Below are positions 1-64,000 of a stretch of DNA of 64,000 nt, piece by piece. The position numbers and the translations under genes are program-made. The stretch is taken from NCBI GenBank assembly GCA_005239635.1, contig SBBQ01000071.1, forward strand, positions 1 through 64,000, written 5' to 3'. This DNA is from Uliginosibacterium gangwonense (GTDB lineage Bacteria; Pseudomonadota; Gammaproteobacteria; Burkholderiales; Rhodocyclaceae). The notes under the pieces were generated by a model. That model saw only the letters and a list, made by a program, of their open reading frames with translations. It was not told the DNA's origin and ran no database searches. Position 1 is the first letter of the stretch; each line of letters begins with the position of its first letter.

Positions 1-97
1 GATCGCGCCGATCGCGATGGAAGAAGGTCTGCGTTTCGCCATCCGTGAAGGCGGTCGTACCGTCGGCGCCGGTGTCGTCGCTAAAGTTATTGAGTAA
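1..97 (+). CDS. tuf: Elongation factor Tu, C-terminal end (partial)
   Basis: Only the last 31 codons are present (frame starting at base 2, stop TAA at 95-97). The peptide includes [20 protein letters not shown] and ends VVAKVIE, the highly conserved end of the third beta-barrel domain of EF-Tu, which delivers aminoacyl-tRNA to the ribosome. Its position directly before rpsJ is the usual betaproteobacterial str-S10 order. The 5' part lies outside the window. Confidence 0.95.
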
Positions 98-107
98 TTA
101 TTGCCTG

Positions 108-129
108 GCTGCGAGCTTATGCTCGCAGC
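108..129 (+). other. Perfect hairpin between tuf and rpsJ
   Basis: A 9-bp perfect inverted repeat, GCTGCGAGC / GCTCGCAGC, with the 4-nt loop TTAT. No uninterrupted T run follows, so it is not a standard intrinsic terminator. It may be an attenuator or mRNA processing and stability structure separating the very abundant tuf message from the S10 operon. The fold is read directly; the function is inference. Confidence 0.5.
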
Positions 130-153
130 GACACCGCTCTTTGGGATAAAATT

Positions 154-477
154 ATGCAAAGCCAAAAAATCCGTATTCGCCTCAAGGCGTTTGACTATCG
201 TCTGATTGATCAATCGGCAATTGAGATTGTGGATACGGCAAAGCGCACGGGCGCTGTTGTTCGTGGCCCGGTTCCGCTGCCGACGCGTATCGAGCGTTTT
301 AACGTGCTGCGCTCACCGCACGTTAACAAGACCTCGCGCGATCAGTTCGAAATCCGTACGCATCAACGTCTGATGGACATCATTGATCCGACAGATAAGA
401 CCGTTGATGCGCTCATGAAGCTCGATCTTCCGGCTGGTGTGGATGTAGAAATCAAGCTGCAACCGATTGGCAAGTAA
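154..477 (+). CDS. rpsJ: 30S ribosomal protein S10
   Basis: S10 sits in the head of the small subunit and also acts as NusE in antitermination. The 107-residue product starts [19 protein letters not shown] and keeps the conserved segment [19 protein letters not shown]. The family is usually about 103 residues; here the C terminus runs on by about four residues (PIGK) past the usual IKLQ end. It is the first gene of the S10 operon, 56 nt after tuf, with a 117-nt gap to rplC. Confidence 0.97.
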
Positions 478-561
478 TTCGCCGATTGTTTGCGCGCAAG
501 GATTGGTTGGTTCGCCAGCCGTAACGCGACGACTGAAAAGTACGTTGCAGTAATTAAAGGT

Positions 562-581
562 CCCGGTCAATCGTAACCGGG
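562..581 (+). other. Small hairpin in rplC leader
   Basis: CCCGGT (562-567) pairs with ACCGGG (576-581) around an 8-nt loop, ending a few bases before the ribosome binding site AGGAG (585-589) of rplC. It lies in the longest gap of the S10 operon (478-594) and could influence rplC translation. Only the pairing is seen; the role is a guess. Confidence 0.3.
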
Positions 582-594
582 GTTAGGAGAAAAA

Positions 595-1248
595 ATGAGT
601 CTAGGCCTTGTTGGACGCAAGGTCGGCATGACCCGTGTGTTCACCGAAGACGGTCAAACCGTCCCGGTGACCGTGCTGGATGTGTCGAACAACCGCGTCA
701 CGCAGATCAAGACACCTGGTAACGACGGCTATGCCGCCGTTCAGGTGGCCTTCGGTACTCGCCGCGCAACACGTGTGGTGAAGCCTTTGGCTGGTCACGT
801 CGCGAAGGCTGGCGTTCAAGCCGGTCACGTTCTGCGTGAGTTCCGCGTTGACGATCAGCAACTGTCTTCATTGAAGGCGGGTGACGTTATCAGCGTCAAT
901 ATTTTCAAGCCGGGTCAACTGGTTGATGTGACCGGCACTTCAATCGGTAAGGGTTTTGCTGGTGCAATTAAGCGCCACAACTTCTCTTCCAATCGTGCAT
1001 CTCACGGTAACTCTGTGTCGCACAATTCCCCTGGCTCTATCGGCCAAGCGCAGGATCCGGGCCGCGTGCTTCCGGGTAAGCGCATGGCGGGCCATCTAGG
1101 TGATGCGACCACGACCACATTAAATCTTGAAGTGGTGCGCGTGGATGAAGCCCGTCAACTGCTGTTGGTTAAGGGCGCAGTGCCCGGAGCCAACGGTGGT
1201 GATGTCATCGTGCGCCCGGCTATTAAAGCCGGCAAGAGCGCAGAATAA
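595..1248 (+). CDS. rplC: 50S ribosomal protein L3
   Basis: L3 is an early-assembly large-subunit protein whose loop reaches the peptidyl-transferase centre. The 217-residue product starts [16 protein letters not shown] and has the conserved loop with [16 protein letters not shown] followed by [11 protein letters not shown]. The glutamine after GSIG is the position methylated by PrmB in E. coli. AGGAG lies 5 nt before the ATG. rplD follows after 11 nt, in the same operon. Confidence 0.97.
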
Positions 1249-1259
1249 GGAGCGGCACG

Positions 1260-1880
1260 ATGGAATTGAAAATGATTAATGCCGCGGGTCAAGAAGCTTC
1301 AACATTGCAAGCTTCCGACACCTTGTTCGGCCGTGATTTCAATGAAGCGTTGGTGCATCAAATCGTCGTTGCTTTCCAAGCAAATGCACGTATGGGAAAC
1401 CGCGCTCAAAAAGACCGTAGCGAAGTCAAGCACACTACGCACAAGCCTTTCCGTCAAAAGGGTACAGGCCGTGCTCGTGCTGGTATGGCTTCTTCCCCGC
1501 TGTGGCGTGGAGGCGGTCGCATTTTTCCGAATTCACCTGATGAGAATTTCTCACATAAGGTGAATCGTAAAATGTTCCGTGCAGGCATGGCTTCCATTCT
1601 GTCTGAACTGGCTCGTCAAGGCCGTCTGGCAGTAGTTGATACGTTCGCTGTTGATGCGCCTAAGACTAAGCTGCTGTCACAGAAGCTGAAGGGCATGGGT
1701 CTTGATTCCGTGTTGGTAATTACCGACGACATGGATGAGAACCTGTACTTGGCATCGCGCAATCTGACCAATGTTTTGGTGCTTGAGCCGCAGTATGCTG
1801 ATCCGGTTTCGCTGATCCGTTACAGCAAAGTTCTTCTGACGAAGAATGCTGTTGCGAAGTTTGAGGAGATGTGGGGATGA
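1260..1880 (+). CDS. rplD: 50S ribosomal protein L4
   Basis: L4 lines the exit tunnel and in E. coli represses its own operon through the S10 leader. The 206-residue product has the loop region [20 protein letters not shown] and [10 protein letters not shown], which reach into the tunnel, and the usual C-terminal globular fold. AAGGAG precedes the ATG. The last four bases overlap the start of rplW (ATGA at 1877-1880), suggesting translational coupling. Confidence 0.97.
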
Positions 1881-2203
1881 GCCAATTTAATACCGAGCGC
1901 TTGGCGCAGGTTCTGCTCGCACCGCAGATCTCCGAAAAGGCGACCTATGTTGCAGATAAGCATAACCAAGTGGTTTTCCGCGTTGCATCTGATGCGACTA
2001 AGCCGGAAATTAAGGCCGCGGTTGAGCTGATGTTCAGCACCAAGGACCAAAAAGTTGAAGTGGTAGGCGTGACTGTTGCCAACGTAAAAGGCAAGGTCAA
2101 GCGCTTTGGCCGTTCCATGGGTCGCCGCAAGGGCTGGAAAAAAGCCTTCGTGAGCATCAAGGGTGGTCAAGAGATTAACTTCGCTGAAGGAGGAGCCGCG
2201 TAA
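1877..2203 (+). CDS. rplW: 50S ribosomal protein L23
   Basis: L23 sits at the tunnel exit and docks trigger factor and SRP. I start it at the ATG at 1877 ([17 protein letters not shown], 108 residues) rather than at 1871, because 1877 gives the standard N terminus and a 4-nt overlap with rplD. The motif [11 protein letters not shown] and the C-terminal [17 protein letters not shown] are typical. The stop shares one base with the start of rplB. Confidence 0.96.
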
Positions 2204-3030
2204 TGGCACTCGTTAAAGTGAAACCGACCTCACCCGGCCGTCGCGCCGTTGTGAAGGTTGTACATAGCGATCTCTACAAGGGTCGTCCTTTTGCAGCGCT
2301 GACGGAGAAGCAAACGTCAACAGCTGGCCGTAACAACCATGGCCACATTACGACCCGTCACAAGGGTGGTGGTCATAAGCAGCACTATCGCGTTGTCGAC
2401 TTCCGTCGCAATAAAGATGGTATCGCTGCTAAGGTTGAGCGTGTTGAGTACGATCCTAATCGTTCTGCTCACATTGCTTTGTTGTGCTATGCCGACGGCG
2501 AGCGCCGTTACATTATTGCCCCGAAGGGCATGACGGTTGGCCAGCAAGTCATGAGTGGTTCTGAGGCCCCGATCAAGCCGGGTAATGCACTGCCATTGCG
2601 CAACATTCCGGTTGGTACCACCGTTCATTGCATTGAAATTATGCCGGGCAAGGGTGCGCAGTTGGCGCGTGCTGCAGGCACTTCAGTTCAGTTGTTGGCG
2701 CGTGAAGGTAGTTACGCTCAGCTTCGTCTGCGTTCCGGTGAAATTCGCCGTGTGCACGTTGAGTGTCGCGCAACGATTGGTGAAGTCGGCAACGAAGAAA
2801 ATAGCCTGCGTAAGATTGGTAAGGCCGGTGCGCAGCGTTGGCGCGGTATCCGCCCGACCGTTCGCGGTGTGGCCATGAACCCGATTGATCACCCGCATGG
2901 TGGTGGTGAGGGTCGTACGGGTGAAGGCCGTGTGCCGGTTAGCCCGTGGGGTCAACCGACCAAGGGCTATCGTACCCGTAACAGCAAGCGCACCGACAGC
3001 ATGATCGTGCAACGTCGGCACAAGCGATAA
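2203..3030 (+). CDS. rplB: 50S ribosomal protein L2
   Basis: L2 is a primary 23S rRNA binder needed for subunit joining and peptidyl-transferase activity. The 275-residue product is normal in length and carries [18 protein letters not shown] near the C terminus; the first histidine of that motif corresponds to the critical His229 of E. coli. It begins on the last base of the rplW stop codon, with AAGGAGG upstream inside rplW. Confidence 0.97.
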
Positions 3031-3039
3031 GAGGACACT

Positions 3040-3318
3040 ATGTCACGTTCTATTAAAAAAGGTCCGTTTGTTGACGCGCACCTGCTGGATAAGGTTGAGG
3101 CTGCTGTTAAGTCAAATGACAAGCGCCCGATCAAGACCTGGTCCCGTCGTTCAACGGTGCTGCCGGATTTCATCGGCCTCACGATCGCTGTACACAACGG
3201 TAAGCAACATATCCCGGTGTACGTGTCTGAAAACATGGTTGGCCACAAGCTTGGCGAGTTCGCTTTGACCCGTACGTTTAAGGGTCATACCGCCGGCAAG
3301 AAGGCCCAGAAGAAGTAA
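3040..3318 (+). CDS. rpsS: 30S ribosomal protein S19
   Basis: S19 is in the head of the 30S subunit and contacts S13 and the A-site side of the decoding region. The 92-residue product starts [19 protein letters not shown] and contains the conserved [17 protein letters not shown] segment. It sits 9 nt after rplB and 9 nt before rplV. Confidence 0.97.
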
Positions 3319-3327
3319 GGAGCAGAC

Positions 3328-3657
3328 ATGGAAACGCAAGCAACCCTGCGTGGCGTGCGCCTGTCGGCACAAAAGGGCCGCCTCGTAGCCGATTTGGTGC
3401 GTGGCAAGCCGGTGGGTCAGGCGCTGAACATTCTCACCTTCTGCCCGAAAAAGGGCGCAGGCATCATCAAGAAGGTTGTTGAATCAGCAATTGCCAATGC
3501 AGAGCACAACAATGGCGCTGACATTGACGAGTTGAAGATCACTCGCATTTATGTTGAGAAGGGCACTGTGCTGAAGCGCTTTACCGCGCGCGCAAAGGGC
3601 CGTGGCAATCGCATTTTGAAGCCAACTTGTCACATTTATGTGACTGTGGGTAACTAA
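3328..3657 (+). CDS. rplV: 50S ribosomal protein L22
   Basis: L22 forms part of the exit-tunnel constriction with L4; its beta-hairpin is the site of macrolide resistance changes in other bacteria. The 109-residue product starts [20 protein letters not shown] and ends with the hairpin region [26 protein letters not shown] precedes the ATG. It is in the S10 operon between rpsS and rpsC. Confidence 0.97.
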
Positions 3658-3666
3658 GGGGAAACT

Positions 3667-4512
3667 ATGGGACAGAAGATTCATCCGACCGGTTTCCGCC
3701 TTGCGGTTAACCACAACTGGTCATCTCGTTGGTTCGCTAGCAGCAAAGATTTCTCTCGCATGCTGAACCAGGATATCGCTGTGCGCGATTTCCTGAAGAA
3801 GAAGTTGTCGCATGCCTCAGTTAGCCGCGTGCTGATTGAGCGTCCGGCCAAGAATGCTCGTATTACGGTTTTCTCCGCACGTCCGGGCGTTGTGATTGGC
3901 AAAAAGGGCGAAGACATCGAGTTGATCAAGGCCGAACTCAATCGCATCATGGGCGTACCTGTGCATGTGAACATTGAAGAGGTTCGCAAGCCAGAAATCG
4001 ACGCGCAGCTGATCGCCGATTCAATCGCGCAACAGCTGGAAAAGCGGATTATGTTCCGCCGCGCCATGAAGCGTGCGATGCAGAACGCCATGCGTCTTGG
4101 TGCTCAAGGCATCAAGATCATGTCATCTGGTCGTCTGAACGGCGCAGAAATTGCCCGTACAGAATGGTATCGTGAAGGTCGTGTGCCGCTGCACACACTG
4201 CGCGCTGACATCGATTACGCTACCTCAGAAGCATCTACCACCTACGGCATCATTGGTATCAAGGTGTGGGTGTACAAGGGTGACGTGCTGTCTCGTAACG
4301 AACAGCCCGCTGCCGCACCTGAGGCAGGTGAAGGTGAACAACGCCGTGGTCGTCGCACCGACGGTGACAAACCCGCAGCCCCACGCCGTGCGCGTGCAGG
4401 CGCTGCAGATAAGAGTGGCGAGGCTGCAGCACCAGCTGCCAAGGCCCCGGCCAAGCGTGTAAGGAAGTCAGGAGCGAACAATGCTGCAACCGGCGAGAAG
4501 GAAGTATCGTAA
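3667..4512 (+). CDS. rpsC: 30S ribosomal protein S3 with long Ala/Arg-rich tail
   Basis: S3 lies at the mRNA entry site. It starts [20 protein letters not shown] and has a type II KH domain with the GKKG loop in [16 protein letters not shown]. The product is 281 residues against about 233 in E. coli. The extra C-terminal part (from about residue 215) is a low-complexity, basic and alanine-rich tail. Betaproteobacterial S3 proteins are often extended, but here the tail runs 32 nt into rplP (4481-4512) in another frame. Confidence 0.95.
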
Positions 4513-4894
4513 GGAGCAAAAGGGCCGCAACAAGGGTATCGCCACCCGCGGCGCCAAAGTCTCCTTCGGCGATTATGGCCTCAAGGCAATTGGCCGCGGA
4601 CGCCTGACTGCACGTCAGATCGAATCTGCGCGTCGTGCCATGACCCGTCACATTAAGCGTGGTGGCCGTATTTGGATCCGCATTTTCCCGGATAAGCCGA
4701 TTTCCCAGAAGCCTGCAGAGGTGCGTATGGGTAACGGTAAGGGTAATCCAGAGTACTGGGTTGCTGAAATTCAGCCGGGTAAAGTGCTGTATGAAATGGA
4801 TGGTGTAGATGAGGCGTTGGCGCGCGAGGCATTCCGTCTTGCAGCAGCTAAGTTGCCAATCGAAACCACCTTTGTTACCCGTCAATTGGGGTAA
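4481..4894 (+). CDS. rplP: 50S ribosomal protein L16
   Basis: L16 helps position tRNA in the A and P sites. The 137-residue product starts [19 protein letters not shown], the standard N terminus, so the start at 4481 is firm although it overlaps rpsC by 32 nt. AGGAG at 4470-4474, inside the rpsC tail, is well spaced. Conserved [19 protein letters not shown] and [14 protein letters not shown] are present. Confidence 0.96.
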
Positions 4895-4900
4895 GAAGAG

Positions 4901-5095
4901 ATGAAAGCCAAGGAACTCAAGGCAAAAGATGCCGCTGAACTCAAGAAAGAGTTGGATGACCTGCTGAAGGCGCAGTTTTCGCTGCGCATGCAGCTGGCTA
5001 CCCAGCAGCTCTCTAATAACAGTCAGCTGAGCAAGGTGCGCAAAGATATCGCGCGCGTTCGTACCATCATGCATGAAAAGGCAGCTGCCAAATGA
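4901..5095 (+). CDS. rpmC: 50S ribosomal protein L29
   Basis: A small two-helix protein next to L23 at the tunnel exit. The 64-residue product starts [20 protein letters not shown] and has the conserved [12 protein letters not shown] and [12 protein letters not shown] segments. It ends in a 4-nt ATGA overlap with rpsQ. Confidence 0.95.
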
Positions 5096-5361
5096 CAGAG
5101 CAAACCACGCAGAAGGTCGTGCGCACCCTAACGGGTCGCGTGGTCAGCGACAAGATGCAAAAGACGGTGACCGTATTGGTCGAGCGCCGTGTTAAGCATC
5201 CGCTGTACAACAAGGTGATCATTCGCTCCAAGAAGTACCACGCTCATGCTGAGGACGCAGTCCAGGCAGGCGATTTGGTTGAGATTGAAGAATGTCGTCC
5301 CATTTCTCGCACTAAGGCATGGCGCGTGTCACGCGTAGTCGAGAAGGCTCGCATTATTTAA
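5092..5361 (+). CDS. rpsQ: 30S ribosomal protein S17
   Basis: S17 is a primary 16S rRNA-binding OB-fold protein. The 89-residue product has the signature [20 protein letters not shown] and [17 protein letters not shown]. It is the last gene of the S10 operon proper. A 146-nt gap with a promoter follows before rplN. Confidence 0.96.
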
Positions 5362-5382
5362 TAAAAAAATTGCGGTAGGGGC

Positions 5383-5411
5383 TTGCAAATGTCTGCAAGC
5401 CCTGCTAATAT
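5383..5411 (+). promoter_or_regulatory. Promoter of the spc segment (before rplN), overlapping a dyad
   Basis: TTGCAA (5383-5388), a 17-nt spacer, and TAATAT (5406-5411) fit a sigma70 -35/-10 pair. The -35 and most of the spacer coincide with a perfect inverted repeat, GCTTGCA (5381-5387) and TGCAAGC (5394-5400), with a 6-nt centre. About 95 nt of leader then run to rplN. The elements are read directly; activity is inferred. Confidence 0.6.
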
Positions 5412-5507
5412 CTTCCGCTCTTTTGCCCTGTCACCATTTGGTGTGGGGCGCCAACCCGAACGGGATCCAAGACTGACCGCTTAGGCGGGACAAGTTGGAG
5501 AAATGAA

Positions 5508-5876
5508 ATGATCCAAATGCAGTCCATGCTCAACGTGGCCGACAACACCGGCGCGCGTTCAGTGATGTGTATTAAGGTGCTTGGTGGTTCTAAGCGCCGG
5601 TACGCAGGTATTGGCGACATTATCAAGGTCAGCATCAAAGAGGCTGCCCCGCGTGGTCGCGTCAAGAAGGGCGAGGTTTACAACGCCGTGGTGGTTCGCA
5701 CTGCCAAGGGTGTTCGTCGCACCGACGGGTCGCTGATCAAGTTTGATGGTAATGCCGCTGTGTTGCTTAACAACAAGCTCGAGCCGATTGGCACGCGCAT
5801 CTTTGGCCCCGTTACGCGTGAGTTGCGTACCGAGCGCTTTATGAAGATCGTGTCGCTCGCGCCCGAAGTGCTCTGA
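5508..5876 (+). CDS. rplN: 50S ribosomal protein L14
   Basis: L14 is at the subunit interface and forms part of bridge B8. The 122-residue product starts [20 protein letters not shown] and contains [21 protein letters not shown] and the C-terminal [19 protein letters not shown]. First gene of the spc segment, with its own candidate promoter upstream and GGAG 7-8 nt before the ATG. Confidence 0.97.
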
Positions 5877-5895
5877 TCCCTATACGAGGTCTGTG

Positions 5896-6213
5896 ATGGA
5901 AAAGATTCGCAAGGGTGACGAAGTTATCGTTCTGGTGGGGCGCGACAAAGGTCGCCGTGGCACTGTTCTCCGTCGTATTGATGCTGATCATGTTGTGGTC
6001 GAAGGTGTCAATCGCGTCAAGAAGCATGTCAAGCCGAACCCGATGAAGGGTCAGACCGGTGGCATCGTCGAGAAAGAGATGCCGGTTCATATCTCCAATG
6101 TGGCGCTGTTTAATGCAGCAACGCAAAAGGCTGATCGTGTTGGCATTCGTGTGCTTGAGGATGGTAAGAAGGTTCGCTTCTTCAAGTCCAATGGCGAACT
6201 GGTCAACGCGTAA
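5896..6213 (+). CDS. rplX: 50S ribosomal protein L24
   Basis: L24 is an assembly initiator that binds the 5' end of 23S rRNA. I use the ATG at 5896 (105 residues, [19 protein letters not shown]) over the in-frame GTG at 5893, because GAGGT ends 5 nt before the ATG. The KOW motif [20 protein letters not shown] is at the N terminus, followed by [10 protein letters not shown]. Confidence 0.96.
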
Positions 6214-6222
6214 GGATAAGCA

Positions 6223-6762
6223 ATGGCCCGTCTGCAAGAATTTTACAAGTCCGATGTCGTGGCTAAGCTGCAAAAGCAGTTTGGCTATAAGTCGATCATG
6301 GAAGTTCCGCGTATCACCAAAATCACGCTGAATATGGGTGTGGGTGAAGCGGTTGGTGATAAAAAAGTGCTTGAGCACGCGGTTGGCGACATGACCAAGA
6401 TTGCCGGTCAAAAGCCTGTTGTGACTCGCGCTAAGAAAGCTATTGCCGGCTTCAAGATTCGTGAAGGCTACCCCATCGGGTGCATGGTGACCCTTCGTGG
6501 TCCGCAAATGTACGAGTTTCTCGATCGCTTCATTTCAGTTGCTATTCCGCGTATTCGCGATTTCCGCGGTATCGGTGGCAAGGGTTTTGATGGCCGCGGT
6601 AACTACAACGTGGGTGTCAAGGAGCAGATCATGTTCCCTGAGATCGAGTACGACAAGGTTGATGCTCTGCGCGGCATGAACATCAGCATTACGACGACTG
6701 CAAAGACCGACGCGGAAGCGCGTGCGTTGTTGGCAGCGTTTAAATTCCCTTTCAAGAACTGA
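6223..6762 (+). CDS. rplE: 50S ribosomal protein L5
   Basis: L5 binds 5S rRNA in the central protuberance and contacts P-site tRNA. The 179-residue product is of normal length, with [35 protein letters not shown] and the C-terminal [20 protein letters not shown]. It follows rplX by 9 nt; in E. coli this junction is the target of S8 feedback control. Confidence 0.97.
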
Positions 6763-6769
6763 GGGTTGT

Positions 6770-7075
6770 ATGGCGAAGCTGGCTCTCAAGAACCGTGAAG
6801 CAAAGCGTGCAAAGTTGGTGGCCAAGTTTGCTGCCAAGCGCGCAGCTCTGGTTGCTATCGTAAATGACACTGCACAGTCCGACGACGAACGTATGGCTGC
6901 ACGTTTGAAGCTGCAACAGCTTCCGCGTAATGCCAACCCGACTCGTCAGCGTAATCGCTGCGAGTTGACGGGTCGTCCTCGCGGTTATTTCCGCAAGTTT
7001 GGCCTGTGTCGCAACAAGCTTCGTGAGGCTGCCTTCCGTGGTGAAGTGCCGGGTCTTGTGAAGGCCAGCTGGTAA
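6770..7075 (+). CDS. rpsN: 30S ribosomal protein S14 (zinc-free long form)
   Basis: S14 is in the 30S head. The start is the ATG at 6770 ([19 protein letters not shown], 101 residues, the E. coli length); an upstream in-frame ATG at 6722 lies inside rplE and is rejected. The long form lacks the CxxC zinc ribbon and has the conserved [25 protein letters not shown] precedes the start. Confidence 0.96.
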
Positions 7076-7086
7076 GGAGACGGATA

Positions 7087-7482
7087 ATGAGTATGAGTGA
7101 TCCGATCGCCGATATGCTGACGCGCATCCGCAATGGTCAGATGGCGCAGAAGGGCTCTGTGAGCATGCCGTCATCCAAGATCAAGGCAGCGATTGCTGCA
7201 GTGCTTAAGGATGAAGGTTATATCGACGATTTCGTGGTGCGTAAGAATGGTGCGCACACTGAATTGGATATCGCGCTCCGCTACTATGCGGGCCGTCCGG
7301 TAATCGAGCGTATCGAGCGAGTAAGCCGTCCTGGCTTGCGTATTTATCGTGGCATGTCAGATCTGCCGCGTGTGCTCAATGGGCTGGGTGTGGCAATTGT
7401 GTCCACGCCTAAGGGTGTAATGACTGATCGCAAGGCGCGCTCCCAGAATGTTGGTGGCGAAGTGCTGTGCATCGTTTCGTAA
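7087..7482 (+). CDS. rpsH: 30S ribosomal protein S8
   Basis: S8 binds the central domain of 16S rRNA and in E. coli represses the spc operon. The 131-residue product starts [19 protein letters not shown] and ends with [20 protein letters not shown] and GEVLCIVS. The first of two close ATGs is used because AAGGAGA is 6 nt upstream and E. coli S8 begins in the same way. Confidence 0.97.
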
Positions 7483-7493
7483 GGAGTTAAACG

Positions 7494-8027
7494 ATGTCAC
7501 GCGTAGCTAAGAATCCAGTCGTTTTGCCAAAGGGTGTAGAGGCAACGGTTTCTGCTGAGCAGATCTCAGTTAAAGGCCCGCTCGGTAGCTTGAGCCTAGC
7601 TTTGACTGGTGCAGTCAAGGTTAGCAAGGAAGAAGATAAAGTTGTTGTCGCGGCTGACGAGTCGCACCCGAATGGCCGTGCCATGTCGGGTACGGTTCGT
7701 GCGCTGGTGAATAACATGGTCAATGGCGTGAGTAAGGGCTTTGAGCGCAAGCTGACGCTGGTGGGTGTGGGTTATCGTGCCCAGGCTCAAGGTGACAAGC
7801 TCAATCTTACGTTGGGTTTCTCCCACCCTGTTGTACATCAGATGCCTGCTGGCATTAAGGTCGAGACTCCGCAGCAGACCGAAATCCTGATTAAGGGTAT
7901 CGATCGTCAGCTGGTGGGTCAGGTTGCTGCCGAAGTTCGTGCATATCGTCCGCCGGAGCCCTATAAGGGCAAGGGTGTTCGCTACGCGGACGAAGTGGTG
8001 GTAATCAAGGAAACCAAGAAGAAGTAA
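7494..8027 (+). CDS. rplF: 50S ribosomal protein L6
   Basis: L6 lies near the sarcin-ricin loop and factor-binding site. The 177-residue product has two repeats of the L6 fold; the C-terminal signature [20 protein letters not shown] is intact. AAGGAG precedes the ATG, and it lies 11 nt after rpsH. Confidence 0.97.
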
Positions 8028-8039
8028 AGGCGGCTTGAA

Positions 8040-8393
8040 ATGAATAAGACTCTGGTTCGTCAGCGTCGTGCGCGCAAGACTCGCGCCAAGCTTGCAGAAC
8101 TCAAGATGGTGCGTTTGTGTATTCATCGCACTAACCTGCACATTTATGCTCAGGTGATTTCCGGCTGTGGTACGCAAGTACTGGCAGCGGCGTCAACGCT
8201 CGAAGCTGATGTGCGTAAAGATGTTCCCAATGGTGGCAACGTTGCTGCAGCTAAGCTGGTTGGTAAGCTGATTGCAGAGCGTGCGAAATCCAAGGGGATC
8301 GAGCAGGTTGCTTTTGACCGTTCTGGTTTCTGCTACCACGGCCGCGTACAAGCGTTGGCTGATGCGGCGCGTGAAAGCGGACTTAAGTTCTAA
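8040..8393 (+). CDS. rplR: 50S ribosomal protein L18
   Basis: L18 carries 5S rRNA into the large subunit with L5. The 117-residue product has a basic N terminus ([17 protein letters not shown]), the [16 protein letters not shown] strand and the C-terminal [20 protein letters not shown]. Located 12 nt after rplF. Confidence 0.97.
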
Positions 8394-8404
8394 GCGAGGC
8401 AGTG

Positions 8405-8932
8405 ATGGCTAAGCCCCAGAAAAAACAGCAAGTGCAAGCCGGTGATGAGCGTGATGACGGCATGCGCGAAAAGATGGTGTCGATCAATCGTGTCACGAAG
8501 GTTGTGAAGGGTGGTCGTATCCTAGGTTTTGCTGCGCTGACAGTAGTTGGCGATGGCGACGGTGGTATCGGTATGGGCAAGGGCAAGTCCCGTGAAGTAC
8601 CGGTTGCCGTACAAAAAGCAATGGACGAAGCGCGTCGTAAGATGGTTAAGATTAGCCTGCGCGATGGCAGCTTCCATCACCCCATTATGGGTCAACACGG
8701 TGCGTCAACCGTGCTGATTCAGCCGGCGGGTGCTGGTACCGGTATTATTGCCGGTGGCCCGATGCGTGCAGTATTTGAAGTGATGGGTGTGACCGACGTA
8801 GTGGCCAAGTGCTTTGGTTCTACCAACCCGTACAACGTCGTTCGTGCAACGATTGATGGGCTGTCCAAAATGAACACCCCGTCTGAAATTGCTGCCAAGC
8901 GCGGCAAGACCGTTGCCGAAATCCTGGGTTAA
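8405..8932 (+). CDS. rpsE: 30S ribosomal protein S5
   Basis: S5 is at the mRNA entry tunnel and affects decoding accuracy. The start chosen is the ATG at 8405 (175 residues), with GAGG 5-9 nt upstream, rather than the GTG at 8402. The double-stranded RNA-binding-like domain has [18 protein letters not shown] and [18 protein letters not shown]; the C-terminal half carries [19 protein letters not shown]. Confidence 0.96.
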
Positions 8933-8941
8933 GGAGCGGTC

Positions 8942-9124
8942 ATGTCTGATAAGAAAATTAAGGTAACGCTGGTCAAGAGTGTGATCGGTACCCGCAAAGA
9001 CCACCGCGCTACGGTTCGTGGCTTGGGTCTGCGTCGTTTGCACCACTCTGTTGAACTGCAAGACACCCCGGAGATCCGCGGCATGATCACCAAGGTGGCC
9101 TATCTGTTGAAGTGCGAGGCTTAA
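8942..9124 (+). CDS. rpmD: 50S ribosomal protein L30
   Basis: A 60-residue protein with the L30 signature [20 protein letters not shown] followed by [21 protein letters not shown] lies just before the ATG. It ends directly against the ATG of rplO with no gap. Confidence 0.95.
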
Positions 9125-9562
9125 ATGCAACTGAACAAGATCAAGCCGGCAGCTGGTGCTAAGCATGCACCGAAGCGTGTGGGTCGCGGTATCGGTAGCG
9201 GCCTCGGTAAAACGGCTACCCGTGGTCACAAGGGTCAGAAGTCACGTAGTGGTGGCTTCCACAAAGTTGGTTTCGAAGGCGGTCAAATGCCGCTGCATCG
9301 TCGTCTGCCGAAGCGTGGTTTCACCCCGCTGACCGCAGGCCGCAGTGTTGAAGTGCGTTTGTCTGATCTTGAGCGTTTGCCAGTTGAAGACATCGATATG
9401 ATGGTTCTGCAGCAAGCAGGTGTTGTCTCCTCGCTGGCGCTGTCCGTCAAAGTGATTCTGTCTGGCAGCATCACCCGCAAGGTGACGCTCAAGGGTATCG
9501 GCGCGACCAAGGGTGCGAAGGCTGCGATTGAAGCAGCTGGTGGCTCCGTGGCCGAAGCGTAA
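9125..9562 (+). CDS. rplO: 50S ribosomal protein L15
   Basis: L15 is a late-assembly large-subunit protein with a long extended arm. The 145-residue product has the glycine-rich arm [20 protein letters not shown] and [20 protein letters not shown]. It starts immediately after the rpmD stop, which suggests coupling. Confidence 0.96.
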
Positions 9563-9577
9563 CGACCAGGATCGTAC

Positions 9578-10888
9578 GTGGCAAATACTCCGGCATTGGC
9601 AAAAAACGCAAAGTTTGGCGACCTCTGGCGCCGTTTGTGGTTCTTGCTGGGCGCTCTCGTGGTTTACCGCGTAGGCGCACATATTCCGGTGCCGGGTATT
9701 GACCCTGTTCGATTGGCTGAGCTTTTCCAGTCGCAACAGGGTGGAATTTTGGGCGTGTTCAACCTGTTTTCGGGTGGTGCACTTTCAAGATTCACGATTT
9801 TCGCATTAGGGATCATGCCGTATATCTCGGCGTCGATCGTGATGCAGTTGATGACGGTTGCGGTGCCTTCCTTAGAGGCCTTGAAGAAGGAAGGCGAGGC
9901 GGGTCGTCGCAAGATTACGCAATACACCCGCTACGGAACAGTGGCATTGGCGCTTTTTCAGGCCTTGGGTATTGCGGTAGCGCTTGAGGCACAGCCAGGG
10001 CTAGTGCTTGAGCCGGGAATGATGTTCCGTTTCGTAACGGTCACCACCCTGCTAACTGGAACAATGTTCCTGATGTGGTTGGGTGAGCAAATTACGGAGC
10101 GTGGCTTAGGTAATGGTATTTCGATCATTGTCTTCGCAGGTATCGCGGCAGGTTTGCCAAGCGCAATTGGCGGAATGCTCGAGTTGGTGAGAACCGGCTC
10201 AATGCATGCGCTAACGATGTTGCTGATTGTCGCCATCGTCGCATTGGTAACAGCATTGGTTGTGTTTGTTGAACGCGGTCAGCGCAAGATTTTAGTGAAT
10301 TACGCCAAGCGTCAAGTTGGCAACAAGATTTACGGTGGTCAGAGTTCGCATCTGCCATTGAAGCTGAACATGGCAGGGGTAATCCCGCCGATTTTTGCCT
10401 CATCTATCATTCTTTTCCCTGCGACAATCGCGGGTTGGTTTGGTACCAGTGACGGCATGCGTTGGTTAAAAGATTTGGCGTCGATGTTAGCGCCGGGTCA
10501 GCCTGTGTATACCTTGTTGTATGCAACGGCGATTGTGTTTTTCTGTTTCTTCTATACGGCGTTGGTATTCAACCCCAAAGAAACAGCTGACAATTTGAAA
10601 AAGAGCGGTGCCTTTGTTCCAGGAATTCGTCCGGGTGAGCAAACTTCTCGATACATCGACAAGATTTTGACTCGACTGACCTTGGTGGGCGCGGTTTACA
10701 TCACTCTGGTGTGTTTGGTTCCCGAAGTGATGATTTTGAAATGGAATGTACCGTTCTACTTCGGTGGAACAAGTCTGTTGATCATCGTGGTTGTGACCAT
10801 GGATTTCATGGCGCAAGTGCAAGCGTACGTGATGTCGCATCAGTACGAGAGCCTTCTGAAAAAGGCGAACTTCAAAGGCGGCATGTAG
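9578..10888 (+). CDS. secY: Protein translocase channel SecY
   Basis: SecY forms the membrane channel for protein export and insertion. The 436-residue product starts at a GTG (9578), has about ten hydrophobic segments, and keeps signature stretches such as [14 protein letters not shown] and [12 protein letters not shown]. The variable N terminus ([19 protein letters not shown]) contains a full copy of the repeated 9-mer (9595-9603), read as L-A-K. It is the last long gene of the spc segment and is followed by infA after 18 nt. Confidence 0.97.
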
Positions 10889-10906
10889 CCGATACGTTGA
10901 GCAGCG

Positions 10907-11125
10907 ATGTCGAAGGAAGACGTTATTGAAATGCAGGGTGAGGTAACCGAAAACCTCCCCAATGCCACGTTCCGGGTCAAACTGGAAAATGGCCATATTG
11001 TGTTGGGACACATCTCTGGAAAGATGCGCATGCACTATATTCGCATCCTGCCTGGAGACAAGGTTACTGTGCAACTTACGCCGTACGACCTGACAAAAGG
11101 GCGTATTGTGTTCCGTGCCAAATAA
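10907..11125 (+). CDS. infA: Translation initiation factor IF-1
   Basis: IF-1 occupies the A site of the 30S subunit during initiation. The 72-residue product is a single OB fold: [20 protein letters not shown], then [20 protein letters not shown] and [16 protein letters not shown]. An infA between secY and rpmJ is common in betaproteobacteria; a second copy elsewhere is possible but cannot be judged here. Confidence 0.96.
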
Positions 11126-11150
11126 GGCGCGGGCAAATTAGGAGAGCAAC

Positions 11151-11264
11151 ATGCGTGTACAAGCTTCCGTAAAAGCGCTTTGCCGCAAATGTAAGGTCAT
11201 CCGTCGCAAGGGTGTGGTGCGAGTAATTTGCGCCGATCCCCGCCACAAGCAGCGTCAGGGTTGA
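11151..11264 (+). CDS. rpmJ: 50S ribosomal protein L36 (zinc-binding form)
   Basis: A 37-codon gene: [20 protein letters not shown], then [17 protein letters not shown]. Cys11, Cys14, Cys27 and His32 form the zinc site of the C+ type of L36. The ribosome binding site TAGGAGAG is 5 nt upstream. It lies between infA and rpsM as in most bacteria. Confidence 0.95.
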
Positions 11265-11316
11265 TCGTTAGTTTTCAATCGTTTATCATTTAACGTTTAG
11301 CTTTTGGGGTAGTCGG

Positions 11317-11679
11317 ATGGCACGTATTGCCGGCGTTAACATTCCGAATCATCAGCACGCTCAAATCGCGCTGACTTCTATTTTCGGGATTGGTCGTACC
11401 CGCTCACAAAAAATTTGTGACGCTGCGGGTGTAGAGCGCACCGCCAAGATGAAAGACTTGACGGATGCGCAGATGGATAAGCTGCGTGAAGAAGTGGGCA
11501 AGTTCACGATCGAGGGTGACCTTCGTCGTGAAATTACCATGAACATCAAGCGGCTAATGGATCTGGGCTGCTATCGTGGCGTACGTCACCGTCGTGGCCT
11601 GCCGGTGCGCGGACAACGCACCCGCACAAATGCGCGTACCCGTAAGGGCCCGCGTAAAGCAGTTGCTGGCAAGAAGTAA
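11317..11679 (+). CDS. rpsM: 30S ribosomal protein S13
   Basis: S13 is in the 30S head and contacts P-site tRNA and L5. The 120-residue product starts [20 protein letters not shown] and has the helix-turn-helix-like H2TH part and the basic tail [20 protein letters not shown]. First gene of the alpha segment, 52 nt after rpmJ. Confidence 0.97.
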
Positions 11680-11706
11680 GCCGCAGATCACGGGTTAGGG
11701 TAGAAC

Positions 11707-12096
11707 ATGGCCAAGAGCGCTCCCAAAGTACGCAAGAAAGTAAAAAAGAACGTTGCTGAAGGTATCGTGCATGTACACGCATCCTTCAACAACACCATCG
11801 TCACGATTACCGATCGCCAAGGTAATGCTCTTTCATGGGCAACCTCAGGCGGTGCTGGCTTCAAGGGCTCACGTAAGAGCACGCCGTTTGCAGCGCAGGT
11901 TGCTGCAGAGGCTGCTGGCCGTGTAGCGGTTGATTGCGGCATCAAGAATCTTGAAGTTCGCATCAAGGGTCCTGGTCCGGGTCGTGAGTCTGCCGTTCGT
12001 GCGCTGAATGCACTCGGCATCAAGATCACCAGCATCACCGACGTGACGCCGATCCCGCACAACGGGTGCCGTCCGCCGAAGAAGCGTCGCATTTAA
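11707..12096 (+). CDS. rpsK: 30S ribosomal protein S11
   Basis: S11 lies on the platform near the E site. The 129-residue product has [20 protein letters not shown], the region [20 protein letters not shown], and the conserved end [11 protein letters not shown]. It is 27 nt after rpsM and 12 nt before rpsD. Confidence 0.97.
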
Positions 12097-12108
12097 AGGA
12101 GACGAAAC

Positions 12109-12738
12109 GTGGCTCGTAATCTGGACGCCAAGTGCCGTCAGTGCCGCCGTGAGGGCGAAAAGCTGTTCCTCAAGGGCGAAAAGTGTTTCACCGACAAGTG
12201 TGCCATCGAACGTCGTGCCTATGCGCCCGGCCAACATGGCCAACGTTCTGGCCAACGCCTGTCCGGCTATGGTCAACAACTTCGCGAAAAGCAGAAGATC
12301 CGTCGCCTCTACGGCGTGCTAGAGCGTCAGTTCCGTAAGGGCTACGCTGAAGCCGAGCGTCGTAAAGGTCAGACCGGTGAAAACCTGCTTCAATTGCTAG
12401 AGTCTCGTTTGGATACGGTTGCCTACCGTATGGGTTTTGGTGCTTCACGCGCCGAAGCTCGTCAAGTAGTCCGCCACAACGGCATTCTAGTGAATGGCAA
12501 GCGCGTGAATATCCCCTCTTTTGAAGTGTCGCCGGGCGATGTGATCCAGCTGACTGACCGCGCACGTGGTCACCTCCGCACTAAATCTGCGGTGGGCTCT
12601 GCTGAATCACGTGGTTTCCCGGAATGGGTTGAGGTGGATGTGAAGGCGGGCAAGGGTGTGTTTAAGGCACGTCCGGTTCGCGCTGAACTGCCGTCGACCA
12701 TCAACGAGAGTCTCGTGGTTGAACTGTACTCACGCTAA
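12109..12738 (+). CDS. rpsD: 30S ribosomal protein S4
   Basis: S4 nucleates 16S rRNA folding and in E. coli represses the alpha operon. The 209-residue product starts at GTG (12109; AAAGGAGA upstream). It has a four-cysteine cluster at residues 9, 12, 26 and 31, as in zinc-binding S4 proteins, then the S4 RNA-binding domain with LESRLDTVAYRMGFGASRAE and VVRHNGILVNGKRVNIPS. The stop codon is part of a perfect hairpin. Confidence 0.96.
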   Translation: MARNLDAKCRQCRREGEKLFLKGEKCFTDKCAIERRAYAPGQHGQRSGQRLSGYGQQLREKQKIRRLYGVLERQFRKGYAEAERRKGQTGENLLQLLESRLDTVAYRMGFGASRAEARQVVRHNGILVNGKRVNIPSFEVSPGDVIQLTDRARGHLRTKSAVGSAESRGFPEWVEVDVKAGKGVFKARPVRAELPSTINESLVVELYSR

Positions 12739-12749
12739 TTGTTAGCGTG
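12731..12749 (+). other. Perfect hairpin across the rpsD stop codon
   Basis: CACGCTAA (12731-12738, including the TAA stop) pairs with TTAGCGTG (12742-12749) around a 3-nt loop. There is no T run, and rpoA starts 35 nt later, so full termination is unlikely. It could stabilise the upstream message or change the rpsD to rpoA ratio; that part is inference. Confidence 0.45.
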
Positions 12750-12784
12750 ACGCCGTATTCGACAACTCAGAAAGAGGACTGCAG

Positions 12785-13762
12785 ATGCAAAGCAACGCGC
12801 TCCTGAAACCGCGCATCATCGACGTCCAGAATGTATCTCCGGCCCATGCACGTATCGTCATGGAACCGTTCGAGCGTGGTTATGGACACACGCTCGGCAA
12901 TGCTTTACGCCGGATTCTTCTGTCTTCTATGCCGGGCTATGCACCGACGGAAGTAAAGATTGAAGGCGTGCTGCATGAGTACTCCACGCTGGATGGCGTG
13001 CAGGAAGATGTAGTTGATCTGCTGCTGAACCTTAAAGGTTTGGTGCTAAAGATGCACAATCGCGCTGAAGGCCACTTAACTTTGGTTAAGGAAGGCGAAG
13101 GCGTGGTGAAGGCATGTGATATTGAAACGACTCACGATATCGAGATCCTGAATCCGGATCACGTTATCGCGCACCTTGCTCCCGGCGGCAAGCTGAATAT
13201 ACAGATCAAGGTCGAACAAGGCCGTGGTTATGTGCCCAGTACAGTGCGTCCGGTGAGTGGCGATAGCAAGCAAATTGGCAATATCGTGATGGACGCTTCG
13301 TTCAGCCCGATTCGCCGTGTCAGCTACGCAGTAGAAAACGCCCGTGTTGAACAGCGTACTGACTTGGATCGCCTGGTCATGGACGTTGAAACCAACGGTG
13401 CAGTTGATCCCGAAGAAGCAGTGCGTTTCGCTGCTCGTGTGCTGGTTGATCAACTGTCTGTATTTGCTGATCTTGAAGGTACGGCACCGGCTGTGGAAGC
13501 TCCGCGTCCGGCACAGATTGATCCGATCCTGCTGCGTCCGGTGGATGATCTCGAACTGACCGTTCGTTCTGCGAACTGTCTGAAGGCTGAGAACATTTAC
13601 TACATCGGTGATCTGATTCAACGTACTGAAACTGAGTTGCTGAAGACCCCGAACTTGGGTCGTAAGTCACTCAACGAAATTAAAGAAGTCCTTGCCTCAC
13701 GTGGTCTCACGCTTGGCATGAAGCTCGAAAACTGGCCGCCGGCTGGTCTCGAGAAGGTTTAA
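12785..13762 (+). CDS. rpoA: RNA polymerase alpha subunit
   Basis: The alpha dimer is the assembly platform of RNA polymerase, and its C-terminal domain contacts UP elements and activators. The 325-residue product has the N-terminal assembly domain ([20 protein letters not shown]) and the alpha-CTD from about residue 250 with [20 protein letters not shown] and [20 protein letters not shown]. It sits in its usual place between rpsD and rplQ. Confidence 0.97.
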
Positions 13763-13863
13763 TCGCCTTAAGTACTGGTCAAGTACAAGACTTCGCCCCT
13801 GTTAATTCAAAATGAACCGGCCGCTAGCCAGACCAGCGGCGGCCGTATAGAAGGGAAATTAAA

Positions 13864-14250
13864 ATGCGTCACGGAAATGGTCTGCGTAAGCTGAACCGTA
13901 CCAGCGCTCATCGTCAAGCGATGCTGCGCAACATGGCCAACTCACTGTTGCGTCACGAGGCCATCAAAACCACGCTGCCGAAAGCTAAAGAGCTGCGCCG
14001 CGTTGTTGAACCGCTCATCACATTGGCAAAGAATCCCACGCTGGCAAATCGCCGCTTGGCATTTGATCGCCTGCGTGATCGCGAAATGGTGGTTAAGCTG
14101 TTTGATGAGCTGGGCCCGCGCTTCAAGGTTCGCCCGGGCGGTTACATGCGTATCCTGAAGATGGGCTTCCGTGTTGGCGACAACGCGCCGATGGCATATG
14201 TTGAGTTGCTGGATCGTCCGGAACCCACCGAAGCGCCCGCAGCTGAGTAA
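13864..14250 (+). CDS. rplQ: 50S ribosomal protein L17
   Basis: The 128-residue product starts [20 protein letters not shown] and has [20 protein letters not shown], both standard for L17 near the tunnel exit. Residues L-A-K of [14 protein letters not shown] are encoded by a full copy of the repeated 9-mer (14022-14030). Last gene of the ribosomal cluster, followed by an intrinsic terminator. Confidence 0.97.
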
Positions 14251-14301
14251 TATATTGATGCAAACTGTTTGCTGAAAAAAGCAAATGCAGAAAATAAAAA
14301 G

Positions 14302-14327
14302 GCCGACGTTAGTCGGCTTTTTTATTT
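14302..14327 (+). terminator. Intrinsic terminator of the ribosomal protein cluster
   Basis: GCCGAC (14302-14307), loop GTTA, GTCGGC (14312-14317), then a run of six T followed by ATTT. An A-rich stretch precedes the stem, so it may also act on the other strand. It ends the rpoA-rplQ transcript. Confidence 0.85.
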
Positions 14328-14410
14328 GGTTGCACCCATTCGTTTGCCCGTAGGGCTGCTTCTCTAAAACAACTCCGCTGAGAACAAGATTGATGGTGCA
14401 GCTTGTGCCG

Positions 14411-14419
14411 TTTGCCAAT
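14411..14419 (-). repeat. Repeated 9-mer, intergenic copy after the rplQ terminator
   Basis: TTTGCCAAT (followed by C) in the gap between the rplQ terminator and the desulfhydrase gene, with no coding reason for its presence. Confidence 0.7.
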
Positions 14420-14463
14420 CAGGAGCAGCATGGCGGCAAGTTTTGCAACCCTCAATAAATTTG

Positions 14464-15456
14464 ATGTCTATGAGTTTAGATCGACGCATATCGCTTGCCC
14501 TACTGCCGACACCGCTGCAATTACTGCCACGGCTGACAAAATTACTCGATGGCCCAAATATATTGGTCAAGCGTGATGATCTTACCGGCCTTGGTATGGG
14601 GGGAAACAAGTTACGCAAACTTGAATTTCTACTGGGCGATGCGCTTGCTCAGGGCGCCGATACGATTTTGACCGTAGGTGCATTGCAGTCGAACCATGCA
14701 CGGCAAACTGCTGCTGCCTGTGCCAAAGTAGGCCTCGATTGCGAGTTGATATTGCGTCATGGAAAGCATCATCAAGTAGAACATGAGCAGATAGGTAACA
14801 TGCTGCTCAATCAATTGTTCGGCGCCAAAATCCATTTGTTAGCGTTGCCTGCTGAGCGTGAGCCAGTGATGGCCGAGCGAGCAGAACAGTTGAAGGTGGA
14901 AGGTCGCATACCTTACTGTATACCGGTCGGCGGGAGCGGTGTGATCGGCAATTTCGGTTATGTTTTATGCGCCGAAGAAATGATTCAGCAAGCGAGTGAG
15001 ATGGGGCAAGAGCTGGATGCGATTGTTGTCGCAACAGGCAGTGGCGGCACCCATGCGGGCTTGCTCGCAGGCCTACATCTCATCGGCTCAAAAACGCGCG
15101 TCATTGGCATTGCAGTTGAGGGAACGCGAGAAGAGCAAGAAGCGCTCGTGTACCAACAGGCGAGTGAAGTCGTGTCTGCGCTGCGTGGGCGCAAAATGGC
15201 ACGCACGAAAGTTGAAGTGCTTGATGCGTATGTTGGTCCCGGTTACGGTAAGCCAACACCAGAAATGGTGGAAGCCTTGCATCTCGCTGCGAGTACCGAA
15301 GCGCTCGTGCTTGATCCTGTATACACAGGTAAGGCGATGGCGGGGCTTATTGACCTGTGCCGTATGGGCGCGTTTGACACGGAAGATCGAGTGGCTTTTC
15401 TACACACCGGTGGAGCGCCCGGGCTTTTCGCGGGCGCTCTTGGGCGTCAAATCTAG
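14464..15456 (+). CDS. PLP-dependent D-cysteine desulfhydrase / ACC deaminase family enzyme
   Basis: Fold type II PLP enzymes of this family convert D-cysteine to pyruvate, sulfide and ammonia, or open 1-aminocyclopropane-1-carboxylate. About 330 residues. GLGMGGNKLRKLEFLLGDAL holds the PLP-binding lysine (in GGNK), and GALQSNHARQTAAACAKVGL is the substrate-binding motif. GSGGTHAGLLAGLH is the phosphate-cup region. The start is ATG 14464 or 14470; neither has a clear Shine-Dalgarno site. A better-spaced AGGAG precedes an ATG at 14430 in another frame. The nearby cysteine genes support a sulfur role, but ACC deaminase is not excluded. Confidence 0.8.
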   Translation: MSMSLDRRISLALLPTPLQLLPRLTKLLDGPNILVKRDDLTGLGMGGNKLRKLEFLLGDALAQGADTILTVGALQSNHARQTAAACAKVGLDCELILRHGKHHQVEHEQIGNMLLNQLFGAKIHLLALPAEREPVMAERAEQLKVEGRIPYCIPVGGSGVIGNFGYVLCAEEMIQQASEMGQELDAIVVATGSGGTHAGLLAGLHLIGSKTRVIGIAVEGTREEQEALVYQQASEVVSALRGRKMARTKVEVLDAYVGPGYGKPTPEMVEALHLAASTEALVLDPVYTGKAMAGLIDLCRMGAFDTEDRVAFLHTGGAPGLFAGALGRQI

Positions 15457-15459
15457 ACC

Positions 15460-16236
15460 TTATTTCTCAACGAACGCGCGTTCGATTACGTAATCCCCCG
15501 GCGCACCAATGTGTGCGGAGATTTCAAAGCCACGCTCATCTAATAACATGCGGGTGTCGGCCAACATACTCGGGCTGCCACAAATCATGGCGCGATCATG
15601 CGAAGGATCCAGTGGTGGCAAACCGATGTCTTCGAATAGTTTACCGCTAGTGATCAGGTCCGTTAAACGACCACGATTGCGGTAAGGTTCGCGTGTCACG
15701 GTTGGGTAGTAAATGAGCTGGTTGGCAATGAGCTCACCAAAGTATTCGTGTTGCGGCAATTCTTCTTGAATATAGCGGCTGTAAGCAAGCTCGCTGACTT
15801 GGCGCACGCCGTGTACAAGTACAATTTTCTCAAAACGCTCGTATGTCTCCGGGTCTTGAATAATGCTCATGAAGGGCGCCAACCCCGTGCCAGTGCTAAA
15901 CAGATATAGGTTTGTGCCCGGACGTAAATCGTGAAGTACCAGCGTGCCTGTCGGCTTGCGACTGACGATTAACTCATCGCCTTCTTTTAAGTGTTGCAGA
16001 CGTGAGGTCAGCGGACCATCCGGCACTTTAATGCTAAAAAACTCGAGATGTTCTTCGTGGTTAGCGCTGGCAATGCTGTAGGCGCGCAACAAGGGCTTGC
16101 CATCGACCGGTAGGCCAATCATTACGAAGTGGCCATTTTCAAAGCGCAATCCTGGATCGCGTGTAGTGCGAAAACTAAACAGGCTTTCGTTCCAGTGATG
16201 AACGCTCAGCACGCGTTCGGTTGCCAGTGTTGCCAT
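15460..16236 (-). CDS. fpr: Ferredoxin--NADP reductase
   Basis: A 258-residue FAD enzyme that shuttles electrons between NADPH and ferredoxin or flavodoxin. The FAD motif RAYSIAS is at about residues 51-57 and the NADP-binding motif STGTGLAPF at about 113-121; the C terminus ends in a short aromatic-free YVIERAFVEK. It converges on the desulfhydrase gene with 3 nt between stop codons. It lies downstream of the cys cluster on the same strand, so it could feed ferredoxin-type CysI; that link is inference. Confidence 0.9.
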   Translation of the reverse strand: MATLATERVLSVHHWNESLFSFRTTRDPGLRFENGHFVMIGLPVDGKPLLRAYSIASANHEEHLEFFSIKVPDGPLTSRLQHLKEGDELIVSRKPTGTLVLHDLRPGTNLYLFSTGTGLAPFMSIIQDPETYERFEKIVLVHGVRQVSELAYSRYIQEELPQHEYFGELIANQLIYYPTVTREPYRNRGRLTDLITSGKLFEDIGLPPLDPSHDRAMICGSPSMLADTRMLLDERGFEISAHIGAPGDYVIERAFVEK

Positions 16237-16281
16237 GGTGAGCTCCTAAAAGCAATGTCAGTCCATAGCGAAGGTCGTCAA

Positions 16282-16290
16282 TTTGCCAAT
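16282..16290 (-). repeat. Repeated 9-mer, intergenic copy upstream of fpr
   Basis: TTTGCCAAT between fpr and cobA, 46 nt upstream of the fpr start codon. Confidence 0.7.
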
Positions 16291-16373
16291 GACGAAATCG
16301 TGCGGACCAAAAAATTAAGGCAATGATTTTTGTGTATTGAGCAGAAACTTTGTTCGCATCAAGCGGCTAAAAA

Positions 16374-17111
16374 TTAGTTGCGGCCTTCTGCGTGGCGATA
16401 GACTTCGCCCAGTAATACGATGGTTGGGGCACGTCCGCGTGAGGCAAGCGCCTCGGGCAGCGTGCCCAACGTACAGCTCACGCTACGCATATTGGCTCGT
16501 CCTGCGTTCATCACCACATGTGCCGGCGTGCTCTCTGCACGGCCTTGCGCAAGTAGCGCATCGCGTACTGCGGCAGCATCATTGCTCGCCATGTACAACG
16601 CCACGGTATCGGCCTGCGCTGCGGCGACGGCCCATCCGTTATCCGGTTCACCGGGTCCGGTAACAGGCGTAGCAAACAACACCGAGCGCGCTACGCCACG
16701 GCGCGTCAGTGACAGTGCTAAGTCTGCACTTGCGGCAAGTGCGGCGGTAATGCCCGGAACAACTTCACATTGAATTCCTGCTGCCTTGAGCGCATCAACT
16801 TCTTCTTGCGCGCGACCAAACATTGAAGGGTCGCCGCCTTTGAGGCGAACCACATGCGCGTGAGTTTGCGCAGCTTCGATCATGCGATCGTGAATCCAGC
16901 TTTGTGTAGAAGACGGTTCGTTCGCACGTTTGCCAACGTTAATGAACGTGGCTTGTGGTGCGAGTTGCAGAATTTCTTCACTGACGAGTGCGTCATGCAA
17001 CACCACCTGCGTTTGTTGCAGCAAGCGGGTGGCACGAACTGTGAGCAGGTCAGCAGCGCCCGGCCCTGCGCCGATTAGCCACACCTTGCCGGGCAATGCT
17101 GAATTGCTCAT
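16374..17111 (-). CDS. cobA: Uroporphyrinogen-III C-methyltransferase (siroheme synthesis)
   Basis: A SAM-dependent enzyme that methylates uroporphyrinogen III to precorrin-2, the first step to siroheme, the cofactor of CysI. The 245-residue product has the N-terminal VWLIGAGPGAADLLTVRA and the SAM-binding VRLKGGDPSMFGRAQEE. It corresponds only to the CysG C-terminal domain, so precorrin-2 oxidation and iron insertion must be encoded elsewhere. Its start overlaps the cysN stop by 4 nt, placing it in the cys operon. Confidence 0.93.
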   Translation of the reverse strand: MSNSALPGKVWLIGAGPGAADLLTVRATRLLQQTQVVLHDALVSEEILQLAPQATFINVGKRANEPSSTQSWIHDRMIEAAQTHAHVVRLKGGDPSMFGRAQEEVDALKAAGIQCEVVPGITAALAASADLALSLTRRGVARSVLFATPVTGPGEPDNGWAVAAAQADTVALYMASNDAAAVRDALLAQGRAESTPAHVVMNAGRANMRSVSCTLGTLPEALASRGRAPTIVLLGEVYRHAEGRN

Positions 17112-18370
17112 AACACCATGCCAGCACCAACGGTGTTGTTGGTGGTTTCATCGATTACAACAAAGGCACCTGTGGCGCGGTTAACAGCGTAGCTGTCAAT
17201 GGCCAAAGGCAGCTGCAGCTTGAAGCTGACGCGGCCAATGTCATTCATCGACAACTTTGCACCCTCGTGCTTTTCAAGCGTGTTGATGTCGAGACGATAG
17301 GCAATGCCGGCCACCATCGCGCGCGTTTCGCGTGCCGTGTGGCGAACAATATATTTGCGACTAGTATCGAGCGGTGTTTCAGATAGCCAGCACACATCCG
17401 CTTCAATTTGCTTTTCAATACGCGGCTGTTCGTCTGCAGAAGTCAGCATGTCGCCACGCGAGATGTCGATTTGATCTGCCAATTGAATGGAGACAGATTG
17501 GCCCGCAACCGCGCGTTGTAATTCGCGACCGCCTAAGTCGATGCTCTTCACCGTAGAGCTCAAACCATTCGGCAAAATTTTGACCGCGTCGCCAATTGAA
17601 ATCGCGCCTGATTCCACACGACCCATAAAGCCACGGTAATCGTTGCCATCGGCGGTGCAGACGAACTGTACCGGGAAGCGGAACGCTTCCGGCACTTCAC
17701 TGTGTGCGAGCGGCGCGGCTTCTAAAAACTCCATCAAAGTGGGGCCGGTGTACCAGTCGAGGCGATCACCGCGTTCCACAATCATGTCGCCATTCAAAGC
17801 GGACATCGGAATGATCTGCACATCTTCAAGGCCGATTTGTTTGGCAAATTCGCGGTACTCGGCGCTAATGCGATCAAACACAGCTTGGTCGTAATCCACC
17901 AAGTCCATTTTGTTGATGGCGAGCACAGCGTGCGGCACGTTCATGAGTTTGGTGATGGCAGAGTGGCGACGCGTTTGCGTGAGAATGCCCTTACGCGCAT
18001 CAATCAAAATAATTGCCAAGTCAGCGGTCGAAGCCGCTGTCACCATATTGCGGGTGTATTGCTCGTGGCCCGGCGCATCGGCAATGATGTATTTACGACG
18101 ACCGGTTGAGAAGTAACGGTAGGCCACATCAATGGTAATGCCTTGCTCGCGTTCGGCTTGCAAACCATCGGTGAGCAGTGACAGGTCGACGGCTTCCATG
18201 CCGCGACGCTGCGACGTTTTTTCAATTGCATTGAGCGTGTCGGCCAAAATGGCTTTGCTGTCGTACAGCAAGCGACCGATCAGCGTGCTCTTGCCGTCAT
18301 CTACGCTGCCGCAGGTGGTAAAGCGCAGCAAACCGGTATCGGCCAAGGGGAGATGTTCGTTAGCAGACAT
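17108..18370 (-). CDS. cysN: Sulfate adenylyltransferase subunit 1 (GTPase)
   Basis: With CysD it makes adenosine phosphosulfate from sulfate and ATP, driven by GTP hydrolysis. The 420-residue product has the P-loop GSVDDGKST at residues 21-29, the switch DAPGHEQYTRNM, and NKMDLVDY. It is shorter than E. coli CysN (about 475) and has no fused APS kinase, which fits the APS-type CysH next door. Operon order is cysD-cysN-cobA. Confidence 0.95.
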   Translation of the reverse strand: MSANEHLPLADTGLLRFTTCGSVDDGKSTLIGRLLYDSKAILADTLNAIEKTSQRRGMEAVDLSLLTDGLQAEREQGITIDVAYRYFSTGRRKYIIADAPGHEQYTRNMVTAASTADLAIILIDARKGILTQTRRHSAITKLMNVPHAVLAINKMDLVDYDQAVFDRISAEYREFAKQIGLEDVQIIPMSALNGDMIVERGDRLDWYTGPTLMEFLEAAPLAHSEVPEAFRFPVQFVCTADGNDYRGFMGRVESGAISIGDAVKILPNGLSSTVKSIDLGGRELQRAVAGQSVSIQLADQIDISRGDMLTSADEQPRIEKQIEADVCWLSETPLDTSRKYIVRHTARETRAMVAGIAYRLDINTLEKHEGAKLSMNDIGRVSFKLQLPLAIDSYAVNRATGAFVVIDETTNNTVGAGMVL

Positions 18371-18444
18371 GATGTAATCTTTTTCTATTCAATCGAGGAA
18401 ATAGGCGAGCGACTTTAGGGGCGAGCGTTTTTACGAACAAACGT

Positions 18445-18453
18445 TTTGCCAAT
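18445..18453 (-). repeat. Repeated 9-mer, intergenic copy between cysD and cysN
   Basis: TTTGCCAAT in the 89-nt gap between the cysD stop and the cysN start, just 7 nt past the cysD stop codon on the transcribed strand. Confidence 0.7.
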
Positions 18454-18459
18454 TGCCCA

Positions 18460-19377
18460 TCAGAAGTAGCCTTCTTTTTTGCGCTGTTCCATCGCGGCTT
18501 CAGATTGTTGGTCATCCAGACGTGTTGCGCCGCGCTCGGTCAGCGTGGTGGTCGCCGTCTCTGCCAAAATTTCTGCAATCGTGCTGGCGGTTGATTCAAC
18601 CGGCGCGGTACAGGTGATGTCGCCGACTGTGCGGAAACGTACCACTACATCTTCAATCTTCTCGCCATCGCGCGCCGGCGTTACATCAGTAATCGGCACC
18701 AAGCTGCCGGCACGACGCACTAAGGGGCGTGTATGTGCAAAATAGATGGACGGCAACGCAATGCTTTCGCGCTCGATGTATTGCCAAACATCTAACTCCG
18801 TCCAGTTCGAGATGGGGAAGGCGCGGATGTTTTCACCCTTGTGTGTGCGTGCGTTATACAAGCTCCACAATTCGGGACGCTGGTTCTTTGGATCCCAACC
18901 GCCGAACTCGTCGCGGAAACTCATCACGCGTTCTTTTGCGCGCGCCTTTTCTTCATCTCGACGTGCGCCACCAATACAGCAGTTGAACTCGAACTCTGCT
19001 ATGGCTTCGAGCAGCGTGATGGATTGGTATTTGTTGCGTGACTCATCCGGCGTTTTCAGCACGACGGTGCCGCGCGCCATAGAATCTTCAACCGAACGCA
19101 CGATGAGGCGTTCGCCCAACTCGGCGGCGCGTGCATCACGGAAGGTGATGACTTCCGGGTAGTTGTGGCCGGTGTCGATGTGCATCAACGGAAATGGGAA
19201 GCGGCCCGGGCGAAAGGCTTTTTCTGCCAGCTTGAGCAACACGGCAGAATCTTTACCGCCCGAAAACAGCAGCACCGGATTTGAGCACTGTCCGGCGACT
19301 TCGCGCAGGATGTGAATGGCTTCTGCTTCTAGCGCATCCAAATGCGTGAGGGTATCCTTATTCAACAACGTAGTCAT
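18460..19377 (-). CDS. cysD: Sulfate adenylyltransferase subunit 2
   Basis: The catalytic ATP-sulfurylase subunit of the PP-loop family. The 305-residue product has the PP-loop FSGGKDSAVLLKLA (SGGKDS at 39-44), the FPLMHIDTGHNYPEVI segment and the conserved tail AAMEQRKKEGYF. It follows cysH after 18 nt on the minus strand and is separated from cysN by 89 nt. Confidence 0.96.
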   Translation of the reverse strand: MTTLLNKDTLTHLDALEAEAIHILREVAGQCSNPVLLFSGGKDSAVLLKLAEKAFRPGRFPFPLMHIDTGHNYPEVITFRDARAAELGERLIVRSVEDSMARGTVVLKTPDESRNKYQSITLLEAIAEFEFNCCIGGARRDEEKARAKERVMSFRDEFGGWDPKNQRPELWSLYNARTHKGENIRAFPISNWTELDVWQYIERESIALPSIYFAHTRPLVRRAGSLVPITDVTPARDGEKIEDVVVRFRTVGDITCTAPVESTASTIAEILAETATTTLTERGATRLDDQQSEAAMEQRKKEGYF

Positions 19378-19395
19378 GACGATCTCTTCAATTCT

Positions 19396-20142
19396 TTAAC
19401 GACGAATCATGGATACAGCCTGGCTCACATGCAGGCCACATTCCTTAGCTAGCGGGTCTTCCCACCACCAACGGCCTGCACGAATATCTTCACCGGCGGC
19501 AATAGCGCGCGTACACGGCGCGCAACCGATGCTGGGGAAGAAGCGATCGTGCAGTTCGTTGTACGGCACATCGTGCGCACGCACATACGCCCACACTTCT
19601 GCGTTGCTCCATTCGGCCAGCGGGTTGAATTTGGCAATGCCGCGGTCGGTGTCGACGTCCTGTACTTTGAGTTCAGTACGGGTGGTCGATTGCTGCGCGC
19701 GCATGCCGGTGATCCACGCTTTTTTGCCAATCAATGCACGATTAAGCGGCTCAACTTTGCGGATTTCACAGCAGGCTTTGCGCAGGGGAACGCTTTGATA
19801 AAAAGCGTTAACGCCATTATCTCGCACATACGCTTCCACCGCATCTTGCTGGGGGAAATACACCTTATAGGTGATGCCACGCTCGCGTACGTAATGCTGC
19901 TGCATGCGTTCCATGGTGGCGTAGGTTTCGTCGTGAAGGCGGCCGGTATCGAGCGAAAACACTTCAATTTCTGGCGCGGCCTGGGCAATGAGTTCGGTTA
20001 GCAACATGTCTTCCACGCTCAAACTGGAAGCCAAGGTGGCTGGTCCAAATTCATCGGCGATGCGCTTTAACAGTGTGCGCGCTTCTTCGGCCTTGAGTTC
20101 GGCACGGTCAAGATCAGCAAACTGCGTTTGGGCGGTACTCAT
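19396..20142 (-). CDS. cysH: APS/PAPS reductase (APS-type, iron-sulfur)
   Basis: Reduces adenylylsulfate to sulfite using thioredoxin or glutaredoxin. The 248-residue product has SLSVEDMLLTELI near the N terminus and two cysteine pairs, ACCEIRKVEPL and CAPCTRAI. These bind the [4Fe-4S] cluster that marks APS reductases, unlike the cluster-free PAPS enzyme of E. coli. No cysC is seen nearby, which agrees. The start overlaps the DUF934 stop by 4 nt. Confidence 0.93.
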   Translation of the reverse strand: MSTAQTQFADLDRAELKAEEARTLLKRIADEFGPATLASSLSVEDMLLTELIAQAAPEIEVFSLDTGRLHDETYATMERMQQHYVRERGITYKVYFPQQDAVEAYVRDNGVNAFYQSVPLRKACCEIRKVEPLNRALIGKKAWITGMRAQQSTTRTELKVQDVDTDRGIAKFNPLAEWSNAEVWAYVRAHDVPYNELHDRFFPSIGCAPCTRAIAAGEDIRAGRWWWEDPLAKECGLHVSQAVSMIRR

Positions 20143-20720
20143 GTAGCGCTCCCGCGAGTCGCCGCGGTGTTGGCGCCAAAATGACGGCGCGCCACCGGCA
20201 GCGCTTGGTCGGTTGAAAATTGATAGATGTCTTCAAAATCTTTGAGCGCAGCCAAGCCCACTTCTGCTGAGCGATCACTGCGCAAGGCATAGGCGTTAAA
20301 ACCCACGCGTTGCATGTAGTAAAGCTGATCATGCAGTACATCGCCAATCGCGCGTAGTTCGCCCTTCCAATGCAACTTGCTGCGTAGTAATGAAGCGATG
20401 GAATAACCGCGGCCATCGGTGAACTTGGGGAAGTCCACCGCGATGAGTGCGATTTGACCAAAGCTATCAGCCAATTGTTGCGGGTCATCCGCCGGTGCCA
20501 GCCAAACGCCAACATCGCCGCGTGCGGCCAGTACATGACGCTGCGATTGCCAAACGGGCAACGGCACAATCACGCGACCAGCGGGAATTGGATGTGCCTC
20601 AGGGGCGAGTTCCGATGCCAGCGGCACGAATTGCCAATCGTCCGCCACAATGGCGCCATCTTTGATGATGCGCGTGACCTTATACAGGTCAGGCTTCGTG
20701 GTTTGTACGGGATCAGCCAT
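20139..20720 (-). CDS. DUF934 family protein, sulfite-reduction associated
   Basis: A 193-residue protein starting MADPVQTTKPDLYKVTRIIK; I reject the longer reading frame beginning at 20795, inside cysI. It has GRVIVPLPVWQSQR, VWLAPADDPQQLADSFGQIA and RGYSIASLLRSKLHWKGELR. I recognise it as DUF934, regularly found next to ferredoxin-type sulfite reductases, but its biochemical role is not known to me. It overlaps cysI by 8 nt and cysH by 4 nt, so it is translationally locked between the two. Confidence 0.85.
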   Translation of the reverse strand: MADPVQTTKPDLYKVTRIIKDGAIVADDWQFVPLASELAPEAHPIPAGRVIVPLPVWQSQRHVLAARGDVGVWLAPADDPQQLADSFGQIALIAVDFPKFTDGRGYSIASLLRSKLHWKGELRAIGDVLHDQLYYMQRVGFNAYALRSDRSAEVGLAALKDFEDIYQFSTDQALPVARRHFGANTAATRGSAT

Positions 20721-22407
20721 TTTGGGCCACCTTGTTGTCTGCTGCGCTCTTGCCCTTGTTGGGGTAGAGCTTGTTCTTAAATGGTTCTGCGCCAATGCGG
20801 CGAACGGTGTCGAGGAAGCGCTCGTTCGAGGCGCGTGCCTCTAAGTACACCTCAATGATCTGCTCGACTGCATCCGGCACTTGGTCTGCACGCAGCGATG
20901 GGCCGAGCACCGCGCCAATGCTGGATTGCGTGCCGCCAGAGCCGCCCACGGATAATTGATACCACTCTTGACCTTGTTTATCGACGCCCAGAATGCCAAT
21001 GTGCCCAGCGTGGTGTTGGCCGCAAGAGTTCATGCATCCGCTAATGTTTAGACGCAGCGGACCAATGTCTTCTTGCTCATCGAGGTCTTCCAGTCGTTCT
21101 GCAACAGCAGCGGCAATGGGAATAGAGCGTGCATTGGCTAGGTCGCAAAAGTCGCCACCCGGGCAGGCGATCATGTCGCTCACCAAGCCGATCGACGGTG
21201 TGGCAAAACCCAGTGCGTGCAATGCGCTGTGCAAAGCTGGTAAATCGCTTTGCTTAACATGCGCCAACACAATATTTTGGTCGTGCGTAATGCGTAGTTC
21301 GCCCAAACTATATTGGTCAGCCAAATCGGCAACCGCGTCCATTTGCGCGTCCGTTACATCGCCCGGTGCAAAACCCGCACGCTTGGTTGACAGCGTAACA
21401 GCTGCGTAGCCCACAGCCTTGTGGCCGCGCACATTGCGTTTGTGCCAGCGTGCAAACGGTATGTTGCTTGCCAATGCATCGCTCAGTACCGCAGGGTTAT
21501 TCGTCAGCGTTTCGTATTGTGGCGTTACGAAGCGTGACTGGATCCAGCTCAGCGCATCTTCCGGCAAGCGATTTGGGCCATTGGCAATGCGCGAGAATTC
21601 TTCCTCAACTTGCTCGCGGAACGCGGCCACGCCCAACGACTTCACCAAGATTTTGATGCGCGCCTTGTACATGTTGTCGCGGCGGCCAAAGCGGTTATAC
21701 ACACGCAAAATTGCTTCAAGGTAGGTGTGCATGTCGCGCCACGGCACATCGTCGCGTACCGTTTCGCCCAGAATCGGCGTGCGGCCCATGCCGCCTCCCA
21801 CAATAAAGCGAACCAGCGGTTCGCCATTTGCGTCACGATGCAGCTCAAGCGCGACGTCGTGAAAGCGCAACAGTGCACGATCTTCCGTGGCACCGCTCAC
21901 CGCAATTTTGAATTTGCGTGGCAGGTAAGCGAATTCAGGATGCAAAGTTGACCATTGACGCACCAGCTCACAAAACGGACGCGGGTCGACAATTTCATCC
22001 GGCGCTACGCCAGCATATGCATCAGTGGTGATGTTGCGAACGCAGTTGCCGGAGGTCTGAATGGCGTGCATATCGACATCGGCCAGATGGTCAAGAATAT
22101 CTGGCGTTTCTTCGATCTTGACCCAGTTGAGCTGCAAGTTTTGGCGCGTGGTGAAGTGGCCCACGCCGCGATCATAGTGGCGGGTGATGTAAGCCAGCTT
22201 ACGCAGCTGCACGCTGCTCAAATGTCCATACGGAATGGCGATACGCAACATCGGTGCGTGACGCTGAATGTACAGGCCGTTTTGCAAACGCAACGGGCGG
22301 AACTCATCATCCGCCAATTCGCCGGCCTGCCAGCGTGCAACCTGACGTCGATACTGTGCAGCGCGACTGCGAACTACGCGGCGGTCAAATTCGTCGTACT
22401 GATACAT
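20713..22407 (-). CDS. cysI: Sulfite/nitrite reductase, siroheme hemoprotein
   Basis: Reduces sulfite to sulfide with six electrons. The 564-residue product has two ferredoxin-like half-domains and the siroheme-[4Fe-4S] cysteines in IACPGGDFCDLANA and NISGCMNSCGQHHAGH. No cysJ flavoprotein gene is in the window, so the donor is more likely ferredoxin or another protein; fpr is nearby. Nitrite reduction cannot be excluded by sequence, but cysH, cysD, cysN and cysB nearby favour sulfite. Confidence 0.93.
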   Translation of the reverse strand: MYQYDEFDRRVVRSRAAQYRRQVARWQAGELADDEFRPLRLQNGLYIQRHAPMLRIAIPYGHLSSVQLRKLAYITRHYDRGVGHFTTRQNLQLNWVKIEETPDILDHLADVDMHAIQTSGNCVRNITTDAYAGVAPDEIVDPRPFCELVRQWSTLHPEFAYLPRKFKIAVSGATEDRALLRFHDVALELHRDANGEPLVRFIVGGGMGRTPILGETVRDDVPWRDMHTYLEAILRVYNRFGRRDNMYKARIKILVKSLGVAAFREQVEEEFSRIANGPNRLPEDALSWIQSRFVTPQYETLTNNPAVLSDALASNIPFARWHKRNVRGHKAVGYAAVTLSTKRAGFAPGDVTDAQMDAVADLADQYSLGELRITHDQNIVLAHVKQSDLPALHSALHALGFATPSIGLVSDMIACPGGDFCDLANARSIPIAAAVAERLEDLDEQEDIGPLRLNISGCMNSCGQHHAGHIGILGVDKQGQEWYQLSVGGSGGTQSSIGAVLGPSLRADQVPDAVEQIIEVYLEARASNERFLDTVRRIGAEPFKNKLYPNKGKSAADNKVAQNG

Positions 22408-22473
22408 GGTGGTCTCTAACGATCAATAAATAATGAAGCTATTTCTTAGTAACGTATTTTTGTAACGCGTGTG

Positions 22474-22482
22474 TTTGCCAAT
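22474..22482 (-). repeat. Repeated 9-mer, intergenic copy upstream of cysI
   Basis: TTTGCCAAT in the 97-nt gap between the TSUP exporter stop and the cysI start, 66 nt before the cysI start codon. Confidence 0.7.
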
Positions 22483-22504
22483 TAGCGTGCGGCTAAAGAG
22501 TGTT

Positions 22505-23305
22505 TTAACCCAAAGCGCCCAGTGCAAACTTGCCGCCGATAAAAGCTAGCAGCGTTGCCAATGCCGGTCGTAACCAATGTTCCGGCATATGACGGGACAA
22601 TCTTGAGCCCAGTACGATGCCGGGCAGTGAACCTAAAATCAATGAAACCAATAAAGCCCAGTCGATACTGCCCATTAACCAGTGACCGACGCCGCCAACT
22701 AGGGTAAGCGGCACAGCGTGCGCAATATCAGAACCCACGATGCGTACGGTGGGCAGTGAAGGGTACAAGAAAAATAGCACTGCGACGCCCAGTGCACCTG
22801 CGCCAACAGAAGAGAGTGTGACGAGCACGCCCAGTAGTGCGCCGACTGCGATGGTGGCATTGGCAATATGTTTCTCACGCCAAGCAGCAATATGTGGTTG
22901 CTGCGAAAAAGCCACAATGCGGCTGCGTAGTAACAAGGCGCAAGCGGTGAGCAATAACGCCACGCCCAAGGCGCCGGTAATAACGTTGCCTAGGGCTTTT
23001 TTGTCTGCGCCCAGCAAAGCCATCAAACCGAGCGTAAGCAGCGCCGCTGGCACGCTACCTGTTGCCAAGCGGCGAGTAATCGTCCAATCGACCGTGCCTT
23101 GGCGCGCGTGAACCCAGCCGCCGCCGGCCTTGGTAATGGCTGCATACAGCAAGTCGGTGCCCACCGCAGCATGCGGCGGAATGCCGAAGAACCACACCAG
23201 CAACGGCGTCATGAGCGAACCGCCGCCCACGCCGGTAATGCCGACAATAATGCCGACCACAAAACCGGAGAGGGTTTGTCCGAAATTGATGATGCCAAGA
23301 TCCAT
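22505..23305 (-). CDS. TSUP (TauE/SafE) family sulfite/anion exporter
   Basis: A 266-residue inner-membrane protein with several hydrophobic segments and the glycine-rich family motif GITGVGGGSLMTPLLVWFFG near the N terminus. A second such motif is TLSSVGAGALGVAVLFFLYP. TSUP proteins move sulfite, sulfonates or sulfate-like anions. Its position upstream of cysI and divergent from cysB suggests export of excess sulfite or uptake of a sulfur source under CysB control; the direction is not shown by the sequence. Confidence 0.85.
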   Translation of the reverse strand: MDLGIINFGQTLSGFVVGIIVGITGVGGGSLMTPLLVWFFGIPPHAAVGTDLLYAAITKAGGGWVHARQGTVDWTITRRLATGSVPAALLTLGLMALLGADKKALGNVITGALGVALLLTACALLLRSRIVAFSQQPHIAAWREKHIANATIAVGALLGVLVTLSSVGAGALGVAVLFFLYPSLPTVRIVGSDIAHAVPLTLVGGVGHWLMGSIDWALLVSLILGSLPGIVLGSRLSRHMPEHWLRPALATLLAFIGGKFALGALG

Positions 23306-23458
23306 GTCTTCGTTCGCCTGTTAGATGCGGGTGGCAGTGCCACATGGCAAAAGTGGGTGTGGCTTTATGAGGTGCCGCAGTATGGCGGTTAGCCTGCTGG
23401 AGCCAGCCTTTTGCGAGGTTTGGATGATACGGGCGCTTATATGAAACCGGAAATACTT

Positions 23459-23491
23459 TATAATCAATTCTATATAATTATTAGTTATATA
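23459..23491 (+). promoter_or_regulatory. cysB promoter/operator region with perfect dyad
   Basis: TATAAT (23459-23464) is a possible -10 for cysB. Just downstream lies a perfect dyad TATATAA (23471-23477), spacer TTATTAG, TTATATA (23485-23491), ending 14 nt before the TTG start of cysB. LysR-type regulators bind AT-rich dyads of this size, so autoregulation, and control of the divergent TSUP gene, is plausible. No good -35 was found. Confidence 0.45.
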
Positions 23492-23505
23492 AAGAGGGCA
23501 AGGTA

Positions 23506-24450
23506 TTGAATATTCAGCAACTCCGATACGTGGCTGAAGTGGTGCGCCAGGCGTTTAACGTGTCTGACGCGGCGGGTGTTTTGCATACCTCGCAACCCGG
23601 TGTGTCGCGGCAAATCAGCTTGCTCGAAGAGGAGTTGGGCGTAGATGTGTTCGTGCGACGCGGCAAAAGATTGGTTGGGCTCACTGAACCGGGCCGTGAA
23701 ATTGTGGCGATTGCCGAGCGCGTGCTGGGCGAGCTGGGCAATCTCAAACAAGTGGGCGAAGAGTTTAGCCATGAGCAGCAGGGGCGCCTGTCGATAGCGA
23801 CCACTCACACACAGGCGCGTTACGCTTTGCCTCAAGTGGTGTTGAAGTTTCGCGAGCGCTATCCGCAAGTGCGTCTCGAATTGCATCAAGGCAATCCGAA
23901 TCAAGTTGCGGAGGCGGTGTTAAGTGGCGCTGCGGACATTGCCATTGCGACAGAAAGTTTGGCCGACAAACCAGAGCTGGTTACCTTGCCGTGCTACCAA
24001 TGGAACCGCAGTTTAGTGGTGCCGCCTGATCACCCTTTGCTTAAAAAGCGTCAGCCCGTTTCTTTGAGCGATATTGCGGCGTGGCCTTTGGTAACCTACG
24101 ACAGCGCATTTACGGGGCGAGGGCAAATTAACAAAGCATTTGCCGAACGTGGCTTGCAGCCCAATGTGGTGCTGACCGCGTTGGATGCGGACATTATTAA
24201 AACCTATGTGCGGCTCGGGCTGGGCGTGGGCATTGTGGCGAGCATGGCATTTGATGCGGCGACCGATACAGACCTACGTGCGATTAGTTGTGAGCATTTA
24301 TTTCAATCGAGTACCACGCGTATCGCCGTTAAGCGTCACGCATGGCTGCGTGGCTATGTGTTTGCCTTTATAGAGCTGTTCGCGCCACATCTATCGCGTC
24401 ACGCGGTTGAATTGGCGATGCAGGGTGGGGGCTGTGATCCGGGCTTGTAG
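23506..24450 (+). CDS. cysB: CysB-type LysR transcriptional regulator
   Basis: Master regulator of sulfur assimilation that senses O-acetylserine or N-acetylserine. The 314-residue product starts at TTG (23506; AAGAGGGCAAGG upstream) with NIQQLRYVAEVVRQAFNVSD, closely matching CysB. The helix-turn-helix is around residues 18-38 (HTSQPGVSRQISLLEEELG), and a periplasmic-binding-like sensor fold follows. Divergent from the TSUP-cys genes it probably controls. Its stop abuts the stop of the convergent ABC gene. Confidence 0.93.
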   Translation: MNIQQLRYVAEVVRQAFNVSDAAGVLHTSQPGVSRQISLLEEELGVDVFVRRGKRLVGLTEPGREIVAIAERVLGELGNLKQVGEEFSHEQQGRLSIATTHTQARYALPQVVLKFRERYPQVRLELHQGNPNQVAEAVLSGAADIAIATESLADKPELVTLPCYQWNRSLVVPPDHPLLKKRQPVSLSDIAAWPLVTYDSAFTGRGQINKAFAERGLQPNVVLTALDADIIKTYVRLGLGVGIVASMAFDAATDTDLRAISCEHLFQSSTTRIAVKRHAWLRGYVFAFIELFAPHLSRHAVELAMQGGGCDPGL

Positions 24451-26286
24451 TTAAGTGGGTTGTTCTTCCTGCTGCTGCATTGCCCACATCTGCGCGTAAT
24501 GCCCGTTGAGGTTCAGTAGCTCGGTGTGCGTGCCGCGTTCAATTACGCGGCCACCTTCAATCACTACAATTTGATCGGCATTCATCACGGTCGATAATCG
24601 GTGCGCAATAACAAGCGTCGTGCGCCCGCGTGCAGCCTGTTCGAGCTGTTCTTGGATCGCTTGCTCAGTGCGTGTGTCGAGTGCGCTGGTGGCTTCGTCA
24701 AAAATCAGGATCGGCGGATTCTTGAGCAGCGCGCGCGCAATGGCCACGCGCTGCTTTTCGCCACCAGAAAGTTTGAGTCCGCGTTCGCCTACCGGAGTGT
24801 CATAGCCTTTTGGCAATTGATTAATAAAGTCGTGTAATTGCGCCGCGCGTGCAGCGATTTCAACTTCTGCGTCACTTGCATCAGGGCGGCCGTAACGAAT
24901 GTTGTAGCGAATGCTGTCATTAAACAGCACGGTGTCTTGCGGCACGATGCCAATGGCGCGTCGCAAGCTGTCTTGTTTGATCTGGCGAATATCGTGTGCG
25001 CCAATGCGAATGCCGCCGTTGCCGGCGTTTTCCGGAACATCATAAAAACGATACAGCAAGCGGGCGAGTGTACTTTTTCCGCCACCTGAATGTCCGACCA
25101 CCGCAACGGTTTTGCCGGCAGGAATGTGCAAACTCAAGTCATGCAGAATGGTACGGTCTAGCTCGTAACCGAAGGTGACATGGTCAAAGCTCACATCAAG
25201 CGGCGTATGTTGTGCGATGCTGTCCAGCGAAGCTGCATTCGGCGAATCGCTCACTTCGCGCTGTGCGTGCAATAGACTAAACATGCGCTCAATGTCGGTC
25301 AGCGCTTGCCGAATTTCTCGATACAACATGCCCAAGAAGTTGAGTGGCAAATACAGCTGAATCATCAGCGTATTCACCAGCACAATATCGCCCAGCGTCA
25401 TATGGCCTTCTGCCACGCCCACGCTGGCACGCCACATCATGGCGGTTACGCCAATGGCAATAATGAAGGCTTGGCCCAGGTTGAGATATGACAGGGTGAT
25501 TTGGCTTTTAACCTGTGCTTGTTCCCAGTGTTGCAATTGTTCGTCGTAACGACGCGCTTCGTACTCTTCGTTGTTGAAGTACTTCACCGTTTCGTAATTC
25601 AGCAGCGCATCAATCGCCCGCGTATTGGCGGCGGAGTCGAGCTCATTCACCTTGCGACGCAAATGCGTGCGCCAGTTGGTAATGACGATGGTGAACCAGA
25701 TATAAACGACTAACGTGCCCAGCGTGATGGCGGCGAAGCTCCACTCGTAACGTGTTGCCAACAGGCCTAACACCAGCGTGATTTCGACAATTGTGGGAAA
25801 GATGGAATACAGCGTCCATGAAATGAGCGAGCCAATCGAGCGTGTGCCGCGCTCAATGTCGCGCGTAAGTCCGCCTGTTTGGCGTTCCAAGTGAAACCGT
25901 AGTGACAGACTGTGCAAGTGGCGAAATACCTGCAGCGTGATGGTACGAACGGCGCGCTGCGTAACCCGCGTAAACAGTAATTCGCGTAGCTCCGTAAACA
26001 GCGAGGTTGAAAAGCGTAATGCGCCGTAGGCCCCTAGCAAACCGAGTGGGATGAGCACGATTGCCGCTTGGCTGCCTGCAGCGGGGGTGAGCGCATCAAT
26101 AATATCTTTGAAGATGAGCGGGACGCCGACATTGGAAAATTTGGCTGCCACCAAACTTGCCATGGCAAACATGACACGCCACTTGTAGGCCCACAGGTAA
26201 GGCAGAAGGGTGCGAATCGTTTGCCAATCGTGGCGATCACCGCCGCTTGCGGCAGGTAAAGGGGATGGGGCTGCATGTTGTCTCAT
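24451..26286 (-). CDS. ATM1/HMT1-type ABC exporter (fused permease and ATPase)
   Basis: A 611-residue half-transporter. An N-terminal membrane domain with about six helices is followed by an ATPase domain with Walker A VGHSGGGKSTLARLLYRF, signature LSGGEKQRVAIARALL and Walker B ILIFDEATSALD. The membrane part (RGTRSIGSLISWTLYSIFPT and LNYETVKYFNNEEYEARRYD) is typical of mitochondrial ATM1-like exporters, which move glutathione-linked sulfur or metal compounds. The substrate is inferred from family only. Confidence 0.88.
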   Translation of the reverse strand: MRQHAAPSPLPAASGGDRHDWQTIRTLLPYLWAYKWRVMFAMASLVAAKFSNVGVPLIFKDIIDALTPAAGSQAAIVLIPLGLLGAYGALRFSTSLFTELRELLFTRVTQRAVRTITLQVFRHLHSLSLRFHLERQTGGLTRDIERGTRSIGSLISWTLYSIFPTIVEITLVLGLLATRYEWSFAAITLGTLVVYIWFTIVITNWRTHLRRKVNELDSAANTRAIDALLNYETVKYFNNEEYEARRYDEQLQHWEQAQVKSQITLSYLNLGQAFIIAIGVTAMMWRASVGVAEGHMTLGDIVLVNTLMIQLYLPLNFLGMLYREIRQALTDIERMFSLLHAQREVSDSPNAASLDSIAQHTPLDVSFDHVTFGYELDRTILHDLSLHIPAGKTVAVVGHSGGGKSTLARLLYRFYDVPENAGNGGIRIGAHDIRQIKQDSLRRAIGIVPQDTVLFNDSIRYNIRYGRPDASDAEVEIAARAAQLHDFINQLPKGYDTPVGERGLKLSGGEKQRVAIARALLKNPPILIFDEATSALDTRTEQAIQEQLEQAARGRTTLVIAHRLSTVMNADQIVVIEGGRVIERGTHTELLNLNGHYAQMWAMQQQEEQPT

Positions 26287-26391
26287 GCAGCCATTGTACG
26301 ACGAGGCGGGTGTGCCGCTAAGGTTCCTGAGGTGCGTTGCGGCCCTGCGTGAAGCAAAAGACGTCTAACAAAAAGCAGAGACTTAAAACAC

Positions 26392-26427
26392 AACGGCCCC
26401 GCTGTTTCCAGCGAGGCCGTTTTTTTC
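26392..26427 (-). terminator. Terminator downstream of hupB (possibly bidirectional)
   Basis: A 13-bp stem with one mismatch, 26392-26404 pairing with 26409-26421, loop TTTC. On the plus strand it is followed by TTTTTT. On the minus strand, in the direction of hupB, the tail is GTGTTTTAAG, a weaker U tract. hupB ends at 26446, so it likely ends that transcript. Confidence 0.75.
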
Positions 26428-26445
26428 GTCAGCTAACGAAAATTA

Positions 26446-26733
26446 TTACTTCTTCTTCTTGCCGCCAACAGCGGTCTTGAAGCCTGCGCCAGCAGAGAAG
26501 CGCGGCACGGTTGCTGCCGGGATCTTGATCGCTGCGCCGGTCTTCGGGTTCTTGCCGGTACGAGCAGCACGCTTGGTGCTCTTGAAGGTACCGAAACCAA
26601 CCAAGGTCACATTGTCACCCTTGGATACGGCCTTAACGATGGTGTCCAGCGTGGCGCCGAGTGCGCGGCCAGCGTCGGCCTTGGACAGGTTTGCGGATGC
26701 TGCAATAGCGTCGATCAGATCGGACTTGTTCAT
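26446..26733 (-). CDS. hupB: HU-type DNA-binding protein
   Basis: A nucleoid protein that bends DNA as a dimer. The 95-residue product starts [20 protein letters not shown] and has the DNA-binding arm region [20 protein letters not shown] followed by [20 protein letters not shown]. The tail GGKKKK is slightly longer and more basic than the roughly 90-residue E. coli form. A strong AGGAGGA (complement of 26741-26747) precedes the start. A 595-nt gap lies upstream. Confidence 0.95.
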
Positions 26734-27328
26734 GTAGTACTCCTCCTAGGGTTGAGCCGACGAAAGCCGCAGGCTAGCACGGCTCACATCAAAAGTGTGT
26801 GTAAAAAATTCTCGAACAAAAGTTTTTCTGTTGCGCGTGTGCTGCTCTGTAACGCCCATGCCACGGTCGTTGGAGCGCATTGTGCAACGGCTTTTGATTC
26901 TGCGCCATAGTTTTTTTAAATTTTTTTTCATAATTTGTTTGGTGCAAATTGCAGATATCGACCGCTGGAGAAGCCCCTGTTATGGGGCATGAGGCGAAAT
27001 TGATGCAGCGCGATGCAACCGATCATCTTGATTTTTCTAATGCATTTGTCTGAAGCAAGGCTTGACCAAATGTGTGCAGCGAGTATGATTAAAACGACTG
27101 TTTGAATCGTTTGTTTGAATTTTTAAGTGGTGTTTGTGACACGCAAAAACCACGGGGAATCGCGAAAATTAGCGCATCTCGTGCGCTGAAAAAGGAGATG
27201 CTGAACAAACGAGCACGCAATTTCGGTGCATATATGTAAGTAGAAAGCATGTTGTTCATATGTAATTGGCGAGCCAGGTAGTGCGCTTTTGGCCGATTTA
27301 ATGAAGGTGTGCATTAAGGTCATGCATC
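26734..27328. other. Long intergenic region between hupB and the TetR gene
   Basis: 595 nt between divergent genes without a convincing ORF. It contains an A/T-rich block (26907-26945, with long T runs), a 5-bp GC hairpin GCCCC...GGGGC (26973-26988, loop TGTTAT), and a PsrA-like site (27089-27106). The short ORFs here have no family resemblance and atypical composition. A small RNA is possible but nothing in the sequence proves one. Confidence 0.5.
27089..27106. promoter_or_regulatory. PsrA-like operator candidate
   Basis: TTAAAACGACTGTTTGAA contains AAAC-N4-GTTT, matching the (G/C)AAAC-N2-4-GTTT(G/C) pattern described for the TetR regulator PsrA of Pseudomonas. It lies about 220 nt upstream of a PsrA-like gene, as autoregulation would need. 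The match is short and could be chance. Confidence 0.4.
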
Positions 27329-28111
27329 ATGCGAGCAGCAACTGATTTCGAAATGGACTTGTCGCAAACACCGGCGCGTTTATTGGATGCGGCCGAGAGT
27401 TTGTTTGCCGAGCACGGTGTTGATGGTGCGTCGATGCGGCAAATTGCGCACAAAGCAGGCGCCAATCTGGCGGCGTGCCATTATCACTTTGGCAGCAAAG
27501 AAGGCTTGGTTCGAGCGGTTTTTCAGCGCCGCTTGTCTGAGTTGAACGCGGCGCGCTTGGCCGCGCTCTCTGCTTATGAAGCACAAGCGCACCCACAAAC
27601 ACCCAAGCCGCATCAAATATTAGACGCTTTCTTTGGTACCTCTCTGCGCTTTGCGCGCCAAGACTCAGGCGGTGCGGTCTTTATGCGCTTGCTCTCGCGC
27701 AGCGCCACCGATCCCGTTTTCTTTATCCGAAATTTTGTGGCGCAAGAGTCTGAAGGGGTGATCTTTAGATTTAAAAATGCGCTGTTCAATTCACTCCCCG
27801 AGGTTCCGCAAGACGAAATTGTCTGGCGCTTCCACTTTATGTTGGGCGCAATGTCTTACGCCCTTGCCGGCATTGATGTGCTGAAAGTATTGGCGCATAT
27901 TGATGTGACGCCGAGCGAACTTGAAGGGGCGGACGAAGTGTTGCAAGTGCGGCTGATGGCGTTTTTGTTGGGAGGTTTGCGTGCGCCCTTACCAGAGGCA
28001 GAGTTGCCGGTATTGGCAAAGCGAACGCGTACGGTGGCTGCGGCAAAAGGAAAATCAGCACCACGTAATTCGACGAACAAAAGGAAGGCGGATTTAGCGG
28101 CGGCTAAATAG
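27329..28111 (+). CDS. TetR family regulator, PsrA-like
   Basis: A 260-residue repressor. The N-terminal helix-turn-helix (about residues 15-60) reads RLLDAAESLFAEHGVDGASM then RQIAHKAGANLAACHYHFGS, very like PsrA/CerR-type fatty-acid regulators. The C-terminal ligand domain ends in a basic, low-complexity tail. Placed directly before fadE and the rest of the beta-oxidation genes, it probably represses them until an acyl-CoA or free fatty acid binds; that is inference. Start ATG 27329 has AAGGT 8 nt upstream; 27353 is an alternative. Confidence 0.85.
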   Translation: MRAATDFEMDLSQTPARLLDAAESLFAEHGVDGASMRQIAHKAGANLAACHYHFGSKEGLVRAVFQRRLSELNAARLAALSAYEAQAHPQTPKPHQILDAFFGTSLRFARQDSGGAVFMRLLSRSATDPVFFIRNFVAQESEGVIFRFKNALFNSLPEVPQDEIVWRFHFMLGAMSYALAGIDVLKVLAHIDVTPSELEGADEVLQVRLMAFLLGGLRAPLPEAELPVLAKRTRTVAAAKGKSAPRNSTNKRKADLAAAK

Positions 28112-28258
28112 CGCGCTGCCAAATCGCTCGTAGATCGGTTTGCAGGTGGTCTTGTCGTTCGAAGCGTTGAGCTGCTGAATCTAATGTTCAGTGGCCCCAC
28201 ATTAAAATGAATCGCATCGCATCAAAACCTTAATGCGAATGCGATGGAGGAGACCCTC

Positions 28259-30745
28259 ATGGCCTGGATGCTCTTGCTGCTCATTCCGCTCGTGATCGTG
28301 CTGGGTTATTTGCACGTGTCGGGCTGGGTTTGGCTTGCCGGTTTGTCGGTGTGGTTGGTATTAGGCGCTGGAACCGGCGCTTGGCCTGCGAGCATGTTGT
28401 ATTGCGGCTTGGCAATCTTGGCGCTGGTGGCGCTAACTTTGGTGTGGCGTCCGCTGCGCCGTCATTTAATATCTGCGCCCTTATTGCGGTTGTACCGCAG
28501 TATTTTGCCGCCGATGTCAGACACCGAGCGCATTGCGCTAGAGGCGGGTACGGTGTGGTGGGAGGGTGAGCTGTTTCGGGGCCAGCCTAACTGGCACGAA
28601 TTGTTGGCGATTCCCAAGCCTGCGTTGAGCGAAGAAGAGCAGCGCTTTCTAGATATTGAAACGGAAGAGCTGTGTCGCCTATCAGACGATTGGCAAAGCA
28701 CGCAGCAACACGATCTATCCCCCGAGGTGTGGACCTACATTAAGCAACAAGGCTTTTTAGGCATGATCATTCCGCGCGAATTTGGCGGAAAGGGATTCTC
28801 GGCACAGGCGCACTCAGCTGTGGTGATGAAGTTGTCCACGCGATGCTCCGCTACTGCCGTGAGCGTGATGGTGCCGAATTCACTCGGCCCGGCAGAACTG
28901 CTGTTGCATTACGGCACCGACGCACAGAAGCAACATTATTTGCCGCGCCTAGCGCGTGGTGAAGAGATTCCCGCTTTTGCGCTCACCAGCCCGCAAGCTG
29001 GTTCAGATGCAGCTGCGATTCCCGATTACGGCGTGGTGTGTAAAGGTGAATGGCAAGGCCGTGAAGTGCTCGGCATGCGTGTGACCTGGGACAAGCGCTA
29101 CATCACGTTAGGCCCAATCTGCACCGTATTGGGGTTAGCCTTCCGCCTGTATGACCCAGAACACTTGCTCGGTGAAACAGAAGATCTCGGCATCACCTGC
29201 GCGTTGGTACCGACCGATCATCCAGGTGTAAATATTGGCCGCAGACATTTTCCGCTCAACGCTGTTTTTCAAAATGGGCCAAACTGGGGCAAAGATGTAT
29301 TCATGCCGCTAGAGTGGATTATTGGCGGCCCCAGCATGGCCGGCCAAGGTTGGCGCATGTTGATGGAGTGTTTGGCCGCAGGTCGTTCCATTTCCTTGCC
29401 AGCTTCAAACACCGGCATGGCGAAACTGGCGGTGCGCAGTGTAGGCGGCTATGCCCGCGTGCGTAGCCAATTTAAAACGGCGATTGGCAAATTCGAGGGT
29501 ATTCAAGAAGCGCTCACGCGTATGGGCGGCAATCTCTACATGATGGATGCCGCACGCAGCCTCACCACACGCGCGATTGATCTGGGCGAAAAGCCCTCCG
29601 TCGTTTCAGCCATCGTGAAATACCACATCACCGAGCGTGCTCGCCAAGTCGTCAACGACGGCATGGACGTGTTGGGCGGTAAAGGCATTTGCTTAGGCCC
29701 ATCAAATTTTTTGGGGCGTGCGTATCAGCAAATTCCAATTGGCATTACGGTGGAAGGCGCAAATATTCTCACCCGCAGCCTCATTATTTTTGGCCAAGGG
29801 GCCATCCGCTGTCACCCCTATGTGCTGGACGAAATGCAAGCTGCGTTGAGCGGTGCACCTGACGCGCTCAAGAAGTTTGATGCGGCGCTATTCGGGCATG
29901 TGGGCTACGCCGTGCGCAATGCCTGCCGCGCCTTGGTGATGGGGCTGACCGGCTCGCACTTTGTGTCGGTGCCGGAAGTGTCGCCGGATACGCAACGTTA
30001 TTACCAACAGCTCACACGTTTTTCGGCTGCCTTTGCGTTTGTGGCCGATATGGCCATGGGCACCATGGGCGGTGACCTCAAGCGTAAAGAAAAATTATCT
30101 GCACGCTTAGGCGATGTGCTGAGTTTGATGTATCTCGCCTCGGCCACACTCAAGCGCTACGAAGAAGAAGGACGTCGCACCACCGATGCGCCGCTCATGC
30201 ACTGGGCCATTTGGGATGCCATGTTCAAAGCGCAAAACGCATTTGAGGGTGTGATCTCAAATTTCCCCAATCGTCTTGTAGCTCGCCTGTTGAAGTGGAT
30301 TGTGTTCCCCTTGGGCCGTCCGTATGTGGTGCCGTCAGACCGCTTAGGTACGGACGTTGCCAATATATTGCTAGAGCCTTCTGCTGCGCGTGATCGGCTC
30401 ACCGCAGGTGGTTATGCGCCGCGTGACGAGAATGATGCGGTCGGTGTGATTGAGCTCGCGCTCGAAGCCGCAGTCGAAGCCGAAGGTTTTGAAACTCGTT
30501 TGCGCCACGCCATTAAAGAAGGTCGCTTGCAGGCGCAAGGCCGCTATGTTGCTACGGTACAAGCCGCAGTGGCGGCAGGCATTATTAGCGCGCCTGAAGC
30601 GCAGGTCATGCAGCGTCGTGACGAACTGCGTCAAAAAGTCATTCGAGTGGATGACTTCCCGCAAGATTTTGGACGCGACGAGCAGGCCGCGCAATCTGCT
30701 GCTTCGCATCGTGAAGCAATGGCAGGCGTGTTGCAACGGAGTTGA
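28259..30745 (+). CDS. fadE: Acyl-CoA dehydrogenase, FadE type
   Basis: The first oxidation step of beta-oxidation, acyl-CoA to trans-2-enoyl-CoA with FAD. The product is 828 residues, close to E. coli FadE (814). I choose ATG 28259, six nt after AGGAG, over ATG 28244. Two hydrophobic segments at the N terminus (residues 1-65) suggest membrane attachment, followed by the dehydrogenase core with EFGGKGFSAQAHSAVVMKL and ITVEGANILTRSLIIFGQGA. The long C-terminal extension is typical of FadE. The next gene starts one base after the stop. Confidence 0.93.
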   Translation: MAWMLLLLIPLVIVLGYLHVSGWVWLAGLSVWLVLGAGTGAWPASMLYCGLAILALVALTLVWRPLRRHLISAPLLRLYRSILPPMSDTERIALEAGTVWWEGELFRGQPNWHELLAIPKPALSEEEQRFLDIETEELCRLSDDWQSTQQHDLSPEVWTYIKQQGFLGMIIPREFGGKGFSAQAHSAVVMKLSTRCSATAVSVMVPNSLGPAELLLHYGTDAQKQHYLPRLARGEEIPAFALTSPQAGSDAAAIPDYGVVCKGEWQGREVLGMRVTWDKRYITLGPICTVLGLAFRLYDPEHLLGETEDLGITCALVPTDHPGVNIGRRHFPLNAVFQNGPNWGKDVFMPLEWIIGGPSMAGQGWRMLMECLAAGRSISLPASNTGMAKLAVRSVGGYARVRSQFKTAIGKFEGIQEALTRMGGNLYMMDAARSLTTRAIDLGEKPSVVSAIVKYHITERARQVVNDGMDVLGGKGICLGPSNFLGRAYQQIPIGITVEGANILTRSLIIFGQGAIRCHPYVLDEMQAALSGAPDALKKFDAALFGHVGYAVRNACRALVMGLTGSHFVSVPEVSPDTQRYYQQLTRFSAAFAFVADMAMGTMGGDLKRKEKLSARLGDVLSLMYLASATLKRYEEEGRRTTDAPLMHWAIWDAMFKAQNAFEGVISNFPNRLVARLLKWIVFPLGRPYVVPSDRLGTDVANILLEPSAARDRLTAGGYAPRDENDAVGVIELALEAAVEAEGFETRLRHAIKEGRLQAQGRYVATVQAAVAAGIISAPEAQVMQRRDELRQKVIRVDDFPQDFGRDEQAAQSAASHREAMAGVLQRS

Positions 30746-30746
30746 G

Positions 30747-32069
30747 ATGAGTGCATCCAAAGCAACATCAATCAACCCGACGCCGATTTACATCGTCGAT
30801 GGCGCGCGTACGCCTTTTCTTAAAGCGCGTAACACGCCGGGGCCCTTTGCTGCCAGTGATCTGGCGGTGGCCGCAGGCCGTGCCTTGCTCTCGCGCCAAC
30901 GGTTTGGTGCAGAGGCCTTAGACGAAGTGATTTTGGGTTGTGCCGCACCCGCGCCGGATGAAGTAAATATCGGACGTCTGGTGGCGTTACGCATGGGGTG
31001 TCCGCAGTCGGTGCCCGGGTGGACGGTCATGCGCAATTGTGCCTCGGGCATGCAGGCCATCGACTCTGCCATGGCGAATATTCAAGCAGGGCGTTCCCAC
31101 CTCGTGCTGGCGGGCGGTGTCGATGCTTTGTCGCGCGCGCCGCTGCTGTGGCCCGATGCTGCGGTGAAGTGGTTTGCGGCTTTAAATAGCGCACGCAGCA
31201 TGGGACAAAAACTCGGCGTGTTGACGCAATTTAAGTTGGCGTATTTGTCCCCGGTGATTGGCTTGCTCAAAGGCCTAACCGACCCCGTAGTGGGTTTGAC
31301 CATGGGGCAAACCGCCGAAAATTTGGCTTGGCGTTTTGGCATTGATCGCACGCAGATGGATGCGTTTGCAGTGCGATCACATCAACGCACGGCTGCGGCG
31401 TATGACGCGGGCCATTTTGCCAATGAGCTGGTGCCCTTGGTTGAGCGCAATGGCAATGCGCATGAGCAAGACGATGGCCTGCGTCGCGACTCATCGCTCG
31501 CCGGATTGGCAAAACTCAAACCCGTATTTGATAAACCCTTGGGCAACATCACCGCGGGCAATAGTTCGCAAGTAACAGATGGTGCAAGTTGGTTGCTGTT
31601 GGCGAGCGAAGCCGCAGTCAAGCAATACGATTTGCAACCCTTGGGCCGCATTGTCGACAGCCAATGGGCGGGGCTGGATCCAGCACAAATGGGCTTGGGG
31701 CCGGTGCATGCGGCAACGCCTATTCTGCAACGTCATGGCTTGTGTTTGAACGACCTTGATGCATGGGAAATTAACGAAGCCTTCGCCGCGCAAGTGCTCG
31801 GCTGCCTCGCGGCGTGGAAGTCCGACGAATATTGCCGAACTGAATTAGGTCTGTCCGGCGCCTTGGGCGAGTTGGATGAGCACAAACTCAATATAGATGG
31901 TGGCGCCATTGCAGTGGGCCACCCCGTGGGCGCAAGTGGTGCGCGCATTGTGCTGCATGTGTTGCAAACATTGCGTCGCATGCCGGGCACGCACGTGAAG
32001 CGTGGCATGGCGGCCATTTGCATTGGCGGCGGCCAAGGCGGTGCGATGTTAGTGGAGACGCTGCCATGA
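30747..32069 (+). CDS. fadI: Acetyl-CoA C-acyltransferase (thiolase), FadI-like
   Basis: Cleaves 3-ketoacyl-CoA at the end of each beta-oxidation round. 440 residues from ATG 30747; a far-upstream start inside fadE is rejected. The nucleophile is Cys98 in RNCASGMQAID. The other active-site motifs are EINEAFAAQ, the histidine of GHPVGASG, and the second cysteine of CIGGGQG. Its stop overlaps the start of the next gene (ATGA), which encodes the partner hydratase/dehydrogenase, so they probably form a trifunctional complex. Confidence 0.9.
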   Translation: MSASKATSINPTPIYIVDGARTPFLKARNTPGPFAASDLAVAAGRALLSRQRFGAEALDEVILGCAAPAPDEVNIGRLVALRMGCPQSVPGWTVMRNCASGMQAIDSAMANIQAGRSHLVLAGGVDALSRAPLLWPDAAVKWFAALNSARSMGQKLGVLTQFKLAYLSPVIGLLKGLTDPVVGLTMGQTAENLAWRFGIDRTQMDAFAVRSHQRTAAAYDAGHFANELVPLVERNGNAHEQDDGLRRDSSLAGLAKLKPVFDKPLGNITAGNSSQVTDGASWLLLASEAAVKQYDLQPLGRIVDSQWAGLDPAQMGLGPVHAATPILQRHGLCLNDLDAWEINEAFAAQVLGCLAAWKSDEYCRTELGLSGALGELDEHKLNIDGGAIAVGHPVGASGARIVLHVLQTLRRMPGTHVKRGMAAICIGGGQGGAMLVETLP

Positions 32070-34114
32070 ACGCGCAACCCAACAACTTGCGTCATTGGCG
32101 GCTTGAAGTGCGCGACAACGGCGTGGTGTGGGCATGGCTGGACCGCGTCAATGTGCAGGGCGCAGAGAATACGCCTGAAAACCACACGCCTGAACACACC
32201 AATGTCCTGACACGCGAGGTGATGGCAGAGTTGGCGCAATGTGTGTCGCATTGGCAAAAGCAATGTGAGCATACACCCAACGTACTGCGCGGCATTGTGT
32301 TTGCATCGGCCAAAGACAGCGGCTTTATCGCAGGTGCAGACATTGAAGAGTTCACGCAAATCCGTGATGCCTCAACCGCTGTGCAAGTGGCAACCCAATT
32401 AGTGGAGCGCGGCTGGAACCTCTACAACCAGCTCGCTGCTTTGCCGGTGCCCACCTTAGCGTTGATTCGTGGTTTTTGCATGGGCGGTGGGTTAGAGCTG
32501 GCCTTGGCCTGCAAATACCGCATCGTGGTCGACGAGCCCTCAACGCGGCTTGCGCTACCCGAAGTGATGTTGGGCATTGTGCCTGGCTGGGGTGGCATGC
32601 TGCGTTTGCCGCAATTGGTAGGCGCACCCGCCGCATTAGACATGATGCTGACCGGCCGCGCGGTGGATGCGCGCAAAGCAAAGCGCATGGGCTTGGCCGA
32701 TGTATGCGTGCCGCCGCGCTTGATGCAGCGCACTGCTGATGAATGGATTGTGTCTGGCAAACGCCCGCGCTCAGCGGCTGATTTACCCTGGATGCAGCGG
32801 CTCATGCTGGGTCCGCTGAAAAGTATGGTGGTGCGCAAGGCGCGTGCACAAGTGATGCAGCGTGCGCGACCCGAGCATTACCCTGCGCCCTATGCCATTT
32901 TGGACATGTGGGCGAATTACGGCGGTAATGCGTTGGCTGTACCGTCTTCACAGCCAACTTCTATGGCGGCATTGGCAACGTCGCCCACCACGCCCAATTT
33001 ATTGCGCGTGTATCAACTGCAAGAGCGACTCAAGCGCTTCGGGCGCGAGAGCGATTTCAAAGTTAAACATGTGCACGTCATCGGTGCGGGCACCATGGGC
33101 GGTGATATTGCTGCCTGGTGCGCAGGACGCGGCATGACGGTCACGCTGCAAGACCAAAGCGTGGCGCGTATCGCCCCAGCCATTGCACGCGCAGCCAAAG
33201 CCTACGAACGCAAACATAAAGGCGATCGCCGCCGCGTAACGCAAACGTTAGATCGCATCGTGCCCGATGTAAGTGGGCGTGGCGTTTGCCAAGCAGACGT
33301 GGTGATCGAGGCGATTTTCGAAAACATTGATGCAAAGCACGCACTGTTTAAATCGATTGAGCCGATGCTCAAACCTGGTGCCATCTTGGCCAGCAACACA
33401 TCGTCGCTAAAGCTCGAAAGCATTGGCAGCGCTTTGCGAAATCCCTCGCGCTTGGTGGGCATTCATTTTTTCAATCCGGTCGCGCGCATGCCACTGGTTG
33501 AAGTAGTGCGCGGCGAGAACAGCAGCGAGGCTGAAGTGCAAAAGGCCTTGGCCTTTGTGCGGCAACTCGACAAGCTGCCGCTGCCGGTTAAGAGCGCGCC
33601 CGGTTTCTTAGTCAATGCCGTGCTAGGCCCATACATGCTGGAGGCCATGCGTTGTGTGGATGCGGGCCTGCGCGCTGAAACAGTGGACGAAGCCGCATTA
33701 GCGTTTGGCATGCCAATGGGCCCGTTAGAGTTGGCTGATGTAGTGGGGCTGGATGTGGCGCTCGCCGTAGGTAAAAGTTTATCGGCTAGTGCTGGGTCTG
33801 CTGAAACATCCGTGGTGCCGACGTGTTTGCAACAGCGTGCAGATGCCGGCGAGCTCGGCAAAAAAACGGGCCGAGGCTTTTTTGATTGGCAAAACGATAA
33901 GGCCGTAAAACGAGCACCCGCTGCGATGAGTGAAGCGGAAAAATCTGCCTTGTCAGAAAGACTAATTCGGCCCATCGTGCTCACCACGCGACGCTTGGTT
34001 GCAGAGGGTGTAGTTGCCGATGCAGACTTGGCAGATGCCGGCATGATCTTTGGAACAGGCTTCGCCCCATTTAGGGGTGGCCCTTTGCATGATGCCGATT
34101 CAAGGTCTGTATAA
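32066..34114 (+). CDS. fadJ: Enoyl-CoA hydratase/3-hydroxyacyl-CoA dehydrogenase, FadJ-like
   Basis: A 682-residue multifunctional enzyme in the classical FadB/FadJ order. The N-terminal hydratase has GFIAGADIEEF and the oxyanion-hole motif IRGFCMGGGLELALACKYRI. From about residue 335 the NAD domain starts (HVIGAGTMGGDIAAWCAGRG), then GIHFFNPVARMPLVEVVRG and the C-terminal dehydrogenase domains. It is slightly shorter than E. coli FadJ (714). Coupled to the FadI-like thiolase. Contains two repeated 9-mers. Confidence 0.9.
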   Translation: MNAQPNNLRHWRLEVRDNGVVWAWLDRVNVQGAENTPENHTPEHTNVLTREVMAELAQCVSHWQKQCEHTPNVLRGIVFASAKDSGFIAGADIEEFTQIRDASTAVQVATQLVERGWNLYNQLAALPVPTLALIRGFCMGGGLELALACKYRIVVDEPSTRLALPEVMLGIVPGWGGMLRLPQLVGAPAALDMMLTGRAVDARKAKRMGLADVCVPPRLMQRTADEWIVSGKRPRSAADLPWMQRLMLGPLKSMVVRKARAQVMQRARPEHYPAPYAILDMWANYGGNALAVPSSQPTSMAALATSPTTPNLLRVYQLQERLKRFGRESDFKVKHVHVIGAGTMGGDIAAWCAGRGMTVTLQDQSVARIAPAIARAAKAYERKHKGDRRRVTQTLDRIVPDVSGRGVCQADVVIEAIFENIDAKHALFKSIEPMLKPGAILASNTSSLKLESIGSALRNPSRLVGIHFFNPVARMPLVEVVRGENSSEAEVQKALAFVRQLDKLPLPVKSAPGFLVNAVLGPYMLEAMRCVDAGLRAETVDEAALAFGMPMGPLELADVVGLDVALAVGKSLSASAGSAETSVVPTCLQQRADAGELGKKTGRGFFDWQNDKAVKRAPAAMSEAEKSALSERLIRPIVLTTRRLVAEGVVADADLADAGMIFGTGFAPFRGGPLHDADSRSV

Positions 34115-34210
34115 GAATGCGCTGTCCGAGTGAAGGAGCGGCGAGACGAAATTAGAAGTGATTGCTGTGAGTGCTTTTGAGGCGCAGCAAGCTAGCGCAA
34201 CAGCTGTCGT

Positions 34211-34262
34211 GAAGAGTTGCGGTGAAGAGTTGCAGTGAAGAGTTGCAGTGAAGGGTTGGAGT
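34211..34262 (+). repeat. Four 13-nt tandem repeats before the thioesterase gene
   Basis: Four units beginning GAAGAGTTGC(A/G)GT run head to tail (34211, 34224, 34237, 34250). The last is diverged (GAAGGGTTGGAGT) and supplies the GGAG ribosome binding site of the next gene, 7 nt before its ATG. Unit length is not a multiple of three, and in-frame stops show that the array is not coding. Confidence 0.8.
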
Positions 34263-34268
34263 GAAATC

Positions 34269-34661
34269 ATGGAGCATTTGGCAGAGTTGCCAGAAAAACA
34301 ACCGGCATTACGTGTGATGGCGTTTCCTAAAGACGCCAACCCAGCCGGTGATGTATTTGGCGGCTGGATCATGTCCTATATTGATGTGGCGGGTTCGATT
34401 CCTGCGGTGCGCACTGCGCGTGGGCGTGTGGTGACCGTGGCCGTCAACTCGGTACAGCTACATCAAGCGGTGTCAGTGGGTGATCTGCTCAGTTTTTATG
34501 CTGAAGTGTCGCGCGTTGGCCGTACTTCAATGACAGTCGACGTTGAGGTGTACGCCGAACGTAATCCCTTTAATCCGATCGTCGTAAAGGTGACCGAGGC
34601 TCAGCTGACCTATGTTGCGCTCGACGAACATGGCAACAAGCGAGAGGTGCCGCGTGATTGA
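34269..34661 (+). CDS. Acyl-CoA thioesterase, YciA-like hotdog fold
   Basis: A 130-residue hotdog protein that hydrolyses acyl-CoA esters. Start ATG 34269 is chosen because GGAG (34258-34261) is well placed; the in-frame GTG at 34248 lies in the tandem repeat. The motif DANPAGDVFGGWIMSYIDVA holds the usual catalytic aspartate region, and VVTVAVNSVQLHQAVSVGDL and FYAEVSRVGRTSMTVDVEV follow. It lies in the beta-oxidation cluster, where it could release CoA when acyl-CoA accumulates. Confidence 0.88.
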   Translation: MEHLAELPEKQPALRVMAFPKDANPAGDVFGGWIMSYIDVAGSIPAVRTARGRVVTVAVNSVQLHQAVSVGDLLSFYAEVSRVGRTSMTVDVEVYAERNPFNPIVVKVTEAQLTYVALDEHGNKREVPRD

Positions 34662-34743
34662 AAAAAATCAGACACTTTCAGTATGCCAATACGATTTTTG
34701 TTGCCACATTTGGCGTGGCGGCGGGTAGAATTTTGGAGCACGG

Positions 34744-34785
34744 TTTTTGAAAGACGGGTTCAAAAAACAGGCTTGTCAAACAAGC
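34744..34785. promoter_or_regulatory. Two adjacent perfect dyads upstream of the FadL-type porin
   Basis: TTTTTGAA (34744-34751), 7-nt spacer, TTCAAAAA (34759-34766). Then GCTTGT (34771-34776), CAA, ACAAGC (34780-34785). They end 46 nt before the fadL start, a good place for an operator. A fatty-acid regulator such as the TetR protein at 27329 is a candidate, but neither dyad matches the PsrA pattern exactly. Confidence 0.4.
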
Positions 34786-34831
34786 ATAAAGACACAATCG
34801 AGGCACAAACAGGAACACTAAGGAGGAGACT

Positions 34832-36070
34832 ATGAATAAGCAAAACAATCACATCAAATTGCTGGTCGTGTTGGTCAGCATGGCATGCTCGGGCGCAGCA
34901 AGTGCATCAGGCTTTCAACTACTCGAACAAAACGCCAGCGGTTTAGGTAACGCCTACGCAGGTTCAGCGGCCATTGCAGATAACGCCAGCACGATTTTCT
35001 ACAACCCAGCCGGTATGACGCAGCTGAAAGAGCGCGAATTTTCAGCAGGTGCGGTGCTGGTCGATATTCACGCAAAGTTTAATAACAATGGTTCATCGTC
35101 GTTGGGTGTTCTGCCTAATACTGGAAACGGCGGAAACCCCGGCGGGTTTGCTGCCATTCCCAATGGCTATCTATCCTTCGCGCTGAATAAAGATGTTTAT
35201 GTCGGGGTAGGCGTGGGCGCACCATTTGGTTTGACGACCGAATATAGCAATCCTTGGGTCGGTGCTGCGCAAGCTATTAAATTTGACGTTAAAACTTACA
35301 ACATCAACCCCAGTGTTGCATGGCGTGTAAATGACAAGGTTTCGTTGGGCTTTGGTTTGAATTGGCAGAAGCTTGAGGCCGACTATTTCCGACTCGCCAG
35401 CGTGGCGTCGACAGCAGCAACGATTCATTTGGTTGCTGATGACACCTCGTGGGGTTGGAACGCGGGCGCATTAATTGATGTCTCCCCTACGACACGTGTT
35501 GGTGTGTCGTATCGGTCGTCGATTAAATACACCATTGAAGGCAGTATCTCAGGGGCGCTAAACACTCCAGCAAAAGCTAACATCAAACTTCCAGACACCT
35601 TGATTCTTAGCGCCACTCAGAAGCTTGATGATCGTTGGACGATGCTTGGCGACTTGTCTTGGACCGGCTGGGCGAAGATCCCGAAAGTTGATATTACAAA
35701 CACATCAGGCACTGTTTTACAGACGTTAGATACTAATTTCCGTAATTCATGGCGTGTTGCTCTGGGTGGTAACTATAAATACGATGGCAACACCACGTTG
35801 AAGTTTGGCGTGGCCTACGACCAAACGCCGGTTAAGGGTGAAAGCACTCGCCTTGTTTCGCTGCCTGACAATGATCGTATTTGGTTGTCGACCGGCGCGC
35901 AGTGGCAGTTGAGCCCATCGTCCAAGATTGATGCCAGTATCGCTTTTGTACATGTTCGCGATTCCAAGATCGATAACGATCAAACCGCTGGTGGTCGCGG
36001 CCGCGTAACAGGTGAATTTACGGGTGTAAATTTCTGGCTGTTGGGCGCACAGTACTCCAGCAGCTTCTAA
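34832..36070 (+). CDS. fadL: Outer-membrane long-chain fatty acid porin, FadL/OmpP1 family
   Basis: A beta-barrel that imports long-chain fatty acids or other hydrophobic compounds. 412 residues with a signal peptide ending near ASA (about residues 1-26), then the family hallmark SGFQLLEQNASGLGNAYAGS and DNASTIFYNPAGMTQL, corresponding to the N-terminal hatch. It ends in the outer-membrane signal YSSSF. AAGGAGGAG precedes the ATG. It is followed by a strong terminator, so it is probably a single transcription unit. Confidence 0.92.
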   Translation: MNKQNNHIKLLVVLVSMACSGAASASGFQLLEQNASGLGNAYAGSAAIADNASTIFYNPAGMTQLKEREFSAGAVLVDIHAKFNNNGSSSLGVLPNTGNGGNPGGFAAIPNGYLSFALNKDVYVGVGVGAPFGLTTEYSNPWVGAAQAIKFDVKTYNINPSVAWRVNDKVSLGFGLNWQKLEADYFRLASVASTAATIHLVADDTSWGWNAGALIDVSPTTRVGVSYRSSIKYTIEGSISGALNTPAKANIKLPDTLILSATQKLDDRWTMLGDLSWTGWAKIPKVDITNTSGTVLQTLDTNFRNSWRVALGGNYKYDGNTTLKFGVAYDQTPVKGESTRLVSLPDNDRIWLSTGAQWQLSPSSKIDASIAFVHVRDSKIDNDQTAGGRGRVTGEFTGVNFWLLGAQYSSSF

Positions 36071-36100
36071 TTGCTTGGTGTAACGAACAACAACAAACAG

Positions 36101-36134
36101 CGCCCACAGCTAACCCTGTGGGCGTTTTTGTTTT
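36101..36134 (+). terminator. Intrinsic terminator after fadL
   Basis: CGCCCACAG (36101-36109), loop CTAACC, CTGTGGGCG (36116-36124), then TTTTTGTTTT. A perfect 9-bp stem and strong U tract, 30 nt after the stop codon. Confidence 0.9.
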
Positions 36135-36188
36135 GGGTGTAGAGAAAATCAAAAATAGAAATCTGATGAGCGTGAGACGGGAGTAAAC

Positions 36189-38624
36189 ATGGACACGCAG
36201 ACGAGCACACAGACAACACAACAAACGGTGCATATCCGCAAAGTGGCAGTGTTAGGCGCAGGGGTGATGGGGGCGCAAATTGCGGCGCATTGCGCCAATG
36301 CTGATGTACCTGTTTTGTTATTCGACTTGCCCGCAAAGGACGGCGCAGCCAATGGCATTGTCGACAAGGCACTGGCCGGCTTAAAAAAACTAGAGCCCGC
36401 TCCATTCGCGAGCAAAGACAGGCTCGCAGCGATTGAGGCCGCCAATTACGGAACCGATTTAGCGCGCTTGGAAGAGTGCGACCTCATCATCGAAGCCATT
36501 GCTGAGAAGATGGAATGGAAGCTCGACCTGTATCAAAGAGTCGCGCCGCATGTACGTGCTGATGCCATTTTTGCGTCAAACACTTCCGGCTTATCGATCA
36601 ATGCGCTGGCAGAGGGCGTGCCTGCGGGGATGTCTTCAGATGTCCCTCACTCCATGCGCAGTCGCTTTTGCGGCATCCACTTTTTTAACCCGCCGCGTTA
36701 CATGTCGTTGGTGGAACTCATCCCAACGCGACATACCGATCCCGCATTGCTCGATCAACTCGAAAGTTGGCTCACCACACGGCTTGGCAAAAGCATTGTG
36801 CGGGCAAAAGATACGCCCAACTTCATTGCCAATCGCGTGGGCGTGTTTTCCATCTTGGCGGTGATGCATCACACCGAGCGACTTGGCTTAGGGTTTGATG
36901 AAGTCGATGCGCTCACCGGCCCGCTAATTGGTCGCGCAAAAAGTGCGACTTATCGCACCGCCGATGTGGTGGGTCTCGACACGCTGCAACACGTGATCAA
37001 TACATTGCGCGATACCCTGCCAGATGACCCGTGGCATCGTTATTACCAAGCACCCGTTTGGCTGCAAGCCTTGATTGGCAGAGGCGCGCTGGGACAAAAA
37101 ACGCGCGCAGGAGTGTACCGCAAAGACGGCAAGCAGATTATGGTGCTCGATCTCGCCTCGCAAGATTACCGGCCTAGTGCGGGTGTGGTGGCAGATGAAG
37201 TGTTGGCCATACTCAAGCAAAAAAATCCGGCCGAGAAATTTGCGCAATTACGTGCCAGTGCGCATCCGCAAGCTCGTTTTTTATGGGCGATTTTTCGTGA
37301 TGTGTTTCATTACTGCGCGTGCCATTTGCCAAGCATTGCCGACAATGCACGCGATGTTGATTTCGCCATGCGTTGGGGGTTTGGGTGGAGCATGGGCCCG
37401 TTTGAAACCTGGCAAGCCGCCGGGTGGCAAAACATTGCACAGGCCATTCAAAACGATATCGCCTCGGGCGAGGCGCTCACCAGCACAGCCTTGCCCGCGT
37501 GGGTAATACAGCGTAGCGGCGTGCATGAGGCGACCGGTTCTTATTCAGCCGCCGACAACACACTCAAGCCGCGTTCCAATCTGCCGGTTTATCAGCGCCA
37601 GCTTTACCCCGAACAAGTGTTGGGGGAGGCTGCACCTGATCGCGGCACGACGATTCTCGAAAACGAGGGCGTGCGTTTGTGGGTGCGCAAAGATGTTGAT
37701 GAGCGTATCGGCATTCTCTCGTTCAAGTCCAAAATGCACGCCATTGGCGATGAGGTACTGGATGGCGTGCTGGAAGCCATTGCGCGCGCCGAGTGTGAGT
37801 TGGATGGCGTAGTGGTGTGGCACGAAGCGCCGTTTGCCGTGGGTGCCAATTTGCAGCAAGTGGCGCAAGCGTGTCAGGCCGGTGAGTTTGATCGACTAGA
37901 ACGCACGGTCGCAAAATTCCAGCAAAGTTCGCTCGCGCTCAAGCACGCGCAAGTGCCCGTAGTGGCTGCCGTGCAAGGTATGGCGCTGGGCGGCGGGTGT
38001 GAGTTTGTGATGCACGCAACACACCGTGTGATGGCACTCGAAAGCTATGTGGGTTTGGTTGAAGCCGGGGTGGGCTTAATTCCGGCAGGCGGGGGCTGCA
38101 AAGAGTTTGCGCTGCAAGCACACGCACTTGCGCAACGCGCAGCAGGCGGCGATGTGTTTCCCTACATTCAAAACGCATTCCAAACCATCGCCATGGCCAA
38201 TGTGAGCAAGAGCGCGCTCGAAGCGGTGCAACTCGGTTTTGCCAAATCCTCGGACGACATTTTGTTTCATCCAGCCGAGTTGCTGTATGCCGCCATTCGT
38301 CGCGCGCGTGCTTTGGCTGAAGCGGGCTATCGGCCACCGCTGTCGCAACGTGCCATTACCGTGGCGGGGCGAAATGGGATTGCGACGCTCGAAATGATGT
38401 TGGTGAACATGCAGGGTGGCGGCTTTATTTCAGAGCACGACTATCGTGTGGCAAAAGCTGCCGCAACAGCCTTGTGTGGTGGCGAAGTCGACACCAATGC
38501 GCAGGTGAGTGAAGCATGGATTCTCGATGTAGAGCGCGCGCAGTTTGTTGAATTGCTCAAGCACGAGAAAACACAACAACGCATTGTGCACATGCTTGAA
38601 ACAGGCAAGCCCCTACGTAACTGA
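36189..38624 (+). CDS. 3-hydroxyacyl-CoA dehydrogenase/enoyl-CoA hydratase, FadN-like order
   Basis: An 811-residue multifunctional beta-oxidation enzyme with the dehydrogenase first. The NAD motif VAVLGAGVMGAQIAAHCANA lies at about residues 18-37, then GIHFFNPPRYMSLVELIPT. The hydratase-like domain is C-terminal, with AAVQGMALGGGCEFVMHATH and GLVEAGVGLIPAGGG. This is the reverse of the FadJ-like enzyme at 32066 and resembles FadN of Bacillus. It pairs with the thiolase downstream. GGGAG precedes the ATG. Confidence 0.9.
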   Translation: MDTQTSTQTTQQTVHIRKVAVLGAGVMGAQIAAHCANADVPVLLFDLPAKDGAANGIVDKALAGLKKLEPAPFASKDRLAAIEAANYGTDLARLEECDLIIEAIAEKMEWKLDLYQRVAPHVRADAIFASNTSGLSINALAEGVPAGMSSDVPHSMRSRFCGIHFFNPPRYMSLVELIPTRHTDPALLDQLESWLTTRLGKSIVRAKDTPNFIANRVGVFSILAVMHHTERLGLGFDEVDALTGPLIGRAKSATYRTADVVGLDTLQHVINTLRDTLPDDPWHRYYQAPVWLQALIGRGALGQKTRAGVYRKDGKQIMVLDLASQDYRPSAGVVADEVLAILKQKNPAEKFAQLRASAHPQARFLWAIFRDVFHYCACHLPSIADNARDVDFAMRWGFGWSMGPFETWQAAGWQNIAQAIQNDIASGEALTSTALPAWVIQRSGVHEATGSYSAADNTLKPRSNLPVYQRQLYPEQVLGEAAPDRGTTILENEGVRLWVRKDVDERIGILSFKSKMHAIGDEVLDGVLEAIARAECELDGVVVWHEAPFAVGANLQQVAQACQAGEFDRLERTVAKFQQSSLALKHAQVPVVAAVQGMALGGGCEFVMHATHRVMALESYVGLVEAGVGLIPAGGGCKEFALQAHALAQRAAGGDVFPYIQNAFQTIAMANVSKSALEAVQLGFAKSSDDILFHPAELLYAAIRRARALAEAGYRPPLSQRAITVAGRNGIATLEMMLVNMQGGGFISEHDYRVAKAAATALCGGEVDTNAQVSEAWILDVERAQFVELLKHEKTQQRIVHMLETGKPLRN

Positions 38625-38710
38625 CGATGCAACAAACCAAGCAACGCAGCTCGAAACTTAGCCCAGCACGCAAGCCCAGTAATGTTCAGCAAACTTAGCG
38701 GGAGATGAAT

Positions 38711-39922
38711 ATGAGCCATGCAGTGAGCAAAGCAATACAAGCGGTCTATCTCGTTGCCGCGACACGCACGCCCGTTGGCAAAAAGGGCGGCATGTTTCGC
38801 AGCGTACGACCGGACGACTTGCTGGCGCACGTCATCCGCCAAGTGGTGGCCAAAGTGCCGAACTTAGACCCGCATGAAATTGGCGATGTGATCGCCGGTT
38901 GCGCCATGCCTGAAGGTGAGCAGGGCATGAACGTGGCGCGTATCGGTTTGCTATTAGCAGGTTTGCCCAACACGGTGCCGGGCGTCACGGTCAATCGATT
39001 CTGCGCATCGGGCGTGCAAGCTGTGGCCGATGCAGCTAATCGCATCCGCCTTGGCGAGGCCGATGTCATGCTCGCTGCCGGCACCGAGAGCATGAGCTGT
39101 ATGCCGCAAATGACCGGCAACAAAACCAGCCTTAACCCTGCCGTATTTTCACATTCAGAGAATGTTGGCATTGCCTATGGCATGGGGCTCACCGCAGAGA
39201 AGGTGGCGCAGCAATGGCAAGTGAATCGCGAAGACCAAGATGTCTTCGCATTTCAATCTCACCAGCGTGCGTTGGCGGCACAAAGCACGGGCGCGTTTGC
39301 CAATGAAATTTCACCCTACACCGTGCAAACCTATGCGCCGGGCCAAGGCGGCGCAGTGCGCGTGGCCGAGCGTATGTGCGCAGTGGATGAAGGTCCGCGT
39401 GCGGATTCGTCGATTGAAGGATTGGCAAAACTCAAACCCGTGTTTGCGGTACGCGGCAGCGTAACCGCGGGTAACAGCTCGCAAATGTCAGATGGTGCAG
39501 CAGCCGTGTTGCTCATGAGCGAAGCTGCGCTCAAACGTTACAACGTAACGCCCATTGCACGCTTTTGCAGTTTTGCGGTGGCGGGCGTGCCGCCCGAAGT
39601 TATGGGCATCGGTCCGATTGAAGCCATACCGCGTGCGCTCAAAGCCGCAGGCATAGCGCAAAACGCATTAGATTGGATTGAGCTGAACGAAGCCTTCGCC
39701 GCGCAGTCGCTGGCGGTTATGCGTCAATTGCAACTCGACCCCGCTAAAGTAAATCCCTTGGGCGGTGCCATTGCTCTCGGCCATCCGTTGGGCGCGACTG
39801 GCGCAATTCGCACCGCGACCTTGCTGAGCGCGATGCAACGCGATGCATCAGTGCGACACGGCATGATCACCATGTGCATTGGCACGGGCATGGGTGCGGC
39901 TGCTATTTACGAACGGTGCTAG
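38711..39922 (+). CDS. fadA: Acetyl-CoA C-acyltransferase (thiolase), FadA-like
   Basis: A 403-residue thiolase. ATG 38711 is chosen because GGGAG ends 7 nt upstream, whereas ATG 38705 touches it. The nucleophile cysteine is in NRFCASGVQAVADAA, the general base in GGAIALGHPLGATG, and the second cysteine in MCIGTGMGAA. It follows the FadN-like gene and probably forms a second thiolytic complex. Two repeated 9-mers fall in it, one at the same place as in the FadI-like gene (GLAKLKPVF). Confidence 0.9.
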   Translation: MSHAVSKAIQAVYLVAATRTPVGKKGGMFRSVRPDDLLAHVIRQVVAKVPNLDPHEIGDVIAGCAMPEGEQGMNVARIGLLLAGLPNTVPGVTVNRFCASGVQAVADAANRIRLGEADVMLAAGTESMSCMPQMTGNKTSLNPAVFSHSENVGIAYGMGLTAEKVAQQWQVNREDQDVFAFQSHQRALAAQSTGAFANEISPYTVQTYAPGQGGAVRVAERMCAVDEGPRADSSIEGLAKLKPVFAVRGSVTAGNSSQMSDGAAAVLLMSEAALKRYNVTPIARFCSFAVAGVPPEVMGIGPIEAIPRALKAAGIAQNALDWIELNEAFAAQSLAVMRQLQLDPAKVNPLGGAIALGHPLGATGAIRTATLLSAMQRDASVRHGMITMCIGTGMGAAAIYERC

Positions 39923-39977
39923 TGGCTGCTTGTTAAGCAAGCTCGGTTACACAGGCAGCGAGCGTGAGGGTGCGGTG

Positions 39978-40004
39978 GAATACACCCACTACGCGGGTGT
40001 ATTC
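39978..40004. other. Perfect 10-bp hairpin after the second thiolase gene
   Basis: GAATACACCC (39978-39987), 7-nt loop, GGGTGTATTC (39995-40004). AAAAAC follows, with no T run on either strand, so it is not a typical intrinsic terminator. It lies in the 181-nt gap before the enoyl-CoA hydratase gene and could be an operator, a stability element or a poor terminator. Confidence 0.5.
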
Positions 40005-40012
40005 AAAAACTA

Positions 40013-40021
40013 ATTGGCAAA
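40013..40021 (+). repeat. Repeated 9-mer, intergenic copy after the second thiolase gene
   Basis: ATTGGCAAA (flanked A/A) 9 nt past the 10-bp hairpin, in the gap between the thiolase and enoyl-CoA hydratase genes. Confidence 0.7.
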
Positions 40022-40103
40022 ATGGCAGCCGCGCCAGCTTGAGCCTTCCATCATCTTGTTGTGGTAAAAAACAGATTCAATCAACGCAAAAAGGCAGCGC
40101 ACC

Positions 40104-40925
40104 GTGAGTAATCAGGCCAACACCAATCAAACCGTTTTGCTGCAAATTGATGAGGCTGGCATTGCGACACTCACCTTAAATGACCCACACTCGCTCAACG
40201 CCCTGTCTAACGACATGATGCAAGCGCTACGCGCCCAAGTTGAACGCGTAGTGGCCGACGCTAACGTCAAAGTCATCGTGCTACAAGGGGCCTGTGGCCA
40301 CTTTATGTCCGGCGGCAATATCAAAGAATTTTCGCAACAACTCAGCCTGCCCGGCAAAGACCGGCTTGCGCTCACCCACGCCATGATCACGCAGTGGATC
40401 AATCCCACCGTGCTCGCCTTGCGCAACACACATCAACCCGTTATTGCCAAAGTGCAAGGCGCGTGCGCGGGCTTTGGTTTGTCGCTCATGCTCAGTGCCG
40501 ACCTGGCGGTGGCAGACGACAGCGCACGCTTTAGCACTGCCTACACGCGCATTGGTTTATCGCCCGACGGTGGCGCTACACACTTTTTGGCGGCGCGTCT
40601 TGGGCCGCTGCGTGCCGCACAGTTGTTCATGATGGCAGAACGATTTGACGCCGAACAAGCGCACGACATGGGCCTGCTCAACAAAGTGGTGCCGGCCGGC
40701 ATGCTCGATTTAGAAGTGGCTCAGCTCGCGCAACACTTAGCGCAAGGCGCGCGCCACGCCTATGGCGAAATTAAACGCCTACTCAACGCCGCGCCGCTCA
40801 ACACATTGGCAACACAGCTTGAGGCGGAGGCTGATGCCTTCTCGCGTTGCAGCGCCACCAACGACTACGCCGAAGGCATTCAGTCGTTTCTGCAAAAGCG
40901 TAGGCCGAGGTTTGAGGGGCGGTAG
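40104..40925 (+). CDS. Enoyl-CoA hydratase/isomerase family protein
   Basis: A 273-residue crotonase-fold protein starting at GTG 40104 (SNQANTNQTVLLQIDEAGIA). Oxyanion-hole motifs are HFMSGGNIKEF and VQGACAGFGLSLMLSADLAV; the acidic active-site region is TRIGLSPDGGATHFLAARLG. The aspartate in place of one catalytic glutamate resembles PaaG-type isomerases, so double-bond isomerisation is as likely as hydration. It ends the beta-oxidation region. Confidence 0.85.
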   Translation: MSNQANTNQTVLLQIDEAGIATLTLNDPHSLNALSNDMMQALRAQVERVVADANVKVIVLQGACGHFMSGGNIKEFSQQLSLPGKDRLALTHAMITQWINPTVLALRNTHQPVIAKVQGACAGFGLSLMLSADLAVADDSARFSTAYTRIGLSPDGGATHFLAARLGPLRAAQLFMMAERFDAEQAHDMGLLNKVVPAGMLDLEVAQLAQHLAQGARHAYGEIKRLLNAAPLNTLATQLEAEADAFSRCSATNDYAEGIQSFLQKRRPRFEGR

Positions 40926-40929
40926 ATTG

Positions 40930-41514
40930 ATGGAGGGCTACATTGAAACGGGCTTTGAAGCTGATTTGGCAGATTCCTTGGAAATGGCGTTCGTCTTTCT
41001 AGAGTCAAGCCAAACAGACAGTCGATACTGGAAGTGGTTTGTTCTAGCGCTTCATTCATCTGTGCAAGGTACTGCCGCATTGGCACTGGAGCATGGAAAT
41101 GGCCTGCTCATTCAAAAACCAGGGGTGATGAAGCGCATAATTGAGTCGCGGGGTGATAACGCCCAAATAGTTGAGCGTTATATGGACAAATTTACCAATC
41201 TTGTTGAGAAAACCGGACGAAATGAAATGCTGAGGCAGGGTGCAGTCCCGCTGGAAGATAATGGCCATGTTAGTGCCATGAGAGTATTAAATGATATTCG
41301 TGAGGATTTCGTTCACTTCAATATCAACTCATGGATGATCGGCATTCAAAACTTACTTAAGCTAGCTCAGCATGGAGTTGAATACATTTGTCATTACGCC
41401 AGAGACACTCCTGCAATTTTGTGGCACGAAGAATCGTGTCAGAAGCGAGCAAATGCGGCTATTGTTGCACTACGAGATAAATTAGCTGTATTAAGTGTGT
41501 CTAATAATAATTAG
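40930..41514 (+). CDS. HEPN-like alpha-helical protein of unknown function
   Basis: 194 residues from ATG 40930, four nt after the previous stop. All-helical by appearance, with WKWFVLALHSSVQGTAALAL near residue 40 and LNDIREDFVHFNINSWM. The R124-x4-H129 pattern in REDFVH is the RNase signature of HEPN domains, and the layout resembles proteobacterial HEPN-like proteins with an RNDFxHF motif. The gene looks A/T-richer than its neighbours and has no copy of the repeated 9-mer, which hints at later acquisition. No antitoxin or nucleotidyltransferase partner is adjacent. Its stop overlaps the convergent ydcF-like gene by 4 nt. Confidence 0.6.
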   Translation: MEGYIETGFEADLADSLEMAFVFLESSQTDSRYWKWFVLALHSSVQGTAALALEHGNGLLIQKPGVMKRIIESRGDNAQIVERYMDKFTNLVEKTGRNEMLRQGAVPLEDNGHVSAMRVLNDIREDFVHFNINSWMIGIQNLLKLAQHGVEYICHYARDTPAILWHEESCQKRANAAIVALRDKLAVLSVSNNN

Positions 41515-42281
41515 CGCGTATCTACTCGCACCACCGCATACCCCAACATCTCATGCAGCGCGTAGTAGCTGTTATGCAGCGCGTTCATCGACGGTAAAAA
41601 ATCATTCACTTCTAATGGCTCAGGCTCGGGGTATTGCATGTCGAGCGGGGCCGGCACCATTTCAAACCCGACATTGGCAAATTCGGCCATGGCGCGCCGC
41701 ATGTGAAAGGCGTGGGTGACCAGCACGATGCGTTTAACGTTGGCCTGCTTCAGCAAGGGGGCCGATAGCGTGGCGTTTTCGTGTGTGTCGTGCGAGCGAT
41801 CTTCTGCCCATTGCACGGGCACACCAAACTCATTTTCGAGTGACTGTTGCATCACCTTGGCTTCAGACGGGCCGCGTCCAATTTGCCCGCCGGTCACGAG
41901 CACGGGTAGCTGCGTGGCGCGTGCAATGATTGCGCCATGACGCACCCGTTCTAAGGTGAGGGCATTGACGGACCAGTCGTCATATTCTGGCGCAAAGCGT
42001 TTGCCGCCACCCAAAATCACAATGGCTTGCGCGGTTTGCAGTTGTTCTAAATTAGGTGAGGCCGGTGCTTGGCCTGCGGCTTGGCGCAGCAAAAAATCGC
42101 TGCAAACGGGTAGGCATAACAGCAGCCCCAAACTCAGTCCGCCGATGAGCAGTGTTTTGCCAATGCGTGGCCATTTGCGCCAAAGCAGTAAGCCCAGCAA
42201 GGCCAGCAGCAACGGCCCACCGGGCGGCAGAATGAGCGACGAAACCAGTTTTTTGAAAGCGAAATACAGGCTAGACGACAT
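41511..42281 (-). CDS. YdcF/ElyC family protein (DUF218)
   Basis: A 256-residue protein with two N-terminal membrane segments (about residues 10-60) and a DUF218 domain: AQAIVILGGGKRFAPEYDDW, TLERVRHGAIIARATQLPVL and VKRIVLVTHAFHMRRAMAEF. E. coli ElyC and SanA, of the same family, affect envelope integrity and peptidoglycan or lipid-carrier handling; the activity is not established. Two repeated 9-mers lie in it, in opposite orientation. Confidence 0.85.
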   Translation of the reverse strand: MSSSLYFAFKKLVSSLILPPGGPLLLALLGLLLWRKWPRIGKTLLIGGLSLGLLLCLPVCSDFLLRQAAGQAPASPNLEQLQTAQAIVILGGGKRFAPEYDDWSVNALTLERVRHGAIIARATQLPVLVTGGQIGRGPSEAKVMQQSLENEFGVPVQWAEDRSHDTHENATLSAPLLKQANVKRIVLVTHAFHMRRAMAEFANVGFEMVPAPLDMQYPEPEPLEVNDFLPSMNALHNSYYALHEMLGYAVVRVDTR

Positions 42282-42426
42282 AAAAATGGTTCTCGAACGG
42301 GCTGAGGGCTGTGTGTGTGGGTGGATTATGCGTAAAATCTGGGCCAGCAGGTGTGTGTGAAGTTTTTTTGAGTGTGTTGAAGATGCGTAGCGTTAAGTTA
42401 CGTGTGCGTTTATTAACCACGGACCG

Positions 42427-43152
42427 ATGTTCATGTCATCAACAGCCTGGTCATTGGATTGGCGGGGAATTGCGCTGCTGGCAGTGGCGTTGGTGGCCGT
42501 TTATTTGGCGGCGCTGATGTTGCGTCTGTTCATTATGCGTCGTCGGCGCATGGCTTGGCGCGATACGCAGGTGGCACAAGCGGCCGTGGCAGGTGGTGTG
42601 CCAGAAGATTTTTTAATGCAGGCCCCGACAACTTCAACACCGGTCGAAACGGTGAGTCCGGCATTTCATCGTTTGCTGGCAGCGCGCTTGCAGCAAGATG
42701 CAGCGGACGACAATTTAGATGATGCCGAGCATTTTGAGCCCTACCAGCCGGGCGTGAGAACGCCTGTAAATCCAATTTCAAATGCGATGACTAGTACGTC
42801 TATGGTAAATGCGCCCATGACGAGTGTGTCAGAGTTTTCAGTGCCGGCTGTGCCGCAACCCGCGATATCCAAAACGTCTATGCATCAAGCTGCTATGCCC
42901 CAACCCATTACACCAGCCGAGTACGATGCGCTGCGTGATGAAGTCGCGCAGTTGCGCGAGCAGTTGCGCGAAATGCAAGACGAATTACTCACGCTCAAAG
43001 TGACGCGCAATATTTCGCCACAATATGCAGAGGCTTTGGGTATGGCGCAGCGCGGGCAAGCAGCTTCAGACATTGCGCAGCAATGCGATATTTCAATTGG
43101 TGAGGCGGAGCTGGTGCTCGCCTTGCAGCAACAACATCGGGGTGAGTCGTAA
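42427..43152 (+). CDS. DUF2802 membrane-anchored protein
   Basis: 241 residues (start 42427; ATG 42433 is an alternative). One N-terminal transmembrane segment (about residues 12-36), a basic RRRRMAW stop-transfer, a low-complexity Thr/Pro/Met middle, a short coiled coil (YDALRDEVAQLREQLREMQD) and a C-terminal DUF2802-like helix-turn-helix (YAEALGMAQRGQAASDIAQQ). Function unknown. It overlaps the SPOR gene by one base. Confidence 0.7.
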   Translation: MFMSSTAWSLDWRGIALLAVALVAVYLAALMLRLFIMRRRRMAWRDTQVAQAAVAGGVPEDFLMQAPTTSTPVETVSPAFHRLLAARLQQDAADDNLDDAEHFEPYQPGVRTPVNPISNAMTSTSMVNAPMTSVSEFSVPAVPQPAISKTSMHQAAMPQPITPAEYDALRDEVAQLREQLREMQDELLTLKVTRNISPQYAEALGMAQRGQAASDIAQQCDISIGEAELVLALQQQHRGES

Positions 43153-43955
43153 TGAGTGAAATACGGGACGATCATGGCCAAACAGATACGGACCAGACGG
43201 ATCCTTACGCGCAGTCGTCGGATGAAACGGCGTTACGCAATAAGCTGATTAAACGCAGCGCGATTGCGGCTTCGGTATTGGTCGTGTTGGCCATCGGCAT
43301 TTTTGTGTTGGGCCAAGACAGCAAAGAAGAGCCTGCTCAGGAAGCTAAGCAAGAAGCCAAACCCGAAGTGGTTGAAGAAAAAGCCCCGCCACCGCAAGCG
43401 GTGCAGGCGCAAGACGTGCAGGTAGAAACAACCGATAAAGCAGATGACGCAGCGCAGGCAAAAGAAGGTGAACACGCTAAGCCTGATGGTGAAGCTGTGG
43501 TGGAGTCCGAGTTGACTGAGAAGTCTGAGTTAAAACGTGATCCGCATGACACGGAGGCACCGGGTGCAGTTTCCCCGCGCAGTGCCATTAAGCAGAAAGC
43601 GCAAGCTACACCTGCGCAGCCTTCGCCACCGCAACTCATTATTCGCAACACAACGCAACCTGCGGTTGCGCCATCCAAGGCGACTGTGCCCGTGCAGCCC
43701 CCCGTGATTGTGCCCAAAGCCATTGCCCCCACGGGCCCGGTAAAAGGCTTTGTGGTGCAAATGGGGGTGTTTGCCAATGTTGGCAATGCGCAGCAATTGC
43801 ATGAAAAATTAGTGAAGGCGGGCATTCCCGCGCAAATTGAGGCACGTGTGCAAATTGGCCCCTTTACGTCGCGGGAACAAGCCGATTTGGCACGCAGCAA
43901 AATGCGTGAAATGGGCTTAGACGCCGGCGTGGTGGTGCCCCTGCCGGGTAAGTAA
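43152..43955 (+). CDS. SPOR-domain membrane protein
   Basis: 267 residues with an N-terminal cytoplasmic stretch, one transmembrane segment (IAASVLVVLAIGIFVLG, about residues 36-53) and a long acidic and Pro/Ala-rich linker. The C-terminal SPOR domain (about 195-265) has VVQMGVFANVGNAQQLHEKL and QIGPFTSREQADLARSKM. SPOR domains bind denuded glycan at the division septum, so a FtsN/DedD-like role in division is likely. A repeated 9-mer encodes F-A-N in the domain. Confidence 0.85.
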   Translation: MSEIRDDHGQTDTDQTDPYAQSSDETALRNKLIKRSAIAASVLVVLAIGIFVLGQDSKEEPAQEAKQEAKPEVVEEKAPPPQAVQAQDVQVETTDKADDAAQAKEGEHAKPDGEAVVESELTEKSELKRDPHDTEAPGAVSPRSAIKQKAQATPAQPSPPQLIIRNTTQPAVAPSKATVPVQPPVIVPKAIAPTGPVKGFVVQMGVFANVGNAQQLHEKLVKAGIPAQIEARVQIGPFTSREQADLARSKMREMGLDAGVVVPLPGK

Positions 43956-43976
43956 TGACATGCCGCAATGGCCGTA

Positions 43977-43997
43977 ACGGCACGTAGATCGTGCCGT
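43977..43997. other. Perfect 8-bp hairpin between the SPOR gene and ridA
   Basis: ACGGCACG (43977-43984), loop TAGAT, CGTGCCGT (43990-43997), with no T run following. It lies 21 nt after the SPOR gene stop and 22 nt before ridA, overlapping where a ridA promoter or leader would be. Confidence 0.45.
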
Positions 43998-44019
43998 ACA
44001 AGATTGACTGGAGAGCAAC

Positions 44020-44418
44020 ATGACGCAGAATAACCGCACCCCTAAAACCATTATTTCAACGCAAAACGCACCGGGCGCCATTGGCACCTATTCGCAAGCC
44101 GTGCGTGTGTGCAACACCATTTATTTGTCCGGCCAAATTGGTTTGGATCCCGCCACCATGCAAATGGAAGAAGGTATCGACGCGCAGATCGTTCGTGTCT
44201 TCGAAAACCTTAAGGCCGTGGCTGAAGCTGCCGGTGCAACCTTGGGTGATGCAGTCAAAATCAACATCTTCCTCACCGACTTGGCCAACTTCGCCAAGGT
44301 GAATGAGGTGATGGCGAAGTATGTGCCGGAGCCTTACCCCGCACGTGCCGCCGTTGGCGTGACACAATTGCCGCGCGGCGCGTTGGTGGAGGCCGATGCC
44401 GTTCTGCACGTTGGTTAA
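44020..44418 (+). CDS. ridA: RidA family enamine/imine deaminase
   Basis: Hydrolyses reactive 2-aminoacrylate and related imines made by PLP dehydratases. The 132-residue product has the family motifs [39 protein letters not shown] and [20 protein letters not shown]; the arginine in PARAAV is the catalytic one. GGAG is 9 nt before the ATG. recG follows after 33 nt. Confidence 0.95.
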
Positions 44419-44451
44419 TCTTTCTGCGTAGCGAGTTGGGTCGTCGTCACC

Positions 44452-46569
44452 ATGGCGCGTCAAAGCGGCAGCACACACTCTACGGTGACTGCCACTGAGC
44501 AGCGATTGGCAAAATTGGGTTTGCAGCGCGAGATGGATCTGGCGCTGCATTTTCCGCTGCGTTACGAAGACGAAACACGCATCACGCCACTCGATGAAGT
44601 TGTCGATGGCGTACCGGTGCAAATAGAAGTGGTGGTTGAAGAATCCACCGTGCAATATCGGCCGCGTCGCCAGTTGGTGGTGCGTTGTATTGAACCGAAC
44701 ACTGCACATCCGTTGTTTCTGCGTTACCTCAATTTTTATCCCAGTCAGCAAAAACAATTAGCGGCCGGCCGCCGTGTGCGCGTGTTTGGCGAAACGCGTG
44801 GCGGCTTTTTGGGCAAAGAAATGGTGCACCCTCGGGTGAAGGTGGTGGATGAAGATGCCTCCGCTTTGCCGCAGGCGCTCACGCCGGTCTATCCCACTAC
44901 GGCTGGTCTATCGCAGCTTACATTGCGCAAAGCCATTGAAGCGGCTTTGGCAAAAGTAGATCTGCACGATACCGTGCCGGCCCTCTGGCGCAAGCGTTTG
45001 GGCTTGGTGGGTATTGAGCACGCGGTGCGCGGTTTGCACCACGTTGAGCCGGGCGAGTCATTGCCCGCGTTAGAAGCACGCCTGCAGCCGTCATGGCGGC
45101 GCATTCGTTTTGATGAATTGCTGGCGCAGCAAATTTCTTTGCGTAAAGCTTATGTGCAACGGCGTGAGCGTATAGCGCCACGCTTGGTCGCGCAGGACGT
45201 TGCACAGAAAATCACGCAAAAAAATACGGGCAAACAAAAAAGCAGCACAACACAGCCGACATTGGCAAAACAATTTCTGGCGCAGCTGCCATTTGCATTG
45301 ACTGGCGCGCAACAACGCGTATCGCAAGAGATTGAACGTGATTTATCGCAGCCTTATCCTATGCAGCGGCTATTGCAGGGGGATGTGGGCAGCGGCAAAA
45401 CGGTGATTGCGGCGTTGGCAGCTTTGCAGGCCATTGAAGCGGGTTACCAAACGGCATTGATGGCGCCCACCGAAATTTTGGCTGAGCAACACTACAACAA
45501 GCTGTCCGCTTGGCTCACGCCGCTGGGGTTGAAGGTAGTGTGGTTGTCGGGTTCGCTGGGCGCAAAACAAAAACGCGAAGCACGCGCGTTGATTGGCAAA
45601 GGCGAAGCGCAGTTGGCAATTGGCACGCATGCACTGATTGAAGATGCAATCGACTTTGCGCAGTTGGGTGTGGCGATTGTGGATGAGCAGCATCGCTTTG
45701 GCGTGCGCCAACGCTTGGCCCTGCGCGAGAAGCACGATGGCGGGCATTCGCCGCATTTGCTGATGATGAGCGCGACACCCATACCGCGCACGCTCGCTAT
45801 GAGTTATTACGCTGACTTAGATGTGTCGGTGTTAAATGAGTTACCGCCGGGGCGTACGCCGGTACTCACCAAGTTGCTGTCTGACGCACGACGCGATGAA
45901 GTGATCGAACGGGTGCGTCATTCTTGCCTACAAGGGCAGCAAGCCTATTGGGTGTGCCCGCTGATTGAAGAGAGCGAAGCGCTGCAATTGCAAACCGCGC
46001 TCGATACGCATGCGCTACTCACTGCGGCATTGCCGGAATTGCGCGTGGGCTTGTTACATGGGCGCATGAAAACCGATGAGAAAAGCGCCGTGATGGCGCA
46101 GTTCGCACACGGGCAATTGCATTTGCTGGTGGCCACCACCGTGATTGAGGTGGGGGTTGATGTGCCCAACGCGAGCTTGATGGTGATTGAACACGCGGAA
46201 CGTTTTGGTTTGTCGCAATTACATCAACTCCGCGGTCGGGTGGGGCGGGGCATGGCCGAATCGGTGTGCCTGCTCATGTATGCCACGCCCTTGTCTGACA
46301 CCGCTAAAGCGCGACTCAAAGTGATCTACGAAAACGCTGATGGCTTTGAAGTGTCACGACTTGACCTTGAGTTGCGCGGCCCCGGAGAGTTTGTGGGCAG
46401 CCGACAAAGCGGCCAGCCCATGTTGCGTTTTGCCAATCTCGAACGCGATGCAGATTTAATTGAACCCGCACGTGAGCTGGCTGAACACTTGTTGCAGGCA
46501 GCACCGCAGGCGGCAGAGGCCCACTTGGAACGTTGGCTGGGTGTCCGCGCCGATTTGCTCAAGGCGTAG
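44452..46569 (+). CDS. recG: ATP-dependent DNA helicase RecG
   Basis: Remodels stalled replication forks and Holliday junctions. The 705-residue product has the N-terminal wedge OB domain and helicase motifs: Walker A GDVGSGKTVIAALAAL, motif II IVDEQHRFGVRQR, motif III MSATPIPRTLAM and motif VI QLRGRVGRG. It holds four full copies of the repeated 9-mer (44505, 45261, 45592, 46429), more than any other gene here. Confidence 0.96.
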   Translation: MARQSGSTHSTVTATEQRLAKLGLQREMDLALHFPLRYEDETRITPLDEVVDGVPVQIEVVVEESTVQYRPRRQLVVRCIEPNTAHPLFLRYLNFYPSQQKQLAAGRRVRVFGETRGGFLGKEMVHPRVKVVDEDASALPQALTPVYPTTAGLSQLTLRKAIEAALAKVDLHDTVPALWRKRLGLVGIEHAVRGLHHVEPGESLPALEARLQPSWRRIRFDELLAQQISLRKAYVQRRERIAPRLVAQDVAQKITQKNTGKQKSSTTQPTLAKQFLAQLPFALTGAQQRVSQEIERDLSQPYPMQRLLQGDVGSGKTVIAALAALQAIEAGYQTALMAPTEILAEQHYNKLSAWLTPLGLKVVWLSGSLGAKQKREARALIGKGEAQLAIGTHALIEDAIDFAQLGVAIVDEQHRFGVRQRLALREKHDGGHSPHLLMMSATPIPRTLAMSYYADLDVSVLNELPPGRTPVLTKLLSDARRDEVIERVRHSCLQGQQAYWVCPLIEESEALQLQTALDTHALLTAALPELRVGLLHGRMKTDEKSAVMAQFAHGQLHLLVATTVIEVGVDVPNASLMVIEHAERFGLSQLHQLRGRVGRGMAESVCLLMYATPLSDTAKARLKVIYENADGFEVSRLDLELRGPGEFVGSRQSGQPMLRFANLERDADLIEPARELAEHLLQAAPQAAEAHLERWLGVRADLLKA

Positions 46570-46708
46570 CGCGCTGGGTGGCGTGGCGAAACCAAGACAA
46601 GAATTTACATTCGCGCGACAATGCGGCTTGTAACGCCGAAATGCGCGCTAGGGAACAATGTGCGGCTTGTAATTGTTTTAGGCTGTTTGAAACTACGCCG
46701 TTTGATAA

Positions 46709-47314
46709 ATGCTGTCGATGAAACGCACGCCATCTACATTCAAATTATTCCAAGCCGGATTGCAAGCCCCCAGTTGGCATGCTATTGCGCCGCGGGGCGC
46801 GTTGCGCGCGTATTACGATTGGATGGCACACGTCGGCTCACTCACTGCGCGTTTGCGTGCTTCAAGCCAACGTTTTTCAGTGCAGGTGCTGCGCCAGCAA
46901 TTGCAAACGGTTAGTGCTGAGGAGGCTGCCACGCTTGGCCTGCGGCGCGGCGCGCAAGCTTGGGTACGCGAAGTATTGCTGCATTGCGATGGTCGGCCTG
47001 TGGTGTTTGCCCATAGCGTGGTCCCACAAAAAAGTGTGCGCGGTGCGTGGCATTTGTTTGCAGGTTTAGGTGCGCGTCCCTTGGGTGAGATTTTGTTTTC
47101 TGATCCATTAATTACGCGCTGTGCGTTTCAATTTGCGCGGCTGGATGCGCGTCATCATCTGCATCGACACATTGCCGTTGCCACCGGGATTAGCCACAAC
47201 TTGGCAGCGCGCCGTTCGCTTTTTATTAAACGCCAGCAGCCGATGTTGCTGGTTGAAGTTTTTTTACCTGAGGTGCTTCAGCTCAAGCCGATCGCACCTG
47301 TACGCTCAACATGA
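46709..47314 (+). CDS. ubiC: Chorismate pyruvate-lyase
   Basis: Makes 4-hydroxybenzoate from chorismate, the first step of ubiquinone synthesis. 201 residues (ATG 46709; 46718 is possible). Recognised from [20 protein letters not shown], the conserved [17 protein letters not shown] and the end [12 protein letters not shown]. It overlaps ubiA by 4 nt (ATGA), as expected for the ubiCA pair. Confidence 0.9.
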
Positions 47315-48177
47315 ATCTGAAACAACGTCTCAACGCTTACGAGCGGTTACTACGGCTCGACAAGCCAATCGGCATTTTGCTATTGCTGTGGCCTACTCTA
47401 TGGGGCTTGTGGTTTGCAGCAGGCGGTCATCCGCCCATGATGGTGCTATGGATTTTTGTGTTGGGCACGGTGCTGATGCGTAGTGCGGGTTGTGCCATTA
47501 ACGACTACGCAGATCGTGACTTCGACGGGCACGTGGAACGCACGCAGCATCGGCCCTTGGCAACGGGTGAGGTGAGTGGACGTGAAGCAGTAATGTTGGC
47601 GGCTGGCTTGGCGATCTGTGCGTTTCTACTCATTCTGCCGCTCAACAAAACGGTGATGCTTCTGTCGGTGCCAGCGGTTATTTTGGCGGCGAGCTACCCG
47701 TTCACCAAGCGCTTCTTTGCCATTCCCCAAGCGTATCTCGGCTTGGCATTTGGTTTTGGTATTCCCATGGCGTATGCCGCGTTTTATGACAGCGTGCCAC
47801 CCGATGCATGGTGGCTGTTTGCAGCTAATGTAGTGTGGACCATTGCATATGACACCGAGTACGCAATGGTGGATCGGCCGGATGATGTGAAGCTAGGCAT
47901 ACGCACCAGCGCCATTACCTTTGGGCGATTTGATGTGGCCGCTGTGATGTTGTGTTACGGGCTAATGCTACTGATTTTGGCTTTGTTTGGACGTGCGCAC
48001 GGCATGGGTTGGGTGTTTTACGCGGGCCTGATTGTGGCAGCAGGCTGCATGGGATATCACTACACCTTAATTCGTGGTCGCGAAGGCAAACCCTGTTTCC
48101 GCGCATTTCTGCACAACAACTGGGTTGGCGCCGCAATTTTTGCGGGCATTGCCCTCGACTTTGCGATGCGGACGTAA
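47311..48177 (+). CDS. ubiA: 4-hydroxybenzoate polyprenyltransferase
   Basis: Attaches the polyprenyl tail to 4-hydroxybenzoate at the inner membrane. The 288-residue product has about eight or nine hydrophobic segments and the two Asp-rich, Mg-prenyl-diphosphate motifs NDYADRDFD (residues 64-72) and [20 protein letters not shown]. Translationally coupled to ubiC. Confidence 0.95.
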
Positions 48178-48203
48178 AGAGCCAAACAAAGCGGGAAACA
48201 AAT

Positions 48204-48255
48204 CGCTAAATTTAGCGCTGGACGCGCTGCGTGGAGACTAGTCTGTACGACTAGT
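48204..48255. other. Palindrome and hairpin between convergent ubiA and a secreted-protein gene
   Basis: CGCTAAATTTAGCG (48204-48217) is a perfect 14-nt palindrome. ACTAGTC (48237-48243), loop TGTAC, GACTAGT (48249-48255) is a perfect 7-bp hairpin that includes the stop of the minus-strand gene. Neither has a T run; they may serve as weak 3'-end structures for both converging transcripts. Confidence 0.4.
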
Positions 48256-48745
48256 TGCAGAGTACCCGAACTGGTGAAGACTCTGTTTCATTTAGATGGC
48301 CTTTAATCTCGGCTGGGTCTTGCCAACTCCAGAAGAGAAATCTGCCTTGGCCGCCATGGCCTGATCCAGCCTGTGCGCCACGCACCTCGTTATTGTTACA
48401 ACTCAAGGTCAGGCGCGCGGTCACTGTGTTGGTGCCGGCCGGTACGTTAACTTCATCAAATACCAACTGTGTGTTGCCCGCAAAAATGGCCGGACGAATA
48501 CGCGGTGGCGGTGGACCTTGTGTGCCCACAATTAATTCGTTTAAACCCACCTTGTCACGGTTGATGGTGGCGGTCACGGTGTAGATTTCGCTGCTGCCGT
48601 TGCGAATGGTTGCTGGGCCCGTAATATCTACGCTCACCACAGCAAAGCGCGCATCGCGCAGCGTGGGGGTGCCTCCAAAACCGGTAGTCATGAGGGCGAG
48701 AAATGAGCCAGCGAGTAGGCTGACAAGCTTATGAGGGTGCTGCAT
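48251..48745 (-). CDS. Small secreted protein of unknown family
   Basis: 164 residues from ATG at 48745, which gives a plausible signal peptide (HKLVSLLAGSFLALMTTGFG). The mature part is beta-rich in look: FAVVSVDITGPATIRNGSSE, IYTVTATINRDKVGLNELIV, FDEVNVPAGTNTVTARLTLS, with a Cys in CNNNEVRG and another at the end (VRVLCN) that could form a disulfide. It may be a single Ig-like domain. The frame stays open upstream to 48961. I do not recognise a family. Confidence 0.55.
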   Translation of the reverse strand: MQHPHKLVSLLAGSFLALMTTGFGGTPTLRDARFAVVSVDITGPATIRNGSSEIYTVTATINRDKVGLNELIVGTQGPPPPRIRPAIFAGNTQLVFDEVNVPAGTNTVTARLTLSCNNNEVRGAQAGSGHGGQGRFLFWSWQDPAEIKGHLNETESSPVRVLCN

Positions 48746-49071
48746 CGTATTGCTGAAAACTCGATTCAAAAAATGAATGGGGGTGTTGCTCGACACGGCC
48801 ATCAAACCTGTATGCACAACGACTTGCGTATCGATGTGCTGTGAATCGCCCTGGGTATTCGAGAGCACAGAGGTCTCGCGAAAATTTGAGGCGGCAGGAA
48901 AGATGGGTTTTTGCATGGCCGGAGCATGGCAGGCCCCTGCCCATGCGGCAATCGACCACATGGCTGATAAAGCGGGTGATCTAGATCATGCGGGTTAACG
49001 CGTGTGCAATTGATCACGCAAAATGGCTGACCTTCTGGATAGTGCTTTGGCGAGTGTGCACGCCGCAGGCA
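48746..49071. other. Upstream region of the secreted-protein gene
   Basis: 326 nt with no convincing separate gene. The minus-strand frame of the secreted protein stays open to 48961, so a longer N terminus or a leader is possible. It contains the FNR-like palindrome at 48976-48989. No terminator for the asparaginase gene end was seen. Confidence 0.4.
48976..48989. promoter_or_regulatory. FNR/ANR-like site
   Basis: GTGATCTAGATCAT contains the perfect 12-nt palindrome TGATCTAGATCA and differs from the FNR consensus TTGAT-N4-ATCAA at one base in each outer position. On the minus strand it faces the secreted-protein gene. If it acted at -41.5, the transcript would begin near 48941, still upstream of 48745. 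Confidence 0.4.
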
Positions 49072-50073
49072 TTACACAATTGGGCGCGGTCGAATTTCGC
49101 CTACGCAAATCCCTCGTGCATTATGCAAGGGCACGCGTAACCATTCGGCATGCTGTTTGGGCGTTAAGTCGGGCAACACTTTGAGATGTTGTAGCACTGA
49201 AAGTGCCGCCATAACGGGCGCGCGGCCGTTGCCATCGGCAATTTTGATGGCGATACCTAGGCCGTGTTGGGGCAACCCAATTGCCTGAATACCATCTGCG
49301 CCCATTTTGGCAATGCATGCGTCGGGCATAAGCTGCATTAAAAACTCATCGCCCCGACCTGTGCCAGAAACCAGGGTGGGGTGTGCCATCATGGCTAAGC
49401 CCAATTGACCTTCGGCTGAGTCGGGTGAAGCGGTGGTGGCTGCAGCGATACGTGCGTAAGCGGTTGCCAACCCACGCAATGGGAGTGCATAGGTGGGGGC
49501 GGAGCAGCCGTCGGTCGCCGCATGTACGGCGGAGGCAGCTTCACCACTCAATTCAACAATGGACTGCTGCACCGCTTTTTGCACGGGATGGAGCGGGTCT
49601 AAATAGTGTGCTGTGTCGGCCTGTTGGTGACACGCACAGGCTAAGAAGCCCGTGTGTTTGCCAGAGCAATTGTGATGTGTGGCGTTGTAATGACTGAGTG
49701 GCGGAAGCCCGTCGTCCATGTGCGCAACATCGTAATAAGGCTGATGCCGACCACATTGCAAAGACTGTGTATCGAGTCCTAGCTTGCCCAGCATTTCGCC
49801 AATGAGCGCGACGTGCATGGGCTGGCCGGAATGGCTGGCGCACAACATGGCGAGGTGCTGATTGGCAAAACCGTAGTGATCTGTTGCGCCGCTACTAACA
49901 GCAGGCAAAGCTTGCATCGGTTTGAGTGCAGAGCGCGGAAAGACTGCGCGTTCCGGGTTGCCCCAAGCGTGCACGATGTTGCCGAGGGTATCGCACACCA
50001 CAGCAATACCGAAGTATTGGTTTTCTACAACGTCGCCGCGGGTCGATTCCGCCAGCAAATGCCAGTCGCTCAT
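49072..50073 (-). CDS. Asparaginase, type II-like family (PF06089)
   Basis: A 333-residue protein of the asparaginase family that is unrelated to AnsA/AnsB in sequence. Recognised by VVCDTLGNIVHAWGNPERAV, FPRSALKPMQALP, ASHSGQPMHV, and HHNCSGKHTGFLACA. No signal peptide is apparent, so it is probably cytoplasmic. It starts 2 nt after the ftsX stop, placing it at the end of the ftsE-ftsX transcript, an unusual neighbour for division genes. A repeated 9-mer encodes F-A-N in YGFANQH. Confidence 0.85.
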   Translation of the reverse strand: MSDWHLLAESTRGDVVENQYFGIAVVCDTLGNIVHAWGNPERAVFPRSALKPMQALPAVSSGATDHYGFANQHLAMLCASHSGQPMHVALIGEMLGKLGLDTQSLQCGRHQPYYDVAHMDDGLPPLSHYNATHHNCSGKHTGFLACACHQQADTAHYLDPLHPVQKAVQQSIVELSGEAASAVHAATDGCSAPTYALPLRGLATAYARIAAATTASPDSAEGQLGLAMMAHPTLVSGTGRGDEFLMQLMPDACIAKMGADGIQAIGLPQHGLGIAIKIADGNGRAPVMAALSVLQHLKVLPDLTPKQHAEWLRVPLHNARGICVGEIRPRPIV

Positions 50074-50075
50074 GC

Positions 50076-50972
50076 TTATTTGCGTAACGCCGGTTCAGGG
50101 GTGAGTCGTGCGCCAATCCAGCCGAGTGCGGCGGATGAACCTAGCAACAAAAGAGTATCGAGCGTGTCGAGTGGACGCAAATGAAAATCGAGGTTGTACA
50201 ACCCGGCGAGTGCCCCAACCGGTTCGCTCAAGGCGTGCGCAACGCCCCATGCTATGCCCAGCGCCACGAGACCACCGAACAAACCTTGCAATGAGCCGAA
50301 CCATAAGAAGGGGCGGCGAATGTAGTCGTCAGTTGCACCTAGTAGTCGGCTCACTGCAATTTCATCTTGGCGGGTTAGTGTTTGCAGTCGAATGGTATTG
50401 AAGGTGACCGCGATTAGTGCCACGCCCAACAATAGACCGATGACCAACACAGCTTGCTTTGCCAATCGCAGCAGCGCACCTAAACGTCGTGTCCATTCTG
50501 CATCGAGCTGAACTTGCTCAACGTCTGCTTGATGTTGCAACTCTTGGCGTAGCGCCAAAATTTCGCGCTCATCAAAGCTGGAGGGCGTAATCACCACCAT
50601 GTCGGGAAACGGGTTGTCCGGCAACACTTGCAGCACTTCGGCTAAGCCCTCAGCCTGACTCAGGCGTGACGAGGTTGTTTCGCGTGTCACCAATTTAGCT
50701 TCTTTAACCCCCGCCATTTGCTGTGCGTGCCGTTGTACGGCAACACCCGCCTCGCGCGGCGCATTAGCGTGCATAAACACGGTAATTTGCGGCGCGGCGG
50801 AAACGTTACGCGAGAGTTGCTGCACATTGCTCAACAACATGTGTGCGGTGGTTGGCAGCGCTAGCGCAATGCCAATCGCAACAATGGTGAGGAGAGCAGC
50901 GAGAGGGCTATCGAACAGGCGTTGCAGGGCGTGTCGAACAGCGTCACGGTGATGTCTGAGCCAACTGTTCAT
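50076..50972 (-). CDS. ftsX: Cell division protein FtsX
   Basis: The membrane half of the FtsEX complex, which couples the divisome to septal amidases. The 298-residue product has a first transmembrane segment (LAALLTIVAIGIALALP), a periplasmic domain (about residues 55-165), and three further membrane segments in the C-terminal half. Its start overlaps the ftsE stop by 4 nt. Confidence 0.92.
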   Translation of the reverse strand: MNSWLRHHRDAVRHALQRLFDSPLAALLTIVAIGIALALPTTAHMLLSNVQQLSRNVSAAPQITVFMHANAPREAGVAVQRHAQQMAGVKEAKLVTRETTSSRLSQAEGLAEVLQVLPDNPFPDMVVITPSSFDEREILALRQELQHQADVEQVQLDAEWTRRLGALLRLAKQAVLVIGLLLGVALIAVTFNTIRLQTLTRQDEIAVSRLLGATDDYIRRPFLWFGSLQGLFGGLVALGIAWGVAHALSEPVGALAGLYNLDFHLRPLDTLDTLLLLGSSAALGWIGARLTPEPALRK

Positions 50973-51646
50973 TGCAGGTGTCCGTGATCAAGGTGCAGTT
51001 TGCGCGTGGCGTAACGATCAAACGGCGAGGTGTCGTGCGTGGAGACGATAATGGTGGTGCCAGCATGGCGAAAGCCGTCAAACAATTTGGCAATTTCGGC
51101 GGCGAGCGAAGCTTCAAGGTGGGCAGTGGGTTCGTCTGCGATTAACACTGCCGGGCGACTTACGATTGCGCGAGCAATTTGCAACCGCTGTTGTTCACCG
51201 CCCGATAGTTCTGCGGGGAACGCGCGTTCACAGCCGGCTAAGCCAACGCGTTCAAGCGCGGCATGCACACGCTGAGAGGCTTCTTTGTGGCGCAGGCCGG
51301 CAATCACCAACGGCAGAACTACGTTGTCGAAAGCGTTGCGATCATCCAGCAGCGTTTGGTCTTGCAGCATGAGGCCTAGTTTGCGGCGGAAGTACGGTAG
51401 TTCGCGGCGAGATAGCTTGGATACATCCTGGTCTCCGACACGCACTTGGCCGGTGGTGGCACGTTCAAGCGCTGGGATCAGTCGCATGAGCGTACTTTTT
51501 CCCGCACCGCTGTGGCCGGTGAGGAGGGCAAGTTCGCCACGCTTAATTTCAAAGCTAACGTTTTCAAGCGCAAAGGCTGCGCGCGCATGTCCGCTGCGCA
51601 AATGTTGTTCGGGAAATTTTTTGCAGACCTTGTCAAAAACGATCAT
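50969..51646 (-). CDS. ftsE: Cell division ATP-binding protein FtsE
   Basis: The ATPase of FtsEX. The 225-residue product is a complete ABC domain: Walker A GHSGAGKSTLMRL, signature LSGGEQQRLQIARAI, Walker B VLIADEPTAHLE. It begins MIVFDKVCKKFPE. It follows ftsY by 64 nt, in the classical ftsYEX order; rpoH, which often follows in gammaproteobacteria, is replaced here by an asparaginase gene. Confidence 0.95.
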   Translation of the reverse strand: MIVFDKVCKKFPEQHLRSGHARAAFALENVSFEIKRGELALLTGHSGAGKSTLMRLIPALERATTGQVRVGDQDVSKLSRRELPYFRRKLGLMLQDQTLLDDRNAFDNVVLPLVIAGLRHKEASQRVHAALERVGLAGCERAFPAELSGGEQQRLQIARAIVSRPAVLIADEPTAHLEASLAAEIAKLFDGFRHAGTTIIVSTHDTSPFDRYATRKLHLDHGHLQ

Positions 51647-51710
51647 GGCAGGTCGAGCTCGCTCAAGTCAGGGTTGGTGTTTTTAGTTTGGTGAGGCGCG
51701 ATCCGGCACA

Positions 51711-52766
51711 TTATTCGGCTTGATCAAATAGCGCATCGACAAACGCCTGCGCGTTAAACACTTGCAGATCGTCAATGCCTTCGCCAACGCCAATGTACCG
51801 CAAAGCGAGCGGGCTGGTGGTGGGCTTTTGTCGGGCGATGGCGGCAATCACGCCGCCTTTCGCGGTGCCGTCTAGTTTGGTCACGATGAGGCCGGTGACG
51901 CCAAGCGATTGGTCGAAGGCGCGAACCTGCGCTACGGCGTTTTGGCCGATATTGGCATCCAGCACCAGCAGCACTTCATGCGGTCCGGTGGGGTCGGCTT
52001 TGCCAATCACGCGCTTTACCTTGGCGATTTCTTCCATCAGGTGCAGTTGCGTGGGTAAGCGGCCGGCTGTGTCGGCCAACACAATATCAATACCACGCGC
52101 ACGTGCTGCATTCACAGCATCAAACACCACGGCGGCGGGGTCGCCCGATTCTTGCGCGATCACCGTGACGTTGTTGCGCTCACCCCAAGTCATCAGTTGT
52201 TCGCGTGCCGCTGCACGGAAAGTGTCGCCCGCAGCCAGTAGCACGCTTTTGCCTTGCGCCTGAAAATGCTTGGCGAGTTTGCCAATAGAAGTGGTTTTGC
52301 CGGCGCCGTTAATGCCCGCGATCATGATGATGTAGGGCTTGTGCGCGGCAGTTTGCAGCGGCGCTTCGAGCGGTTGAATTAATTGCAGCAATAAATTTTG
52401 CAAGGCTGTGCGCAACTGCGCTGGGGTTTCGAGCTTGTCGCGCTTTACATGTTGGCGCAATTCGCTCAACAACCACTGGGTTGCATCGACACCGACATCT
52501 GCCATGAGCAATGTGGACTCCAAATCTTCTAGGAGTTCCTCGTCGATTTTTGTACGACCAAACAAGCCAGAAAGCTGGCCGCCTAGCTGGGCGCGTGTTT
52601 TTGCCAATCCAGCACGCAAACGGTCACGCCAACCGGTTTTGGCAACAGGCTCGGCGGCTTGTGCAGGGGCTTCGCCAATCGCTTGGCCTACGTTGGCCGG
52701 CTGCGCAGAGTTTTCGGTGAGGCCGTCTGCCGGTGGCGCTTTGTCTTTTTTGAAGAAACCAAACAT
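51711..52766 (-). CDS. ftsY: Signal recognition particle receptor FtsY
   Basis: SRP receptor GTPase for co-translational membrane targeting. The 351-residue product has a short acidic/Ala-rich A domain, the N domain and the G domain with P-loop GINGAGKTT at residues 151-159, then DTAGR and TKLDGTAKGG. Three full copies of the repeated 9-mer fall in it (51999, 52278, 52600), encoding I-G-K twice and L-A-K once. Confidence 0.96.
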   Translation of the reverse strand: MFGFFKKDKAPPADGLTENSAQPANVGQAIGEAPAQAAEPVAKTGWRDRLRAGLAKTRAQLGGQLSGLFGRTKIDEELLEDLESTLLMADVGVDATQWLLSELRQHVKRDKLETPAQLRTALQNLLLQLIQPLEAPLQTAAHKPYIIMIAGINGAGKTTSIGKLAKHFQAQGKSVLLAAGDTFRAAAREQLMTWGERNNVTVIAQESGDPAAVVFDAVNAARARGIDIVLADTAGRLPTQLHLMEEIAKVKRVIGKADPTGPHEVLLVLDANIGQNAVAQVRAFDQSLGVTGLIVTKLDGTAKGGVIAAIARQKPTTSPLALRYIGVGEGIDDLQVFNAQAFVDALFDQAE

Positions 52767-53091
52767 GGATGTCGCAGTCGATACGCTGAGTCAATATGCA
52801 AAATGTACAAGGCGGAGAGGTTCGCTATGATCAACAACCAGTCGGTACTGTGTTGTGAGCTGCCGCGTTGCTTGATTCGCTCAGCGGTGACCAAAACAAG
52901 TGACCAAGCGTGCGACATTGAACTTTATGCGCGTGCCGCTGCCTCTTCGTTACCTTGCCACATCGAATTATGGCTGTGGCTGTTGCGCTACATAACAATA
53001 CCGCATCAGCGGTTATGATTGCCGATATAAGCTTGCTGTGCTGACAATCGTTGCTTGGCGCAAAGACACTTCATACGAGGAATTTTAACAG
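52767..53091. other. Divergent gap between ftsY and the M16 peptidase genes
   Basis: 325 nt that should hold promoters for both directions. A weak -10-like TATGAT (53014-53019) was seen without a convincing -35. A 63-codon frame (52827-53018) has no recognisable features and I do not call it a gene. Confidence 0.4.
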
Positions 53092-54519
53092 ATGCGCCCC
53101 TTCTCCCCATCTACTACTGCATCGGGCTTGCTGGCGCGATTGGCTTGGCCATTAGGTTTGCTAATGGCTGCCTGTACCGCTTTGTTTAGTGCCGGCAGCC
53201 TGGCGCAAGAAGGCGCCAAGCCGTATCAAACCATTTTGCCAAACGGCTTGAAGGTGGTGGTGCAAGAAGATCATCGCTCGCCTACGGTGGTGCATATGGT
53301 GTGGTATCGCGTGGGGGCGATTGATGAAGTGGATGGCAGTAGCGGGCTTGCGCATGTGTTGGAGCACTTAATGTTTAAAGGAACGCGCACGCTCAAGCCG
53401 GGCGAGTTTAATGATCGCGTCGCCAAAGCAGGTGGGCGCGACAACGCCTTTACCAGCCAAGACTACACGGCCTATTTTCAACAAATCCCAAAAGCCGCTT
53501 TGCCCCAAATGATGGCGCTGGAAGCCGACCGCATGGCAAACCTGCAATTTGCCAATACTGAGTTCGATAAAGAAATTCAAGTGGTCATGGAAGAGCGCCG
53601 TTGGCGCACCGACGATCAGCCGCAAGCTCTGGTGCACGAGGCGCTTATGTCCTCTGCGTTTGTTGAGCATCCGTATCGTCGTCCGGTGATTGGTTGGATG
53701 CGTGACCTTGAAAACATGACAGCCAACGATGCGCGTGAATGGTATCGCCGCTGGTATCACCCCAACAACGCCGTTGTAGTGGTGGTGGGCGATGTGCAAC
53801 ATGAGGCTGTGTTTGCCGAAGCGCGACGCACCTACGGCAAAATTCGTGCAGCCGCTTTGCCGACGGCCAAACCGTTGGGTGAGCCGCAGCAACACGGCAT
53901 TCGCCGTGTGAGCGTTAAAGCGCCGGCCAAGCTGCCCTATTTGGCGATGGCGTGGAAAGTGCCCAAACTCAGCGATGTGAATAAGGATCGCGAAGCTTAT
54001 GCGCTTGAAGTTTTGGCTGCGGTGCTGGATGGACATGAGGCCGCACGTTTAGGACGTGATTTGGTGCGTGCACAAAAAGTGGCGGTGAGTGCAGGTGCCG
54101 GCTACGACGGCACGCAGCGTGGCGAGGCCTTGTTTTACCTAGATGGCACGCCTTCAGAAGGCCATAGCGTGGCCGAATTAGAAGCCGCCTTGCGTACCGC
54201 AGTGCGTGAGATTGCCGAGCGAGGCGTGACTGAACAAGAACTGTCGCGCGTTAAGGTGCAGATGGTGGCTTCGCAAGTGTACAAGCGCGATTCCACGATG
54301 GGCTTAGCCATGGAAATTGGTGGCGCAGAAATGACGGGCTTAGGTTGGCAAAACATTAACCGTGTGCTCGAACAGTTGCGCAGCGTGACGCCGGCTGAAG
54401 TGCAGGCCGTGGCCAAAAAATATTTGGTGGATGATCAGCTCACCGTAGCGGTGCTAGATCCGCAGCCGGTTGATCCGAACGCGAAGCCGCGTGAACGTCC
54501 CGCAGGCTTGCTGCATTAA
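53092..54519 (+). CDS. M16 family zinc peptidase, catalytic subunit
   Basis: 475 residues with an N-terminal signal peptide (hydrophobic LLARLAWPLGLLMAACTALF, cleavage near SLAQE), so probably periplasmic. The inverted zinc motif HVLEH (H88, E91, H92) and the downstream conserved glutamate region ANTEFDKEIQVVMEERRWRT mark it as an active pitrilysin-type peptidase. It is followed after 20 nt by a second M16 protein without the zinc motif. Such pairs form heterodimeric proteases. Confidence 0.9.
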   Translation: MRPFSPSTTASGLLARLAWPLGLLMAACTALFSAGSLAQEGAKPYQTILPNGLKVVVQEDHRSPTVVHMVWYRVGAIDEVDGSSGLAHVLEHLMFKGTRTLKPGEFNDRVAKAGGRDNAFTSQDYTAYFQQIPKAALPQMMALEADRMANLQFANTEFDKEIQVVMEERRWRTDDQPQALVHEALMSSAFVEHPYRRPVIGWMRDLENMTANDAREWYRRWYHPNNAVVVVVGDVQHEAVFAEARRTYGKIRAAALPTAKPLGEPQQHGIRRVSVKAPAKLPYLAMAWKVPKLSDVNKDREAYALEVLAAVLDGHEAARLGRDLVRAQKVAVSAGAGYDGTQRGEALFYLDGTPSEGHSVAELEAALRTAVREIAERGVTEQELSRVKVQMVASQVYKRDSTMGLAMEIGGAEMTGLGWQNINRVLEQLRSVTPAEVQAVAKKYLVDDQLTVAVLDPQPVDPNAKPRERPAGLLH

Positions 54520-54539
54520 TCGGACACGAAGGAAGATAC

Positions 54540-55907
54540 ATGAAACTGATTCAACAATTGTGTGGCTTACTGCTGTCCGGCGTGATGTGTCTAGCAGCGC
54601 TAACCACAACGGCGAGCGCTGCGCCGCAAATTCAGCATTGGACAACCACCAGTGGCGTGCGCGTGTTTCTGGTTGAAACCCACGTTTTGCCAATCGTCGA
54701 TGTACAGATCGACTTTGCGGCGGGCGGTGCCTATGCGCCGGCAGGCAAGGCCGGCCTCGCCTCATTAACACATGGCCTGCTTACCTCAGGCACTGCGCGG
54801 TTGAATGAAGAAGCGATTGCCGAGCGACTGGCTGATTTGGGCGCGAATCTTGGTGGTACGGTGGATATGGATCGCGCTAGCTTTACCTTGCGCACCTTGT
54901 CATCTGCCTCTGAGCGCGATGGCAGCGTGAGCTTGCTGGCGGACATGCTGCAAACGCCGAGTTTCCCGGCTGACGTATTGGCGCGTGAAAAAGAACGCGC
55001 CATTGCGGGTATTCGCGAGCAAGACACCAAGCCAGAAGCGCAGTTATCACGTCGGTTTATGCAAGCTGTGTATGGCGATCATCCTTATGCCCGTAGCGCA
55101 ACGGCAGAATCGGTTGCGTCCCTCACGCGTGATGATCTGGTGAGCTTTTACCGCACGCGCTATGGCGCGCGTCGCGCCAGCATTGCGCTCGTGGGTGATG
55201 TAACGCGTGCTGAGGCTGAACGTATTGCCAATCAACTCACACAAAGCCTGCCAGATGCGCCGGCTGATGAGGGCATGCCCGCTGCGTCATTGCCAAACGC
55301 CAACACTATTTATGTGCCGCATCATGCGCAGCAAAGCCATATTGCGATTGGCATGCCTGCCTTGATGCGTGGTGACTCAGACTTTTTTGCATTGCAGTTA
55401 GGTAACTACATTTTGGGCGGCGGTGGGTTTGCTTCGCGACTCACCAACGAAGTGCGTGAGAAGCGTGGTTATGCCTATAGCGTGTATAGCTATTTTATGG
55501 CGCAGCGTGGCAAGGGACCATTCCAGATTGGGCTGCAAACCAAGCGATCGCAAGCCGGCGCAGCGCTCAAGGTGGTGAATGACACGCTGAATACATTTTT
55601 GCGTGACGGCCCAACCGCGGCTGAACTCAAGGCCGCAAAGCAAAATTTGGTGGATGGTTTTGTGCTGCGTTTAGATAGCAATCGCAAACTGCTCGATTTG
55701 GTGGCGACCATTGGCTACTTTGGTTTGCCGCTCGATTACATTGAGCAATATCCGCAAAAAGTAAGCGCCGTGACCTTGGCTGATATTCGCGCTGCTTTTG
55801 CGCGCAAATTGCCAGCGGGTCATTTCGTGACCGTGGTGGTGGCGGGCGATGAGCCGGCAGCTGTGACGCCAACCGTTGCGCCAGCTGTTTTGCCAAACAA
55901 GCCCTAA
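54540..55907 (+). CDS. M16 family peptidase-like protein, non-catalytic subunit
   Basis: 455 residues with a signal peptide (cleavage near ASAAP). The fold and order of motifs match M16 proteins, but the zinc site HxxEH is absent (SLTHGLLTSGTARLNEEAIA stands in its place). The Arg/Tyr region of the second half (LTNEVREKRGYAYSVYSYFM) is kept. It is therefore the likely substrate-binding partner of the protein at 53092. rsmD starts 2 nt after its stop. Confidence 0.88.
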   Translation: MKLIQQLCGLLLSGVMCLAALTTTASAAPQIQHWTTTSGVRVFLVETHVLPIVDVQIDFAAGGAYAPAGKAGLASLTHGLLTSGTARLNEEAIAERLADLGANLGGTVDMDRASFTLRTLSSASERDGSVSLLADMLQTPSFPADVLAREKERAIAGIREQDTKPEAQLSRRFMQAVYGDHPYARSATAESVASLTRDDLVSFYRTRYGARRASIALVGDVTRAEAERIANQLTQSLPDAPADEGMPAASLPNANTIYVPHHAQQSHIAIGMPALMRGDSDFFALQLGNYILGGGGFASRLTNEVREKRGYAYSVYSYFMAQRGKGPFQIGLQTKRSQAGAALKVVNDTLNTFLRDGPTAAELKAAKQNLVDGFVLRLDSNRKLLDLVATIGYFGLPLDYIEQYPQKVSAVTLADIRAAFARKLPAGHFVTVVVAGDEPAAVTPTVAPAVLPNKP

Positions 55908-55909
55908 CC

Positions 55910-56473
55910 ATGTCGCGTATTCGTATCATTGCCGGACATTGGCGGAGCCGCATGATTCATGTGGCTGATGCCCAAGGTTTACGCCCTACGCCTGATGCGG
56001 TGAGAGAAAAACTGTTTAACTGGTTAGGGCAAGATTTAACCGGTTTGCGCTGCCTGGATCTCTTTGCCGGAACGGGAGCGCTTGGGCTGGAAGCCGCTTC
56101 CCGTGGTGCTTCGCACGTTACCTTTGTGGAACAAAACCGCAAAGTCTTTCGTCATCTGCAAGACGAGGTTAAGGCCCTTGGAAACCCTGCTTCAGGCGTG
56201 GTTTTAGAGCTTTGCTGTGCGGATGCGGTAGAATTCGTACGAGACGCAGCTCAAAATTCTGCGGCTGCATACGACGTGGTGTTTCTAGACCCGCCCTACC
56301 ATCAAGGTTGGTTGCAAAAAGTTGAGCCCTATTTGGCCTCATTGCTCGCGTCCGATGCTTGGGTTTACGCAGAAGCTGAGCAGTCTATTGAGCAGTTGGC
56401 GGGCTTGCGCGTAATCAAGTCGGGTAAGGCGGGACAGGTCTACTATCACGTGCTAGCGAAGCCGGAAGCGTAA
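55910..56473 (+). CDS. rsmD: 16S rRNA m2G966 methyltransferase RsmD
   Basis: Methylates G966 of 16S rRNA in the 30S head. The 187-residue product has RIIAGHWRSRMI at the N terminus, SAM motif DLFAGTGALG (residues 50-59) and the catalytic DPPY (127-130). It is next to coaD, the very common rsmD-coaD arrangement. Confidence 0.95.
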   Translation: MSRIRIIAGHWRSRMIHVADAQGLRPTPDAVREKLFNWLGQDLTGLRCLDLFAGTGALGLEAASRGASHVTFVEQNRKVFRHLQDEVKALGNPASGVVLELCCADAVEFVRDAAQNSAAAYDVVFLDPPYHQGWLQKVEPYLASLLASDAWVYAEAEQSIEQLAGLRVIKSGKAGQVYYHVLAKPEA

Positions 56474-57364
<891 letters not shown>

Positions 57365-57379
57365 CTGAGTAAAGTGGCG

Positions 57380-57400
57380 GTAGGCAGCTCAGCTGCCTAC
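57380..57400. terminator. Hairpin between convergent ferredoxin and dynamin-like genes
   Basis: GTAGGCAGCT, C, AGCTGCCTAC: a perfect 10-bp inverted repeat (about 8 bp stem and 5-nt loop in practice). It is 16 nt after the ferredoxin stop and 74 nt from the other gene's stop. There is no U tract on either side, so termination efficiency is uncertain. Confidence 0.45.
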
Positions 57401-57474
57401 GCTGCGGGTGATCCTGGTTTTGTGTTGCGTCTGATGGTGTCGCGTCGTGGCTTACGCGGTGTAATAAGGCTTAT

Positions 57475-59415
57475 TTAAGCCGCCTGCGCCACATCGGTTG
57501 TATCAGTGTCGGTGGTTTCTACAATCTGCTGCTGCAACCCCTTCAGTTCTTCCAACTGCTGCGTCGTGTGTTGATCGACTTGCTGCAAGTCGTGTAGCCG
57601 TTCGTCTAAAGAACTGGCTGCGGCATGCACGCGCTTCATGCTTTCTAAGCGACGGCGCAGCTGCATTTGATGTTCACGAATTTGGCTTTCAAGCGGGGCC
57701 ATCACCGAGCGCAGCCACTGTTCTGCATCACGGTTGGCGACTTCGAATGTGCGTCGCAACTGCACTGCAATCGTCTCAAAAAACTTTTGCGTGAGTGTTG
57801 TTTTGCCAAGAGTCAGCATCGACTTAACGGTGCCGAACTGCGCGCGGAACGCCTTCTCTAAACGATCCACCTCGTTGTTATAGCGCGTAAGCGAGAACGG
57901 TAGCGGCGAGCCCAATTGCATGCGATGCTCGACTTGAAAGCGTTTGTGCATCACTTCAAGCATGGTGGTGATTTCGTTGGCATCGCTGGTAGCGCTGCGC
58001 AAATTGCCGCGTACTTCTTCAAACAGGTGGCCCATTGCGTCTTTGAGGCCGAGTGAGAAATTAGCGCCATACATGGCGTCACGCGTGACCGCAATTTGCT
58101 CGCGTAAGCGCGTCATGCCCAAGTCTGCGTAGAGCTTGTTGGTCAGGTTTGAAAACACACTGCGCGTAGCGTAGTAGCGCTTCAAGCTGGATTCAAACTC
58201 TTCCTTCTCTTGCTGTACCTTACCCATAATGTATTGCACAACGTTTTGGTTTTTGCCGCGTAGCAAATCCAATTCGTAACGCTGTTCGCGCAAATTGCCA
58301 AGGCGTGCTTCGAGTTGGGCGCGAGCGTGTTGCAGTACATCGCTACATTCGCTCATGACCGTGTCTTTAACAATGGCGCGCTTGGTGGGAATGAGCTCGT
58401 GTGCGAGAGCATGTTCCAAAGCAGGCAAACGGCTGCGTTGTAACAGTGCTACGTCATTGTTAATTTTCGCGGCGAGGCCTTTCTGCGCAGAGACCGGGTA
58501 GATGCAGCTTTCGGGCAAGTCGAGCGTGCGGGCGCAACTGGTAATTTGTTTTTGCACTTCGGCGTCAATTTCTTGCTCTGACCGAAGTCCATCCCACAAG
58601 CCATCAATTTTGTTGAGCGCAACGAGGCGTCCGCTGTGTGTGCCTTGCGAGGAGCGAACGTGATCGCGCCATACGGATAGATCAGATTGCGTGACACCGG
58701 TATCCGCCGCCAAAATAAACAGCACAGCGTGTGCGCTGGGGAGCAACGATAGTGTCAGCTCGGGCTCCGCACCGATCGCGTTAAGTCCTGGCGTATCAAG
58801 AATCACCAAGCCTTTTTCAAGCAGCGGGTGCGGAAAATTGATGATGGCATGTCGCCAGCGCGGTACTTCAACTTGATTGTCGGCGGTGGCTTGCAGACCA
58901 TCTTGCCCAATGGCAAAGCCCATTTGCTCCGCCTGCTGCGTGCTCACCCAAATTTGCTCGCCCACCTTGCTCACCGCTTCTTGCATGGAGCTTAGACTTT
59001 CTGGGTCGAGCGTGGTGCGGTGCCATTGCGAGGCGTCCAATTTCAGGTCGGCTACGCTTTCACGTCCGGCGCGACTCTCGATTGGCAAAAGATCAATGCA
59101 TGGCGGCATGTCCGCATTCCATTGCAGCTCGGTTGGACACATCGTCGTGCGACCGGCTGATGACGGAAGAACCCGCGCACCGTAACCTGAGAAAAATACG
59201 GCGTTGATGAGCTCAGACTTGCCGCGAGAAAATTCGGCCAAGAAGGCCACCACCAGACGGTCATCACGCAGTCGTTCGCGCATGCGTTGAAGCCGTGCTT
59301 CGACCTGAGCGTCAGACAGCTCGTGGTCGGACAGCCAGTCTTCTAATTGGTTGAGCAGGCGCGATAAGCGATCGCGCCACTCGGCATATTCAGCGACTTC
59401 TTTTACCAGGCTCAT
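57475..59415 (-). CDS. Dynamin-family GTPase
   Basis: 646 residues from ATG 59415, chosen because GGAG sits 6 nt upstream; in-frame ATGs at 59469 and 59427 are less well placed. The GTPase domain has P-loop-like LAEFSRGKSELINAVFFSGY, PSSAGRTTMCPTEL, switch VILDTPGLNAIG and NKIDGLWD. Long helical segments follow (LRREQRYELDLL-like stalk and a C-terminal coiled coil). Bacterial dynamins act in membrane remodelling or protection, but this branch has no assigned role that I know of. A repeated 9-mer encodes L-P-I. Confidence 0.82.
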   Translation of the reverse strand: MSLVKEVAEYAEWRDRLSRLLNQLEDWLSDHELSDAQVEARLQRMRERLRDDRLVVAFLAEFSRGKSELINAVFFSGYGARVLPSSAGRTTMCPTELQWNADMPPCIDLLPIESRAGRESVADLKLDASQWHRTTLDPESLSSMQEAVSKVGEQIWVSTQQAEQMGFAIGQDGLQATADNQVEVPRWRHAIINFPHPLLEKGLVILDTPGLNAIGAEPELTLSLLPSAHAVLFILAADTGVTQSDLSVWRDHVRSSQGTHSGRLVALNKIDGLWDGLRSEQEIDAEVQKQITSCARTLDLPESCIYPVSAQKGLAAKINNDVALLQRSRLPALEHALAHELIPTKRAIVKDTVMSECSDVLQHARAQLEARLGNLREQRYELDLLRGKNQNVVQYIMGKVQQEKEEFESSLKRYYATRSVFSNLTNKLYADLGMTRLREQIAVTRDAMYGANFSLGLKDAMGHLFEEVRGNLRSATSDANEITTMLEVMHKRFQVEHRMQLGSPLPFSLTRYNNEVDRLEKAFRAQFGTVKSMLTLGKTTLTQKFFETIAVQLRRTFEVANRDAEQWLRSVMAPLESQIREHQMQLRRRLESMKRVHAAASSLDERLHDLQQVDQHTTQQLEELKGLQQQIVETTDTDTTDVAQAA

Positions 59416-59641
59416 CTGAGTCTCCATTGGTACGGCCCTGTTTTTAGCGCGATGGCACGTTTGCGGCATCGGATTTGGGGGCTGCCCAGCCGTCTTTAAC
59501 GGCGGTAAAACGCGTTCCTAGAGGGTTTTCGTACCCCTGATTGCCGCATTATGCCGTTTATATGCACCTTGGGCAGGTGATTTTGCACAGAAGGGCGTGA
59601 CTTAGCTTATGCTGCTGCAGTTTTTTGACGTGACGATCACG

Positions 59642-60454
59642 CTAACGCTGGCATTTTGGGCAATAAAAAGTTGAACGCTGGCCTTGCTGTATTTGCCGAA
59701 TCGGGGTGTTGCAATGGCGGCATGCTTCACCCGTGCGAGCATAGGCGGCGTACTGTTGTTGAAAGTAGCCCGACTGCCCATCAGCATGAAAGAAGTCGCG
59801 CAGGCTGCTGCCGCCGGCTTCAATGGCGCGGGAGAGAATGGTTTTAATCGCCTCGGCGAGTCGTGTGCAGCGCGCCCGACTTAAGCGGTGCGCGGGTGTG
59901 GTGGGTCGAATGCCTGCCAGAAACAGGCTTTCTGATGCGTAAATGTTGCCCACGCCGACCACGATATGCGCGTCCATGATGGCTAGTTTGATGGCAGCTT
60001 GTCGGGTTCGCAGAGACTGATAAAGGGTGTCACCATTAAACGTGTCTTGCAAAGGCTCAGGGCCTAAATGCGACAGCAAGGGGTGCTGCATGGGGTCGCC
60101 GCTGTGCCAAAGCATAGCGCCAAAGCGACGGGGGTCGCGCAAGCGTAAGGCCTGTTCGCCGAACACCAGATCAATATGGTCGTGCGTCTGCGGTGGGTGT
60201 GCTTGCGGCACGATGCGAAGACTGCCCGACATGCCGAGGTGGCCGATGAGTACGCCGTGTTCAAAACGAAACAATAAGTATTTGGCGCGCCGCTCAAGTG
60301 CCAGTAGCGTTTGCCCTGGTAAAAACTCGGGTAATTGATAGTCCACTGGCCAGCGTAATTTGCCATTACGAATCCGTACCTCAGTGATGGCCTTGCCAAT
60401 CAAGCTTGGCGCAATGCCGCGTCGTGTGGTTTCAACTTCAGGTAGTTCCGGCAT
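59642..60454 (-). CDS. mutM: Formamidopyrimidine-DNA glycosylase
   Basis: Removes 8-oxoguanine and formamidopyrimidines from DNA. The 270-residue product starts with the catalytic MPELPEVETTRRGI (Pro after Met is the nucleophile). It has the helix-two-turn-helix region VGVGNIYASESLFLAGIRP and a C-terminal zinc finger with CRHC and CPKC. It is the usual neighbour of the TPR-lolB-ispE genes in betaproteobacteria. Confidence 0.96.
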   Translation of the reverse strand: MPELPEVETTRRGIAPSLIGKAITEVRIRNGKLRWPVDYQLPEFLPGQTLLALERRAKYLLFRFEHGVLIGHLGMSGSLRIVPQAHPPQTHDHIDLVFGEQALRLRDPRRFGAMLWHSGDPMQHPLLSHLGPEPLQDTFNGDTLYQSLRTRQAAIKLAIMDAHIVVGVGNIYASESLFLAGIRPTTPAHRLSRARCTRLAEAIKTILSRAIEAGGSSLRDFFHADGQSGYFQQQYAAYARTGEACRHCNTPIRQIQQGQRSTFYCPKCQR

Positions 60455-60830
60455 GATAGTAAGTGAAGTACGGTTGAGTCGGCCTCGGGAGTGAATCGGA
60501 CGTTGTTCCGCACGCCCATGTTACCTGCGCTGGCTAGGTTTGGCGTAGGCCTCAATGGGCACAACGGACATTGAACTGCGCGCGTTAGGCGAAATCAAAT
60601 GATTTGAATGGGGCTTGGTGCGTGGAGGGTACGTGGATTGTGGTGCTTGGGAGACGAGGGTGTCGGATTGCCAGTCGCTTACACCGCTCGGCGTGGTTGC
60701 TGCCTTTTCGCAAAGCGCCTAACATCAACGCAAAGCCTGACGATTTGCCAATGGGGCTAATCGTATTCATTGTGCAACGACTCGATCCCAATTATTTTTA
60801 ACGCAACGATTGCGCATTACACAAAACATC
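60455..60830. other. Divergent gap between mutM and the TPR lipoprotein gene
   Basis: About 376 nt with no convincing ORF; a 65-codon frame at 60604-60801 has no recognisable features. It contains the near-palindrome TCAAATGATTTGA (60595-60607) and a full repeated 9-mer (60744-60752). No convincing promoter pair was recognised. Confidence 0.4.
60744..60752 (-). repeat. Repeated 9-mer, intergenic copy before the TPR lipoprotein gene
   Basis: TTTGCCAAT (followed by G) in the mutM-TPR gap, 79 nt before the TPR gene start. Confidence 0.7.
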
Positions 60831-62651
60831 ATGCCTCAGCGCACACAGCTCGCTCGCTTACTCACTCAATTGTCTTTGTTTGAAGCCCGCTGGCACTGGG
60901 GCTTGGTGCCTGTGGCGTTGTCAGCTTTGCTGTTGCCAGGCTGCGCCACGGTGCAGCCGTCTGCACAAGCAGCGTCGGGCGCAACTGCTGAGCAGCTAGC
61001 AAGTGAGGCAGCGGAAGACGATACGGCATCTGCCGACGACAAATTGCCAAGCCTGCCGCTCACGCCGGATATCATGTACAAAATGATGCTGGGTGATGTT
61101 GCGGCAAGCCGTGACAATCTACCCTTGGCGGTTTCTGCCTATTTGCAGCTGTCTCGCGAAACAGGGGATCCGCGGATTATTCGCCGTGCGGTAGAACTGG
61201 CGGTGCGTGCGCGAGATACTGAGTCTGCAATACAGGCCGCGCAACTCTGGGTGCAAGTTGATGCCAATTCGCAGCAGGCGAATCAGATGTTGGCAAGCGC
61301 GCTGTTGGGTGCAGGTCGCGTTGGCGAAGCTGAGCCTTATTTGACGAGGCTATTGGCAAGCGATGTGGTGCGTCGCCCGGCCTTGCTCATGCAAATTTCG
61401 CGTATGGCCAGCGCGGGTCCGCGAGGGGCAGACCGAAGCGCGCAAGCCGCCTTGGTTGATCGTCTGAGCGCACCCTACTTGGATTTGCCGGAAGCACGCT
61501 TTGCCCGCGCTCAGGCCAACATCGCGGCAAATCGTATACCGCAGGCATTGAATGAATTACAAGCTGCACTGCAATTAAAGCGTGACTGGGAGTCGGTAGC
61601 GCTCTTTAAGTCGCAACTTGAACAAGCGCAAGGCAGTAATGCCAGCGCGCTGCAAACGCTCCAACAGTTTCTGGCGGCCAATCCAGCGGCATCACAGGCA
61701 CGCTTGCAGTATGCGCGGCTGCTAACGAGTGAGCGGCGTTACGACCAAGCACGCGAAGAGTTTCTCAAGGTGCTTCGAGCTAACCCAGAAAATCCGGATG
61801 TGATTTACGCAGTCGCTTTATTGTCGATTGAGTTGAAGCAGTACGACGATGCGCGGGAATTGCTGGAGCGTTTGCTCAGCACGACATTCCGTGACCGTGA
61901 CCAAGTGTTCTTGTATCTGGGGCAAATCGAAGAGCAGCAAAAAAAATTGCCCCAGGCACTCACTTGGTATCGCGAAATTGGTGCCGGTGAGCGATATTTG
62001 CCTGCGCAGCTACGCATTGCAGCCATTCTAGTGCAGCAGGGTAAGCTCGATGATGGTGTTAATCATTTGCAGTCGATTGCCAATGCCAGCCCACCGCTGC
62101 GTAACAAAGCGTTGATGGCGCAAGCGCAATTGCTGCGTGAATCGGGCGAGCCAGCGCGTGCGTTTGATGTACTTGAAAAAGAACTCGCAGCCAGCCCGCA
62201 AGACCCTGACCTGCTCTATGACACTGCGCTGCAGGCTGAGCGTATGGGCAAGCCTGAAATCATGGAAAGGCATCTGCGCAAACTCATGATTTTGCGACCG
62301 GATAGTGCACAGGCTTTTAATGCGCTGGGCTACTCGTTTGCTGAGCGCGGCGTCAAGCTAGACGAGGCGCGCACATTGATTGAAAAAGCGCTCAAAATTA
62401 CACCGGACGATCCGTTTATTATCGATAGTTTGGGTTGGGTGTTGTTTAAGCAAGGTGATACTGCCGGTGCGCTGTCGCAATTAACGCGCGCATTTAATTT
62501 GCGCGCAGACCCAGAAATTGCGGCGCATTTGGGCGAAGTATTATGGGCTGTGGGGCGTCGTGACGAAGCGCTCAAGACGTGGCGCGACGCGCAGCGCGAT
62601 AGCCCAGAAAACGAAGCGCTGACCAAAACGATTCAACGATTCCAGCCGTGA
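60831..62651 (+). CDS. TPR-repeat outer-membrane lipoprotein
   Basis: 606 residues from ATG 60831 (a TTG at 60810 is in frame). A signal peptide ends in the lipobox LLPGC (Cys38), so it is lipid-anchored. The rest is an array of tetratricopeptide repeats, e.g. FALQFLAANPAASQARLQYA-like units, PENPDVIYAVALLSIELKQY and DPFIIDSLGWVLFKQGDTAG. TPR proteins are scaffolds; this one is a regular neighbour of lolB in betaproteobacteria, suggesting an envelope role. Its stop overlaps the lolB start (GTGA). Confidence 0.85.
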   Translation: MPQRTQLARLLTQLSLFEARWHWGLVPVALSALLLPGCATVQPSAQAASGATAEQLASEAAEDDTASADDKLPSLPLTPDIMYKMMLGDVAASRDNLPLAVSAYLQLSRETGDPRIIRRAVELAVRARDTESAIQAAQLWVQVDANSQQANQMLASALLGAGRVGEAEPYLTRLLASDVVRRPALLMQISRMASAGPRGADRSAQAALVDRLSAPYLDLPEARFARAQANIAANRIPQALNELQAALQLKRDWESVALFKSQLEQAQGSNASALQTLQQFLAANPAASQARLQYARLLTSERRYDQAREEFLKVLRANPENPDVIYAVALLSIELKQYDDARELLERLLSTTFRDRDQVFLYLGQIEEQQKKLPQALTWYREIGAGERYLPAQLRIAAILVQQGKLDDGVNHLQSIANASPPLRNKALMAQAQLLRESGEPARAFDVLEKELAASPQDPDLLYDTALQAERMGKPEIMERHLRKLMILRPDSAQAFNALGYSFAERGVKLDEARTLIEKALKITPDDPFIIDSLGWVLFKQGDTAGALSQLTRAFNLRADPEIAAHLGEVLWAVGRRDEALKTWRDAQRDSPENEALTKTIQRFQP

Positions 62652-63340
62652 CTTTCTTGCAGCTAAAAGCGCACCGCACAGGGTTCGCGGTGCAGCGTTA
62701 TTTTGTCTTGTTGACGGCGGCGGTGCTGTTATCGGGCTGCGCCGATCTTCCTTTTCTAAAGCGGGTTGAGTCGGCGAGTGCGGATCACTCATTACCGCGT
62801 GCCGCCATTTCTGCATTTGACTTGCAGGGTCGTTTGGCGGTGCAGCAGGGGCAAGATGGCTGGCAAGCAGGGGTGCAGTGGATGCATTCTGCAATACGCG
62901 ATGAAATTGTTTTGTCTGGGCCGTTTGGACAAACCATGGCGACGCTTGTGCGTGATGCACAGGGGGCGCGGCTTACAGCTGGTGACCGCCACATTGAACG
63001 CGACACCCTTGATGCCTTAGCGGAGCACGTGTTTGGACGTCCCCTTCCGCTGGTCGATATGCAAGACTGGGTGCTGGGCCGCCCAAGTGGTGCGACGACC
63101 ATTGTGCAGCGAGATGCATTTGGCCGTGCTGTGCATTGGCAAAAGCAAGCGTGGACGGTTGATGTGTTGTCGTACCAAGACGAACATAACGAGGCGCTGC
63201 CACGCGTTATACAACTCATCGCACCGGCAGAAGCCGGATTCCCTGCAGCGACCTTGCGTTTGCGGGTAGATGAATGGTCTTTGAATTCTTCTAATGAAAC
63301 GCCGCCTGCGGCGGCCGCAGAACATGCAAATCACCCCTGA
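62648..63340 (+). CDS. lolB: Outer-membrane lipoprotein receptor LolB
   Basis: Receives lipoproteins from LolA and inserts them in the outer membrane. 230 residues starting at GTG 62648, with lipobox LLSGC (Cys31), then [20 protein letters not shown] and [20 protein letters not shown], as in LolB. It overlaps the TPR gene by 4 nt and ispE by 17 nt, so the three are tightly coupled. A 9-mer copy encodes H-W-Q in the widely kept [11 protein letters not shown] part. Confidence 0.9.
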
Positions 63341-64000
63341 GTTGTTGAGTCAGCCAATTGTTGCGCAATGGGGTGTTTGGTTGCCCGCGCCGGCTAAAAT
63401 CAATTTGTTTTTACATGTTGTGGGTCGCAGGCCCGACGGTTACCACCTTCTGCAAACGGTGTTTCGTTTTCTAGATTGTGGGGATCGACTGCGCTTTGGG
63501 CCGCGTCAAGACGGGTTGGTGCAACGCGTGAATGATGTGCCGGGGGTTCCGGCAGAACAAGATTTGTGTGTGCGTGCAGCGCGACTGCTGGCGGAGGCTG
63601 CAGAGGTTCGGGGGCTGGCGGTTGGCGGGGCGACGATTGAAGTAGATAAGCGTTTGCCTATGGGCGGCGGTTTGGGTGGTGGCAGCTCTGATGCGGCAAC
63701 AGTCTTATTGGCACTGAATCAGCTTTGGCAAACCGGTTTTTCAAATGACGAATTGCAAGCCTTGGGTTTGCAGTTGGGGGCAGATGTGCCGGTGTTTGTG
63801 GGCGGGCGCAGTGCTTTTGCTGAGGGTGTGGGCGAGGCGCTGCAGTCGTTGAGCTTGCCGCCGGCTTGGTACGCGGTGGTCGTGCCGCCGGTTTCGGTGC
63901 CGACCCCGGTAATTTTTAGTGCGGAAGAATTGACACGGAACTCGCCACGCGTCAAAATATCGGACTTTGCAGGGCTGGTAGCGGCGCATGAGTTTGGCCG
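63324..64000 (+). CDS. ispE: 4-diphosphocytidyl-2-C-methyl-D-erythritol kinase (partial, 5' part)
   Basis: Phosphorylates CDP-methylerythritol in the non-mevalonate isoprenoid pathway. About 225 codons are visible before the window ends, starting at ATG 63324 ([17 protein letters not shown]). GHMP kinase motifs are [20 protein letters not shown] and the ATP loop [20 protein letters not shown]. The 17-nt overlap with lolB is notable. The 3' end is outside the window. Confidence 0.94.

Follow-up and report, generated by a model that had tools for sequence, protein, structure and literature searches.

A HEPN-like protein of an unnamed, partly integron-borne family encoded between two housekeeping genes of Uliginosibacterium gangwonense

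A 194-codon gene of Uliginosibacterium gangwonense, lying directly behind an enoyl-CoA hydratase gene, raises two questions: what a protein with the R-x4-H motif of HEPN ribonucleases does in such a neighbourhood, and how the gene came to be there. The stretch of DNA that was analysed (the window; contig SBBQ01000071.1, positions 1 to 64,000) has a length of 64,000 nucleotides, and its relevant features are collected in Table 1. The frame, intact and full-length, is bounded by an ATG at 40930 and a TAG at 41512-41514, just as the initial annotation had placed it. The gene had also been described as squeezed between two housekeeping genes, unlike its neighbours in composition and without an adjacent partner, and all of this is borne out: the upstream gene stops at 40925, leaving a gap of 4 bp to the ATG, and the 3′ ends of the HEPN-like gene and the convergent DUF218 gene overlap by 4 bases; the G+C content is 0.44 as against 0.56 in the 3-kb flanks, and at third codon positions 0.41 as against 0.60-0.66 in four nearby genes; no antitoxin-like gene lies beside it, the adjacent genes examined being fatty-acid and housekeeping genes. 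One further argument, the absence of a genome motif from the gene, had to be given up. If the motif meant is ATTGGCAA/TTGCCAAT, with 54 copies in 64 kb where 4.9 are expected from dinucleotides (for example at 39297, 40013, 40805 and 41673), its absence is uninformative and was rejected as a mark of a foreign gene, 718 of 1269 windows of gene size (585 bp) being equally devoid of it. This highly iterated motif often occurs as ATTGGCAAA.

Table 1. Features of the HEPN-like gene and its flanks (positions of the window)
Feature	Position	Strand	Remarks
Enoyl-CoA hydratase/isomerase gene, upstream neighbour	40104..40925	+	ECH_1, E 4.4e-52
HEPN-like gene	40930..41514	+	194 aa; basis: translation, model, conservation in 18/18 rows
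H42 codon, helix 2	41053..41055	+	invariant 18/18; possible third active-site residue (putative role)
R124-E-D-F-V-H129 codons, HEPN R-x4-H motif	41299..41316	+	family form R-N-x-F-[VI]-H
DUF218 gene, downstream convergent neighbour	41511..42281	-	DUF218, E 1.9e-31

The motif that had been noted, R124-EDFV-H129, is the only R-x4-H in the protein. Its presence by itself is weak evidence, for an R-x4-H turns up in 33% of the sequences when the protein is shuffled 20,000 times at constant composition, and 30 of the 65 non-overlapping ORFs of 100 aa or longer in the window contain one. It gains significance from its position in the fold and from the invariance of R124 and H129 in all 18 aligned rows (the window protein and 17 relatives), where W34 and H42 are invariant as well and identity to the window protein is 15-30% (15-row alignment; up to 31% in another alignment). 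The claim that the motif points to a HEPN protein thus stands once fold, position and invariance are added, while the motif alone counts for very little. Around the motif, the family consensus reads L-R-N-x-F-[VI]-H-F-x-P-x-G-W-S. In HEPN proteins the residue after the arginine is polar, mostly N, D or H; here it is N in 15 rows, D in one, S in one and E in the window copy (R-E-D-F-V-H), which has also lost part of the GWS-x-E stretch that follows. Many HEPN families, not all, have an acidic Ex3[KR] motif in helix 2, which is not required; by alignment and model, helix 33-54 of this family has no conserved acidic residue and no Ex3[KR], and carries the conserved pair H42-x3-Q46, of which H42, halfway along the helix, may replace the usual acidic residue. 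Because RE takes the place of RN and the branch of the window copy is long, its own activity is less sure than that of its relatives and may have been changed or lost.

The AlphaFold2 model of the window protein (pLDDT 85.3, pTM 0.86) consists of helices 9-26, 33-54 (core 2), 112-128 (core 3), 139-159 (core 4) and 168-193 with no strand of three or more residues, in agreement with the earlier description of the protein as all-helical. When the Foldseek matches of this model were given a second look with VIA, ranks 1-24 were all HEPN entries (among which we count 1ufb, taken to be one), including the HepT toxin 6m6w (Z 10.5, rmsd 3.2 over 121 residues), AF0298 (Z 10.0), AbiV 9bj7 (Z 8.6) and Csm6 (Z 7.0); these scores, 10.5 to 6.2, are of the middling kind that is common for helical bundles, for which Z below about 13 is inconclusive. 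The next entry is MtlR (6kcr, Z 6.2), itself of a HEPN family, and unrelated proteins follow from Z 6.1 down. For the model of a Rhodocyclaceae relative (pLDDT 89.3), VIA places HEPN entries at ranks 1-19 (Z from 9.8 down to 5.7), followed by an unrelated protein (Z 5.7). Plain Foldseek E-values are poor for the window model (best HEPN match 0.082), the top plain Foldseek rows of the relative's model are not HEPN, and a BFVD structure search with the window model gave no significant match. R124 falls close to the end of core helix 3, and the loop that leads to helix 139-159 begins with H129; both agree with the placement of the HEPN motif at the end of helix 3 or in the helix 3-4 loop given in the accessible text of PMC3710099. 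Ranking, motif position and conservation taken together support calling the protein HEPN-like: structure prediction, which the initial annotation had proposed as a check, returned a HEPN topology, an all-helical bundle of four helices running up and down, and not another fold.

Among known systems, the best structural matches are the HepT toxins of HEPN-MNT pairs (SO_3166; 5yep, 6m6w, 6m6u; Z 10.5), which fit the window model with an rmsd of about 3 over about 120 residues at 4-6% identity. HepT pairs include an MNT antitoxin gene, whereas the window copy is flanked by ECH and DUF218 genes, and the window model differs from HepT in its extra C-terminal helix (168-193) and in having 57 residues between helices 2 and 3. 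AbiV, the HEPN RNase of a two-component anti-phage system of Lactococcus, has the fold in common (Z 8.6, rmsd 4.4 over 138 residues, the alignment running up to model residue 187). AbiV lacks the motif histidine and, according to the part of PMC3710099 that was available, is thought to use another histidine located in an insert; in contrast, the motif histidine is invariant in the window family, an extra histidine lies in helix 2 and no partner gene is seen. Vpc_cass2 (PDB 3JRT; Anantharaman et al. 2013) shares the HEPN fold and an R-x4-6-H motif, and it too is a single gene, in an integron cassette, with no partner known from the accessible text of PMC3710099 and PMC3548836; for its family PMC3710099 proposes, in the portion available, a dormancy-inducing RNase activity. 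It differs in that neither the window protein, the Rheinheimera member nor the 15-row profile matches its sequence at E <= 10, and in the location of the window model's insert between helices 2 and 3, which was set against the 3JRT family by description. 3JRT is not among the listed structural matches of either model, an absence that excludes nothing.

The gene is rare and is not a core gene, as a survey of relatives, also proposed at the outset, revealed. A protein search found it in one of 61 relatives, its own genome included; ten weak matches (E 0.046-0.75) in these 61 were taken as chance. With profiles from the relatives, the genomes with a match number 1 of 369 in the class, 6 of 398 in the phylum at E <= 0.01 (clear in its own genome, G516, G631 and G487), 5 of 297 in the family (clear in its own genome, G902 and G826) and 4 of 399 in the order, where every match is clear; the matches that are not clear, in G491 and G582 (phylum) and in G1024 and G034 (family), have E-values of 0.0005-0.007. 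Searches of Pfam, NCBIfam, PADLOC and PHROGs with the window protein gave no meaningful match, and no model of PADLOC-DB 2.0.0 matches any of 15 family members; the family is without a model in any of the four. Weak likeness to two HEPN models, each from one of the 15 scanned members and scoring under the curated cut-offs, was found from the Methylomonas member (PF18739, Apea-like HEPN; E 0.036) and the Zetaproteobacteria member (PF18735, RiboL-PSP HEPN; E 0.17). Matches of the window protein to lysine decarboxylase and Curtovirus V2, and a profile match to a designed repeat protein, were rejected as chance.

Relatives were located by tblastn on plasmids of Alteromonas, Methylomonas and Bradyrhizobium (the last with stops), and copies in Sphingobium and Methylobacterium with the Methylomonas member as query. 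Genome scans added members from Rhodocyclaceae, Binatia, Chloroflexi, Anaerolineales, Rheinheimera, Vreelandella, Zetaproteobacteria and Rugosibacter and from three genomes of the order. A member also occurs on an IMG/VR contig with phage tail genes, as read from translations: near the end of this contig (L043, 792-1571) lies a diverged member with RSTYAH, 94 bp past the stop of which is GTTAGGC. No relative was found in genome contigs by a single-protein pattern scan with the window protein, in viral contigs, for which the queries were the window protein, alignment A1 and the members from Alteromonas and Rheinheimera, or in the phage collection. The alignments, the tree and the count of 18 loci leave out L034 (frameshift) and L014, L015 and the other Bradyrhizobium records (stops); L035 is the L033 gene and L041 the L030 gene, each counted once; L012 and L040, 91.5% identical, are not independent. 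For P0010 and P0015 the translation begins within a longer ORF, and for P0008 four codons ahead of the probable start. Besides L014 and L015, nine more plasmid records from Bradyrhizobium contain stop-bearing copies of the gene, and one Bradyrhizobium record annotates the 5′ part as a RelB/DinJ antitoxin, which the family similarity does not support. HEPN proteins and integron-borne HEPN proteins are already known; what is new is this family, marked by an invariant histidine in helix 2, together with its probable settling outside integrons. Under the terms searched, paper listings and the openings of abstracts contain no description of the family, which may sit among uncharacterised cassettes reported elsewhere.

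Several relatives are integron gene cassettes, namely copies of Alteromonas, Vreelandella, Rheinheimera, Zetaproteobacteria, Rhodocyclaceae, Chloroflexi and Anaerolineales. Such cassettes are mobile units, known above all as carriers of antibiotic resistance and more recently of phage defence. To the initial description of an orphan gene it must be added that its family includes them. In a true cassette, a GTTRRRY ahead of the ORF is complementary to an RYYYAAC after it; accordingly, a 7-mer GTTNNNN before the start was required to be the exact reverse complement of an NNNNAAC at the stop. Six of the 18 loci pass exactly (L012, L033, L037, L038, L039 and L040) and L030 does so at six of seven letters, compared with none of 67 window ORFs and one of 506 ORFs of other loci, a control set that omits the cassette loci, L013, L080 and two window loci. 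L016 also agrees at six of seven letters; it was not counted, its site not being GTTRRRY and offering no hairpin candidate. The full signature is lacking in 11 of the 18 loci, the window included, with a core-like site upstream only in L013 and L080. For the attC-like hairpins between the two boxes, 0 or 1 of 100 shuffles did as well at L030, L033, L037, L039 and L040, and 5 of 100 at L038; the hairpin test was not significant for L012 (15 of 100) and L013 (8 of 100).

The Alteromonas plasmid and Vreelandella copies have 645 bp in common at 91.5% identity, starting exactly at the GTTAG core site. In Vreelandella zhaodongensis (L040, 5131-6535), a truncated integron integrase (TIGR02249, 220 bits, 188 aa compared with 315 positions) precedes a single intact cassette, which holds the HEPN gene. 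The Chloroflexi contig (L037) is considered a cassette array because four successive ORFs carry the signature, and two ORFs flanking the member in L030 carry it too. One neighbouring cassette ORF of L030 (31-1203, 390 aa) contains R-N-H-M-A-H and is perhaps a second HEPN-like cassette protein; it has no Pfam or NCBIfam match. A neighbouring ORF from the Zetaproteobacteria was compared by profile, without a match. The Alteromonas/Vreelandella pair is under purifying selection (dN 0.037, dS 0.289 and dN/dS 0.13 by NG86; dN 0.045, dS 0.183 and dN/dS 0.25 by YN00), which speaks for those copies only.

The window copy is not filed as an integron cassette: site and hairpin scans found no GTTRRRY before its ORF and no attC after it. 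GGTAGAT, just before the ATG, was considered as a GTTRRRY core and dropped, having one mismatch at the essential T; by a rough estimate, such a near-match occurs by chance within 25 bp about one time in three. Its own genome has only partial Xer-like matches to an integron integrase, none over the cut-off, and 14 control genomes score equally. In a tree of 18 proteins, the window copy belongs to a group of 12 with 97/97 support that holds all seven cassette copies; the order within the group is unresolved, and the window branch (2.51) is among the three longest of the family. Since the window copy lacks GTTRRRY and attC, its likely cassette past is inferred from these relatives.

G009 and G010, two genomes from the family to which the window genome belongs, have the hydratase and DUF218 genes side by side in convergent orientation with no HEPN gene between them; 14 bp separate the two genes in one relative, whereas in the other they share 14 nt. 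The HEPN-like gene is therefore most readily regarded as an insertion between genes that can be adjacent. These were the only two of 24 relatives' loci with a DUF218 relative in which the hydratase gene was directly beside it; a weak hydratase match in G003 lies elsewhere. The inserted stretch at the window locus is barely longer than the ORF. A parallel within this bacterial family is offered by Rugosibacter (L034, genome G826; minus strand, about 6617-7177), where a frameshifted member occurs in an apparent branched-chain amino-acid transporter operon: GTTAGCT, lying ahead of the HEPN frame, begins 2 nt past the point where the gene before it stops, and near the frame end there is AGCTGAC, which differs from AGCTAAC in one letter. 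By these motifs, the Rugosibacter copy is likely to be a cassette relic outside an integron. Loot et al. (2024) are said to have described cassettes that insert at attG sites located outside integrons. With its composition, its rarity and the empty site in relatives, the window gene is best explained as foreign and horizontally acquired, and we consider it fairly probable that it encodes a stand-alone HEPN protein of an unnamed family spread in part by integron cassettes, the window copy having been transferred in and now lying outside an integron.

As to function, no constant neighbour or partner gene was found among the family loci inspected, so the family is probably a one-gene system, and action of the protein alone is favoured. 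The most likely function, judging by analogy, would be that of a single-gene anti-phage or dormancy-inducing HEPN RNase. This guess rests on four published points, each taken from the accessible part of its source: HEPN domains with the motif are RNases of phage defence and toxin systems (PMC3710099); dormancy induction has been proposed for the cassette HEPN family discussed above; at least 16 of 179 V. cholerae cassettes, roughly a tenth, are anti-phage, and cassette defence systems are small (PMC12409362); and DefensePredictor validated further HEPN systems, one of them consisting of a single protein (PMC13092281). A defence context is also seen beside the Chloroflexi copy, where an Mrr-type nuclease is encoded by one of the four signature-bearing ORFs. 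In the proposed mechanism, the protein would dimerise like other HEPN proteins, R124 and H129, perhaps with H42 of helix 2, would form a metal-independent RNase site, phage or another stress would trigger the enzyme, and the cleavage of tRNA or mRNA would result in abortive infection or dormancy. The gene itself would have arrived by horizontal transfer at its present place outside integrons, directly behind the hydratase stop codon.

The alternative that survives best, although we judge it unlikely, is that the protein is a HEPN protein without catalysis, being, or having become in this genome, an RNA- or protein-binding regulator such as MtlR. The presence of MtlR in the structural list, the RE in place of RN, the lack of the usual helix-2 acidic residue and a branch among the family's three longest agree with this, but R124, H129 and H42 are kept in every row despite identities of 15-30%, as would be expected of an active site. 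Less likely again is the relic reading: a gene that was acquired, no longer has a function and is now decaying in a compact genome. Such genes do decay readily in this family, as the frameshifted Rugosibacter and stop-bearing Bradyrhizobium copies attest, and the long branch and partly lost motif surroundings of the window copy might be read in the same way; however, its 194-codon frame is intact and full-length with R, H, H42 and W34 all kept, and the Alteromonas/Vreelandella pair, for its own part, is constrained. It is improbable that the protein acts as toxin in a toxin-antitoxin pair, its antitoxin being encoded elsewhere in the genome: the closest solved structures are toxins of HepT/MntA pairs and the L079 member adjoins a Doc-type toxin gene, but the loci inspected have no constant partner and a one-ORF cassette has no room for one. 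The Doc-type gene (L079, 5747-6160) and the family member converge, with about 10 bp between their ends. Finally, domestication as a host gene of fatty-acid metabolism, for which a start 4 bp past the hydratase stop and likely co-transcription could be cited, is hardly credible in view of the absence of the gene from nearly all relatives, its foreign composition and the unrelated contexts of its relatives.

If the preferred reading, a transferred stand-alone HEPN protein, is taken further, a bolder and quite tentative proposal is that an undescribed cross-phylum family of one-gene anti-phage HEPN RNases, travelling as cassettes and with an unusual site formed by H42, R124 and H129, exits integrons by inserting behind the stop codons of housekeeping genes at attG-type sites, as at the window locus and in Rugosibacter, and thereby gains lasting co-transcription as a fixed defence gene that needs no mobile element. 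Most integron cassettes are unannotated, and this family is a concrete candidate among them, with a testable active site and members in several phyla. The copy in U. gangwonense appears to have left an integron and settled in a housekeeping neighbourhood, which would help to explain how defence genes turn into orphans outside defence islands.
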